Shown here: one piece after another, positions 1 to 42,740 of the stretch
Layout: the number at the start of each line of letters is the position of its first letter
Numbering within the stretch: the first letter of the stretch is position 1
Origin: a virus
Virus record (IMG/VR): IMGVR_UViG_3300029893_000504
Location: 1 to 42,740 of that record
Reading direction: 5' to 3' (one strand)
Length of the DNA stretch: 42,740 nucleotides
Position numbers and translations under genes: made by a program
The notes under the pieces: generated by a model
The model's database searches: none
The model's input: only the letters and a program-made list of their open reading frames with translations
What the model was told of the DNA's origin: nothing

Positions 1-31
1 TCCAACCCGAAGGATGCACGTGCGACGGTAA

Positions 32-459
32 TCAGGGATTGATGATGGCCCGCTGCTCGTCCCATAGCAGTGGCGTCCCCGACGCCAGATCGAACAGGGT
101 CACCTCCGGCGGCAACGTTTCGTCGAGGATCGCAGCCACGATGTCCGGCGCAAGGGTAGTGAGGTTCACCATCCGGCTCACATAGGCCCGATCCATCCCC
201 TCGCGCTCGGCCACCTCGGATAGCGTGCGCGCCTCGCCGGACTCCACCATCGCCAGCCAGCGGTGGCCGCGGGCGAGCGCGAGCTGGATCGGCGTCGGCG
301 TGTCATCCCAGGGACGGGGCTGGACAGCGCTGCCGTCCGGAAGGGCCACGGCCTTGCGGCTGCCGCGGCGCTTGATCCGGATCGGCACAGCGATGGTAAG
401 GCTGCCGTCGCTCGCGGTGATCACCTCTGGCTGACCGGTCTTGTCGATCAAGATTTCAT

Positions 460-463
<4 letters not shown>
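32..463 (-). CDS. ParB/KorB-like helix-turn-helix protein of the recombinase cluster
   Basis: A 143-residue protein. Residues about 80-115 (TLSEVAEREGMDRAYVSRMV) form a helix-turn-helix like those of ParB/KorB proteins; the N-terminal 50 residues are basic with no known domain. The start codon overlaps the stop of the serine recombinase by 4 bp (ATGA), so it is the last gene of a four-gene minus-strand operon and is probably translated by coupling. From context it may regulate the recombinase or act as a recombination directionality or accessory factor; this is inference. It could also be a simple transcription factor. Confidence 0.8.
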
Positions 464-1814
<1,351 letters not shown>

Positions 1815-1818
<4 letters not shown>

Positions 1819-2312
1819 CGCCGACCTCCCTGCTTCTTCGGATTCTTCGCCTTGGCCGGTGCCTTCACGCCGAAGAAGAGCGGCCCGGACCAGCGGGTGC
1901 CGGTGATCTCGCGGGCGATCATGGACAGGCTCGGGTAGCGCCTGCCCTCGAACTCATACTGTCCGTCCTGGGCGACCGTCACCCGGTGCTCGATCCCCTG
2001 GTACTCCCGGGTGAGCACGGTGCCGGGCATCAGCCGGATGTCGCGATCGAGCTTGCGCGCCTTGCCGGTCTCCACCAGGGCCTTGATGCGCCGCTTGTTG
2101 CGCTCCAAGAGGCTGGGATCGACCTTGCGGAACTCGATCTCTTGCAGCTTGTACGCGATCCGCCGCTCCATGAACTGGCGATTGGGCGTCGGGTTGTCGC
2201 TGCCGAAGAGTTCTCGCCAAAGCGCCCTCATTTCCTCTATCGAGAGATCCGGGAGCCCGGCGATCCGGGCGACGACGCTCGGCGGGGTGGGTGGGACGGT
2301 GCTTGCCTTCAT
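1815..2312 (-). CDS. DUF2924 family protein
   Basis: A 165-residue basic protein with the DUF2924 pattern: an N-terminal segment containing MRALWRELFG and NRQFMERRIAYKLQE, then a C-terminal module with YQGIEHRVTV and YEFEGRRYPSLSMIAREITG that resembles the small DNA-binding module seen beside recombinases. Proteins of this family usually sit just upstream of large serine recombinases, as here (4 bp overlap); the biochemical role is unknown. The C-terminus is lysine/arginine rich. Its start codon is preceded by copy A of the leader element repeated before the accessory genes at 18.9-20.2 kb. Confidence 0.88.
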
Positions 2313-2527
2313 GGAGCCTCCTCCAAAGTGTTGTTGACGGGGTGGCTATGAAGGCGCTGGTGGCCGGAGAAGCCAAGCTCAAACTCGCTCTCCGCGGGGC
2401 CGCCTGCGGACTGGGCGAACACGGCCTCGCGCAGTCGGACGAGGCCGTGGGCCAGCAAGGATGCGGCTTCGCGCCGGCGCTGCTCCGGCGTCATCCGTTC
2501 GGGTGGTAGGTGGTTGATCGTGCACAT
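2309..2527 (-). CDS. small conserved protein at the head of the recombinase operon
   Basis: A 72-residue protein, not recognised by function. The core (EQRRREAASLLAHGLVRLRE) is a predicted helix and small proteins of this kind are common upstream of DUF2924. The start at 2527 has an AGGA about 9 nt upstream; an internal ATG at 2494 starts the conserved part but has no clear ribosome site. The last 20 or so residues are translated from leader-repeat copy A, so the C-terminus may be a by-product of the repeat. The stop overlaps the DUF2924 start (ATGA-type). Confidence 0.7.
   Translation of the reverse strand: MCTINHLPPERMTPEQRRREAASLLAHGLVRLREAVFAQSAGGPAESEFELGFSGHQRLHSHPVNNTLEEAP
2313..2378 (-). 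repeat. leader element copy A (before DUF2924 gene)
   Basis: Read on the minus strand: GCTTGGCTTC (2369-2378), then CAGCGC and TTCAT (2348-2352), then GTCAAC and a GGAGG ribosome site. The distance between the two conserved blocks (21 nt, start to start) is the same in all five copies; the TTCAT block lies 35 nt before the start codon. This copy is more diverged (CAGCGCCTTCAT rather than CAGCGCGTTCAT) and lies inside the 3' end of the upstream small gene. Confidence 0.75.
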
Positions 2528-2644
2528 CGGTATCGGTCCTGAACGTCCAACTCGCTTGATGACGAGATTGTCCGGTCAGGCCGTGACCTCGGCCATCAGG
2601 GAGTTTCGGGCCGGTACGAAAGGATGCGGAAGGTCGCGACCCCG

Positions 2645-3538
2645 CTAATACGGATGCTGCCCGTTGCGGATGAAATTTGTGTAGGTGTCGACCAGGAGTT
2701 CGTCCTCTTCGTCGTCATTTTTCTCCCAGGGCTCGCGGTCGGGGAGGATGAGCAGCGTGATGACGAGTTCGTACTGATCGGAGACGACACGCATCTCGCG
2801 CAGGGACATGTCGGCGGGCTCTTCCTTGAACCATACGCGAGCAGGCAACTCGATTCCCGTTCTTTCATCAGGGTGACGTATCGTCTGCGCCGCCAAGGAC
2901 GCCTCGGGGACGGGTATCGTCTCCTTTGAGAACCGAAACCTGGCCCTGGTGCGTAGAGCATTGCGACTCGACCAGGACCAATTGATGAAGCCGTCGTTGG
3001 AAACGACCAAGACCGCCCGCAGCGGCGTGAACTCGATCCATTGCCGGATGGCCGCCACGAGCGATACCCCATACCGATCCGCGCAAGCGCCGAGCAGATC
3101 GATGTCCACCTTGGCCGACTCGACCTGCTTGCGATAATCGTCCAGCGGCATCAACAGCGTCGCCGCGAACTTGTCGGCATCGGCTTCCCGCTGCCGGGCT
3201 GTCGAGCCCCAGTCCAACAGATCCTCCGTGCTGCATCGGAAGGCGTCTTCCTCTTTGCGATGCAGCAGGTAATGGCCCAGTTCGTGGGCGATGGTGAAGT
3301 TGATGCGTCCGCTCGATTGCACCTGGTCGTTGTAGAGCAGGTACCAGCCCTTTTCCCGTTTGAGCAGCATTCCCTCCAGCTCACCGATGTCACCGCCCCG
3401 GATGTGGGCGATCGGATCGGGTTGGCGGGAACTGATGTCCTGAGCGATGAGCTTGACGTCGATCGGGAAACGATCGCGTCCCCACGCCTTGGAGAGAAAG
3501 TTGGCCCAAGCACCGGGCGTGGTCGGATTACTTGTCAT
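2645..3538 (-). CDS. ImmA/IrrE family metallopeptidase
   Basis: A 297-residue protein with the zinc protease motif HELGH at residues 85-89 and a likely third ligand at E118 in READADKFAATLLMP, typical of the ImmA/IrrE (DUF955) family. The C-terminal 150 residues have no clear domain. In characterised phage and ICE systems ImmA cleaves a partner XRE repressor to trigger induction. Here the XRE gene lies directly upstream and overlaps it by 11 nt, so the same pairing is likely. It is longer than minimal ImmA, so a sensing role for the C-terminal part is possible (inference). Confidence 0.9.
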   Translation of the reverse strand: MTSNPTTPGAWANFLSKAWGRDRFPIDVKLIAQDISSRQPDPIAHIRGGDIGELEGMLLKREKGWYLLYNDQVQSSGRINFTIAHELGHYLLHRKEEDAFRCSTEDLLDWGSTARQREADADKFAATLLMPLDDYRKQVESAKVDIDLLGACADRYGVSLVAAIRQWIEFTPLRAVLVVSNDGFINWSWSSRNALRTRARFRFSKETIPVPEASLAAQTIRHPDERTGIELPARVWFKEEPADMSLREMRVVSDQYELVITLLILPDREPWEKNDDEEDELLVDTYTNFIRNGQHPY

Positions 3539-3854
3539 CGCCTTCTATGATCTTGAGGATGTCGTCCAGCTTCTTCTTGGTTCCCGACGACAGGCCCCGA
3601 TACTTGCGAAAGAAGGCCTTGTCCTCTTCCGACGGTTCAAGCTCGGTAATCCGGTCGTCCATGAAATATTCGGGCGTCACCTTGAGCACGCCAGCGATTC
3701 TCGCGATCTTCTCGGCGGATGGCTTCGGATTGTCCTTGTTCTCCAGCTCCCAGATGTAGCTCTTGCTGGATTCGGTCTGTTCCGCCAGCTGCTCGAGGCT
3801 GAGTCCGCGCTGTTTGCGGAGGCCCCGTATCTTTTCTCCCAGCGGGGATGGCAT
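3528..3854 (-). CDS. XRE family HTH repressor paired with ImmA
   Basis: A 108-residue protein. Residues 5-62 form an XRE/Cro-CI helix-turn-helix (LGEKIRGLRKQRGLSLEQL, then SKSYIWELENKDNPKPSAEK). The tail contains DKAFFRKYRGLSSGTKKKLDDIL, a form common in XRE proteins encoded next to ImmA proteases. The start at 3854 gives the usual MPSPLGEKIR beginning; the reading frame is open far upstream but that part is antisense to the next gene. It faces a control region with symmetric half-sites and is probably the lysogeny repressor, cleaved by the downstream metallopeptidase. Confidence 0.92.
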   Translation of the reverse strand: MPSPLGEKIRGLRKQRGLSLEQLAEQTESSKSYIWELENKDNPKPSAEKIARIAGVLKVTPEYFMDDRITELEPSEEDKAFFRKYRGLSSGTKKKLDDILKIIEGDDK

Positions 3855-3883
3855 GTGGCACCTCGTTCTCTGAATGGCCTGAA

Positions 3884-3971
3884 AGTATACCTCTGTACCG
3901 AACGATTTGGTATCTGCTTGACAAACCCAGCACAAGCCATCAATAATCCGAATCGTTCGGCACACCGAACG
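3884..3971. promoter_or_regulatory. divergent control region with operators and plus-strand promoter
   Basis: A plus-strand promoter has TTGACA at 3918-3923 and AATAAT at 3942-3947 (18 nt spacer). The heptamer CCGAACG occurs at 3898-3904 and 3965-3971 and inverted (CGTTCGG) at 3954-3960. The last two form perfect 7-bp arms around CACA. CCGAA-N3-TTCGG (3948-3960) sits directly after the -10 box. The first lies in an imperfect palindrome TACCGAACGATTTGGTA (3896-3912) just upstream of the -35 box and over a possible minus-strand promoter (TATACT, complement of 3884-3889). This is the arrangement expected for repressor binding by the adjacent XRE protein; binding itself is inferred. Confidence 0.7.
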
Positions 3972-4052
3972 CATAATATCCCTGTCTAGGAGTACTTCTG
4001 GGATGTTGCGGCATGCCGGGCACCGTCCGTCTCGAAGAAGGAGAAGAAAGGC

Positions 4053-5276
4053 ATGACCGCGTTCAACCCTCGTCACCTCGCCCGTCAGGTTCCGGCCACC
4101 ACTTGGCAGGCGTATCTGTCCTCCCGTTCCATCGCCATCCCCGAATCTTTCGACTGGAGCGCCGAGGAAAAGGCATTTTCCGATGCCCTGATCGCCCTCC
4201 TGGAGGAACTCGAACCGGATCAACAGGCCCTGCTGCACGCCGAGCTGCGCCATGTCCACGCCCTCGCGACCCAGAAAGGCATCGATGCGATCCTCAACGC
4301 CAGCGACAACGACGTGGCCATTCGGGAGGACTTCGGACAGCTCCGCAACCACGCCGAGCGGGCCATGTGGGTGTTGGTGAACTGGCCGCAAACCTTCATG
4401 ACGGCCGAGGCGCTGCTCCAATTCGATCTCGGCGTCGGCAAGCGGTCGTGGAAACGGCAAGCCATCAAGGTGACCGAGCCGGTGTCCCGAGAGGCTGCCG
4501 ACATCGAGGGATTGCAGGCCGCCTTGTCCGAGGTGCTCTCGAAACGCAAGGGACCGCGGCGCGCCTGCCACGTAGACGTCTGCGACCGTCACCTGGACGG
4601 CGGTGTGCAGATCAGCGTCTACGTGGAGGACGATCCCAACGATCTGGTGGAGTTCGTCGAAGAGGGCATGCGCCGCCGGACGACCCGCCCGGCGACCAAT
4701 CTCGCGCTGGTCTACTTCCCCGCATCCGGCATCGTCGACACCGTCGGCCGGGGCGGAGCCAAGGTCCACCAGCCGCTGGTGACGCTCTTCGCACGCCATC
4801 TGCTGAAACAGGAGGTCAAGCCCGAGGCAGTGAAGCAGCCGATGTTCTATCTCAACCGGCTGCGGCACGGCTTGGACCTTCCGGAGGACAGCGACATCGA
4901 CCTCGCCGCCCACGGCATTGATCGCATTCGCCTCCGCCGCGCCCGGCTCAGGAGCACGAGGGCGCCGATCTGCGACTTCTGGGTAGGCGTACCGGCGGAT
5001 CAGGCCGAACACTGCGTGCTCGCTGCATCGAGCGCCCACCTGAAGGACCACGACCTGTTCCGCGGTCCGTTCAATATCGTCGAGGCCCTCATCAGCATCT
5101 ATTTCGCCCCTGCCGAAATGGGCAAGCGCGGTCGCGTACTGAACATCGACCTCAAGCAATCGGGGATCTCCAACCTCCAGGACATGGCAGAGGAGGACGC
5201 CAAGCTCGCTGAGCGCCTCCTGCGTGCCTGGCGCGTCTCCGAACCGACCGAGGTCGAACTGGCCCTGGTCGCGTAG
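4053..5276 (+). CDS. unknown protein, first gene of XRE/ImmA-linked pair
   Basis: A 407-residue protein that I do not recognise. It has no signal peptide, membrane segment, Walker motif or nuclease motif visible. Residues about 30-75 are an acidic helical stretch; 165-225 look like a beta-rich domain (HVDVCDRHLDGGVQISVYVE); 300-370 look alpha/beta. The ribosome site (AAGGAGAAGAAAGG) lies just before the start. It is the first gene downstream of the operator-flanked promoter, so it is probably repressed by the XRE protein. It ends 8 bp before a zinc-ribbon/winged-helix protein and may act with it. An antirepressor, a stress-response factor or a defence component are all possible. Confidence 0.75.
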   Translation: MTAFNPRHLARQVPATTWQAYLSSRSIAIPESFDWSAEEKAFSDALIALLEELEPDQQALLHAELRHVHALATQKGIDAILNASDNDVAIREDFGQLRNHAERAMWVLVNWPQTFMTAEALLQFDLGVGKRSWKRQAIKVTEPVSREAADIEGLQAALSEVLSKRKGPRRACHVDVCDRHLDGGVQISVYVEDDPNDLVEFVEEGMRRRTTRPATNLALVYFPASGIVDTVGRGGAKVHQPLVTLFARHLLKQEVKPEAVKQPMFYLNRLRHGLDLPEDSDIDLAAHGIDRIRLRRARLRSTRAPICDFWVGVPADQAEHCVLAASSAHLKDHDLFRGPFNIVEALISIYFAPAEMGKRGRVLNIDLKQSGISNLQDMAEEDAKLAERLLRAWRVSEPTEVELALVA

Positions 5277-5284
5277 AAGCCGCC

Positions 5285-6241
5285 GTGCAGGCGCGCAACG
5301 ACATCGCCTTCGGCCTGCTCTGCGGGCTCGTCGAGGAATCCGAGGGAAGCCTCCATCCGGATGCCGCCCGGTATTCCGGACAAATGGATGCTTATCGGCA
5401 TCTCCTCGACCTCGGCGCCATCGGGGCGGGTGATGGTGTCGGATCGAGCATCCTCTGTCCCTGGTGCGGAATGGGCGATCTGGAGGGGATTCGCTTCGAG
5501 CAAGGAGGCCGCCAGGGGTACTGCACGGACTGCGGCTGGGTGGATCTGGCCAGTGATCAAGTGACACGGCTCAGGGTGGACATCACGCGCATCGTCCGGT
5601 GGCTCGCCTCGGCCCTGGGCCTTGCGGGACGGTATCAACATGAAGAGATGGTTCCGACAGCGCTGTGGCGCCTGGGCGAGATCGAACATCGACGAAAGCG
5701 GCGCACTATCTTCTTCGGTCGGAGGCTGAGCGACCCGGCCTTGACGCCCATCATCGAAGCTCGTTTGCGCACCGCCTGCGCACCCGGCTGCGGCGTCCTC
5801 ATCACCACTACACCCGACGTCGCCCAAGCGATCCAGGCCGCCGGCCATCTCGTCGTTCCGCTGCGTGCCGTGGCGCATCTCCGCAAGGCCGGCTTCGTCA
5901 TCGAGAATCTCGACGCATACCTCGACGGTTCCGCCGGGATCGGCGAACGGGATTCGGAAACCTCCCTGCGGCTCATGCACTCCGGCCGCATCGCACTGAT
6001 CGACGGAGAGCGGCACGCACTGTCGCCCCAGGTCTACGGCTTTCTTTCGGTACTCGCGCAGGGCGGCGGCGATCCCGTCCATAAACGCACCATCGCCGAC
6101 GCTTTGGAAATCGATGTCGACAAGTGCAAGGGCGCGGACATCTGCAAGCGGCACAAGGCCGTCTACCGCACCTTCGTCGCCCACGACAACGACGGTCACT
6201 ATTGGCTGAAACCCGAATTCGTCAACGACCAAAGGAGGTGA
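5285..6241 (+). CDS. zinc-ribbon protein with C-terminal winged-helix-like region, partner of previous gene
   Basis: A 318-residue protein with a GTG start. A treble-clef or zinc-ribbon motif is formed by C58, C61, C80 and C83 (CPWC...CTDC). The C-terminal 80 residues (LSPQVYGFLSVLAQGGGDPVHKRTIADAL) resemble a winged-helix DNA-binding domain of the OmpR-type output class, which suggests a DNA-binding regulator. The middle (about 105-200) is unassigned. It lies 8 bp after the 407-residue gene and overlaps or abuts the DUF2188 gene, so the three are one transcription unit. The family is not known to me. Confidence 0.72.
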   Translation: MQARNDIAFGLLCGLVEESEGSLHPDAARYSGQMDAYRHLLDLGAIGAGDGVGSSILCPWCGMGDLEGIRFEQGGRQGYCTDCGWVDLASDQVTRLRVDITRIVRWLASALGLAGRYQHEEMVPTALWRLGEIEHRRKRRTIFFGRRLSDPALTPIIEARLRTACAPGCGVLITTTPDVAQAIQAAGHLVVPLRAVAHLRKAGFVIENLDAYLDGSAGIGERDSETSLRLMHSGRIALIDGERHALSPQVYGFLSVLAQGGGDPVHKRTIADALEIDVDKCKGADICKRHKAVYRTFVAHDNDGHYWLKPEFVNDQRR

Positions 6242-6306
6242 TGCACCCAACGAAGCGCAATCCTTTCATCCGGCAGTTCAACTTCGATCTCGATGAGGTG
6301 AATGAC

Positions 6307-6531
6307 ATGAGTGGTAAGAACCAGTGGGTCGTCCGCAACGGCGACAAGTGGGGTGTCCGGGGGGAAGGCAACGACCGCCTGACCTCCGTACACGATACGC
6401 AACAGGAAGCCTTCGAGCGCGCACGCGACATCGCGCGCAACCAGGGCAGCGAGGTGCTCATCCAGGGCGAGGACGGGAAGATCCGCGAGCGCAACAGCTA
6501 CGGCAAAGATCCGTTCCCGCCTCCCGGCTGA
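6307..6531 (+). CDS. DUF2188 domain protein
   Basis: A 74-residue protein. It contains two short repeats of the DUF2188 type (NQWVVRNGDKWGVRGEGN and the helix QQEAFERARDIARNQGSEVLI), followed by DGKIRERNSYGKDPFPP. The start at 6307 has GAGGTG 6 nt upstream and fits the usual length of the family. An in-frame ATG at 6241 overlaps the previous stop (TGATG) and would add 22 residues, but its AGGAGG lies only 2 nt away. The function of the family is unknown; members are often encoded in mobile elements. Confidence 0.82.
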   Translation: MSGKNQWVVRNGDKWGVRGEGNDRLTSVHDTQQEAFERARDIARNQGSEVLIQGEDGKIRERNSYGKDPFPPPG

Positions 6532-6558
6532 CCACCCCGCATTTCCACCCCCGATAAG

Positions 6559-6593
6559 GGCCCGGAGCCAACCACTCCGGGCCTTTTTCTTTT
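6559..6593 (+). terminator. intrinsic terminator after the immunity-like operon
   Basis: GGCCCGGAG (6559-6567) and CTCCGGGCC (6575-6583) form a perfect 9-bp stem with a 7-nt loop, followed by TTTTTCTTTT. It would isolate the 4053-6531 unit from the replication genes. Confidence 0.9.
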
Positions 6594-6613
6594 CCGTCTC
6601 TGCGCATGGCCGA

Positions 6614-6663
6614 TTTGCACGATTTGCCCGCCCATCCTGCCCGCTTTGCCCGCCGGTTTGCCC
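6614..6663 (+). repeat. short direct repeats TTTGCCC before the early genes
   Basis: TTTGCAC at 6614-6620 and TTTGCCC at 6623-6629, 6645-6651 and 6657-6663, with a degenerate CTGCCCG at 6637-6643. The repeats lie in the only gap between the terminator and the first early gene, so they could be binding sites for an early-operon regulator. No protein can be assigned and chance is possible in this pyrimidine-rich stretch. Confidence 0.4.
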
Positions 6664-6720
6664 ACCCCCTGAAACCCAGAATGACCTCACGTTTCCGCAA
6701 CAACCCGTAAGGAGCGAATC

Positions 6721-6933
6721 GTGAGTATCAAACACCTCAACCAACGCCAACTGGCCGACCGTTGGGGCGTCAGCGAAGCCACCTTGGAACGCTGGCGCTC
6801 CGAAGGAATCGGGCCGGTCTTTCTCAAGATCCAGGGGCGCGTGCTCTACCGTGTCGAGGACGTCGAGTCCTACGAGGCGGAGTGCCTGCGCAAGAGCACC
6901 TCCGAGCGCGTCGGCGCGGGAGGTGTGGCATGA
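6721..6933 (+). CDS. small MerR-like helix-turn-helix protein (excisionase-like)
   Basis: A 70-residue protein with a GTG start and AAGGAG 6 nt upstream. Residues 7-50 (LNQRQLADRWGVSEATLERW, then GIGPVFLKIQGRVLYRVEDVESY) form the winged HTH_17 fold of phage excisionases and small AlpA/MerR-like regulators. It heads the early operon and could control it or direct excision. Its stop overlaps the next start by ATGA. Confidence 0.82.
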   Translation: MSIKHLNQRQLADRWGVSEATLERWRSEGIGPVFLKIQGRVLYRVEDVESYEAECLRKSTSERVGAGGVA

Positions 6934-7400
6934 GCCGCCTCACCCCCGACCAGGTTCTCGCCACGCCGGCCGGCGAGCTCGCCGCGCTGCAAAGCGAGGC
7001 GCTGTTCCAGCTCAAGAACGATGCCGCCGATCTGCTCTCGGCCGCCAAGGCCATCGTCGAGCACCTCGAACGCGCGCTGGATATGAAGTACGCCGACCGC
7101 GCCCATGCCCTGCGCATGGCCGCCGGTAAGGACACCGGCGTCGTGCATTTCGACGACGGCCGCGTGCGCGTCACCGCCGACCTTCCCAAGCGGGTCGAGT
7201 GGGATCAGAAGCGGCTCGCCGAGATCGTGCGCCGTATCGCTGAGGGCGGCGAGGACCCGGCCGAGTACGTCGAGACCGCCTACCGCGTCTCCGAGACCAA
7301 GTTCAACGCCTGGCCCGAATCGCTGAAGAGCGCCTTCGCCCCCGCCCGCACGCTCAAGACCGGCAAGCCCGGATTCCGTCTCGCCCTGCTGGAGGAGTGA
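6930..7400 (+). CDS. phage early protein, unknown function
   Basis: A 156-residue protein, soluble. An N-terminal helical part (residues 15-60) is followed by a segment with VHFDDGRVRVTADLPKRVEW and a helix containing QKRLAEIVRRIAEGGEDPAE. Proteins of this shape are seen at this position in related prophages, before a Sak4-like ATPase, but I know of no assigned role. It overlaps the HTH gene by 4 bp. Confidence 0.72.
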   Translation: MSRLTPDQVLATPAGELAALQSEALFQLKNDAADLLSAAKAIVEHLERALDMKYADRAHALRMAAGKDTGVVHFDDGRVRVTADLPKRVEWDQKRLAEIVRRIAEGGEDPAEYVETAYRVSETKFNAWPESLKSAFAPARTLKTGKPGFRLALLEE

Positions 7401-7405
7401 CCGTC

Positions 7406-7687
7406 ATGTTCAAGAACCGCACTTTGCTCGACAAGCTGAAAAAGCAGCACCCCTATCTGCTGGAGTCCCTGCCGGAACGGATCGGGACGAATGGCGCCGA
7501 CGTGGCCATCGAAGATGCCACCCTGGACCAGATCGCCTTCGCCGTCATCGCCCTCGAAAACGAGGTCCGGCCCATCAGCCGCCGCATGAACGCCTTGCGG
7601 GAGCTCTACGACCTCGCCCGCAAACACGGCGCACTCGGCGCGCACCGGATCGGAGACGCCTTCGCCGACAAGGAGGGTCGCTCATGA
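7406..7687 (+). CDS. small unknown early protein
   Basis: A 93-residue protein with a basic N-terminus (MFKNRTLLDKLKKQHPYLLE) and a helical C-terminus. The ATG at 7406 has GGAGGAG 8 nt upstream; an in-frame GTG at 7397 lies inside that ribosome site and is unlikely. The stop overlaps the start of the Sak4-like gene by 4 bp. Not recognised by function. Confidence 0.7.
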   Translation: MFKNRTLLDKLKKQHPYLLESLPERIGTNGADVAIEDATLDQIAFAVIALENEVRPISRRMNALRELYDLARKHGALGAHRIGDAFADKEGRS

Positions 7688-8541
7688 GCCTCCCCATCAT
7701 CTCCGCCGACCAACGCCTGGCCGAGAAGCGCGGCGTCAAAGGCGTGCTGGTCGGCAAGAGCGGCATCGGCAAGACCTCGCAGCTCTGGACCCTGGCGCCC
7801 GAGGCCACCCTGTTCTTCGACCTCGAGGCGGGCGACCTCGCCGTCGAGGGCTGGGCCGGCGACACCATCCGCCCGCGCACCTGGCAGGAGTGCCGCGACT
7901 TCGCGGTATTCATCGGCGGTCCGAACCCGGCGCTGCGTGAGGACCAGCCTTTCAGCCAGGCCCACTTCGATGCCGTCCGCGCGCGCTTCGGCGACCCGAC
8001 CGTGCTCGATCGCTACGACACCGTGTTCGTCGACTCGATCACCGTCGCCGGGCGTCTGTGCCTGCAGTGGTGCAAGGGCCAGCCGCAGGCCTACTCCGAG
8101 AAGACCGGCAAGCCGGATACCCGCGGCGCCTACGGCCTGATGGGCCAGGAGATGATCGCCTGGCTGACCCACCTGCAGCACACCCGCGGCAAGAACGTCT
8201 GGTTCGTCGGCATCCTCGACGAACGCCTCGACGACTTCAATCGCCGCGTCTTCCAGCTGCAGATCGACGGCTCCAAGACCGGGCTCGAGCTGCCCGGCAT
8301 CGTCGACGAGGTGGTGACGCTGGCCGAGCTCAAGGCCGACGACGGCACGGCCTACCGCGCCTTCGTCTGCCACACGCTCAACCCCTGGGGCTACCCCGCC
8401 AAGGACCGTTCCGGCCGCCTCGACCAGATCGAGGAGCCGCACCTCGGCCGGCTGATGGCCAAGATCGCCGGCCCGGCCCGCCCTGCACTCGAACGCCTCG
8501 ACTTCGCGCGCCCCGCGCCTTCCGAACCCGTACAGCAATAA
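7684..8541 (+). CDS. Sak4-like RecA-fold ATPase (AAA_24)
   Basis: A 285-residue P-loop ATPase: Walker A GKSGIGKT at residues 24-31 and Walker B DTVFVDSIT near 115. The middle has the RYDTVFVDSI ... GQEMIAWLTHLQ pattern of phage nucleotide-binding proteins of the AAA_24/Sak4 type. Sak4 proteins are RecA-like single-strand annealing factors that work with a phage ssDNA-binding protein. The next gene is the expected partner. It belongs to the early replication operon. Confidence 0.87.
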   Translation: MSLPIISADQRLAEKRGVKGVLVGKSGIGKTSQLWTLAPEATLFFDLEAGDLAVEGWAGDTIRPRTWQECRDFAVFIGGPNPALREDQPFSQAHFDAVRARFGDPTVLDRYDTVFVDSITVAGRLCLQWCKGQPQAYSEKTGKPDTRGAYGLMGQEMIAWLTHLQHTRGKNVWFVGILDERLDDFNRRVFQLQIDGSKTGLELPGIVDEVVTLAELKADDGTAYRAFVCHTLNPWGYPAKDRSGRLDQIEEPHLGRLMAKIAGPARPALERLDFARPAPSEPVQQ

Positions 8542-8553
8542 GGAGCCACGACC

Positions 8554-9150
8554 ATGAGCTATTTCGATTTCAACGACGCCAACGAGCAGTCCTCGTTCGA
8601 CCTGATCCCCAAGGGCACGCTGGTGCGCGTGCGCATGACCATCCGCCCCGGCGGCTTCGACGATGCGAGCCAGGGCTGGACCGGCGGCTACGCCACCCGC
8701 AACGACAACACCGGCTCGGTGTACCTCAACTGCGAATTCGTGGTGATGGAGGGCGAGTACGCCCGCCGCAAGCTGTGGTCGCTGATCGGTCTCTACAGCC
8801 CCAAGGGTCCCGAGTGGGCCAACATGGGCCGCGCCTTCGTCAAGGCGATCCTGAACTCGGCGCGCGGCGTCCATCCGGGCGACGCCAGCCCCCAGGCCCA
8901 GAACGCGCGGCGCATCGCCGGTTTCGCCGACCTCGACGGCATCGAGTTCCTCGGCAAGGTCGATTGGGAGAAGGACCAGAACGGCCAGGACAAGGCGGTC
9001 ATCAAGCAGGCGATCCAGCCGGATCACAAGGACTACGCCGCGCTGATGGGCAACGCGCGTCCGTCCGCCCCGGCGCCCACCACGCCGAACGCCTATGCCC
9101 AAGCCACGGGTCGCGGGCCGGTCACGGGCCGTCCGAGCTGGGCGCAGTAA
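8554..9150 (+). CDS. probable ssDNA-binding partner of the Sak4-like protein
   Basis: A 198-residue protein. The N-terminal 140 residues are beta-rich with basic and aromatic residues (YFDFNDANEQ, TLVRVRMTIRPGGFDD, KLWSLIGLYSPKGPEW); the last 50 are proline/alanine rich and end in GRPSWAQ, a flexible tail as in single-strand binding proteins. It follows the Sak4 gene by 12 bp, where related phages encode an SSB-like or DUF669-like protein. Role inferred from shape and position. Confidence 0.68.
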   Translation: MSYFDFNDANEQSSFDLIPKGTLVRVRMTIRPGGFDDASQGWTGGYATRNDNTGSVYLNCEFVVMEGEYARRKLWSLIGLYSPKGPEWANMGRAFVKAILNSARGVHPGDASPQAQNARRIAGFADLDGIEFLGKVDWEKDQNGQDKAVIKQAIQPDHKDYAALMGNARPSAPAPTTPNAYAQATGRGPVTGRPSWAQ

Positions 9151-9165
9151 GGGGGGACTGCCGGC

Positions 9166-10842
9166 ATGATGCTTCGTCCCCGTCAGGCCCTGCTGGTGGA
9201 GCGCTCGCTCGCGGCGCTGCACCAGCACGGCAACACCCTGGCCATCGGCCCGACCGGTTCGGGCAAGACCATCATGCTGTCGGCGGTCGCCGGCGGCGTG
9301 TTGGAGGAGCCAGACGCAAAAGCCTGCATCCTCGCCCACCGTGACGAGCTCACCGCCCAGAACCGGGAGAAGTTCTGCCGGGTCAATCCCGGCCTCACCA
9401 CCTCGGTGTTCGATGCCAAGGAGAAGTCCTGGGCCGGGCGCGCGACCTTCGCGATGGTGCAGACGCTTACGCGCGACAACCATCTCGACGCGATGCCCAC
9501 GCTCGATCTACTGGTGGTCGACGAGGCGCACCATGCCGCATCAAAGTCCTATCGGCGCGTGATAGATCGCGTGCTGTCGCGCAACCCCAGGGCGCTGATC
9601 TTCGGCGCCACGGCCACGCCCGCACGCAGCGACGGCAAGGGGCTGCGGGAGGTCTTCAGCAACGTGGCCGACCAGATCACCCTGGGCGAGCTCATCGCCT
9701 CCGGCCATCTGGTGCCGCCGCGCACCTTCGTCATTGATGTCGGCGCGCAATCGGCCCTCGCCCAGGTGCGCCGCACCGCCACCGACTTCGACATGACCGA
9801 GGTGGAGGCGATCCTCAACAGGACGCCGATCACCGACGCGGTGATCCGTCATTGGCGCGAGAAGGCCGGCGACCGCAAGACCATCGTGTTCTGCTCCACC
9901 GTGGCGCACGCGCAATGCGTGGCCGACGCCTTCGTCGCCGCCGGCATCCGCGCCGTGCTGATCCACGGCGAGTTGTCGGACGCCGAGCGCAAGGTGCGCC
10001 TCGCCGAATACGAGACCGGCGAGGCGCAGGTCGTCGTCAACGTGGCGGTGCTGACCGAGGGTTACGACTACACGCCCACCTCCTGCGTGGTGCTGCTGCG
10101 CCCGAGTTCGCACAAGTCGACGCTCACCCAGATGATCGGGCGGGGGCTGCGCACCGTCGATCCGGCCGAGCATCCCGGCGTCGTCAAGACCGACTGCATC
10201 GTCCTCGACTTCGGCACCGCGACCCTCATGCACGGCTCGCTGGAGCAGGAGGCCAACCTGGACGGCCACCAGCACCAGGGGCAGGCGCCCACCAAGGAGT
10301 GCCCCTCCTGCGAGGCGACGGTGCCGCTCGGCTGCCGCGAATGCCCACTGTGCGGCTTCGAGTGGACCATTGATCCGGCCGAGCAGGCGGAAGCCATGGA
10401 CGACTTCGTCATGACGGAGATCGACCTGCTCAAGCGCTCCAACTTCCGCTGGTGCGATCTCTTCGGCTGCGACGATGCCTTGATGGCCACCGGCCTCCAA
10501 GCCTGGGGCGGGATCTTCTTCCTCAACGGTCGCTGGCACGCGGTCGGCGGCGGCCGGAGTCTTCCGCCCCGTCTGCTGGCGGTCGGCGACCGCAGCGTCT
10601 GCATGGCCAAGGCGGACGACTGGCTCAACGACAACGAGTCCCTCGACACCGCCCACAAGACCCGCCGCTGGCTCAACGAACCGCCCACCGAGAAGCAGCT
10701 GCGCTACCTGCCGCAGGCCATGCGCGCCGACTTCGGGCTCACCCGCTACCAGGCCTCGGCGCTGCTCGCGTTCCAGTTCAACAAGTCGTCGATCCATCGC
10801 CTTGTGCTGGCAGCCAACGACGAACACCGGAGGGCGGCGTGA
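9166..10842 (+). CDS. SF2 DEAD/DEAH-box helicase
   Basis: A 558-residue helicase. Motif I GPTGSGKT at residues 28-35, motif II DEAH at 119-122, motif III GATATP at 147-152 and motif VI QMIGRGLR near 322-329 are all present. After the two RecA-like domains comes a cysteine cluster (CPSC...CRECPLC, about 379-400), probably a zinc ribbon, and a C-terminal region of about 150 residues. The resemblance is to RadD/SSL2-type helicases of phages. Probably unwinds branched DNA during replication or recombination. Confidence 0.92.
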   Translation: MMLRPRQALLVERSLAALHQHGNTLAIGPTGSGKTIMLSAVAGGVLEEPDAKACILAHRDELTAQNREKFCRVNPGLTTSVFDAKEKSWAGRATFAMVQTLTRDNHLDAMPTLDLLVVDEAHHAASKSYRRVIDRVLSRNPRALIFGATATPARSDGKGLREVFSNVADQITLGELIASGHLVPPRTFVIDVGAQSALAQVRRTATDFDMTEVEAILNRTPITDAVIRHWREKAGDRKTIVFCSTVAHAQCVADAFVAAGIRAVLIHGELSDAERKVRLAEYETGEAQVVVNVAVLTEGYDYTPTSCVVLLRPSSHKSTLTQMIGRGLRTVDPAEHPGVVKTDCIVLDFGTATLMHGSLEQEANLDGHQHQGQAPTKECPSCEATVPLGCRECPLCGFEWTIDPAEQAEAMDDFVMTEIDLLKRSNFRWCDLFGCDDALMATGLQAWGGIFFLNGRWHAVGGGRSLPPRLLAVGDRSVCMAKADDWLNDNESLDTAHKTRRWLNEPPTEKQLRYLPQAMRADFGLTRYQASALLAFQFNKSSIHRLVLAANDEHRRAA

Positions 10843-11195
10843 TATGCGCGATCTGCGGACGAGAGGGACGCGGCTTCTGCTGGCTGTCGCCGAGGAACGG
10901 CTCGCGTGCGCCGGACGGCAAGCGCCTGTTCAAGCGCTTCTGCTCCATGCGCTGCCAGGACATTCATCTGCAACGACTGAAGGCGGGAGGCGGTGTCGTG
11001 ATCGATCCCACCCATAACGAGAAGGCCGCGATGGAGGCGGTCCTGCCCTCGCTCGGCGAGTACGTGGCGTCCATCGGCATGGACCGGTCGCTCGCGAGCT
11101 ACACCCGGGAAGAGGTCCTGCAACTGGTCGATGTGGTGCTCACCGCCTACTTCGACAACCTGCGGGAGCGCACGCCCGACGATGTGCCGTTTTGA
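10839..11195 (+). CDS. DUF6511-like cysteine-cluster protein
   Basis: A 118-residue protein starting at a GTG that overlaps the helicase stop. The N-terminal CAIC (C3, C6) and a later CSMRC (C35, C39) make a likely zinc site, with GRGFCWL between; this matches the small phage proteins grouped as DUF6511. The C-terminal half (EAVLPSLGEYVASIGMDRSL, then YTREEVLQLVDVVLTAY) is helical. The role is unknown; it is co-transcribed with the helicase and nuclease. Confidence 0.78.
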   Translation: MICAICGREGRGFCWLSPRNGSRAPDGKRLFKRFCSMRCQDIHLQRLKAGGGVVIDPTHNEKAAMEAVLPSLGEYVASIGMDRSLASYTREEVLQLVDVVLTAYFDNLRERTPDDVPF

Positions 11196-11205
11196 GGAGG
11201 CGGTG

Positions 11206-11961
11206 ATGCTCGATTACAACCACCGCCCCAGGTTCCACGAGCGCGTCAACGCTGTCATCGACGAAGCGCTGGCGCGTGAACGGGCAGCACAGGTATCTCG
11301 GACCTACCTCGGTGCCTCCCGGCTCGGCGTGGCCTGCGAGCGCGCCCTGCAGTACGAGTACGCCCAGGCCGCGGTCGATCCGGGGCGCGAGCTGCCCGGG
11401 CGGGTGTTGCGGGTGTTCGAGGTCGGCCATGCCCTGGAGGATCTGGCGATCCGCTGGCTGCGCCTCGCCGGCTTCGAGCTCTACACCCGCAGGGCCGATG
11501 GGGAGCAGTTCGGTTTCTCCGTCGCCGGCGGACGCATCCAGGGGCACGTCGACGGCATCCTGGCTGCGGGCCCTGCCGACATCGAGCTTGCTTATCCCGC
11601 GCTGTGGGAGTGCAAGACGATGAATGACAAGTCCTGGAGCGAGACCGTCAAGCAGGGCGTGACACGTGCCAAGCCGATCTATGCCGCGCAGATTGCCGTC
11701 TACCAGGCCTACATGGAAGGCGCCGTGCCGGGCATCGCGAGCAATCCCGCGCTGTTCACCGCCATCAACAAGGACAGCGAGGAGATCTGGTTCGAGCGCG
11801 TACCCTTCGACGGCGGGCTCGCGCAGCGCATGTCGGACCGGGCCGTGCGCGTCATCACCGCCACCGAGGCGGGCGAGCTGCTGCCCCGACACGCCACTAC
11901 GCCGACCCATGTCACATGCAAGTCGTGCCCTTGGCAGGACCGGTGTTGGGGGTCGGCTTGA
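11206..11961 (+). CDS. PD-(D/E)XK nuclease, Cas4/RecB-like with probable Fe-S site
   Basis: A 251-residue nuclease. Active-site residues: D116 in GHVDG and E135-x-K137 in WECKTM, followed by AQIAVYQAY. Four cysteines, C44 in GVACERAL and C238, C241, C247 at the C-terminus (CKSCPWQDRC), have the split 1+3 arrangement that binds an iron-sulfur cluster in Cas4 and AddB. It could act as a 5' exonuclease paired with the Sak4-like annealing protein. The stop overlaps the primase-helicase start (TGATG). Confidence 0.85.
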   Translation: MLDYNHRPRFHERVNAVIDEALARERAAQVSRTYLGASRLGVACERALQYEYAQAAVDPGRELPGRVLRVFEVGHALEDLAIRWLRLAGFELYTRRADGEQFGFSVAGGRIQGHVDGILAAGPADIELAYPALWECKTMNDKSWSETVKQGVTRAKPIYAAQIAVYQAYMEGAVPGIASNPALFTAINKDSEEIWFERVPFDGGLAQRMSDRAVRVITATEAGELLPRHATTPTHVTCKSCPWQDRCWGSA

Positions 11962-14147
11962 TGGCAGACGTCATTTGGCTCGACTACAACGACGCACCCG
12001 AACAGCAGGGAATGGCACTCCCCGATACCGATTCGCTGCGCCGAGGCCTGCTCGAGCGCCTGGAGGCGGTGCTGCTCTACCTGTTCCCGCAGGGCCGCAT
12101 CCGCGGCGGTAAATTCTATGTCGGCGATATCGACGGCAATCGCGGCAAGAGCCTGGTGGTCGAGCTCGATGGTGAACGGCGTGGGCTGTGGAAGGATTTT
12201 GCGACCGACGAAGGCGGCGACGTCATCGATCTGTGGGCCCGTTCCCGTGGACTCTCCGCCCGGCACGACTTCCCCCGGATCGCGGAGGAAATCCGTCAAT
12301 GGCTCGGGCTTGCACCATCCATCGGTCACACCCCGGAGCGATCGAATGCACGCAGCGCCCCCGTCGACGAACTCGGCCCTTATACCGCCAAGTGGGACTA
12401 CCTCACGGCGGATGGCAGACTGATCGCCTGCGTCTACCGCTACGACCCGCCCACCGGCAAGGAGTACCGCCCCTGGGACGTGCGCGCCCGCATGTGGCGC
12501 GCCCCCGATCCGCGTCCGCTCTACAACCTGCCGGCCGTGGCCAATGCGCGTGACGTGGTGCTGGTCGAGGGCGAGAAGGCGGCTTGCGCCCTGATCGGGA
12601 CGGGCATCACGGCGACCACGGCCATGAACGGCGCGCGGGCGCCGATCGACAAGACCGACTGGACGCCGCTCGCGGGCAAGCACGTGCTGGTCTGGCCGGA
12701 TCGCGACGTCCCGGGCTGGGACTACGCGGAGAACGCCGCCCGTGCCTGCGTGACGGCGGGCGCGGCGTCGGTCGCCATCCTCGTGCCGCCCATGGATAAA
12801 CCGGACAAGTGGGACGCGGCCGATGCCGTGGCCGAGGGCTTCGACTGCGCCACCTTCATTCGTGAGGGCGAGCGCAGGGTCGTCAAGGGGGCGGCGCCGA
12901 CACTGCCGACCTTCACCCTGGGTGCGCTGCTCGACGACGACTCGCCGTTGCCGCCCGATCTCATCGCACCGCGCGTGCTCACACCCGGCGGCCTGCTGGT
13001 ATTCGGCGGTGCGCCCAAGGTCGGCAAGAGTGACTTTCTGCTCGCATGGCTCACGCACATGGCGGCGGGCGCCACCTTCCTCGCCATGACGCCGCCGCGC
13101 CCGCTGCGGGTGTTCTATCTGCAAGCCGAGGTGCAGTACCACTACCTGCGCGAGCGTGTGAAGGAGATCCGCCTACCGCCCAGTCGCATCGGTGAAGCGC
13201 GCGTCAACTTCGTCGCCACGTCGCAGCTGCGGCTGATCCTGGACGACGCTGGCTTGGCCCAGGTGATCCCCGCGATCAAGCAGGCATTCGGCGACGAGCT
13301 GCCGGACATCATCGCCATCGACCCCATTCGCAACGTCTTCGACGGCGGGGACGCCGGCGGCGAGAACGACAACGCCGCCATGCTGTTCTTCCTGTCGCAG
13401 CGGGTCGAGCGCCTGCGCGATGCGGTGAACCCGGACGCCGGCATCGTGCTGGCCCACCACACCAAGAAGCTCGGCAAGAAGCAGTTCGAGGAGGACCCGT
13501 TCCAGGCGCTGGCCGGGGCCGGGAGTCTGCGCGGCTACTACACCACCGGCATGCTGCTGTTTCGCCCCGACGAGACGCGCACCACGCGCCAGCTCTTCTT
13601 CGAGCTGCGCAACGGCGCGGCCATCCCCTCGATGCACGTGGACAAGATCCGCGGCGAGTGGCGGGAGGTCGATGCCAACGAGCGGCTGGTGATGAAAGAC
13701 TACGGCGAGCGCCTCGATGCCGAGCGCCGGCGCAAGCGCGACGCCATCCTGCAGATCCTGTTCGACGAGGCGGCCCAAGGGCGCTGCTACACCGCCAACC
13801 AGTTCGCGGAAAGCTTCGAGGGCAAGGCGGGGCTCGGTGGCGAGCGCACCATCCGCGAGCGCCTCTCCGCGCTCTCGACCCAGGGCTACATCAAGTACTT
13901 CCGCAACGCGCAGGACTACGGCCTGCCGCCCGCCCGCACCAAGTTCGGCTACCTGTGCGTCGAGGCGATGGTGCTGCGCTCGATTGTCGGCGAGCCCGAT
14001 CCAGCCACGGGCGAAGTATCGCTGCGCGAACTGCCGGTGCTGCCCACCCACTTCAAATGCCCGCAATCGGGGGCCGCATTGCCGGTCGAGAACCCCGAGG
14101 TGTGGGTTTACCAAGACGACCTGAACGACCCCGAGGAGCCCGCATGA
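11961..14147 (+). CDS. Toprim primase and RecA-fold helicase fusion
   Basis: A 728-residue protein. The N-terminal 150 residues look like a CHC2-type or DUF927-like front domain without an obvious zinc site. A Toprim-like domain follows (VVLVEGEKAACAL near 198, LVWPDRDVPGWDYA near 243). A RepA-like AAA_25 ATPase has Walker A GAPKVGKSD near 350 and Walker B DIIAIDPIRN near 450. The last 150 residues contain a winged-helix-like segment (TIRERLSALSTQGYIKYF). This is the likely phage replicative primase-helicase. The start at 11961 overlaps the nuclease stop. Confidence 0.9.
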   Translation: MADVIWLDYNDAPEQQGMALPDTDSLRRGLLERLEAVLLYLFPQGRIRGGKFYVGDIDGNRGKSLVVELDGERRGLWKDFATDEGGDVIDLWARSRGLSARHDFPRIAEEIRQWLGLAPSIGHTPERSNARSAPVDELGPYTAKWDYLTADGRLIACVYRYDPPTGKEYRPWDVRARMWRAPDPRPLYNLPAVANARDVVLVEGEKAACALIGTGITATTAMNGARAPIDKTDWTPLAGKHVLVWPDRDVPGWDYAENAARACVTAGAASVAILVPPMDKPDKWDAADAVAEGFDCATFIREGERRVVKGAAPTLPTFTLGALLDDDSPLPPDLIAPRVLTPGGLLVFGGAPKVGKSDFLLAWLTHMAAGATFLAMTPPRPLRVFYLQAEVQYHYLRERVKEIRLPPSRIGEARVNFVATSQLRLILDDAGLAQVIPAIKQAFGDELPDIIAIDPIRNVFDGGDAGGENDNAAMLFFLSQRVERLRDAVNPDAGIVLAHHTKKLGKKQFEEDPFQALAGAGSLRGYYTTGMLLFRPDETRTTRQLFFELRNGAAIPSMHVDKIRGEWREVDANERLVMKDYGERLDAERRRKRDAILQILFDEAAQGRCYTANQFAESFEGKAGLGGERTIRERLSALSTQGYIKYFRNAQDYGLPPARTKFGYLCVEAMVLRSIVGEPDPATGEVSLRELPVLPTHFKCPQSGAALPVENPEVWVYQDDLNDPEEPA

Positions 14148-14923
14148 ACACGCACAGCCAAGTTGGCAAAACCTCTGCCAACTTCCCCCCGATTTTCAGA
14201 GACGTTGGCAAGTTGGCAAACGCCTGCCAACTTGAATCCCATACTGATCAACGCGTTAGGGAGTTGTCGGCAGATTGGCAAGTTGGCAACGCTGCCAACT
14301 TGCCAACTTCCCCAAACCCGCGTGGTTGCTGGGTTTCCGGAGATTTCCAAGTTGGCGAAAACTCCCTCCCCCCTTCGGGGGGAGAGGACCACGTCGTGTC
14401 CTCTCCCCCGACTCGAAGGGGTCTGCTCAGCTTGGGCGGTCGGGGCCGAGGACCCGGCGCGGCCATCCTGAGCCTCGACCTCGGCACCCGGACCGGTTGG
14501 GCGCTGCGCGGGCGCGACGGCTCCGTCACCAGCGGCTCGGAGTGCTTCAAGCCCCAGCGCTTCGAGGGCGGCGGCATGCGCTATCTGCGCTTCAAGCGCT
14601 GGCTCACCGAGATCAAGCAATCGGCGGACGGGTTGGATGCGGTGTACTTCGAGGAGGTCCGCCGCCACGTCGGGGTCGACGCCGTCCATGCCTACGGCGG
14701 CTTCATGGCGCATCTCACGGCCTGGTGTGAGCACCACCAGATTCCGTACCGGGGCGTGCCGGTCGGCACGATCAAGAAACACGCCACCGGCAAGGGCAAC
14801 GCCGGCAAGGACGCGGTGATCGCCGCCGTCCGCGCCTGGGGCTTCGATCCGGCCGACGACAACGAGGCCGACGCGCTGGCGCTGCTGATGTGGGCGATCG
14901 CGACGCAGGAGGTGCCAGCATGA
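14144..14923 (+). CDS. RuvC-like Holliday junction resolvase
   Basis: A 259-residue reading from an ATG that overlaps the primase-helicase stop (ATGA). The RuvC core begins near residue 106 with the acidic strand ILSLDLGTRTGWAL, then VYFEEVRRH and the C-terminal DDNEADALALLMWA, giving the four-carboxylate RNase H fold site. The first 100 residues are translated from the hairpin array (VGKLANACQ, WQVGNAANLP) and are low complexity. A GTG at 14396 or TTG at 14432 could be the true start. It probably resolves replication or recombination branches before packaging. Confidence 0.85.
   Translation: MNTHSQVGKTSANFPPIFRDVGKLANACQLESHTDQRVRELSADWQVGNAANLPTSPNPRGCWVSGDFQVGENSLPPSGGEDHVVSSPPTRRGLLSLGGRGRGPGAAILSLDLGTRTGWALRGRDGSVTSGSECFKPQRFEGGGMRYLRFKRWLTEIKQSADGLDAVYFEEVRRHVGVDAVHAYGGFMAHLTAWCEHHQIPYRGVPVGTIKKHATGKGNAGKDAVIAAVRAWGFDPADDNEADALALLMWAIATQEVPA
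14158..14359. repeat. iteron-like array of three perfect hairpins built from AAGTTGGCA
   Basis: AAGTTGGCA (14160-14168) pairs with TGCCAACTT (14176-14184): 9 bp, 7-nt loop. CAAGTTGGCA (14209-14218) pairs with TGCCAACTTG (14225-14234): 10 bp, 6-nt loop. TTGGCAAGTTGGCA (14275-14288) pairs with TGCCAACTTGCCAA (14293-14306): 14 bp, 4-nt loop. Extra direct copies lie at 14204-14210 and 14347-14356. The array sits between the replicative primase-helicase and the RuvC core, a common place for a phage replication origin. An RNA attenuator is the alternative. Confidence 0.85.
14366..14409. repeat. GC-rich overlapping inverted repeats
   Basis: CTCCCCCC-TTC-GGGGGGAG (14366-14384, 8 bp) overlaps GGGGGAGAGGAC (14378-14389) with GTCCTCTCCCCC (14398-14409), a perfect 12-bp stem with an 8-nt loop. 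The two stems share G residues and are mutually exclusive, so they could act as a switch, or be a REP-like insertion. Just after them comes the RuvC core. Confidence 0.7.
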
Positions 14924-15135
14924 ATGCGCCCAGCCCCCACTATCGTTGCCCCCTCGGGCGCCTGCAACCGACTCGCCCGGACGTCGATGCCATCAAACGC
15001 GACGGCTGGCGCGACCAGGGCATCCTGGTGGTCTCGCTCGACGACGAGCGGCTCGACTGGATCGAGCGGGAGCTGGTGAAGCGCATCGGCGAGCGGCTCT
15101 ACGGTCGCCAGGGAGACGGCCATGTGGAGCGTTGA
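14920..15135 (+). CDS. small unknown protein
   Basis: A 71-residue protein starting at an ATG that overlaps the RuvC stop (ATGA). It contains CPLGRLQPTRPDVDAIKRDG and the acidic/basic helix DDERLDWIERELVKRIGERL. Short proteins of this kind precede DUF6362 proteins in related phages. No function is known. It overlaps the next gene by 14 bp. Confidence 0.75.
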   Translation: MNAPSPHYRCPLGRLQPTRPDVDAIKRDGWRDQGILVVSLDDERLDWIERELVKRIGERLYGRQGDGHVER

Positions 15136-15517
15136 CGACGTCGCCGAGCGCTTCCGGGAGGCCGCCCAGACCGCGCGGCGTCTGCCGCCGGTACGCGTCC
15201 AGGGCTACTTCAACACCTGGCCGGCCATCCTGCGCCAGCCGTGGGAGACCTACTCGGGCGACGACGTGCTGTACCGCTTTCCGCCCGACCCGGCCGCCAT
15301 CGACCGCATGGAGGAGACGATGCGCTGGGTGCTGTGGCTCACCGAGGAGCAGCGCCATCTCGTCTGGATGCGCGCCGAGGAACGCGGGTGGCGGGAGATC
15401 TGCCGGCGCTTCGGCTGCGACCGCACTACGGCCTGGCGGCGGTGGCAGAAGGCGCTCGACATCGTCGCCTGCCGTCTGAACGAGCAGACCCGCCGGACCG
15501 TGGCCAGCCTTTCATGA
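15122..15517 (+). CDS. DUF6362 protein with sigma-like helix-turn-helix
   Basis: A 131-residue protein. The N-terminal part has FREAAQTARRLPPVRVQGYF and a WP motif typical of DUF6362; the C-terminal part (RGWREICRRFGCDRTTAWRR) is a helix-turn-helix like sigma-70 region 4. It is the last gene of the early operon, directly before a terminator, where late-gene activators are often encoded. A role in switching on late genes is plausible but inferred. Confidence 0.85.
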   Translation: MWSVDDVAERFREAAQTARRLPPVRVQGYFNTWPAILRQPWETYSGDDVLYRFPPDPAAIDRMEETMRWVLWLTEEQRHLVWMRAEERGWREICRRFGCDRTTAWRRWQKALDIVACRLNEQTRRTVASLS

Positions 15518-15658
15518 GTGAAGTTGCGGGTCGTTTCCAAAGTGATCCAAGCCATGCGGGCGGATGCGGAACGATGCCGGTTTCGAGCCATTTTGGACGT
15601 GCAACACTTCACCCGTTTTTGCGCTAGGATTTCGCTAACCTCGCGAGAGAAGCATGTG

Positions 15659-15694
15659 CGAAGGCCACGGAGCGATCCGTGGCCTTCGTCGTTT
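15659..15694 (+). terminator. hairpin terminator at the end of the early operon
   Basis: CGAAGGCCACGGA (15659-15671) and TCCGTGGCCTTCG (15676-15688) form a perfect 13-bp stem with a GCGA loop, followed by TCGTTT. The T-run is short, so termination may be partial. Confidence 0.72.
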
Positions 15695-15788
15695 CTGCCT
15701 TCGCGATCCGACCCGCCGAGCGCGATGGGTCCTTCCTGGCCGAAAAGCCATGCGGGGGGCGCGAGCGCGATGCTTTTCTAGCGTCAGA

Positions 15789-15895
15789 GTGCAAACCGGG
15801 GTTTGCACGGTTTGCGGTTTGCAGGCCCCATCCCTGGGGCCTGCCGCTTCGCGGCCAGCCTGCGGCTGTCCAAATCCGCTCCAGGCGGATTTGTG
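15789..15895. repeat. GGTTTGC cluster and four-hairpin element, copy 1
   Basis: GTGCAAACC-GG-GGTTTGCAC (15789-15808) is followed by two more direct GGTTTGC copies (15809, 15817). Then come four hairpins: GCAGGCCCCA-TCCC-TGGGGCCTGC (15821-15844), CCGC-TTC-GCGG, CAGCC-TGC-GGCTG, and CAAATCCGC-TCCAG-GCGGATTTG (15871-15893). The first and last hairpins are 26 nt apart. The same order, spacing and loop (TCCC) occur at 20787-20859 with compensatory stem changes. Confidence 0.8.
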
Positions 15896-15967
15896 CACTC
15901 CCCGATACACATCACGAGCCCGCCCACGGTTCTCCGTCGGCGGGCTTTCCATTTCGAGGTTCCGATC

Positions 15968-17389
15968 CTGAACACGCTCAACGTCGAGTACCGCAAGGTC
16001 GAGACGCTGATTCCCTACGCCCGCAATCCGCGCACGCACAGCGACGAGCAGGTCGCGCGCATCGCCGCCAGCATCGCCGAGTTCGGCTGGACCAACCCGA
16101 TCCTGGTCGATGGCGACCATGGTGTGATCGCCGGCCATGGCCGGCTGCTGGCCGCACGCAAGCTGGGGCTCGCCGAGGTGCCGGTGATCGAGCTTGCGCA
16201 CCTGACGCCTGCGCAGAAGCGCGCCTACGTGATCGCCGACAACCGGCTCGCGCTCGATGCCGGCTGGGACGAGGCGATGTTGGCGCTGGAGTTCGCCGAA
16301 CTGGCCGACGCCGGCTTCGATCTGGACCTGACCGGCTTCTCGGCCTCCGAGATCGAAGGCCTGCTCGATGCCATCGAGAAGACGGAACCGTCCGCCGAAG
16401 AGGACACGAGCGCTTTGGTCGGCGACCCGGACGAGGACGACGTCACACCGCCCGCGGTGGCGGTCACACGCCCCCGCGATCTGTGGCTGCTCGGTGAACA
16501 CCGGCTGCTGTGCGCCGACAGCCGCGACGCGGCCGCCGTCGCGCGCCTCATCAATGGCGAGCGCGCTCACCTGCTCTTTACCAGCCCGCCCTACGCGAAC
16601 CAGCGCGACTACACCACCGGCGGGATCACTGACTGGAACGCGCTCATGCAGGGCGTGTTCGGCGCCGCCCGCAGCGCGCTGCACGAGGACGCGCAAATCC
16701 TGGTCAACCTCGGCCTCGTCCATCGCGACGGCGAGTGGCAGCCGTACTGGGACGGCTGGATCGAATGGATGCGCACTCAGGGCTGGCGCCGCTTCGGCTG
16801 GTACGTCTGGGATCAGTCGGTGACCGTGCCCGGCGACTGGGCCGGGCGCCTCGCGCCGCGCCACGAGTTCGTGTTCCACTTCAACCGCCAGGCGCGCAAG
16901 CCGAACAAGATCGTGCCCTGCAAGTGGGCCGGTCACGAGACGCATCTGCGCGCCGATGGGTCATCCACCGCGATGCGCGCCAAGGATGGCAAGGTCGGCG
17001 AATGGAACCACGCCGGACAGCCCACGCAGGCGTTCCGCATCCCGGATTCCGTCGTCGAGGTGACGCGCCAGCGCGGCCGCATCGGTGATGGTATCGACCA
17101 TCCGGCCGTATTCCCGCTGGGCCTGCCGAAGTTCTTCATCGAGGCCTACACCGACGTGGGCGAGATCGTCTTCGAGCCGTTCTCCGGCGGCGGCACCACG
17201 CTGCTGGCCGGGCAACTCACCGACCGCAGGGTCCGCGCCATCGAGCTCGCGCCCGAGTACGTCGACGTCGCGCTGCGCCGCTGGCTGCAGCACCACCCGG
17301 GCATGGAGCCCGTGCTCGCGGCCACCGGCCAGCCCTTCGCCGAGGTCTCGGCCGAGCGCTTGGGCGAGACGGCGGAGGCGGCCGCGTGA
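15968..17389 (+). CDS. ParB-N domain fused to DNA methyltransferase (TSPPY type)
   Basis: About 473 residues from a CTG at 15968, which has GAGGT 7 nt upstream and gives the usual NTLNVEYRKVETLIPYARNP beginning; in-frame GTG 15893 and ATG 15803 lie in the hairpin region and are less likely. Residues 8-100 form a ParB nuclease-like domain (NPRTHSDEQVARIAASI, GHGRLLAA). The C-terminal part is a beta-class amino-methyltransferase with motif IV TSPPY near 204 and motif I FEPFSGGGTT near 400. SPPY often goes with N4-cytosine methylation. Probably modifies phage DNA against host restriction. Confidence 0.88.
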   Translation: MNTLNVEYRKVETLIPYARNPRTHSDEQVARIAASIAEFGWTNPILVDGDHGVIAGHGRLLAARKLGLAEVPVIELAHLTPAQKRAYVIADNRLALDAGWDEAMLALEFAELADAGFDLDLTGFSASEIEGLLDAIEKTEPSAEEDTSALVGDPDEDDVTPPAVAVTRPRDLWLLGEHRLLCADSRDAAAVARLINGERAHLLFTSPPYANQRDYTTGGITDWNALMQGVFGAARSALHEDAQILVNLGLVHRDGEWQPYWDGWIEWMRTQGWRRFGWYVWDQSVTVPGDWAGRLAPRHEFVFHFNRQARKPNKIVPCKWAGHETHLRADGSSTAMRAKDGKVGEWNHAGQPTQAFRIPDSVVEVTRQRGRIGDGIDHPAVFPLGLPKFFIEAYTDVGEIVFEPFSGGGTTLLAGQLTDRRVRAIELAPEYVDVALRRWLQHHPGMEPVLAATGQPFAEVSAERLGETAEAAA

Positions 17390-18651
17390 ACTGGTTCGCC
17401 GAGCGCATCGAGCACTGGCCGATCGACAAGCTACTGCCCTACGTGCGCAACGCCCGCCAGCACTCGGACGAGCAGATCGCCCAGATCGCGGCCTCCATCG
17501 CGGAGTTCGGCTTCGTCAATCCCATTCTCACCGGCGCCGACGGTGTGCTGGTCGCGGGCCATGGGCGGCTTGCCGCGGCGCGTAAGCTGGGTCTGGCCAC
17601 CGTGCCGGTGGTGGTGCTCGATCACCTGACGCCGACCCAGCGCCGCGCCCTGGTGCTCGCGGACAACCGGCTCGCGGAACTCGCGACCTGGGACGATGCC
17701 CTGCTGCGCATCGAACTGGAGGCGCTGCAGGACGATGGCTTCGACCTCGATTTGACCGGTTTCGATGCCGATGCGTTGGCCGAGCTACTGGCCGGTGAGG
17801 AGCCAGAGCACGAAGGCCAGACCGAGGACGACGCCGTCCCGGAGATTCCGGAAGAGCCGGTGTCCAAGCCGGGCGACGTCTGGAGGCTGGGGCCGCACCG
17901 TCTGGTCTGCGGCGATGCGACCGCGGCAGAGGCCTACGCGCAGCTGTTCCCGGACGGCGAGCGGGCGGACATGGTCTTCACCGATCCGCCGTACAACGTG
18001 AACTACGCCAACAGCGCCAAGGACAAGCTGCGGGGCAAGCACCGTCCCATTCTCAACGACGCGCTCGGCGCAGGCTTTCACGACTTTCTCTACGACGCGC
18101 TGTCGCTGCTCGTTGCCCACACCCGCGGCGCGATCTACGTCGCCATGTCGTCGAGCGAGCTCGACACCCTGCAGGCGGCGTTCCGCTCTGCCGGCGGCCA
18201 CTGGTCTACGTTCATCATCTGGGCGAAGAACACCTTCACGCTGGGCCGCGCCGACTACCAGCGCCAGTACGAGCCGATCCTCTACGGTTGGCCCGAGGGC
18301 GCGGAGCGCCACTGGTGCGGCGACCGCGACCAGGGCGACGTCTGGCAGATCAAGAAGCCGCAGAAGAACGACCTGCACCCGACCATGAAGCCGGTGGAGT
18401 TGGTCGAACGGGCGATCCGCAATTCGAGTCGTCCCGGCGACGTGGTGCTGGACCCCTTCGGCGGTTCCGGCACCACCCTGATCGCCGCCGAGAAGTCGGG
18501 GCGCGTGGCGCGGCTGATCGAGCTCGACCCGAAGTATGCGGACGTGATCGTGCGGCGCTGGCAGGACTGGACGGGCCAGCAAGCCACCCGCGAGGCGGAT
18601 GGCCTGGCCTTCGATCAGGCGGCGACTTCCTCCTCGACGATCTCGCAGTGA
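17386..18651 (+). CDS. second ParB-N/DNA methyltransferase fusion (TDPPY type)
   Basis: A 421-residue protein with a GTG start that overlaps the first methyltransferase stop. The ParB-like domain (NARQHSDEQIAQIAASI, GHGRLAAARKLG) is clearly paralogous to that of the upstream gene. Methyltransferase motif IV is TDPPYNVNY near residue 199 and motif I is LDPFGGSGTT near 355, the beta-class order. DPPY is usual for N6-adenine methylation. Its last 37 bp overlap a minus-strand gene that ends inside it. Confidence 0.9.
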   Translation: MNWFAERIEHWPIDKLLPYVRNARQHSDEQIAQIAASIAEFGFVNPILTGADGVLVAGHGRLAAARKLGLATVPVVVLDHLTPTQRRALVLADNRLAELATWDDALLRIELEALQDDGFDLDLTGFDADALAELLAGEEPEHEGQTEDDAVPEIPEEPVSKPGDVWRLGPHRLVCGDATAAEAYAQLFPDGERADMVFTDPPYNVNYANSAKDKLRGKHRPILNDALGAGFHDFLYDALSLLVAHTRGAIYVAMSSSELDTLQAAFRSAGGHWSTFIIWAKNTFTLGRADYQRQYEPILYGWPEGAERHWCGDRDQGDVWQIKKPQKNDLHPTMKPVELVERAIRNSSRPGDVVLDPFGGSGTTLIAAEKSGRVARLIELDPKYADVIVRRWQDWTGQQATREADGLAFDQAATSSSTISQ

Positions 18652-18983
18652 ATCACGAACCCGGTCAGATAAGGAAGCCCGCGCGGGATGCCGTAGTCCT
18701 TACTGGTGCGGCGTCCGATGGTCCATTCCATCCACTGCCGGGTGGCGGCGCGGATCGCGTCGTGGAGGGCATGGCCCGCATGCATGCGGTTGAGGACTTC
18801 GTCCGCGAAGTGGCGTCCGTGGCGGCTGTCGAGGAAGGCCCGCACCGCTTCGAAGGGCTGTCCCGTGGCGTCGTAGATGGCGTTCATCGCGATGGGCCAG
18901 GCGGCTTGCGCGTGCGCGTCCATCGTGCCCCAGAAGCCCCAGGCTTCGTTGCGGGTGACGGGGATCGTTTTGGCTGTGGTCAT
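18615..18983 (-). CDS. phage accessory protein, unknown function
   Basis: A 122-residue protein with a tryptophan-rich middle (EAWGFWGTMDAHAQAAWPIAM) and a segment FADEVLNRMHAGHALHDAIR. Proteins of this kind are seen in prophages, but I know of no function. The start at 18983 has GGAG 8 nt upstream; a longer reading from 19013 would run into the leader element. Its 3' end overlaps the methyltransferase gene (convergent). It is the last of four minus-strand accessory genes. Confidence 0.78.
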   Translation of the reverse strand: MTTAKTIPVTRNEAWGFWGTMDAHAQAAWPIAMNAIYDATGQPFEAVRAFLDSRHGRHFADEVLNRMHAGHALHDAIRAATRQWMEWTIGRRTSKDYGIPRGLPYLTGFVIHCEIVEEEVAA

Positions 18984-19048
18984 CGTTGTCTCCTTCGTTG
19001 ATCGTTGCGACACACGTATGAACGCGCTGTTCGATCAGGAAGCCAAGC
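18984..19048 (-). repeat. leader element copy B
   Basis: Minus strand: GCTTGGCTTC (19039-19048) and GAACAGCGCGTTCAT ending at 19018, 21 nt start-to-start spacing, then GATCAAC and a GGAG site. The TTCAT block lies 34 nt before the start codon at 18983. It begins only 6 bp after the preceding gene's stop. Confidence 0.88.
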
Positions 19049-19054
19049 TCAATC

Positions 19055-19267
19055 TCAATCATCTCGCGTCGTCTGTTGGCGACCGGTTACGGCGGCCAGC
19101 TTGGCGCGGGCCGACGCGCTTTCCCAGTGGCAGGGTCCGTTGCCGTGCGCAGCCTCTTCGCTCCAGCGGGCCAGGATTTCGTCATCGCTCCAGCCCTTGG
19201 CGGTGAGGTAGGCGTAGTCGTCGGCGTCGTAGTTGCTGTGGGTGAGGATGGCGCGGGTGGGTTTCAT
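19055..19267 (-). CDS. small accessory protein, unknown
   Basis: A 70-residue protein starting at 19267 with AAGGAG 7 nt upstream. It contains NYDADDYAYLTAKGWSDDEI and EILARWSEEAAHGNGPCHW, an acidic, aromatic-rich sequence; not recognised by function. It is one of four independently leadered minus-strand genes. Confidence 0.75.
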   Translation of the reverse strand: MKPTRAILTHSNYDADDYAYLTAKGWSDDEILARWSEEAAHGNGPCHWESASARAKLAAVTGRQQTTRDD

Positions 19268-19334
19268 GCTGTGCTCCTTGGCGTGGATGGTTGCGACACC
19301 CGTATGAACGCGCTGCCGGCGCGGGAAGCCAAGC
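19268..19334 (-). repeat. leader element copy C
   Basis: Minus strand: GCTTGGCTTC (19325-19334), CAGCGCGTTCAT ending at 19304 (21 nt spacing), then CCATCCAC and AAGGAG. Here the GCTTGGCTTC block is also present inverted next to it, giving a perfect 12-bp hairpin at 19323-19353 (GGGAAGCCAAGC, 7-nt loop, GCTTGGCTTCCC) between this element and the DUF3489 stop. Confidence 0.88.
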
Positions 19335-19365
19335 GTTTTCTGCTTGGCTTCCCATTCCGCTCGAA

Positions 19366-19881
19366 TCACGCGATCCGGTAGATGCGCTCGCCGCCCTCGG
19401 GCTTGTCCGAGGTGATGGTCAGCCCCAGCTTCTTCTTGAAGGCGTTGGCGAAGGTGCCGCGCACCGTGTGCGCCTGCCAGCCGGTGAGTTCGCAGATCTG
19501 ACGCACCGTCGCGCCCTCCGGGCGCCGGAGCATCGCGATGACTTGGGCCTGCTTGCTGTTCTCGCGGGTGCGGGGCTTGGTCTCGGCGCGCTGCGGTGCC
19601 CAGGTGGCTTCGGCGGCTGCGACCTCCGCCTCGAGATCCGCATCTGCCTCCACCGGCGCCGGCGCGGGACGCGGGCGCCCCAGGGCTTCGTAACCCTCGG
19701 CGGCGACGGACCAGTCGGTGCCGTCGGTGGTGATCAGGGCCCGATTGCAGAGGCCGTCCAGCACCTTCTTGCGGGCGCCGCCTTTCACGTTGTCGGGGAA
19801 CCACTCGATCTTGCCACCGGTGTGCTCGACGGCGTAGGCCAGGATGGCGTGCTGGGCGGGGGTGAGTTGGATGGTGCTCAT
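19366..19881 (-). CDS. DUF3489 domain protein
   Basis: A 171-residue protein. The N-terminal half (LTPAQHAILAYAVEHTGGKI, then GGARKKVLDGLCNRALI) looks like a winged-helix; the C-terminal half (KQAQVIAMLRRPEGATVRQI, CELTGWQAHTVRGTFANAFK) is the DUF3489 winged-helix-like domain found in many phages. The two are joined by an Ala/Pro/Glu linker. Probable DNA-binding accessory factor; target unknown. The start at 19881 has AAGGAG 7-8 nt upstream. Confidence 0.88.
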   Translation of the reverse strand: MSTIQLTPAQHAILAYAVEHTGGKIEWFPDNVKGGARKKVLDGLCNRALITTDGTDWSVAAEGYEALGRPRPAPAPVEADADLEAEVAAAEATWAPQRAETKPRTRENSKQAQVIAMLRRPEGATVRQICELTGWQAHTVRGTFANAFKKKLGLTITSDKPEGGERIYRIA

Positions 19882-19945
19882 CTGATGCTCCTTCAGGTGG
19901 TTGATGGTGTGGTCATGAACGCGCTGTTCTCTGGAGAAGCCAAGC
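19882..19945 (-). repeat. leader element copy D
   Basis: Minus strand: GCTTGGCTTC (19936-19945), GAACAGCGCGTTCAT ending at 19915, 21 nt spacing, then CACCATCAACCACC and AAGGAG. The TTCAT block lies 33 nt before the DUF3489 start. Confidence 0.88.
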
Positions 19946-19961
19946 GCTTTCCGCTGCTTTC

Positions 19962-20150
19962 TCAGCCCTGTCCCGCGGCCTGCCGGCCCGCCTGGTAGGC
20001 GGCCATCAAGGCGCTCTTGACGGCCCAGACGCTGACCTCGTGGAAGTCCAGCCTGTCGCTGTTGCGCGTTTCCAGGGTGTCGATGAACAGGTGATCCAGC
20101 GCGATCTGCTGCAGTTGCCGGTCGATGTCCTTTTCGGCTTGCTCGGTCAT
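19962..20150 (-). CDS. DUF6900-like small protein
   Basis: A 62-residue protein with the pattern LQQIALDHLFIDTLETRNSD and a following DFHEVSVWAVKSALMAAYQAG typical of DUF6900, a small domain common in plasmid and phage accessory genes. The function is unknown. The start at 20150 has GAGGAG 8 nt upstream. It is the first of the minus-strand accessory genes. Confidence 0.85.
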   Translation of the reverse strand: MTEQAEKDIDRQLQQIALDHLFIDTLETRNSDRLDFHEVSVWAVKSALMAAYQAGRQAAGQG

Positions 20151-20216
20151 GTGCTTCTCCTCGGGGTGTCGTTGATGGTGATGACATGAACGCGCTGTTC
20201 CCGAGCGAAGCCAAGC
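20151..20216 (-). repeat. leader element copy E
   Basis: Minus strand: GCTTGGCTTC (20207-20216), GAACAGCGCGTTCAT ending at 20186, 21 nt spacing, then CACCATCAAC and GAGGAG. It is the outermost copy and lies head-to-head with the small terminase gene, so it must supply or contain the promoter of the accessory block. Confidence 0.88.
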
Positions 20217-20255
20217 GGAATCCGAGCGGGACGGCGCCAATGCTTGATGGAGACC

Positions 20256-20786
20256 ATGGGACTGTCGATTCGCGCCTACGCCCGCCACCGTGGGGTGTCG
20301 GACACCGCCGTACACAAGGCCATTCGCGCCGGGCGCATCACGCCCGAGGCGGACGGCACCATCGACCCAGACCGGGCCGACCGCGACTGGACCCGGAACT
20401 CGGAGCCGCCGAAGGCGGGAACGGGCTCCCGGACCGTGAAGGTGCGGGTGGCGGAGGATCCGGCCCCCAACCTCGCCACCGGCCTGCCCGCTGGCGGCAC
20501 CACGCTCGTGCAGGCGCGCACGGTCAACGAGGTGGTCAAGGCGCAGACCAACAAGGTGCGGCTGGCCCGCCTCAAGGGCGAACTGGTCGATCGCCACCAG
20601 GCCATCGCGCATGTGTTCAAGCTCGCCCGTACGGAGCGCGACGCTTGGCTCAACTGGCCGGCGCGGATCTCGGCGCAGATGGCGGCCCGGCTCGGCGTGG
20701 AGGCCCACACCCTGCACGTGGCCCTGGATGCCGCCGTGCGCGAGCACCTCGCCGAGCTCGGGGAACTCAAGGTTCGGGTCGATTGA
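20256..20786 (+). CDS. terminase small subunit candidate (HTH protein)
   Basis: A 176-residue protein. The N-terminal HTH (LSIRAYARHRGVSDTAVHKA) is like the Nu1/small terminase DNA-recognition domain; the middle is a charged helical region (VKAQTNKVRLARLKGELVDR) and the C-terminus is helical. It lies directly before the large terminase gene. Start chosen at 20256 to give MGLSIRAYARHRG; ATG 20247 and TTG 20244 are in frame. It probably binds cos and recruits the large subunit. Confidence 0.82.
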   Translation: MGLSIRAYARHRGVSDTAVHKAIRAGRITPEADGTIDPDRADRDWTRNSEPPKAGTGSRTVKVRVAEDPAPNLATGLPAGGTTLVQARTVNEVVKAQTNKVRLARLKGELVDRHQAIAHVFKLARTERDAWLNWPARISAQMAARLGVEAHTLHVALDAAVREHLAELGELKVRVD

Positions 20787-20859
20787 TGAAACACGTCCCC
20801 GTGTTTCACCCTGACGGGCGCGCTGGCGCGCGTCCAAATTCGTTCCCGACGAATTTGTG
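20787..20859. repeat. four-hairpin element, copy 2 (before large terminase)
   Basis: TGAAACACG-TCCC-CGTGTTTCA (20787-20808), two GC-rich inner stems (CCC-TGAC-GGG and CGCGC-TG-GCGCG), and CAAATTCGT-TCCCG-ACGAATTTG (20835-20857). The gap between first and last hairpin is 26 nt as in copy 1. In the last hairpin both stem differences from copy 1 are compensated (two C-G pairs become T-A). The 3' end GTGATG holds the terminase start. Confidence 0.82.
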
Positions 20860-22833
20860 ATGGACGAGTTCGCCTATGAGGGCTGGGACGTCATCGAGCG
20901 CGCTTGGCGCGAGGGCCTCACGCCGGACCCGCTGCTCACCGTCTCCGAATGGGCCGACCGTCACCGGGTGCTGTCGAGCAAGGCCTCGAGCGAGCCGGGG
21001 CGCTGGCGCACCAGCCGCACGCCGTATCTGAAGGCGATCATGGACTGCCTGTCGCCGACCTCGCCCATCGAGCGCGTGGTGTTCATGAAGGGCGCGCAGG
21101 TGGGCGCGACCGAGACCGGCTCGAACTGGATCGGCTACGTGATCCACCACGCGCCGGGGCCGATGATGGCCGTGTGGCCCACCGTGGAGATGGCCAAGCG
21201 CAACTCCAAGCAGCGCATCGACCCGCTGATCGAGGAGTCGCCGGTGCTCTGCGAACTCATCGCTCCGGCGCGTTCGCGCGACTCGGGCAACACCATCCTC
21301 GCCAAGGAGTTTCGTGGCGGCGTGCTGGTGATGACCGGCGCGAACAGCGCGGTGGGCCTGCGCTCGATGCCGGTGCGCTATCTCTTTCTCGACGAGGTGG
21401 ACGCCTACCCGCTCGACGTCGAGGGGGAGGGCGATGCGATCTCGCTCGCTGAGGCGCGCACGCGCACCTTTGCGCGGCGCAAGATCTTCATCGTCTCGAC
21501 GCCGACGATCGCGGGCGCCTCGGCCATCGAGCGCGAGTACGAGGCCAGCGACCAGCGGCGCTACTTCGTGCCCTGCCCGCATTGCTCGCACCGGCAGTGG
21601 CTGCGTTTCGAGCAACTGCGTTGGGAGAAGGGACGGCCCGAGACGGCGGCGTATGTGTGCGAATCGTGCGAGACGGCGATCGCCGAGCACCACAAGACCT
21701 GGATGCTGGAGCACGGCGAGTGGCGCGCGACGGCGGAAGGCTCGGGCAAGACGGCGGGGTTTCATCTGTCGTCGCTGTACAGCCCGCTGGGCTGGCGCGC
21801 CTGGTGCGAGATCGCCGCTGCGTGGGAAGCCGCCGTCAGTAAAGAGTCGGGATCGGCCGCTGCCATCAAGACTTTCAAGAACACCGAGCTCGGCGAGACC
21901 TGGGTCGAGGAGGGCGAAGCGCCCGACTGGCAACGCCTGCTGGAGCGCCGCGAGGACTATGCCATCGGCACCATTCCCGCCGGCGGGCTCTTGCTCACCG
22001 CCGGCGCCGACGTGCAGAAGGACCGCATCGAGGTCTCGGTCTGGGCCTTCGGGCGCGGCAAGGAGGCCTGGCTCATCGAGCACCGGGTGCTGATGGGCGA
22101 CACCGCACGGGATGCGGTGTGGAAGGCGCTGGGCGGGATGCTCGCCGAGACCTGGACCCATGCCTCGGGCGCGGCCATGCCGCTGGCCCGCTTGGCGCTG
22201 GACACCGGCTTTGCGACACAGGAGGCCTACGCCTTCGTGCGCGCCTGCCGCGACGCGCGGGTGATGGCGGTCAAGGGCGTGCGGACGGGTTCGATGGGGG
22301 GCGCGGCCCTGATCGGCACACCGACGGCGGTCGATGTCTCGCAGGCGGGCAAGAAGCTGCGCCGGGGCATCAAGGTGTATGCGGTCGCGGTGGGGCTTGC
22401 CAAACTCGAGTTCTACAACCACCTGCGCCAGAGCGCGGAGGTGGCCGACGACGGCGTGACGGTGACCTACCCGGCCGGTTTCGTCCACCTGCCCAAGATC
22501 GACGCCGAGTTCATCCAGCAGCTCTGCGCCGAGCAACTGATCACCCGCCGCGACAGGAATGGTTTTCCGGTGCGCGAGTGGCAGAAGATGCGCGAGCGCA
22601 ACGAGGCGCTGGACTGCTACGTGTATGCCCGTGCTGCTGCTGCGGCCGCAGGGCTCGACCGCTTCGAGGAACGCCACTGGCGCGAACTGGAGCGGCAACT
22701 GGGGCTGGCCAGTCCGCCAGCCCTTGAAACACCTACTGAATCGATCACCGAGGCCACCCATCGAGGTGGCCTGGGTGTTTCTGGCAACCGCAACACCGGC
22801 CGGCGCGTGATCAAGAGCCGCTGGCTGTCCTGA
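20860..22833 (+). CDS. terminase large subunit, GpA family
   Basis: A 657-residue GpA-type terminase. The ATPase motor has KGAQVGATE at residues 77-85 (the GpA form of Walker A) and Walker B YLFLDEVDAYP near 173-183. Two CxxC pairs (CPHC near 238, CESC near 265) may bind zinc. The nuclease part starts with GADVQKDRIEVSVWAFG near 385. It cuts and pumps phage DNA into the prohead together with the small subunit. The start at 20860 follows GTG 20857, which is also in frame. Confidence 0.95.
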   Translation: MDEFAYEGWDVIERAWREGLTPDPLLTVSEWADRHRVLSSKASSEPGRWRTSRTPYLKAIMDCLSPTSPIERVVFMKGAQVGATETGSNWIGYVIHHAPGPMMAVWPTVEMAKRNSKQRIDPLIEESPVLCELIAPARSRDSGNTILAKEFRGGVLVMTGANSAVGLRSMPVRYLFLDEVDAYPLDVEGEGDAISLAEARTRTFARRKIFIVSTPTIAGASAIEREYEASDQRRYFVPCPHCSHRQWLRFEQLRWEKGRPETAAYVCESCETAIAEHHKTWMLEHGEWRATAEGSGKTAGFHLSSLYSPLGWRAWCEIAAAWEAAVSKESGSAAAIKTFKNTELGETWVEEGEAPDWQRLLERREDYAIGTIPAGGLLLTAGADVQKDRIEVSVWAFGRGKEAWLIEHRVLMGDTARDAVWKALGGMLAETWTHASGAAMPLARLALDTGFATQEAYAFVRACRDARVMAVKGVRTGSMGGAALIGTPTAVDVSQAGKKLRRGIKVYAVAVGLAKLEFYNHLRQSAEVADDGVTVTYPAGFVHLPKIDAEFIQQLCAEQLITRRDRNGFPVREWQKMRERNEALDCYVYARAAAAAAGLDRFEERHWRELERQLGLASPPALETPTESITEATHRGGLGVSGNRNTGRRVIKSRWLS

Positions 22834-22845
22834 CGAGGAGACGCT

Positions 22846-23337
22846 ATGTCACTGACCACCCGCATCGAGAGCCTGGTCATCCGCGTCGCGCAGGAGTTCA
22901 ACGACGTCCGCGCCAAGGCCGGCAATCTCGCCCACCTCACCACCACCGACAAGTCGAGCCTGGTGGCGGCCATCAACGAGCTGAAGGCCGCGGTGGTGGC
23001 CTCGGGCGCGATCGACGACACCCAGGTCGCCACCACCAGCACCTACTCGTCGAGCAAGATCGTCACGCTGCTCGACACGCTCAAGGCCGAGATCCTGGGC
23101 GGGGCCGATGCCGCCTACGACACGCTGCTGGAGATCCAGCAGCTGCTGCAAGACGGCACCAGCGGTCTGGACGCGCTGCTTGCCGCGGTCAACCACCGCG
23201 TGCGCTTCGACGCGGCGCAGACCCTGACGGCCGCTGAAGCCGCCCAGGCGCGCAGCAACATCGGCGCCGTGGCCGCGGCCGACGTGGGCGACACCGACAC
23301 CGACTTCGTCGCGATCTTCGAAGGGGCCCTGGTCTGA
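22846..23337 (+). CDS. fibre-like structural protein
   Basis: A 163-residue protein with TTTDKSSLVAAINELKAAV, a repeat-like motif common in phage tail fibres, and helical segments with regular heptads (TLLDTLKAEI, TLLEIQQLLQ), suggesting a trimeric coiled coil. The end has LTAAEAAQARSNIGA, also typical of fibre shafts. It lies between terminase and portal, an odd place for a fibre. Its stop overlaps the next start (TGATG). Confidence 0.72.
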   Translation: MSLTTRIESLVIRVAQEFNDVRAKAGNLAHLTTTDKSSLVAAINELKAAVVASGAIDDTQVATTSTYSSSKIVTLLDTLKAEILGGADAAYDTLLEIQQLLQDGTSGLDALLAAVNHRVRFDAAQTLTAAEAAQARSNIGAVAAADVGDTDTDFVAIFEGALV

Positions 23338-23729
23338 TGAGTCTGGCCTCGCGCATCGGCGCCTTGGCCGGCCGCATCGGGCGGGAGGTCAAGGTCAAGG
23401 TCGGCGCCGACCACCCGGGTCTGGCGCGCGCCTGGGTGTGTTTCGGCTATGTCGGCAACCAGGTCGTCGTGCGCGCTGCGCACAACGTCGCCTCGGTCAC
23501 GCGGCTGGCCGCAGGGCGCTACCGCGTGAGCTTCGCCAGCCCGCTGCCGGACGCGAACTATGCCTGGGTGGGCGTGGCCCGCAGCAGCACCAACAGCGGC
23601 ACGCAGCGGCTGCTGATCGTGCGCGCGACCGCCGACGAGAAGACGCCGACGCACGTCGATGTGGGCTGCGCGACCACCGCGGCGTCGTTCGCCGATTCCA
23701 CCGAAATCAACCTCGTGGTCTACCGCTGA
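23337..23729 (+). CDS. fibre-tip or decoration protein candidate
   Basis: A 130-residue beta-rich protein. RLAAGRYRVSFASPLPDANY, AWVGVARSS and the ending STEINLVVYR resemble the C-terminal beta domains of phage fibre and receptor-binding proteins. The N-terminal helix (SLASRIGALAGRIGREVKVK) resembles that of the gene before (SLTTRIESLVIRVAQEF), so the two are probably partners with a shared docking helix. Function inferred. Confidence 0.68.
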   Translation: MSLASRIGALAGRIGREVKVKVGADHPGLARAWVCFGYVGNQVVVRAAHNVASVTRLAAGRYRVSFASPLPDANYAWVGVARSSTNSGTQRLLIVRATADEKTPTHVDVGCATTAASFADSTEINLVVYR

Positions 23730-23950
23730 TGGCCTACACCGAAGCCCATCTCGAGGCCCTGCAAGCCGCGCTCGCCAAGGGCGAGAAGCGCGTGAGCTTC
23801 GGCGACAAGACGGTCGAGTACCGCTCGATCGAGGAGTTGCAAGCCGCCATCCGGGCGGTCAAGCGTGACCTGCACGAACAGGCCGTGGCCACGGGGCTGT
23901 GGCCCAGCGCGCCGCGGCAGATCCGGATTCATACCCGCAAAGCGACCTGA
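23729..23950 (+). CDS. gpW-like head-tail joining protein
   Basis: A 73-residue protein with EAHLEALQAALAKGEKRVSF, then KTVEYRSIEELQAAIRAV and the basic end, matching the lambda gpW fold (helix-hairpin-helix). It would sit below the portal to join head and tail. The ATG overlaps the preceding stop (TGATG). Position just upstream of the portal is as in lambda. Confidence 0.86.
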   Translation: MAYTEAHLEALQAALAKGEKRVSFGDKTVEYRSIEELQAAIRAVKRDLHEQAVATGLWPSAPRQIRIHTRKAT

Positions 23951-23959
23951 GGGTTCATC

Positions 23960-24367
23960 ATGCGTGAGACGACGCAAAGCGCGCTCGACTGGCGCCGCTA
24001 TCCCAACTTTCGTCCCGAGGAGTTTCGCTGCCGGCACACTGGGCGGCTGCGCATGGATCCGGGGTTTATGGAGCGGCTGCAGCGGCTGCGCAGCGCCTAT
24101 GGCCGCTCGATGGTGATCACCAGCGGTTACCGCGATCCGACCCACCCGGCCGAGGCGGCCAAGACGAGCAGCGGCGCCCACACCCTGGGGCGGGCCTGCG
24201 ACGTGGCCGTGCACGGTCGCGATGCCCTCGATCTCGTCGTGCTCGCGGTGGCCCACGGCTTTACCGGCATCGGGGTGCAGCAGCGGGGACTGCGGCGTTT
24301 CATCCATCTGGACGACTTGGACGCCACGACGGACCGTCCGCGTCCGACCCTGTGGAGCTACGCGTGA
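23960..24367 (+). CDS. M15 family peptidase (D-Ala-D-Ala carboxypeptidase-like)
   Basis: A 135-residue zinc peptidase. Ligands H74 and D81 in SSGAHTLGRACDVAV and H116 in FIHLDDL fit the M15A family. There is no signal peptide, so it would act as a cytoplasmic endolysin needing a holin, or as a virion-associated wall hydrolase for entry. The head-gene location favours the second view. A GH24 lysozyme is encoded separately at 42261. Overlaps the portal start by 4 bp. Confidence 0.88.
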   Translation: MRETTQSALDWRRYPNFRPEEFRCRHTGRLRMDPGFMERLQRLRSAYGRSMVITSGYRDPTHPAEAAKTSSGAHTLGRACDVAVHGRDALDLVVLAVAHGFTGIGVQQRGLRRFIHLDDLDATTDRPRPTLWSYA

Positions 24368-25842
24368 GCTGGTGGATCGGTCTCAAGCGCCGCATCTTCG
24401 GTGCGAGCCCGACCTACGACGGCGTGGGCGGCGGCCGCCGGGCCGTGGCCTGGCAGGTCGGCAATCCCGGGGCGGTCGCGGCGCTGGCTTTCACGCAGAA
24501 CGAGCTGCGCGCCAAGAGCCGCGATCTCGCCCGGCGCAACGCCTGGGCGGCCGCGGGCATCGAAGCCTTCGTGGCCAATGCCATCGGCACCGGCATCAAG
24601 CCGCAGAGCATGGTGCAGGACCCGGCCGTGCGCGAGGCCATCCACGCGTTATGGTGGGACTGGGTGGAGGAGGCCGATGCCGCAGGACTCACCGACTTCT
24701 ACGGCCTGCAGGCGCTCGCCTGCCGCGCGATGCTCGAAGGCGGCGAGGTGCTGGTGCGCCTGCGCTGGCGCCGCCCGGAGGACGGCCTCGCGGTCGGCCT
24801 GCAGCTGCAGGTGCTGGAGCCCGAACACCTGCCGACGACGCTCAACCGCGACCTGCCCTCGGGTCACGTCATCCGCGCCGGCATCGAGTTCGACCGGCTC
24901 GGGCGGCGCGTGGCCTACCACCTCACCCGCTCGCACCCGGGTGACGGCAGCCTCGCCCCCATGTCGGGCACGGGCGGCATGGAGACCGTGCGCGTGGGTG
25001 CCTCCGAGGTCATCCACCTGTTCCGCCCGCTGCGCCCGGGGCAGATCCGCGGCGAGCCGTGGCTTGCGCGGGCGCTGGTGAAGCTGCACGAGCTCGACCA
25101 GTACGACGACGCGGAACTGGTACGCAAGAAGACCGCGGCGATGTTCGCCGGCTTCATCACGCGGCTCGCCCCCGAGGACACCCTGATGGGCGAAGGGCTG
25201 CCGGACGCCCAGGGCGCGGCGCTCGCCGGACTGGAACCCGGCACGTTGCAGATCCTGGAGCCGGGCGAGGACATCAAGTTCTCGGCGCCGGCCGACGTGG
25301 GCGCGAGCTACGGCGAGTTCATGCGCCAGCAGTTCCGGGCCGTGGCCGCCGCCATGGGCATCACCTACGAGATGCTCACCGGTGATCTCACCCAGGTGAA
25401 CTACTCCAGCATCCGCGCCGGGCTGCTGGAGTTCCGCCGCCGCTGCGAGGCCATCCAGCACGGGGTGATCGTGCACCAGCTGTGCCGGCCCGTCTGGCGC
25501 GCCTGGATGGAGCAGGCCGTGCTCGAAGGGGCGCTGAGCCTGCCCGGCTACGCCCGCCGCCCTCGGACGTACCAGGCCGCCAAGTGGATCCCGCAGGGCT
25601 GGCAGTGGGTCGATCCGCTCAAAGAGTTCAACGCGCTCAAGCTCGCGATCCGCGCCGGGCTGATGAGCCGCTCGGAGGCGATTTCGGCCTACGGCTACGA
25701 CGCCGAAGACATCGACCGCGAGATCGCCGCCGACAACCGGCGCGCCGATGAACTGGGGCTGGTGTTCGACTCGGATCCGCGGCACGACCAAGCATCGAGG
25801 CCGGTGCCGACACCTGCGCCCGACACCGAACTTCAGGACTGA
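24364..25842 (+). CDS. portal protein, lambda gpB family
   Basis: A 492-residue protein with a GTG start overlapping the M15 stop. It has the gpB pattern: ELRAKSRDLARRNAWAAAGI near the N-terminus, VIHLFRPLRPGQIRGEPWLA near 215, and ITYEMLTGDLTQVNYSSIRA near 335. The portal forms the dodecameric DNA gate at one vertex. It sits between gpW and the protease, as in lambda-type head modules. Confidence 0.94.
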   Translation: MSWWIGLKRRIFGASPTYDGVGGGRRAVAWQVGNPGAVAALAFTQNELRAKSRDLARRNAWAAAGIEAFVANAIGTGIKPQSMVQDPAVREAIHALWWDWVEEADAAGLTDFYGLQALACRAMLEGGEVLVRLRWRRPEDGLAVGLQLQVLEPEHLPTTLNRDLPSGHVIRAGIEFDRLGRRVAYHLTRSHPGDGSLAPMSGTGGMETVRVGASEVIHLFRPLRPGQIRGEPWLARALVKLHELDQYDDAELVRKKTAAMFAGFITRLAPEDTLMGEGLPDAQGAALAGLEPGTLQILEPGEDIKFSAPADVGASYGEFMRQQFRAVAAAMGITYEMLTGDLTQVNYSSIRAGLLEFRRRCEAIQHGVIVHQLCRPVWRAWMEQAVLEGALSLPGYARRPRTYQAAKWIPQGWQWVDPLKEFNALKLAIRAGLMSRSEAISAYGYDAEDIDREIAADNRRADELGLVFDSDPRHDQASRPVPTPAPDTELQD

Positions 25843-25846
25843 ACCG

Positions 25847-27085
25847 ATGCTGCCCCATCTCGCCTCCCGGCTCTTTGGCACGCCCTTGCTCGTCCAGCGC
25901 GCCAAGCTCGACGTGATCCTCGCGGTGCTCTCCGAGCGCCTCCATCTCGCCGCGCCGGACGTTGAACTCGCGCCGCCGCTGCCGCGGCCCGCGACCCCCC
26001 AGGCGTTTCCGGAAGCTTCGATCGCGGTGCTGCCGATCCACGGCACCCTGGTCAAGCGCACGCTGGGGCTGGAGGCGGCCTCGGGGCTGACGAGCTACGC
26101 CGAGATCGGCGCGCGGCTGGAGGCAGCCCTTGGCGACCCGATGGTCGCCGGCATCGTGCTCGACATCGATTCGCCCGGCGGCGAGACCGGCGGGTGCTTC
26201 GAGCTCGCACGCCGCGTGCGCGAGGCGGCCGCCGTGAAGCCCGTCTGGGCCGTGGCCAACGACGCCGCCTTCTCCGCGGCTTACGCCATCGGTTGCGCCG
26301 CCGAGCGGCTCTTCGTCACCGAGACCGGCGGCGTGGGCTCGATCGGCGTGATCGCGCTGCACGTCGACCAGTCGGTCAAGGACGCCCGGGACGGCTTGCG
26401 CTACACCGCGATCACCGCGGGCGCCCACAAGAACGACTACTCGCCGCACGAGCCGCTTCACGATGCCGCCCGCGCGGCGCTGCAGGCCGAGGTGGACCGG
26501 CTCCACGCGCTCTTCGTCGCGCACGTGGCGGCGATGCGCAGCCTGTCCGAGGACGCGGTGCGCGCGACCGAGGCCGCGCTCTTCTTCGGCCCGCAGGCTG
26601 CTCGAGCCGGGCTGGCCGATGGCGTGGCGACGCTTGCCGCGGTGCTCGCCGAGTTCGACCGACATCTTTCTGCCGCGCGGCGTCCGTCTTCCCCGCCGCG
26701 CCAAGCCCCGACCGGGAAGGCGACCTTACTGCGAGGAACCCCCACCATGACCGACACCCCGCCCGAAACGCTCGGCGTGGATGAGGCCGCCACCCTGGTG
26801 GCCGAGGCCCGCCGCGAAGTGGCGCAGTCCGCGCAAGCGATCGCGCAACTGTGCCTGATCGCCGGCTGCCCCGAGCGCGCCGCCGAGTTCATTGCCGCCG
26901 GCCGCACCGAAGCCGAGGTGCGCCGCGCCCTGATCGAGGCGCGCGCCACCCACAGCATGGAGTCGGCCGTGCGCTCGACCCACGCGCCCCAGGACTGGGC
27001 CGCCCCCGGCGCCGATCCGGCCGCCTCGCCCGTGGTCGCCGCCGTGAAGAAGCTCGTCCGTCGAGAACCCCTTGCCGCGGAGTAA
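25847..27085 (+). CDS. S49 prohead protease with scaffold domain (lambda gpC type)
   Basis: A 412-residue protein. The S49/SppA-like protease core has DIDSPGGETGG at 107-117, nucleophile Ser143 in AAFSAAYA, and catalytic Lys195 in GAHKNDYSP, a Ser-Lys dyad. From about residue 280 the sequence is Ala/Pro-rich and passes into a helical scaffold domain. An internal in-frame start at 26747 encodes that scaffold alone. The protease digests scaffold during head maturation. Confidence 0.92.
   Translation: MLPHLASRLFGTPLLVQRAKLDVILAVLSERLHLAAPDVELAPPLPRPATPQAFPEASIAVLPIHGTLVKRTLGLEAASGLTSYAEIGARLEAALGDPMVAGIVLDIDSPGGETGGCFELARRVREAAAVKPVWAVANDAAFSAAYAIGCAAERLFVTETGGVGSIGVIALHVDQSVKDARDGLRYTAITAGAHKNDYSPHEPLHDAARAALQAEVDRLHALFVAHVAAMRSLSEDAVRATEAALFFGPQAARAGLADGVATLAAVLAEFDRHLSAARRPSSPPRQAPTGKATLLRGTPTMTDTPPETLGVDEAATLVAEARREVAQSAQAIAQLCLIAGCPERAAEFIAAGRTEAEVRRALIEARATHSMESAVRSTHAPQDWAAPGADPAASPVVAAVKKLVRREPLAAE
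26747..27085 (+). CDS. nested scaffold protein (Nu3-like), in frame within the protease gene
   Basis: An ATG at 26747 has GAGGA 9 nt upstream (26733-26737) and is in frame with the protease. It gives a 112-residue acidic, helical protein (VDEAATLVAEARREVAQSAQ, FIAAGRTEAEVRRALIEA). In lambda, Nu3 scaffold is made the same way from inside gene C. Translation from this start is inferred from the ribosome site and the family parallel. Confidence 0.7.
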   Translation: MTDTPPETLGVDEAATLVAEARREVAQSAQAIAQLCLIAGCPERAAEFIAAGRTEAEVRRALIEARATHSMESAVRSTHAPQDWAAPGADPAASPVVAAVKKLVRREPLAAE

Positions 27086-27088
27086 GCC

Positions 27089-27466
27089 ATGCCCACGCTC
27101 ACCCAAGCCCCCAACCTCGGCGACCTGCTGAAGTACGAGGCGCCGAATCTGTACTCGCGCGAGCAGGCGACCGTGGCGGCCGGGCAGAACCTCCCGCTCG
27201 GCGCCGTGGTCGGCCGCGAGACGGCCACAAGCAAGCTCAAGGCCCTCGACCCCGCGGCCGGCGACGGCAGCGAAGTCGCCCTGGGTGTGCTCGCGCTGGC
27301 CGTCGATGCGACGCTGATCGACCGGGAGGACGCGATCCTGATCGCCCGCCACGCCATCGTCGCGCGAAACGCGCTGGTCTGGCCCGCGGGGATCACCACC
27401 GCGCAGCAGCTCGCTGCGATCGCACAGCTCGAAGCGCGCGGCATCGTGGTACGCGACAGCGCCTGA
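27089..27466 (+). CDS. head decoration protein, lambda gpD family
   Basis: A 125-residue protein with LGDLLKYEAPNLYSREQATV, then GQNLPLGAVVGRETATSKLK and VALGVLALAVDATLIDREDA, the gpD (HDPD) pattern. Trimers stabilise the expanded capsid. It follows the protease by 3 bp and precedes the capsid gene, as in lambda. Confidence 0.93.
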   Translation: MPTLTQAPNLGDLLKYEAPNLYSREQATVAAGQNLPLGAVVGRETATSKLKALDPAAGDGSEVALGVLALAVDATLIDREDAILIARHAIVARNALVWPAGITTAQQLAAIAQLEARGIVVRDSA

Positions 27467-27516
27467 CCGACACCCGATCCCGACCCACTCGAGCGACCCG
27501 CCGCCCGGTGGGTTTG

Positions 27517-27576
27517 GCTTCGGCCGCCGCTACGCGGCTTCACACCGGCTTCGCCGGCATGAGCCTGCGCCGAAGC
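27517..27576. repeat. nested hairpins before the major capsid gene
   Basis: GCTTCGGC (27517-27524) pairs with GCCGAAGC (27569-27576) and encloses GCCGC-TAC-GCGGC (27526-27538) and CCGGC-TTC-GCCGG (27545-27557). They fill the 137-bp gap between gpD and the capsid gene, where a processing or stability element could raise capsid output. No T-run follows. Confidence 0.65.
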
Positions 27577-27603
27577 TCCTGTTTCGCATTTCTGGAGACC
27601 CCG

Positions 27604-28605
27604 ATGCTCAACCCCTTCGATTCCCCCGGCTTCTCGATGGCGAGCCTGACCGCCGCCATCAACCTGATCCCCAACCGCTACGGGCGGCTGGAAGCCTTGA
27701 ACCTGTTTCCGGCCAAGCCCGTGCGCACGCGCCAGGTCGTCATCGAGGAGTACGCCGGGCGCCTGAACCTGCTGCCCACCCGGCCGCCCGGCTCGCCTGG
27801 CACGGTCGGCGAGCGCGGCCAGCGCTCCTTGCGTTCCTTCGTCGTCCCGCACATCCCGCACGACGACGTGGTGCTGCCCGAGGAGGTCCAGGGCATCCGG
27901 GCCTTCGGCTCGGAGACGGAGATGGAGGCCGTCGCGGGCGTGCTGGCACGGCATCTGGAGACCATGCGCAACAAGCACGCGATCACCCTCGAACACCTGC
28001 GTATGGGCGCACTCAAGGGCCAGATCCTGGACGCCGACGGCAGCACGATCTACGACCTGTTCGACGAGTTCGATCTCAGGCCCACCACCATCGCCTTCGA
28101 TCTGGCCAATGCCGCGAGCGACGTCAAGGGCCACTGCTACGAGGTGCTGGCCCACATCGAGGAGAACCTCAAGGGCGAGTTCATGACCGGCGTGCACGTC
28201 CTCTGTTCGCCCGAGTTCTTCCGGGCGCTCACCGGCCACAAGTCGGTCAAGGAGGCCTATACCCAGTGGCAACAGGGCGCGATCCTGATCAACGACGTGC
28301 GCGCCGGCTTCGTCTTCGCCGGCATCACCTTCGAGGAGTACCGCGGCCAGGCGACCGACGCCCACGGCAACGCGCGCCGCTTCATCGCCGCGGGCGAGGC
28401 CCACGCCTTCCCGCTGGGCACGGTGGACACCTTCGCCACCTACTTCGCCCCGGCCGACTTCAACGAGACCGTGAACACCCTGGGCCAGCCGCTCTACGCC
28501 AAGCAGGAGCCGCGCAAGTTCGACCGGGGGACCGACCTGCACACCCAGAGCAACCCGTTGCCGATGTGCCACCGGCCGGGCGTGCTGGTGAAGCTCACCG
28601 TCTGA
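27604..28605 (+). CDS. major capsid protein, lambda gpE family
   Basis: A 333-residue protein. LNPFDSPGFSMASLTAAINL at the N-terminus, then RTRQVVIEEYAGRLNLLP, LEHLRMGALKGQILDADGST and the C-terminal ETVNTLGQPLYAKQEP match the gpE family (HK97 fold). Start at 27604. It builds the icosahedral shell with the portal, scaffold and decoration proteins. Confidence 0.95.
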   Translation: MLNPFDSPGFSMASLTAAINLIPNRYGRLEALNLFPAKPVRTRQVVIEEYAGRLNLLPTRPPGSPGTVGERGQRSLRSFVVPHIPHDDVVLPEEVQGIRAFGSETEMEAVAGVLARHLETMRNKHAITLEHLRMGALKGQILDADGSTIYDLFDEFDLRPTTIAFDLANAASDVKGHCYEVLAHIEENLKGEFMTGVHVLCSPEFFRALTGHKSVKEAYTQWQQGAILINDVRAGFVFAGITFEEYRGQATDAHGNARRFIAAGEAHAFPLGTVDTFATYFAPADFNETVNTLGQPLYAKQEPRKFDRGTDLHTQSNPLPMCHRPGVLVKLTV

Positions 28606-28618
28606 GGGTGCCTGTGCG

Positions 28619-28903
28619 ATGGTGCGTGTGGAGGATCTGTACGACGCCGCCGAGCGCGCGGGACTCTTGACGCCCGTCGTGGTGGGCGCCGCCACCGTGC
28701 ACTGCGCGTTCCGTGCGCCGGACGAGACGGTGCTCGACGGCCTGGCGCTGGCGCGCGACTTCGAGATCGAGTACGCGGCCTCGCGCCTGGCGCTCGCCCC
28801 GGGCGACGTGGTCACCATCGCCGGCGAGCCCTACCGCGTGCGCGAGGTGCGAGCGCTCGGCGACGGCCGCGAGTGCCGGGCCCAGCTTGCGAGGCTGCCA
28901 TGA
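28619..28903 (+). CDS. head-tail joining protein, gpFII-like
   Basis: A 94-residue protein; APDETVLDGLALARDFEIEY and SRLALAPGDVVTIAGEPYRV are the beta-rich core of gpFII-type head completion proteins. It lies after the capsid and before the tail terminator candidate. Its stop overlaps the next start (ATGA). Confidence 0.78.
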   Translation: MVRVEDLYDAAERAGLLTPVVVGAATVHCAFRAPDETVLDGLALARDFEIEYAASRLALAPGDVVTIAGEPYRVREVRALGDGRECRAQLARLP

Positions 28904-29325
28904 ACTCGGTGCGCGAGCGCCTGCTGCGCATCCTGATCGATCGCCTCCTTGCGGCCCTGGCCCCGGCACCCGTGCTGCGCCAGCCGGCCACACCGCTGCC
29001 CCGCGAGGCCGGCCCGGCCTTGCTCGTCTTCGTCGAGGGCGACGCCCTCACCGCGCACGCCAACCGGCTGGTGGACCGGGCGCTCACCGTGCGCCTGGTC
29101 GCGCTCGCGCGCGGCGCGGACGCCTTCGACGCGGCCGACCGGCTGATCGTCGCCGCCCACGCCGCCGTGCTCGCGGACCCGAACCTGGGCGGCCTGGCGC
29201 TCGCCGTGCGCGAGATCGACGCCGACTGGGACGCCGACGACCTCGATGCCGGCACGGTGATGCTGCCGGCGCGCTACGAGATCCGCTACCGCACCACGCT
29301 GACCGACCTCACGACCACGGGATGA
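28900..29325 (+). CDS. tail terminator/minor tail protein candidate (gpU/gpZ position)
   Basis: A 141-residue protein with SVRERLLRILIDRLLAALAP, then LLVFVEGDALTAHANRLVDR and the C-terminal PARYEIRYRTTLTDL. Alpha/beta pattern and position between head joining and tail tube genes suggest a tail terminator. No clear family name; assigned by context. Confidence 0.7.
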   Translation: MNSVRERLLRILIDRLLAALAPAPVLRQPATPLPREAGPALLVFVEGDALTAHANRLVDRALTVRLVALARGADAFDAADRLIVAAHAAVLADPNLGGLALAVREIDADWDADDLDAGTVMLPARYEIRYRTTLTDLTTTG

Positions 29326-29555
29326 CCCATCCAATGCACATCGAACTGCTCCAAGCCCACACCCACGCCGGTCGGCGCTTGAGCGCCGGCGCGCGGCTGG
29401 ACCTGCCCGAGGCCAGCGCGCGCTGGCTGATCGCCCAGGGCGCGGCCCGGCTCGTCACGCCGGACTCCCCGGCGCCGGCCGCATCCCTCAAACCCTCGCG
29501 CCGTGACGGTCCCGCCGCCGCGGCCCCGTCCACGCCCACCCCCACGGGAGACTGA
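29322..29555 (+). CDS. small DUF7210-like protein
   Basis: A 77-residue protein; MHIELLQAHTHAGRRLSAGA and LPEASARWLIAQGAARLV form a short beta-hairpin-helix module seen in phage proteins of the DUF7210 kind. The last 30 residues are Pro/Ala/Ser rich. ATG 29322 overlaps the previous stop; ATG 29334 begins the conserved part and may be the true start. Role unknown, made with tail genes. Confidence 0.68.
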   Translation: MTHPMHIELLQAHTHAGRRLSAGARLDLPEASARWLIAQGAARLVTPDSPAPAASLKPSRRDGPAAAAPSTPTPTGD

Positions 29556-29557
29556 CC

Positions 29558-30310
29558 ATGGCCTACTTCTCCGGACAAGGGCGCGTCTACATCGGCGCGC
29601 GCGATGCGGCCGGCAATCCGGCCGGCCTCGCCTTCGTCGGCAACGTGCCGGAACTGAAGGTGTCGCTGTCGGTGGAGACGCTGGAACACCAGGAGGCGCA
29701 GTCCGGCCAGCGCCTGACCGACCTGCAGCTCATCAAGACCAAGAAGGGCGAGTTCGCCTGCACACTGGAGGAACTGAGCAGCGGCAACCTCGCACTCGCC
29801 CTCTACGGCCACTCGACCACGGTGGCACCGGGCACGGTCACGGGTGAGGCGCTGCCCAACCCGGTGACCGCGGGCAGCCTCTATCCGCTCGCGCACCAGA
29901 ACGTCTCGGCGGTGCAGATCCAGGACGGGAGCAGCCCGCCCAAGACCCTGCCGGCGACGCAGGTCCAGGTGCACGCCAGGCACGGTTCGGTGCTGATCCT
30001 CGACGCCACGACCGGCGGCCCCTATGTCGAGCCCTTCACCGTCGATTACGCCTATGGCGCCGCGCAGAGCACGGCGATGTTCACCCGGCCGCTGCCCGAG
30101 CGCTGGATCCGCTTCGAGGGCCTGAACACCGCCGACGCCAACCGCGAGGTGGTGATCGACCTCTATCGCGTGGCGATCAACCCGGCCAAGGAGTTGTCGA
30201 TCATCACCGACGAGTTGCTGAAGTTCGAACTCTCCGGCCAGGTGCTGGCGGATCTCTCCAAACCCACCGACGGCGAACTGGGCCAGTTCGGCCGCCTGGT
30301 GCTCTTGTAA
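29558..30310 (+). CDS. major tail (tube) protein
   Basis: A 250-residue beta-rich protein. It begins MAYFSGQGRVYIGARDAAGN, has VPELKVSLSVETLEHQEAQS in the first third, and ends in a segment with RIRFEGL-like and ELLKFELSGQVLADL strands. This matches tube proteins of lambda-type tails. Abundant structural protein polymerising around the tape measure; placed just before the tail chaperones. Confidence 0.85.
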   Translation: MAYFSGQGRVYIGARDAAGNPAGLAFVGNVPELKVSLSVETLEHQEAQSGQRLTDLQLIKTKKGEFACTLEELSSGNLALALYGHSTTVAPGTVTGEALPNPVTAGSLYPLAHQNVSAVQIQDGSSPPKTLPATQVQVHARHGSVLILDATTGGPYVEPFTVDYAYGAAQSTAMFTRPLPERWIRFEGLNTADANREVVIDLYRVAINPAKELSIITDELLKFELSGQVLADLSKPTDGELGQFGRLVLL

Positions 30311-30320
30311 GGGGATGGCG

Positions 30321-30749
30321 ATGACCGATAGCAATACCGACTTCCAGACCTTCCCGCCCGTGCCCCAGGTGGTCACGGTGGCGGGCACCGCGGTGGAACT
30401 CACGCCGATCCGGCTGGGCGAGTTGCCCCGGATCCTCGCCGCGGTGCGGCCCATCGCCGCCGACCTCTCGGCCGAGCCGGATTGGCTCGCGCTGCTCGCC
30501 CGGCACGGCGAGGCGGTGCTGGAGCTGCTCGCGCTCGCCACCCGGCGCGACCGCGCCTGGATCGAGGGGCTGGCGCTCGACGAGGCCGTCACCTTGGCCT
30601 GCGCCGTGTTCGAGGTGAACGCGGATTTTTTCGTGCGGCGGGTGGCGCCGAGCATCGCGCAGGTGGGCGAGCGGCTGGCGCCGATCCTCTCGGCTGGGAC
30701 GATGCCGTCGCCCGGCTCGTCGCCTGCGGTCACCGCCCCGCCGAGGTGA
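30321..30749 (+). CDS. tail assembly chaperone (gpG-like)
   Basis: A 142-residue mostly helical protein (LGELPRILAAVRPIAADLSA, LLALATRRDRAWIEGLALDE, NADFFVRRVAPSIAQVGERL). The ATG at 30321 has AAGGGG 6 nt upstream; ATG 30315 abuts that site and is less likely. A canonical -1 slippery heptamer TTTTTTC lies at 30626-30632 in the correct phase, so a gpGT-like fusion with the next reading frame could be made. After residue about 128 the sequence becomes Ser/Pro-rich and looks non-native. Confidence 0.82.
   Translation: MTDSNTDFQTFPPVPQVVTVAGTAVELTPIRLGELPRILAAVRPIAADLSAEPDWLALLARHGEAVLELLALATRRDRAWIEGLALDEAVTLACAVFEVNADFFVRRVAPSIAQVGERLAPILSAGTMPSPGSSPAVTAPPR
30626..30632 (+). promoter_or_regulatory. 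candidate -1 frameshift site T_TTT_TTC
   Basis: Zero-frame codons are GAT TTT TTC; the heptamer T TTT TTC matches the X XXY YYZ rule. The -1 frame is open from here to 30913 and covers the next gene. No obvious pseudoknot was checked. Confidence 0.5.
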
Positions 30750-30913
30750 TGGGCTACACGCTCACGCAAGTGCGCGGCTTGCTGGCCGCCCACGAGCGAC
30801 AGGAGCGCCGGCAGCACGCCTTGCGGCTGGCCTTGCACGCGGTGGCGGCCCAGGGCGACCGGGCGGCCATCGAGCGGCTGCAGCGCGAGTTGTGGGAGGA
30901 CGTGCGGCCATGA
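30749..30913 (+). CDS. tail assembly chaperone second part (gpT-like)
   Basis: 54 residues from an ATG overlapping the gpG-like stop (TGATG): MGYTLTQVRGLLAAHERQER, then a helix ending in LQRELWEDVRP. The same frame upstream reads GWDDAVARLVACGHRPAEV, which looks like real coding sequence, so the natural product may be longer and made by a frameshift from the previous gene. Position before the tape measure fits the G/T pair of lambda. Confidence 0.68.
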   Translation: MGYTLTQVRGLLAAHERQERRQHALRLALHAVAAQGDRAAIERLQRELWEDVRP

Positions 30914-31551
30914 AACTGACGCTCACCACCTCCGGACTGCTCGATCCGAGGCGGCTCTCGGCCTGGAGCGTGGAGCGTCGGCGGGCGATCCATGCCGCCG
31001 TCGCCAAAGGGATGGTCTCGGGCGGCCGTGACGTGCGCGAGGCCGCCCGCGCCCAGATGCGCAGCGCCTTCCAGGTCCGGCGCGCGAGCTTCGTCGCCTC
31101 GCTGCAGGCCAAGGTGTTCGACCGCAAGCCCGATCGCCTGCCCGCGCTGTGGGTGGGCAGCCGCATCCCCTGGCTGGGCATCCACACCCAGGGTGGCACG
31201 GTCGCGGGCCGGATGCTGATCCCGCTGCTGCCGGGACGGATCGGCCCCAAGCGCTTCCGTCAGGTCATCGACGGCCTGATGCGCTCGGGCAACGCCTTCT
31301 TCGTCGAGAAGAACGGCCGCGTGCTGCTGATGGCCGAGAACATCCGGGAGAACACCGCACAGCTCAACCGCTTCAAGCGCGCCGAGCGCGAGCGCAGCGG
31401 CGTCAAGCGCCTGCAGCGCGGCCAGGAGATCCCCATCGCCGTGCTGGTGCGGCGGGTGGATCTGAAGCGCCGGTTCGATCTCGCAGCAGGCGTGCAAGGC
31501 GCCTTGCCCAAGCTCGCTGCCGCGATCGGGCGTGAATTGGACAAACTCTAA
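30910..31551 (+). CDS. DUF6441-like minor tail protein
   Basis: A 213-residue basic protein: an N-terminal helix, then LPALWVGSRIPWLGIHTQGG with the conserved IHTQGG, then FFVEKNGRVLLMAENIRENT. This fits DUF6441 proteins encoded between the chaperones and the tape measure. A tail completion or joining role is likely from position. ATGA overlap with the gene before. Confidence 0.75.
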   Translation: MKLTLTTSGLLDPRRLSAWSVERRRAIHAAVAKGMVSGGRDVREAARAQMRSAFQVRRASFVASLQAKVFDRKPDRLPALWVGSRIPWLGIHTQGGTVAGRMLIPLLPGRIGPKRFRQVIDGLMRSGNAFFVEKNGRVLLMAENIRENTAQLNRFKRAERERSGVKRLQRGQEIPIAVLVRRVDLKRRFDLAAGVQGALPKLAAAIGRELDKL

Positions 31552-34250
31552 TGGCAACCGAGCGAGCCCAGATCCTCATCCGCGCCGTCGACGAGACACG
31601 CGCGGCCTTCGGCTCGATCCAGCGCAACCTCGGCGGCCTGGCCGACGCCGCACGCCGGGTCAACGGCGTGCTGGCCGGGCTCGGCGTGGCCTTGTCGGCG
31701 GCGGGCTTGGCCGCGATGGTCAGGTCGGCGCTGGAGTCGGCCGATGCGCTGAACAAGCTCTCGCAGCGGGTGGGCATCACGGTGGAGGCTCTGTCCACCC
31801 TGGTGCCGGCGGCGGAACTGTCCGGTGTCTCCGCCCAGACCTTCGAGACGGGGCTCAAGAAGCTCGCCACCACGATGTTCGAGGCGGCCACGGGCTCGGA
31901 GGAGTCCGCCCGGCGCCTCAAAGCGCTGGGCGTGGCGTTCCAGAACCAGGACGGCACGCTGCGCGCGACCGATGCGGTGCTGCTCGATCTGGCCGACCGT
32001 TTCCAGGCCATGCCTGACGGCGCGCAGAAGTCGGCGCTGGCGGTGCAGCTCTTCGGCAAGAGCGGCGCGGAGCTCATCCCCTTCCTGAACCAGGGACGCG
32101 AAGGCATCGCGGCATTGACCGGCGAGATGGAAGCGCTCGGCGTGCAGATCGGCGGCGACACCGCGGCGCAGGCCGAGGTGTTCAACGACTCGCTGGCCAA
32201 GCTGCGGCTGGCTGCGACGAGTCTGGCCAACCGGGTGATCGAGGCCTTCCTGCCGGCCCTGAACGAGATGGCCGGCGGCATGGTCGAGTCGGCCAAGCAG
32301 GGTGGCAGCTTGCGCGCGATCCTGGACGGCGTGGTGCTGGTGCTCAAGACCCTGGCGCTGGGTGCCGCCACGGTCGGCAAGGCCTTCGTCGCCCTGGGCG
32401 AGGCGATCGGCGCCGGCGTGGCCGCGGCCGTGCAGGCCCTGCAGGGCAACACTGCCGGCGCCAAGGCCATCATCGCCGAACTCAAGGGCAGCCTCGTGCG
32501 GCGTCTGGACGAGTTGGCCGAGTTCCGGGACAGCCTGTTCGACCCCAAGCCCATCGAGGTCCAGGCGCCGCGCATCCAGGCCGACCCGGCGCTGCTGCAA
32601 CGGCTCACGGCTCCGGGCCAGGCCCGCGAGGCCGCCAGCGCCCTGGCGGCCCTGCGCAAGGCGCAGATGGACGCCGAGTTCGCCCTGCTCAAAGACGGCC
32701 TCGAGCGCCAACAGCGCGCGCTCGATCAAGCACTGGAAGACCGGCTGCTGTCGGTGCGCGACTACCACGGCCGCAAGACTGCGCTGGAGCAGCGCGAACT
32801 CGACGCCGAGATCGCCCGTCGCCGGCTGGCACTCGCGGCTAGCCAAGCCGTCGCGACCAACCCGCGCGCTGCCGAATCGGACCGACTGCGCGCCAAAGCC
32901 GAGATCGCCAAGCTCGAGGCCGACCTCATCGTCCTCAACGACCGCCGCGCCGACATCGAGGTCGCCAACGCCCGCGCCGCCGCCCGGGCCGAGCGGGAAC
33001 TGGCCGAGGCCCTGGCCCAGGCGCGCGAGGAACTCGCCCAGATCACCGGCACCGACACGGCGGAGGACCGGCGCACCGCGATCGAGCGCAGCGTCCGGGA
33101 TCTTCGCGCACGCCTGGCGGCCGAGAACGACGCCGCGGGCGTCTCGCTCGTCGACCGGCTCATCTCTGTCCGCGCCGCGCAGGCCAACCTCGCCAAGCTG
33201 GAAAGCGAGTGGCGGCTCGTCACCGAGCGGCTGCGCAACGCCCAGGAGGCGATCCAGATCCAGCAGCAGGCCGGGCTGCTCACCGAAGCCCAGGCGCGCA
33301 GGCAGATCGTCGCCTTGCAGCAGCAATCTGCGGCCGAGATGCAGCGCCTGCTGCCCGCGATGCAGCAGGCCGCGCAGGCGATCGGGCCGGAGGCGGTGAA
33401 CCGCGTGGCCGCCTGGCGCAACGAACTGGAGCGCACACGGCTCGTCGTCGATGAGCTCGCGCCGATGTGGAACCGCATCGGCGAGGGCTTCGGCACCGCC
33501 TTGCAGGGCATGGTCACCGGTGCGCAGACGCTGCGCGAGGGTCTCGCCTCCATCTTCCGCTCGATCTCGGACGCCTTCTTGCAGCACCTGGTCGTCCAGC
33601 CCTTCCAGCAGTGGGTGGCGATGCAGGCGAGGATGCTCGCCATGAAGCTGGGCTTCACCCAGCAGGAAGCCGCCATCGAGCAGGCGGCGGCCGCCCAGTC
33701 GGTGGCCACCAAGCAGGCCGAGACGGCGGCCAAGGTCAGCGCCAACGCCGCCGAGGCGGGCTCGGGCGCGGCCGCCTCGCAGGCGTCGATTCCGGTCGTG
33801 GGCCCGGGGCTGGCGATTGCCGCGATGGCGGCGATGGTGGCCGCCGTCATGGCGCTGCTGGGCAACATCAAGAAGTTCGCCTCTGGAGGCTACGTGTCGG
33901 GTCCCGGCACGGCGACTTCGGATTCGATCCCGGCGCGGCTGTCGGCCGGCGAATACGTGGTGCGTGCGGCGGCGGTCCGGCGTGTCGGCGTGGCCTTCCT
34001 CGATGCCCTCAACGGCCTGCACGCCCCTCCGGTGTGGGACGGACGGCGTCTGGCCTTCGCCGCCGGGGGGCTCGTGCCCCAGGTCCAGGTGCAGCCGGCC
34101 GCGCCGCCGGTCAGCCAGGCCGTGCGCATCGTCAACGCCATCGACCCGGGCGTCACCCACGACCACCTGCAGACCCCCGCCGGCGAGCGGGTGATCCTCA
34201 ACATCATCGGGCGCAACGCGCGCGCGGTGCGCGCGGCGCTCCAGGGGTAA
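31551..34250 (+). CDS. tail tape measure protein
   Basis: An 899-residue protein. The N-terminal 90 residues are helical; a hydrophobic stretch lies near 260-300; long coiled coil spans about 350-640 (AELRQQRALDQ-type heptads, e.g. ELDAEIARRRLALAASQAV). A hydrophobic segment (GPGLAIAAMAAMVAAVMALL) lies near 750-770, followed by FASGGYVSGPGTATSDSIPA and LSAGEYVV, the typical tape measure C-terminal signature. At about 0.15 nm per residue the tail would be near 135 nm. Confidence 0.94.
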   Translation: MATERAQILIRAVDETRAAFGSIQRNLGGLADAARRVNGVLAGLGVALSAAGLAAMVRSALESADALNKLSQRVGITVEALSTLVPAAELSGVSAQTFETGLKKLATTMFEAATGSEESARRLKALGVAFQNQDGTLRATDAVLLDLADRFQAMPDGAQKSALAVQLFGKSGAELIPFLNQGREGIAALTGEMEALGVQIGGDTAAQAEVFNDSLAKLRLAATSLANRVIEAFLPALNEMAGGMVESAKQGGSLRAILDGVVLVLKTLALGAATVGKAFVALGEAIGAGVAAAVQALQGNTAGAKAIIAELKGSLVRRLDELAEFRDSLFDPKPIEVQAPRIQADPALLQRLTAPGQAREAASALAALRKAQMDAEFALLKDGLERQQRALDQALEDRLLSVRDYHGRKTALEQRELDAEIARRRLALAASQAVATNPRAAESDRLRAKAEIAKLEADLIVLNDRRADIEVANARAAARAERELAEALAQAREELAQITGTDTAEDRRTAIERSVRDLRARLAAENDAAGVSLVDRLISVRAAQANLAKLESEWRLVTERLRNAQEAIQIQQQAGLLTEAQARRQIVALQQQSAAEMQRLLPAMQQAAQAIGPEAVNRVAAWRNELERTRLVVDELAPMWNRIGEGFGTALQGMVTGAQTLREGLASIFRSISDAFLQHLVVQPFQQWVAMQARMLAMKLGFTQQEAAIEQAAAAQSVATKQAETAAKVSANAAEAGSGAAASQASIPVVGPGLAIAAMAAMVAAVMALLGNIKKFASGGYVSGPGTATSDSIPARLSAGEYVVRAAAVRRVGVAFLDALNGLHAPPVWDGRRLAFAAGGLVPQVQVQPAAPPVSQAVRIVNAIDPGVTHDHLQTPAGERVILNIIGRNARAVRAALQG

Positions 34251-34253
34251 GCC

Positions 34254-35324
34254 ATGGCCTTGATCTTCATCGACGGTTTCGATCACTACGACCCGCAGGC
34301 ACTCGACCCCTTCGGCGATCCGTGGCTCGCGCGCGGCAAGGCGGCGTACCTGTCGCCGCAGGCCACGCGCATCCCCGGTCGGCGACCCTCGTCCTACGCC
34401 TTGCGCCTGCCCGCAGGCGCCGGCGGCGGGTATGTGAAGAACCTGGAGGCCGGGCGCACCAGCCTCATCGTCGGTGCCGCTGTGCGCGTGGCGCCGTTCG
34501 AGAGCACCGGCGAGGAGCCGGTGCTGCTCGGCGTGCGCGACACCACCGCGCAGGTGGCGCACCTCTTGCGCATCGGCGAGGACGGGCGCCTGAAGCTCTA
34601 CCGGCGGACGGGATCGGGAACGAGCGGCTGGGACCAGTGGATCTCGACCTCGGTCATGACGGCGGCCGTGCGGGGGTGGCACTACGTCGAACTGCAGGTC
34701 GTGCAGGGCACGAGCAACGGCACGTTGAACGTGCGCCTCAACGGCGTGCTCGCGATCACCCTGTCGGCGCAGAACACCACCCAGGGCGGCGGGCCGCTGC
34801 TCACCGCCTTCGCAGGCAGCGTGCCCGGCCAACCGTGCCCGGTCACCGTCGACGTGGACGACCTGTACCTGGCCGACACCTCGGGCACGATCAACAACAC
34901 GTTCCTCGGCGACGTGCGGGTGGATGCCTTGAAGCCGCAAGCGCCTGGGGCGCTGAACCAATGGACGGTCGAGCCCGTGGGGCTGCCCGCTTGGGCCGCG
35001 GTGAGCGACGGCGACGAAGCCACGGCCATCCGTGCGGCCACCGCCGGCCTGCGCCAGACCTTCGACGTCGAGGCGCTGCCCGTGATGACCACCCCGGCGA
35101 TCCACGGCGTGCAGGTGACCCTGCTCGCGCGCAAGACGGATGCGGGCACCGGCCGCGTGCGCGCGCTGGTGGCGAGCGGCGCGCAGATGGCGGTCAGCAG
35201 CGACATCAACTTGCAAGAGCAACTGGCCTGGCACACGGCGCTGTTCGAGCGCAACCCGAACGGCAACGTGCAGTGGACGGAGGGCGCCTTCAACGCGGCC
35301 GAGTTCGGGCTGGAGTCGGCATGA
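34254..35324 (+). CDS. tail protein with lectin-like (LamG/concanavalin) fold
   Basis: A 356-residue protein. It starts LIFIDGFDHYDPQALDPFGD, has YVKNLEAGRTSLIVGAAVRV and RGWHYVELQVVQGTSNGTLN, the strand pattern of concanavalin-like domains of phage tail proteins, and a C-terminal ATAGLRQTFDVEALP part. It may bind carbohydrate on virion or host surface. Its stop overlaps the next start by 4 bp. Confidence 0.75.
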   Translation: MALIFIDGFDHYDPQALDPFGDPWLARGKAAYLSPQATRIPGRRPSSYALRLPAGAGGGYVKNLEAGRTSLIVGAAVRVAPFESTGEEPVLLGVRDTTAQVAHLLRIGEDGRLKLYRRTGSGTSGWDQWISTSVMTAAVRGWHYVELQVVQGTSNGTLNVRLNGVLAITLSAQNTTQGGGPLLTAFAGSVPGQPCPVTVDVDDLYLADTSGTINNTFLGDVRVDALKPQAPGALNQWTVEPVGLPAWAAVSDGDEATAIRAATAGLRQTFDVEALPVMTTPAIHGVQVTLLARKTDAGTGRVRALVASGAQMAVSSDINLQEQLAWHTALFERNPNGNVQWTEGAFNAAEFGLESA

Positions 35325-36880
35325 CCGAGCGTGTGTTGACCGAGGCTCTGGCAGAGGCCGCCGCCCAACCCGCTGCGATGGCGCAGGTGGTCGAACAGCG
35401 TGCCGAGTCGATCTCGCGCGCGGCCTTCGGAGCGCTGGCCGCCACGGCCTTCGCCGAGACCTCGGCCCGGCCGCTGCCAGGCGCTCATCTGCCGACGCTG
35501 TGGGCCGAGACGCTGGCGGAGCACGCGCCGCCGCTGCACGCCGCCGCCTTGCTCGTCGAGGTGTTGCGCCGCGACACCGCCGCGGCGGCGATGGTCGCAG
35601 AAGCGATGGAGGCCTTCGGCGAGACGCCCTGGCCCGAGGCTCCACGCGGGGTGTTCGCCTTCCGTCACGACTGGGCCGAGCCCCTCATCGAGCGCCTGCA
35701 ATGGGCGACCGGCGTAGTGCGGCTCGCCTCGGGCAACGAGGCGCGGCAGGGGCTGCGGCGCGTGCCGCGGCGATCCCTCACCTACCACGTGGGCCACGGG
35801 CGCGCGAGCGACGCGCTGGTGGCCGACTGGCTCGCCGACCATCTGGGCAGGACTGCGTGGTGGCCGCTGCCGCAACACGCGGTGAGGCTGACCTCGGCGG
35901 CGGACAGGGGCGCGCGGCTGCTTCCAGTGACGCCGGTGGATGCGGCGGGCTTCGCGCCGGCCGCAGCCAAGCTGCGCCTGGAGGAGGACGGCCTGCACTG
36001 GCCTGCGGATCGGCGCCTCGCGCTGCTGATGGCCCCGGACGGCTGGCAGGTGCTGGCGCTCGCCGAGGTGGAGCCGGATCGACTGTGGCTCACCGAGCCG
36101 CTGGCACGGGCGGTTCCTGCAGGGGCGACCGTCCTGCCCCTGGTCGAGGGCGTGGCGGTGGAGCCGGCCGAGTTCGCGCAGTGGGTGCCGGGCATCATTG
36201 CCGGCAGCGTCACCGCGCAGGTGGCCTTCGAGCCGCTGCCGATGGATGGCCTGCTCGACGATCCCTGGCTCGACGGCCTACCCGTCTGGCCCGATGGCAA
36301 CTGGCGCGACGACCCTTCCGTCACGGCGCAGGGCGTGGTCACGCGGCAGGACCTCTCCCCGGCCGACCCCTGGGTCCGCCGTGACGACCCGTGGCCGACG
36401 ACGACCTTCCAGCGCCGGTTTCTGGCGGCCGGGCGTGAAGACATCGCCCGCTGGCGCGCGCGGCTGTACCGCGCCCAGGGGCGGCTCGGTGCCTGTTGGC
36501 TGCCCGACGGTCTGGCGCCGGTGCTGCGCGTGACGCGTGAGGCTGATGGAGAAGACGGCTTCCTGCGCGTCACAGGTGAGGACCTCTCGGCCTTCTGGCA
36601 CCGCCCGGCCGGTGCGCTGATCGTGCATCCCGACGGCCAGCGCCAGCACGTGCTCACCGCCACCTGCCATCACGACGGCGGCGGCGTGCTGGTGCTGTGC
36701 TCCGGGCTCGAAGCCCCCGTCCCGGCCGGCAGCCGCGTCCTGCGTCTTTCGCGCTGCCGGCTCGACCACGACGCGGTGGAGCTCCACTGGCACACCCCCG
36801 AGCTGGTCGAGATGCCCCTGACCCTGCGCCGGCTGCCCGAGCCGCGCGGCAACGATCGCAGCAGCTACACCGCATACTGA
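35321..36880 (+). CDS. minor tail / distal tail-like protein
   Basis: A 519-residue protein, not assignable to a precise family. The N-terminus is helical (TEALAEAAAQPAAMAQVVEQ); residues 90-150 contain PRGVFAFRHDWAEPLIERLQ. The middle (SVTAQVAFEPLPMDGLLDDP, near 290) and the C-terminal FWHRPAGALIVHPDGQRQHV suggest beta-rich distal tail domains. It sits between the lectin-like gene and the BR0599 gene, where related phages encode a baseplate hub component. Confidence 0.72.
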   Translation: MTERVLTEALAEAAAQPAAMAQVVEQRAESISRAAFGALAATAFAETSARPLPGAHLPTLWAETLAEHAPPLHAAALLVEVLRRDTAAAAMVAEAMEAFGETPWPEAPRGVFAFRHDWAEPLIERLQWATGVVRLASGNEARQGLRRVPRRSLTYHVGHGRASDALVADWLADHLGRTAWWPLPQHAVRLTSAADRGARLLPVTPVDAAGFAPAAAKLRLEEDGLHWPADRRLALLMAPDGWQVLALAEVEPDRLWLTEPLARAVPAGATVLPLVEGVAVEPAEFAQWVPGIIAGSVTAQVAFEPLPMDGLLDDPWLDGLPVWPDGNWRDDPSVTAQGVVTRQDLSPADPWVRRDDPWPTTTFQRRFLAAGREDIARWRARLYRAQGRLGACWLPDGLAPVLRVTREADGEDGFLRVTGEDLSAFWHRPAGALIVHPDGQRQHVLTATCHHDGGGVLVLCSGLEAPVPAGSRVLRLSRCRLDHDAVELHWHTPELVEMPLTLRRLPEPRGNDRSSYTAY

Positions 36881-36882
36881 CC

Positions 36883-37668
36883 ATGAGCGAGGGCCCCCTG
36901 TTCGAAGTCGAGCTCTACGCCTTCGAGGGCACGAGCGGCAGCTTCCGGCTCACCCCGCACGAGTTCGACGTGGAGATCGGCGGGGAGCGCTACGAGCGCT
37001 GCCCCCTCGAGCGCAGCGCGCTCGCGCTCGGCGCCGAAGCGGCCAAGTCGGCGCTGGAGTTGAAGCTGCCGCCCGACCACGCCCTCGTGCGGCATCTGCT
37101 GCAGGCGGCGATCACCGGCGAGGCGACCGCGGTGCGGTTGGCGGTCGCTCGACGTGACGCCTGGGGCGACTATTGGTGGCTTTCCGGCACGCGCTGGATG
37201 GGCCGCGTGCTCGGGGTGGAGGTGGCCGATGACTCTGCGCGCATCCGCTGCGAGTCCGCCCAGGTGAGCTTGAAGCGCATTGGTCTGCGGCGGCTCTACA
37301 GCCGCGCCTGCTCGCACGTGCTGTATTCGGCCGCGTGCGGGGCGACGCCGATCTCGGGCAGCGCCGAAGTGATCCGCTCCGAAGGCCGCCAGGTGGAACT
37401 GGCGAGCCTCCCGCCCGAGGTGGCCGGCATGCTCGCCGGCGGCTGGTTGCAGACGCCGGCAGGCGCGCGCCACATGATCGTCAGCGAATCATATGCGGGC
37501 GTGGAACTGCTCTATCCGGTGGGGCTTGCGCCGCAGACGCCGGTCGAGCTCGTGGCCGGCTGCGATCACAGCATGCCCACCTGCGCCGCGCGCTTCGACA
37601 ACCTCGCCAACTACGGCGGCTTCCCCTTCATTCCGACGAAGAACCCGTTCTCGACGGGCGTCTTCTGA
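36883..37668 (+). CDS. phage BR0599/DUF2163 family tail protein
   Basis: A 261-residue protein. The N-terminal half has FRLTPHEFDVEIGGERYERC and the RSALALGAEAAKSALELKLP segment; the C-terminal half carries LYSRACSHVLYSAACGATPI and the conserved end CDHSMPTCAARFDNLANYGG with FPFIPTKNPF, the BR0599 signature. Cysteines are conserved and may bind metal or an Fe-S site. In lambda-type tails this position corresponds to gpL. Confidence 0.9.
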   Translation: MSEGPLFEVELYAFEGTSGSFRLTPHEFDVEIGGERYERCPLERSALALGAEAAKSALELKLPPDHALVRHLLQAAITGEATAVRLAVARRDAWGDYWWLSGTRWMGRVLGVEVADDSARIRCESAQVSLKRIGLRRLYSRACSHVLYSAACGATPISGSAEVIRSEGRQVELASLPPEVAGMLAGGWLQTPAGARHMIVSESYAGVELLYPVGLAPQTPVELVAGCDHSMPTCAARFDNLANYGGFPFIPTKNPFSTGVF

Positions 37669-37684
37669 ACGCACAGATCCTCCC

Positions 37685-37912
37685 ATGTGGTACCTGGTCG
37701 TCATCGTCGTGGCAGCGCTGGTCTCGGCGGCGCTGGCGCCCAAGCCGCCCGCCCCGAAACCCGCCGAACTCTCCGACCTCGACGCGCCCACCGCCGAGGA
37801 GGGCCGGCCGATCCCGGTCGTCTTCGGCGCAGTGCTGCTGCGCGGCGCCAACGTCGTGTGGTACGGCGACCTGGAGGCCGAGCCGATCAAGAAGAAGGGC
37901 GGCAAGAAATGA
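37685..37912 (+). CDS. small tail protein with N-terminal hydrophobic segment
   Basis: A 75-residue protein. Residues 2-18 (WYLVVIVVAALVSAALA) are a hydrophobic segment, followed by a proline-rich linker, LSDLDAPTAEEGRPIPVVFG and NVVWYGDLEAEPIKKKGGKK. The GRPIPVVFG motif also begins tip proteins, so it may be a docking part of the tip complex. ATGA overlap with the next gene. Confidence 0.8.
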   Translation: MWYLVVIVVAALVSAALAPKPPAPKPAELSDLDAPTAEEGRPIPVVFGAVLLRGANVVWYGDLEAEPIKKKGGKK

Positions 37913-38118
37913 GCAAGGACGTGACCGTCACCATCGCCCACGTGCGCGCCGCCGGTCTGTGCGTGCACGGCACGCGCACCTGGTTCGCACGCCAGGGCCT
38001 GGACTTCCGTGACTTCCTCGCCCGGGGGCTGCCCGCCTCCGTGCTGCTGGCCACCGGCGACGCGATGGCGCGGCGCGTGGTCGAGGTCGCGCAGGCCTGC
38101 CATGAGGAGCCGCGCTGA
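37909..38118 (+). CDS. small tail tip assembly protein
   Basis: A 69-residue protein with TVTIAHVRAAGLCVHGTRTW, then FARQGLDFRDFLARGLPASV. Related phages encode such a small protein just before the J-like gene. I cannot name its role. Its stop overlaps the next start (TGATG). Confidence 0.78.
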   Translation: MSKDVTVTIAHVRAAGLCVHGTRTWFARQGLDFRDFLARGLPASVLLATGDAMARRVVEVAQACHEEPR

Positions 38119-40397
38119 TGGGCGGGCGCCGCAAGAAGCAGACCGTCGGCTACCGCTACCGGATCGGGATGCACCTGGTGCTGTGTCAGGGGCCGGTGGA
38201 TGCGGTGCAGGAGATCCAGATCGGCGACCGCAGCGCCTGGGGCGATGCGAGCCGCGCGCCGCTCTCGAGCGGCCACGGGCTGGGGCGCCTCTCCATCGAT
38301 CGGCCCACGCTCTTCGGCGGCGACGAACGCGAAGGCGGCGTGGTGGGCGACCTCGACGTGCTCGCAGGCAGTGCCGCGCAAGACCGCAACGACTACTTGA
38401 TGAGCCGCCTGGGCGCGGCCATCCCGGCCTTCCGCGGGGTGCTGTCGATCGTGGCGCGCAAGATCCTGTTCGCCGCGAACAACCCCTACCTCAAGCCCTG
38501 GGCGGTGCGGGTGCGGCGCTTCACGGCGGGCTGGCACGACGAACCCTGGATGCCCTGGAGCGCCGAGGTGCGGGCCTGGGATGCCGACACCGGCACCCAT
38601 CTCACCGTCGGCATGAACCCGGCCCACATCCTGGTGCAGTGCCTCACCGACCCGCACTGGGGCATGGGCTATCCGCCGTCCACGCTGGGCTCAAGCTTCT
38701 GGAACGCGGCCTGGGCGCTCGAAGCCGAAGGCTTCGGCCTGAACCTCCTCTGGACGCGCCAGCAGCCGATCGAGGCCTTCATCGCCCAGGTGCTCGACCA
38801 TGTCGGCGGCCTCCTCTACCTCGACCCGGAGCAGGGCACGTTCGAATTGAAGCTCCTGCGCGACGATTACTGGATCGACGGGCTGCCGGTGCTCGGCCCC
38901 GACGAGATCGTGCGCATGGAGCGTTTCGAGCGCGCGCAGTGGGGCGAGCTGCCCAACGAGATCACCGTGGTCTACACCGACTGGGCAACGGCCAAGGAAG
39001 CCACCGTCACGGTGGAGAACCTCGCCGCGATCCAACTGCAAGGCGGCGTCATCAACCAGCGGCGCGACTATCCGGGCGTGAACCACGGGCCGCTGGCCGC
39101 ACGGCTCGCGCTGCGCGACCTGCGCGCACTGGGCTCGCCGCTGGCGCGCATGACGCTCACCGTCGCCCCCGGCGCCCTGGAGCGTCCGCCCTTGCCGGGG
39201 GACGTGTTCCTGCTGCATTGGCCGCGGCTGGGCATCGAGCGCATGGTGGTGCGCGTCACCGGCATCGACACCGGCACGCTGGGCGCCTCCGAATGGCGCA
39301 TCGAGGCCGTGGAGGATGTCTTCGGCATGGGCCAGACCGTGCTCACGCCCACCCCGCCGCGCGTGGAGGAGCCGCCGCTCACGCCGCTGCCGCCGGCCCT
39401 GGTGCTGGCGGTCGAGGTGCCGTACTGGGAACTCGCGCGGCGCCTGAGCCGGGCCGATCTCGCCACCCTCACCGACACGGACACCTACGTCGGGGCCCTG
39501 GCCTGTGCGGGCGGCACGGGGCAGTTGAACTGGCAGCTCGCCACCGGGCCCACGAGCGCCGATCTCGAGGCGGTGGCCCCGGAAGACTACGCACCCCTGC
39601 TCACGCTCGGCCAGGCGCTGCCGGCCACCGAATCCGATGCGCTGGCCGTGCCCGTGACGGCGCTGGCCCAGCCCGAGCGCCTGGCGGTCGGCGACTACGC
39701 CTACCTGATCGACGCCAGCGGTGCGATCCGCGAAGCCGTGGCGATCCTCGCCTTCGATGCCACCGCGGGCACGGTGGATCTCGCCCGCGGCGTGCTCGAC
39801 ACCACGCCGCAGGCCCATCCGGCCGGCACGCGACTGGTGGGCGTGGGTGAGTGGCTGGCCGCCGAGACCACCGAGCGCGTGCCGGGCGAGTCGGTCTTCG
39901 TCGCCGCCATCCCGCGCACGGCCAGCGCCGAGGGCGATACGGTACTCGCCGCCAACGGCGCACCGATCGTGCTCGCGGGCCGCCAGGCGCGGCCGTACCC
40001 GCCGGGGCGCATCCGACTCAACGGCCAGACGGAGCCCGCCGTGGTCGCCGGCGACCTCACCCTCACCTGGGCACACCGCGACCGCACCCAGCAGACCGCC
40101 TACCTCGTGCGTCAGGACGAGGGCGACATCGGCCCCGAACCCGGAACCACCTACGCAGTACGCCTCTGTGACCGCAACGGTACCCTCGTGCGCAGCGAGA
40201 CCGGCCTCACCGGCAACACCTGGACCTGGGACGTGGCCAGTGCCGCCCTGGACGCCGGCGTCGCGGGCGACCTCGTCACCGTCGAGATCGAGGCCGAGTG
40301 CGACGGGCTCGTGAGCTGGCAGGCGCAAGTGCGCACCGTCGAGCGCGCGGGCTACGGCTTGCGCTGGGGGCAGTACTGGGGCGGGGTGTCGCCATGA
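38118..40397 (+). CDS. tail tip / host specificity protein (J-like)
   Basis: A 759-residue protein. The N-terminus has KKQTVGYRYRIGMHLVLCQG; residues about 200-260 contain FIAQVLDHVGGLLYLDPEQG with FELKLLRDDYWIDGL, the phage tail tip domain (Phage-tail_3). The later part holds fibronectin-like strands (RIRLNGQTEPAVVAGDLTLT, ending in VERAGYGLRWGQYWGG). It is the probable central tip and receptor-interacting protein. Shorter than lambda J. Confidence 0.88.
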   Translation: MGGRRKKQTVGYRYRIGMHLVLCQGPVDAVQEIQIGDRSAWGDASRAPLSSGHGLGRLSIDRPTLFGGDEREGGVVGDLDVLAGSAAQDRNDYLMSRLGAAIPAFRGVLSIVARKILFAANNPYLKPWAVRVRRFTAGWHDEPWMPWSAEVRAWDADTGTHLTVGMNPAHILVQCLTDPHWGMGYPPSTLGSSFWNAAWALEAEGFGLNLLWTRQQPIEAFIAQVLDHVGGLLYLDPEQGTFELKLLRDDYWIDGLPVLGPDEIVRMERFERAQWGELPNEITVVYTDWATAKEATVTVENLAAIQLQGGVINQRRDYPGVNHGPLAARLALRDLRALGSPLARMTLTVAPGALERPPLPGDVFLLHWPRLGIERMVVRVTGIDTGTLGASEWRIEAVEDVFGMGQTVLTPTPPRVEEPPLTPLPPALVLAVEVPYWELARRLSRADLATLTDTDTYVGALACAGGTGQLNWQLATGPTSADLEAVAPEDYAPLLTLGQALPATESDALAVPVTALAQPERLAVGDYAYLIDASGAIREAVAILAFDATAGTVDLARGVLDTTPQAHPAGTRLVGVGEWLAAETTERVPGESVFVAAIPRTASAEGDTVLAANGAPIVLAGRQARPYPPGRIRLNGQTEPAVVAGDLTLTWAHRDRTQQTAYLVRQDEGDIGPEPGTTYAVRLCDRNGTLVRSETGLTGNTWTWDVASAALDAGVAGDLVTVEIEAECDGLVSWQAQVRTVERAGYGLRWGQYWGGVSP

Positions 40398-40468
40398 TCG
40401 CCGGGCCGTCCCAAGATCATGGCGCGCCCCCTCGGGGGGCCGCCGCCCAGCGGCGGGGGCAGCTATGA
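40390..40468. repeat. hairpin chain between tip protein and glycosyltransferase genes
   Basis: CGCCATGATC (40390-40399) pairs with GATCATGGCG (40415-40424) over the end of the tip gene. Then GCCCCC-TCG-GGGGGC (40426-40440) and CCGCCGC-CCA-GCGGCGG (40440-40456). A 24-codon reading frame (40394-40468) links the two genes by ATGA overlaps, so ribosomes could pass through. Probably a modulator of downstream expression or a REP-like insertion. Confidence 0.65.
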
Positions 40469-41058
40469 GTCCGCCGCGCATCGACGTGCACCTGCTCACC
40501 CTCGACGAGCCCGGGCACTGGCGCGAGGAATGTCTCGCCAGCCTCGTCGGCGCGCCGATCCGCCTGCACCGGCTGCCAGGCATCCCGGGGCGTGTCGGGA
40601 AGGCGCGAGCGGCGGGCTTCGCGCGAGGGACCTTGGCGCTCGTGTCCTTCGTCGATCCCGACGACCGCTACGAGGCCGGCGCCTTCGCGCAGCTGGCCGA
40701 TGCGCTCGATGCCTGCCCCTCCGCGGTGCTCGCTTACACCGACGAGGCACTGATCGACGAGCACGGCCGAGTCATCGGCGTGCGGCGACTGGCCTACAGC
40801 GCCTTCCAACACGCCCATTCGGCCAGCCATGTCCACGGCCTGATCGTGATGCGCCGAAGCGCCGTCGAGCCGGTGCTCCACCGCATTGCCGACCTCGACG
40901 CCGAGGCTGACTGGCTGCTCACCCGGCTCGTGGCCGGGTGTGGCGGCGTGCTGCACCTGCCCCTCGTCGGTCGCCACTGGCGGCAGCACCCGAACCAGCA
41001 CCACCGCCGCACGCGCAGCACGGCTTTGGGGCCACTGCCGAGTCTTGCGACACCTTGA
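40465..41058 (+). CDS. glycosyltransferase family 2-like protein
   Basis: A 197-residue protein. VDVHLLTLDEPGHWREECLA-like strand-helix, GRVGKARAAGFARGTLALVS and FVDPDDRYEAGAF match the GT-A core with a DxD-like FVDPDD motif; LADALDACPSAVLAYTDEAL and a later AHSASHVHGLIVMRR continue the family pattern. It would move a sugar from an NDP donor. Its place inside the tail module suggests it glycosylates virion proteins or alters the host surface after infection; both are inferred. The C-terminus is His/Arg rich. Confidence 0.8.
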   Translation: MSPPRIDVHLLTLDEPGHWREECLASLVGAPIRLHRLPGIPGRVGKARAAGFARGTLALVSFVDPDDRYEAGAFAQLADALDACPSAVLAYTDEALIDEHGRVIGVRRLAYSAFQHAHSASHVHGLIVMRRSAVEPVLHRIADLDAEADWLLTRLVAGCGGVLHLPLVGRHWRQHPNQHHRRTRSTALGPLPSLATP

Positions 41059-41070
41059 GGAGATGAACCA

Positions 41071-41421
41071 ATGCCACAGCTTGAACCGAACCTGGGCCTC
41101 GTCTACGGCTGGACGCTGGGCGAGTCCGGCTGGCACACCGGCATGGACGCGAACCTGAAGCGCCTGGGCGCCATCGTGGGTCTGTCGGTGACGAGCCGCA
41201 GCACGACCACGCCGCCCGCCAGCCCCGCCGAAGGCGAGCGCTACATCGTGCCGGCCGGTGCGACCGGCGCCTGGGCCGGCAGGACCGACCAGATTGCGGT
41301 GTGGATCGACGGCGCCTGGGAGTACCACGTGCCGAAAGTCGGCTGGCTGGCCTTTATTGCCGCCGAGGACAGGCTCGCCGTCTACAAGGCTGGCGGCTGG
41401 AGCGCCGGCGTTTCCGTCTGA
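41071..41421 (+). CDS. DUF2793 domain tail protein
   Basis: A 116-residue protein with LGLVYGWTLGESGWHTGMDA, ASPAEGERYIVPAGATGAWA, and WEYHVPKVGWLAFIAAEDRL, the DUF2793 pattern seen in prophage tail fibre-related genes. Beta-rich; probably part of the fibre or tip. A GAGGAG site precedes the ATG, and a terminator follows. Confidence 0.9.
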   Translation: MPQLEPNLGLVYGWTLGESGWHTGMDANLKRLGAIVGLSVTSRSTTTPPASPAEGERYIVPAGATGAWAGRTDQIAVWIDGAWEYHVPKVGWLAFIAAEDRLAVYKAGGWSAGVSV

Positions 41422-41444
41422 CCCCGCAACCCGTCCGTCACCCT

Positions 41445-41477
41445 CGAACCCGCCCGCGTGGCGGGTTCGTCGTTTTT
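41445..41477 (+). terminator. intrinsic terminator between tail and lysis genes
   Basis: CGAACCCGCC (41445-41454) and GGCGGGTTCG (41460-41469) form a 10-bp stem with a 5-nt loop, followed by TCGTTTTT. It would lower read-through into the lysis genes. Confidence 0.78.
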
Positions 41478-41488
41478 GGAGACCGCCC

Positions 41489-41791
41489 ATGACTGAACCG
41501 ACCCAAGCCCCCGCCCTCGTCGAGAACATGCTGCTCCTGCGCCGCGAGGACTTCGACGACCTGCTCGACCGCGCCGCCGAGCGCGGAGCCGAGCGTGTAC
41601 TCGCCCACCTCGGCCTGGAGAACGGCCACGCCGCCCGCGACATCCGCGAACTGCGCGATCTGCTCGAGGCCTGGCGCGACGCACGCCGTACGGCGTGGCA
41701 GACCACCATCAAGGTGGTCACGACCGCCATCCTCGCCGCCCTGCTGGTCGGGGGCGCCCTCAAGCTCAAGCTGATGGGAGGTGGCCAATGA
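41489..41791 (+). CDS. DUF6127 membrane protein of the lysis module
   Basis: A 100-residue protein. ENMLLLRREDFDDLLDRAAE and GAERVLAHLGLENGHAARDI form the DUF6127 helical part; residues about 76-95 (IKVVTTAILAALLVGGALKL) are one membrane helix near the C-terminus. It overlaps the holin candidate by 4 bp and may help or control lysis. Confidence 0.82.
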   Translation: MTEPTQAPALVENMLLLRREDFDDLLDRAAERGAERVLAHLGLENGHAARDIRELRDLLEAWRDARRTAWQTTIKVVTTAILAALLVGGALKLKLMGGGQ

Positions 41792-42264
41792 TCGAGACCC
41801 TGCTCGGCGGCCTCCTCGGCGGGGCCTTCCGTCTGGCGCCCGAAGTGCTCAAGTGGATCGACCGCAAGGGCGAGCGCAGCCATGAACTTGCCATGCAGGA
41901 CAAGGCGCTGGAGTTCGAGAAGCTGCGCGGCGCCACCCGCATGGCTGAGATCAACGCCGCAGCCGATGCGGCCTGGAACAGCGGCGCCGTCGAGGCCTTG
42001 CGCGAGGCCGTCACCGCCCAGGGACGGCATTCCCGCGCCAAATGGGCCGATGCACTGTCCATTAGCGTGCGGCCGGTGATCACCTACTGGTTCATGGCGC
42101 TCTACTGCGCGGCCAAGACCGCCGCCTTCGTCGGCGCCGTCGATGCAGGCGTCGATTGGATGCCGGCCGTGCAGGCCGCCTGGACGGAGGCGGACCAGGC
42201 GCTATGGGCCGGCGTGCTGAACTTCTGGTTCCTCGGCCGCGTGTTCGATCGGGTGCGCCCGTGA
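41788..42264 (+). CDS. holin candidate (3TM, GTA holin-like)
   Basis: A 158-residue protein. It starts with IETLLGGLLGGAFRLAPEVL and has the conserved WIDRKGERSHELAMQDKALE; three hydrophobic segments are visible (residues 3-18, about 92-113 with VITYWFMALYCAAKTAAFVG, and 135-150). This fits the three-helix holins (PF11351 type). Genes on both sides are a small membrane protein and a lysozyme, and it overlaps both. Confidence 0.78.
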   Translation: MIETLLGGLLGGAFRLAPEVLKWIDRKGERSHELAMQDKALEFEKLRGATRMAEINAAADAAWNSGAVEALREAVTAQGRHSRAKWADALSISVRPVITYWFMALYCAAKTAAFVGAVDAGVDWMPAVQAAWTEADQALWAGVLNFWFLGRVFDRVRP

Positions 42265-42740
42265 TCGAAGTCCCGTCGGCCGCGATCGACCTGGCCAAGC
42301 GCTTCGAGGGCTTCCATCGTGTTCCCAAGCACGATCCGCAGCGTCACGCGCACCCTTACATCTGCCCGGCAGGGTATTGGACCATCGGCTACGGTCACCT
42401 TTGCAAGCCCGACCATCCGCCGATCACGGAGGACGAGGGCGAGATCTATCTGGCCCAGGATCTGCGAACCGCGCTCGCCGCCACACTGCGCTACTGTCCG
42501 GTACTGGCGACCGAGCCGGAGGGCCGGCTCGCAGCCATCGTGGATTTCACGTTCAACCTCGGCGCGGGGCGGCTGCAGACCTCGACGCTGCGGCGACGGA
42601 TCAATCAGCGGGACTGGATCGCTGCAGGGCAGGAACTGCGGCGATGGATTTATGGCGGCGGTAAAGTGCTGCCAGGGCTTGTAGCACGGCGGGAAGCGGA
42701 GGTCGCCATGCTGATCGACCAAGTGAAGATCAGCAACTAG
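42261..42740 (+). CDS. GH24 lysozyme (endolysin)
   Basis: A 159-residue T4-type lysozyme with a GTG start. E16 in KRFEGFH, then C35 and T41 in PYICPAGYWTIGYGH, so the usual E-D-T triad has Cys in the Asp position, as in some phage endolysins; 18 residues separate E16 and C35, longer than in T4. FNLGAGRLQTSTLRRRIN and LPGLVARREAEVAM are also typical. No signal or SAR segment is visible, so release needs the holin. It ends exactly at the window edge with a normal stop. Confidence 0.93.
   Translation: MIEVPSAAIDLAKRFEGFHRVPKHDPQRHAHPYICPAGYWTIGYGHLCKPDHPPITEDEGEIYLAQDLRTALAATLRYCPVLATEPEGRLAAIVDFTFNLGAGRLQTSTLRRRINQRDWIAAGQELRRWIYGGGKVLPGLVARREAEVAMLIDQVKISN

Follow-up and report, generated by a model that had tools for sequence, protein, structure and literature searches.

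We found that two 74-nt sequences in a phage genome, each folding into a row of hairpins, are most probably insertions of a non-autonomous, gene-less mobile element of the REP/MITE kind that would be moved in trans by a putative enzyme, a reading to which we give a probability of about 0.78; the enzymatic step, taken by itself, is somewhat better than an even bet. This hairpin element is a dispersed mobile element and not a cis-regulator of the methyltransferase and large terminase (terL) genes that follow the two copies. Each phage copy is an addition to a pre-existing phage sequence, and the element belongs to a structure-conserved family dispersed in gamma-proteobacterial chromosomes, with a (G)GATT/TT motif on its 5′ side and mostly without target duplication.

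Bacterial intergenic DNA is full of short palindromic repeats, several classes of which have an elusive mobilising enzyme. In phages and in E. coli, the present family offers matched sites with and without the element (about 600 filled versus about 4,800 empty E. coli genomes); its target motif is defined and its ends are sharp, so that the movement of gene-less hairpins becomes directly testable. Furthermore, the distribution of the element points to phages ferrying gene-less hairpins between bacterial classes, and the family suggests a possible origin for the tyrT RtT repeats.

Two insertions in a phage genome

The DNA analysed here (the window) is a 42.7-kb virus record with gpNu1/gpA-type terminase genes, two ParB-like/DNA methyltransferase genes and a portal gene, and its closest named phage is AcaML1. 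It holds the following features.

15727..15820, plus strand: leader block, the insertion target of copy 1, with a promoter-like stretch and GTTTGC repeats
15821..15894, plus strand: 74-nt hairpin element, copy 1 (G...ATTTGT), which follows GCGGTTT within the methyltransferase leader (78.8 bits with covariance model R1)
15821..15844, plus strand: copy 1 hairpin 1, GCAGGCCCC-ATCCCT-GGGGCCTGC, loop TCCC (from sequence, fold and family covariation)
15843..15868, plus strand: copy 1 middle part, hairpins 2 (GCCGC-TTC-GCGGC) and 3 (CAGCC-TGC-GGCTG) (from the fold)
15871..15893, plus strand: copy 1 terminal hairpin, CAAATCCGC-TCCAG-GCGGATTTG (from the fold)
15968..17389, plus strand: ParB-like/DNA methyltransferase gene, 3′ of copy 1, start codon uncertain
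20244..20786, plus strand: terS, gpNu1-type terminase small subunit (phrog_57)
20785..20858, plus strand: 74-nt hairpin element, copy 2, exactly where the terS stop and the terL start overlap (73.6 bits with R1)
20787..20808, plus strand: copy 2 hairpin 1, TGAAACACG-TCCC-CGTGTTTCA (from sequence and fold)
20835..20857, plus strand: copy 2 terminal hairpin, CAAATTCGT-TCCCG-ACGAATTTG (from sequence and fold)
20860..22833, plus strand: terL, gpA-type terminase large subunit (PF05876/PF20454, phrog_15)

An earlier note on this DNA had placed two copies here, each with a TCCC-looped hairpin 1, 26 nt and a 9-bp hairpin flanked by GTC and TG, and we find both the placement and the fold as it described them. 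The two pairs of the final stem that differ as C-G versus T-A, changed on both sides, are real and can be read directly in the sequence. Its count of four hairpins per copy holds for copy 1, whereas the minimum-energy fold of copy 2 has three because the middle part pairs differently. Compared with shuffled sequences, the folding energies give z values of -3.8 (copy 1) and -3.7 (copy 2), with 0 and 1 of 200 shuffles folding as well. The loop of the terminal hairpin is a 5-nt TCCNG in both copies, and the closing pair of hairpin 1 in copy 2 is G-C in the window and A-T in other phages. After the two copies, the next match of R1 in the window scores 14 bits, and there is no third copy. No Rfam family, RtT RNA (RF00391) included, reaches its gathering threshold in the window.

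We collected 80 TerL relatives and compared the DNA 5′ of their terL genes. Nearly all of them have a terS stop that overlaps, or almost overlaps, the terL start, and the hairpin element is missing before terL in about 75 of 79. The copy 2 site is empty in L064, L065, L066 and L087, where it reads GTCGATTGATGGACGAG with the junction GTCGATTG|ATGGACG and almost identical flanks; it is filled in the window, L060, L085, L130 and L017, where flanks of that type surround the element. Likewise, the copy 1 site is empty (GTTTGCA|CCC) in relatives such as L065, L117 and L082, and in this empty form GGTTTGC(A/G)GTTTGCACCC leads directly to a terminator-like hairpin. At the same place the window, L060 and L023 have 74 extra nt, and in most relatives the methyltransferase leader is without the element. 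Occupancy is a mosaic: the window and L060 have both copies, L130, L048 and L017 have copy 2 alone, and L065 has neither. Because relatives have empty sites with near-identical flanks, each phage copy is an insertion that is present in few phages only. This direction of change is deduced from the empty sites, and precise loss may have occurred in some of the phages.

The boundaries of the copies are taken from the empty sites and can slide by 3 nt (copy 1) and 4 nt (copy 2), because GCA and GATG, respectively, are repeated at the ends. The insertion of copy 2 spares both the TGA stop of terS and the ATG start of terL, since GA are the first letters of the element and GATG is retained in the right flank. 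The insertions would be tolerated in the phage because that of copy 1 lies in leader DNA and that of copy 2 leaves the terS stop and the terL start intact.

The leader block 5′ of the methyltransferase gene is conserved among phage relatives whether or not they carry copy 1. After its promoter-like block stands a 6-mer in 3-5 copies, uniform within each phage and varying among phages (GTTTGC, GTTCGC, GTTACC). DUF6362 was considered as the reader of the GTTTGC repeats and rejected, as the type of 6-mer does not track the neighbouring DUF6362 protein. Terminator-like hairpins at 15659-15688 and 15919-15951 flank the leader containing copy 1, and the DUF6362 gene upstream of it has a weak antitermination-Q match; together, these suggest a late antitermination switch.

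A structure-conserved family in bacterial chromosomes

A pattern describing the terminal hairpin, CCAAATNCGNTCCNNNCGNATTTG, is expected by chance about 7 times in 257 Gb by our own estimate. Scanning bacterial genomes with it gave at least 133 copies in at least 120 loci, and nearly all of those listed are from Gammaproteobacteria. Their layout is near-universal: the 5′ part reads G-stem1-(A)TCCNT-stem1′, followed by a CCC..GGG hairpin and usually a third hairpin, and the 3′ end is CCAAATnCG-nTCCn-CGnATTTG-T in nearly all copies. The core of the terminal hairpin, CCAAATNCGNTCCN..CGNATTTG, is invariant throughout the family. The middle hairpins are variable in sequence and form hairpins in most rows of an alignment of 65 copies (A1).

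Two pairs of the terminal stem that the pattern leaves free are Watson-Crick in 95% and 98% of cases, versus 60% and 46% expected. A good stem encloses the ATCCNT loop in 56 of 72 cases, compared with 2/48 and 1/34 for two control motifs. In A1, we counted 245 double-change cells versus 74 in shuffles, and all slid registers collapse; the pairing percentage of hairpin 1 in this alignment is inflated, since rows were picked with hairpin 1 present. Despite this massive covariation of the stems, the TCC loops of both end hairpins stay fixed. The bacterial scan thus delivered more copies with further compensatory changes, which strongly bears out the proposal of the earlier note that selection acts on the folded structure.

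By covariance-model counts, the element reaches at least 52 copies in Methylocaldum 14B, at least 50 in Microbulbifer halophilus and at least 21 in strain 005FR1. One copy or more (E 1e-6 or better) is present in at least 65 of 185 genomes sampled from the class and in at least 35 of 200 from the phylum, and these carrier counts are lower bounds, as few candidates were scored per genome. A blastn search of INPHARED phages and PLSDB plasmids returned no copy, and in the open literature, as distinct from subscription papers, we found no description of the family.

The element folds over its whole length into consecutive hairpins. In the mechanism that we propose, a protein supplied in trans would recognise both end hairpins, with their TCC loops on the same strand, and move the folded strand. 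Compensatory changes would keep the hairpins recognisable while the stems drift. That TCC is kept in both end loops on one strand, with stems drifting, fits one protein recognising two folded ends.

Target sites and the means of movement

GATT adjoins 41 of 104 copies, versus 0-5 in control windows; TT adjoins 72 of the 104, and CGAAC follows immediately after 20. On the complementary strand, GGATT|CGAAC reads as a tRNA T-arm. A duplicate tRNA-Gln in L246 is interrupted at GGTTCGA^ATCC beside its intact sister, and taking the element out restores this tRNA-Gln as well as a tRNA-Ser in L319. At about 4517-4694 of L261, one tRNA-Gln copy has elements in both its anticodon loop and its T-loop, in opposite orientations. 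In Methylocaldum the element is found inside a CGTC...CCAG palindrome and in Microbulbifer inside a CCCTCTCCC...GGGAGAGGG palindrome. The E. coli site, GGGGATT|CACTCGC, lies in what we take to be an RSA-like repeat. Of 5,426 complete genomes, 603-604 have this site filled, and 4,758 contain its empty form. This copy (L420, 2007-2078) stands between rpnC and panC in ~11% of complete genomes, many of them O157:H7; in K-12 only 73 nt separate the two genes. Bacterial sites are therefore diverse, comprising tRNA loops, other palindromes, intergenic DNA and tandem arrays.

Insertion is clean and without target duplication in L420 and L246. A target-site duplication had been considered for the GATG and GCA repeats at the phage sites and was rejected: 3-4-nt direct repeats stand at the ends of both phage copies, most copies elsewhere are without them, and in 80 of 98 other copies the start of the element and its right flank have no base in common, as in shuffles with few exceptions.

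Several loci hold more than one element. L436 (300-735) is a tandem array of about six 72-bp units with exact end-to-start joints, and in L433, L434 and L443 clusters of 4 to 12 elements, in both orientations, occupy stretches of 4-20 kb in two genomes.

The main alternative to an enzyme-moved element is spread between palindromes without an enzyme, by hairpin-mediated replication errors or gene conversion. We consider it unlikely, even though many targets are palindromes (tRNA arms, REP-like and RSA-like repeats) and tandem arrays have exact joints. The boundaries are sharp and shared, there is a GATT target motif, and the phage sites had no pre-existing repeat of the palindrome kind. Moreover, inverted flanks are only a little commoner than in shuffled pairs (18% of flank pairs versus 9%), a weak excess on which we also rejected insertion into palindromes only as a rule.

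For an enzyme-moved element, an obvious candidate is a RAYT (TnpA-REP, a Y1 HUH transposase), which would place the element among the usual REPs of the GTAG type. The element is indeed short, palindromic, dispersed and structure-conserved, and Y1_Tnp genes are present in 14 of 16 carrier genomes. However, two carriers lack Y1_Tnp (G010 and G013) although they have 21 and 9 copies of the element, R1 has no match beside the Y1 genes in 30 Y1_Tnp loci, there is no GTAG tag, and clusters mix both orientations. By gene presence and neighbourhood, the genomic association of the element with Y1 genes is negative, and we regard a Y1/RAYT partner, and the reading as a whole, as improbable. A strand bias of the kind expected from lagging-strand transposition was also rejected, since both orientations occur in the same clusters.

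The rpnC gene beside the E. coli copy prompted us to consider Rpn (‘transposase_31’) proteins as a partner; these were rejected, with PF04754 in 3 of 20 carriers and PF12784 in 1. Inspection by eye of eight loci with lone terminal hairpins revealed nothing transposase-like that would indicate an autonomous or gene-bearing version. Across the Y1 loci, the Rpn families and these eight loci, we found no dedicated transposase for the element.

Two further readings assign the element a function in RNA, and both are very unlikely. The first is a cis-regulatory RNA leader (an attenuator, a translational switch or a protein-binding site) for the methyltransferase gene and terL. Both copies fold strongly directly 5′ of the two genes, and the terminal hairpin of copy 2 ends 2 nt before the terL ATG, where it might well reduce terL translation. 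Against this, the great majority of relatives lack the element at terL and most lack it at the methyltransferase leader, and the same family sits in bacterial tRNA loops, palindromes and tandem arrays. The earlier suggestion that the element is tied to the starts of these genes is therefore not borne out, the same places being empty in nearly all relatives. The second draws on CsrA-family proteins, which bind an ANGGAN hairpin motif: a mobile CsrA/RsmA-binding RNA whose minus-strand transcripts would titrate or recruit CsrA has in its favour that minus-strand hairpin 1 shows CANGGATG and the terminal hairpin an NGGA loop, near ANGGAN, and that no loop feature of the two end hairpins is better conserved than the minus-strand GGA, but crude ORF calling gives no fixed orientation relative to genes, late transcription reads both phage copies from the strand with UCC loops, and RtT, a possible relative, is without GGA loops.

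Relation to known repeats and carriage by phages

Transposition of IS200/IS605 elements proceeds through single strands, with end hairpins, a fixed left flank motif and no target duplication. The hairpin element likewise has hairpins at both ends, a fixed short 5′ motif (GATT or TT, at the frequencies given above) and no duplication. Its sharp T|G boundary, its GATT-type target and the missing duplication recall single-strand transposition of this type. Unlike IS200/IS605, its hairpins extend to the very ends, its orientations are mixed and two carriers are without a Y1 gene.

GTAG REPs and REPINs are also dispersed non-autonomous palindromes. GTAG is, however, not among the 12 commonest tetranucleotides beside the terminal hairpin of the element, and no RAYT gene among the 30 Y1_Tnp loci is flanked by it. 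With MITEs such as ERIC and NEMIS, the element shares being small, structured, non-autonomous and present in many genomes, but it has neither long terminal inverted repeats common to both ends nor a consistent target duplication.

CGTC-tagged REPs, which include dRS3 and RPE-4/6, are without a dedicated transposase, and some REPs sit inside palindromes; the first two stem positions of the CGTC-tagged family are complementary A-T, and its tail is CCA (Di Nocera et al. 2013, PMC3733652). Like the element, they are short high-copy palindromic repeats with 8-9-bp stems and 4-5-nt loops, and CGTC or TGTC precedes 77 of 129 terminal hairpins of the element (60%), with the remainder varying (the superfamily tag being CGTC, TGTC or CCTC). 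In contrast, the stem of the element begins with C-G and its tail is T[C/G], and the unit consists of 3-4 hairpins in fixed order, mostly 62-95 nt long, with TCC end loops. As it has no A-T stem start, no CCA tail and a multi-hairpin unit, we keep the element apart from CGTC-tagged REPs. Its presence inside a CGTC...CCAG palindrome in Methylocaldum further indicates that the element and the CGTC palindrome are separate things.

RtT RNA (Rfam RF00391, E. coli rttR, tyrT operon) is a 68-nt hairpin-rich insert in a tRNA 3′ repeat. In E. coli K-12 (L444, 1286400-1287800), the tyrT RtT repeats are tRNA-Tyr 3′ ends split at the T-loop by 68-nt inserts. The insertion point, GGTTCGA^ATCC, is that of the element in tRNA-Gln (L246) and tRNA-Ser (L319), not that of the phage copies, and RtT has a middle hairpin, CCCTTCGGG, that resembles one in the element. 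However, the terminal hairpins show no sequence relationship, R1 does not match RtT, and the alignment of RtT with the element is marginally above shuffles (3-9 of 200 as good). An RtT match lies near an element-bearing tRNA-Gln copy; over the L246 element itself the Rfam model scores no more than 17.5 bits (E 0.95). A distant relationship between E. coli RtT RNA and the element is possible. A broader proposal, possible and yet doubtful, is a superfamily of row-of-hairpin elements in Pseudomonadota that would target GATT in single-stranded hairpin loops (tRNA T and anticodon loops, other REPs) by means of a putative non-Y1 enzyme, would be borne by phages between orders and would be the source of RtT RNA.

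Prophages resembling the window are present in Methylocaldum and Tepidicella. A prophage segment of Methylocaldum 14B (L393) has copy 1 with the surroundings that it has in the window, and the one copy in the genome of Tepidicella xavieri (G020; L307), which we take to be a betaproteobacterium, is the phage terL copy. An exact-pattern scan of viral sequences returned mostly chance matches, which were filtered afterwards by stem pairing. Other copies lie on further viral contigs (L190, L415-L419). From this distribution over prophages of different bacteria and viral contigs, we infer that phages acquire the hairpin element and carry it across bacterial classes.
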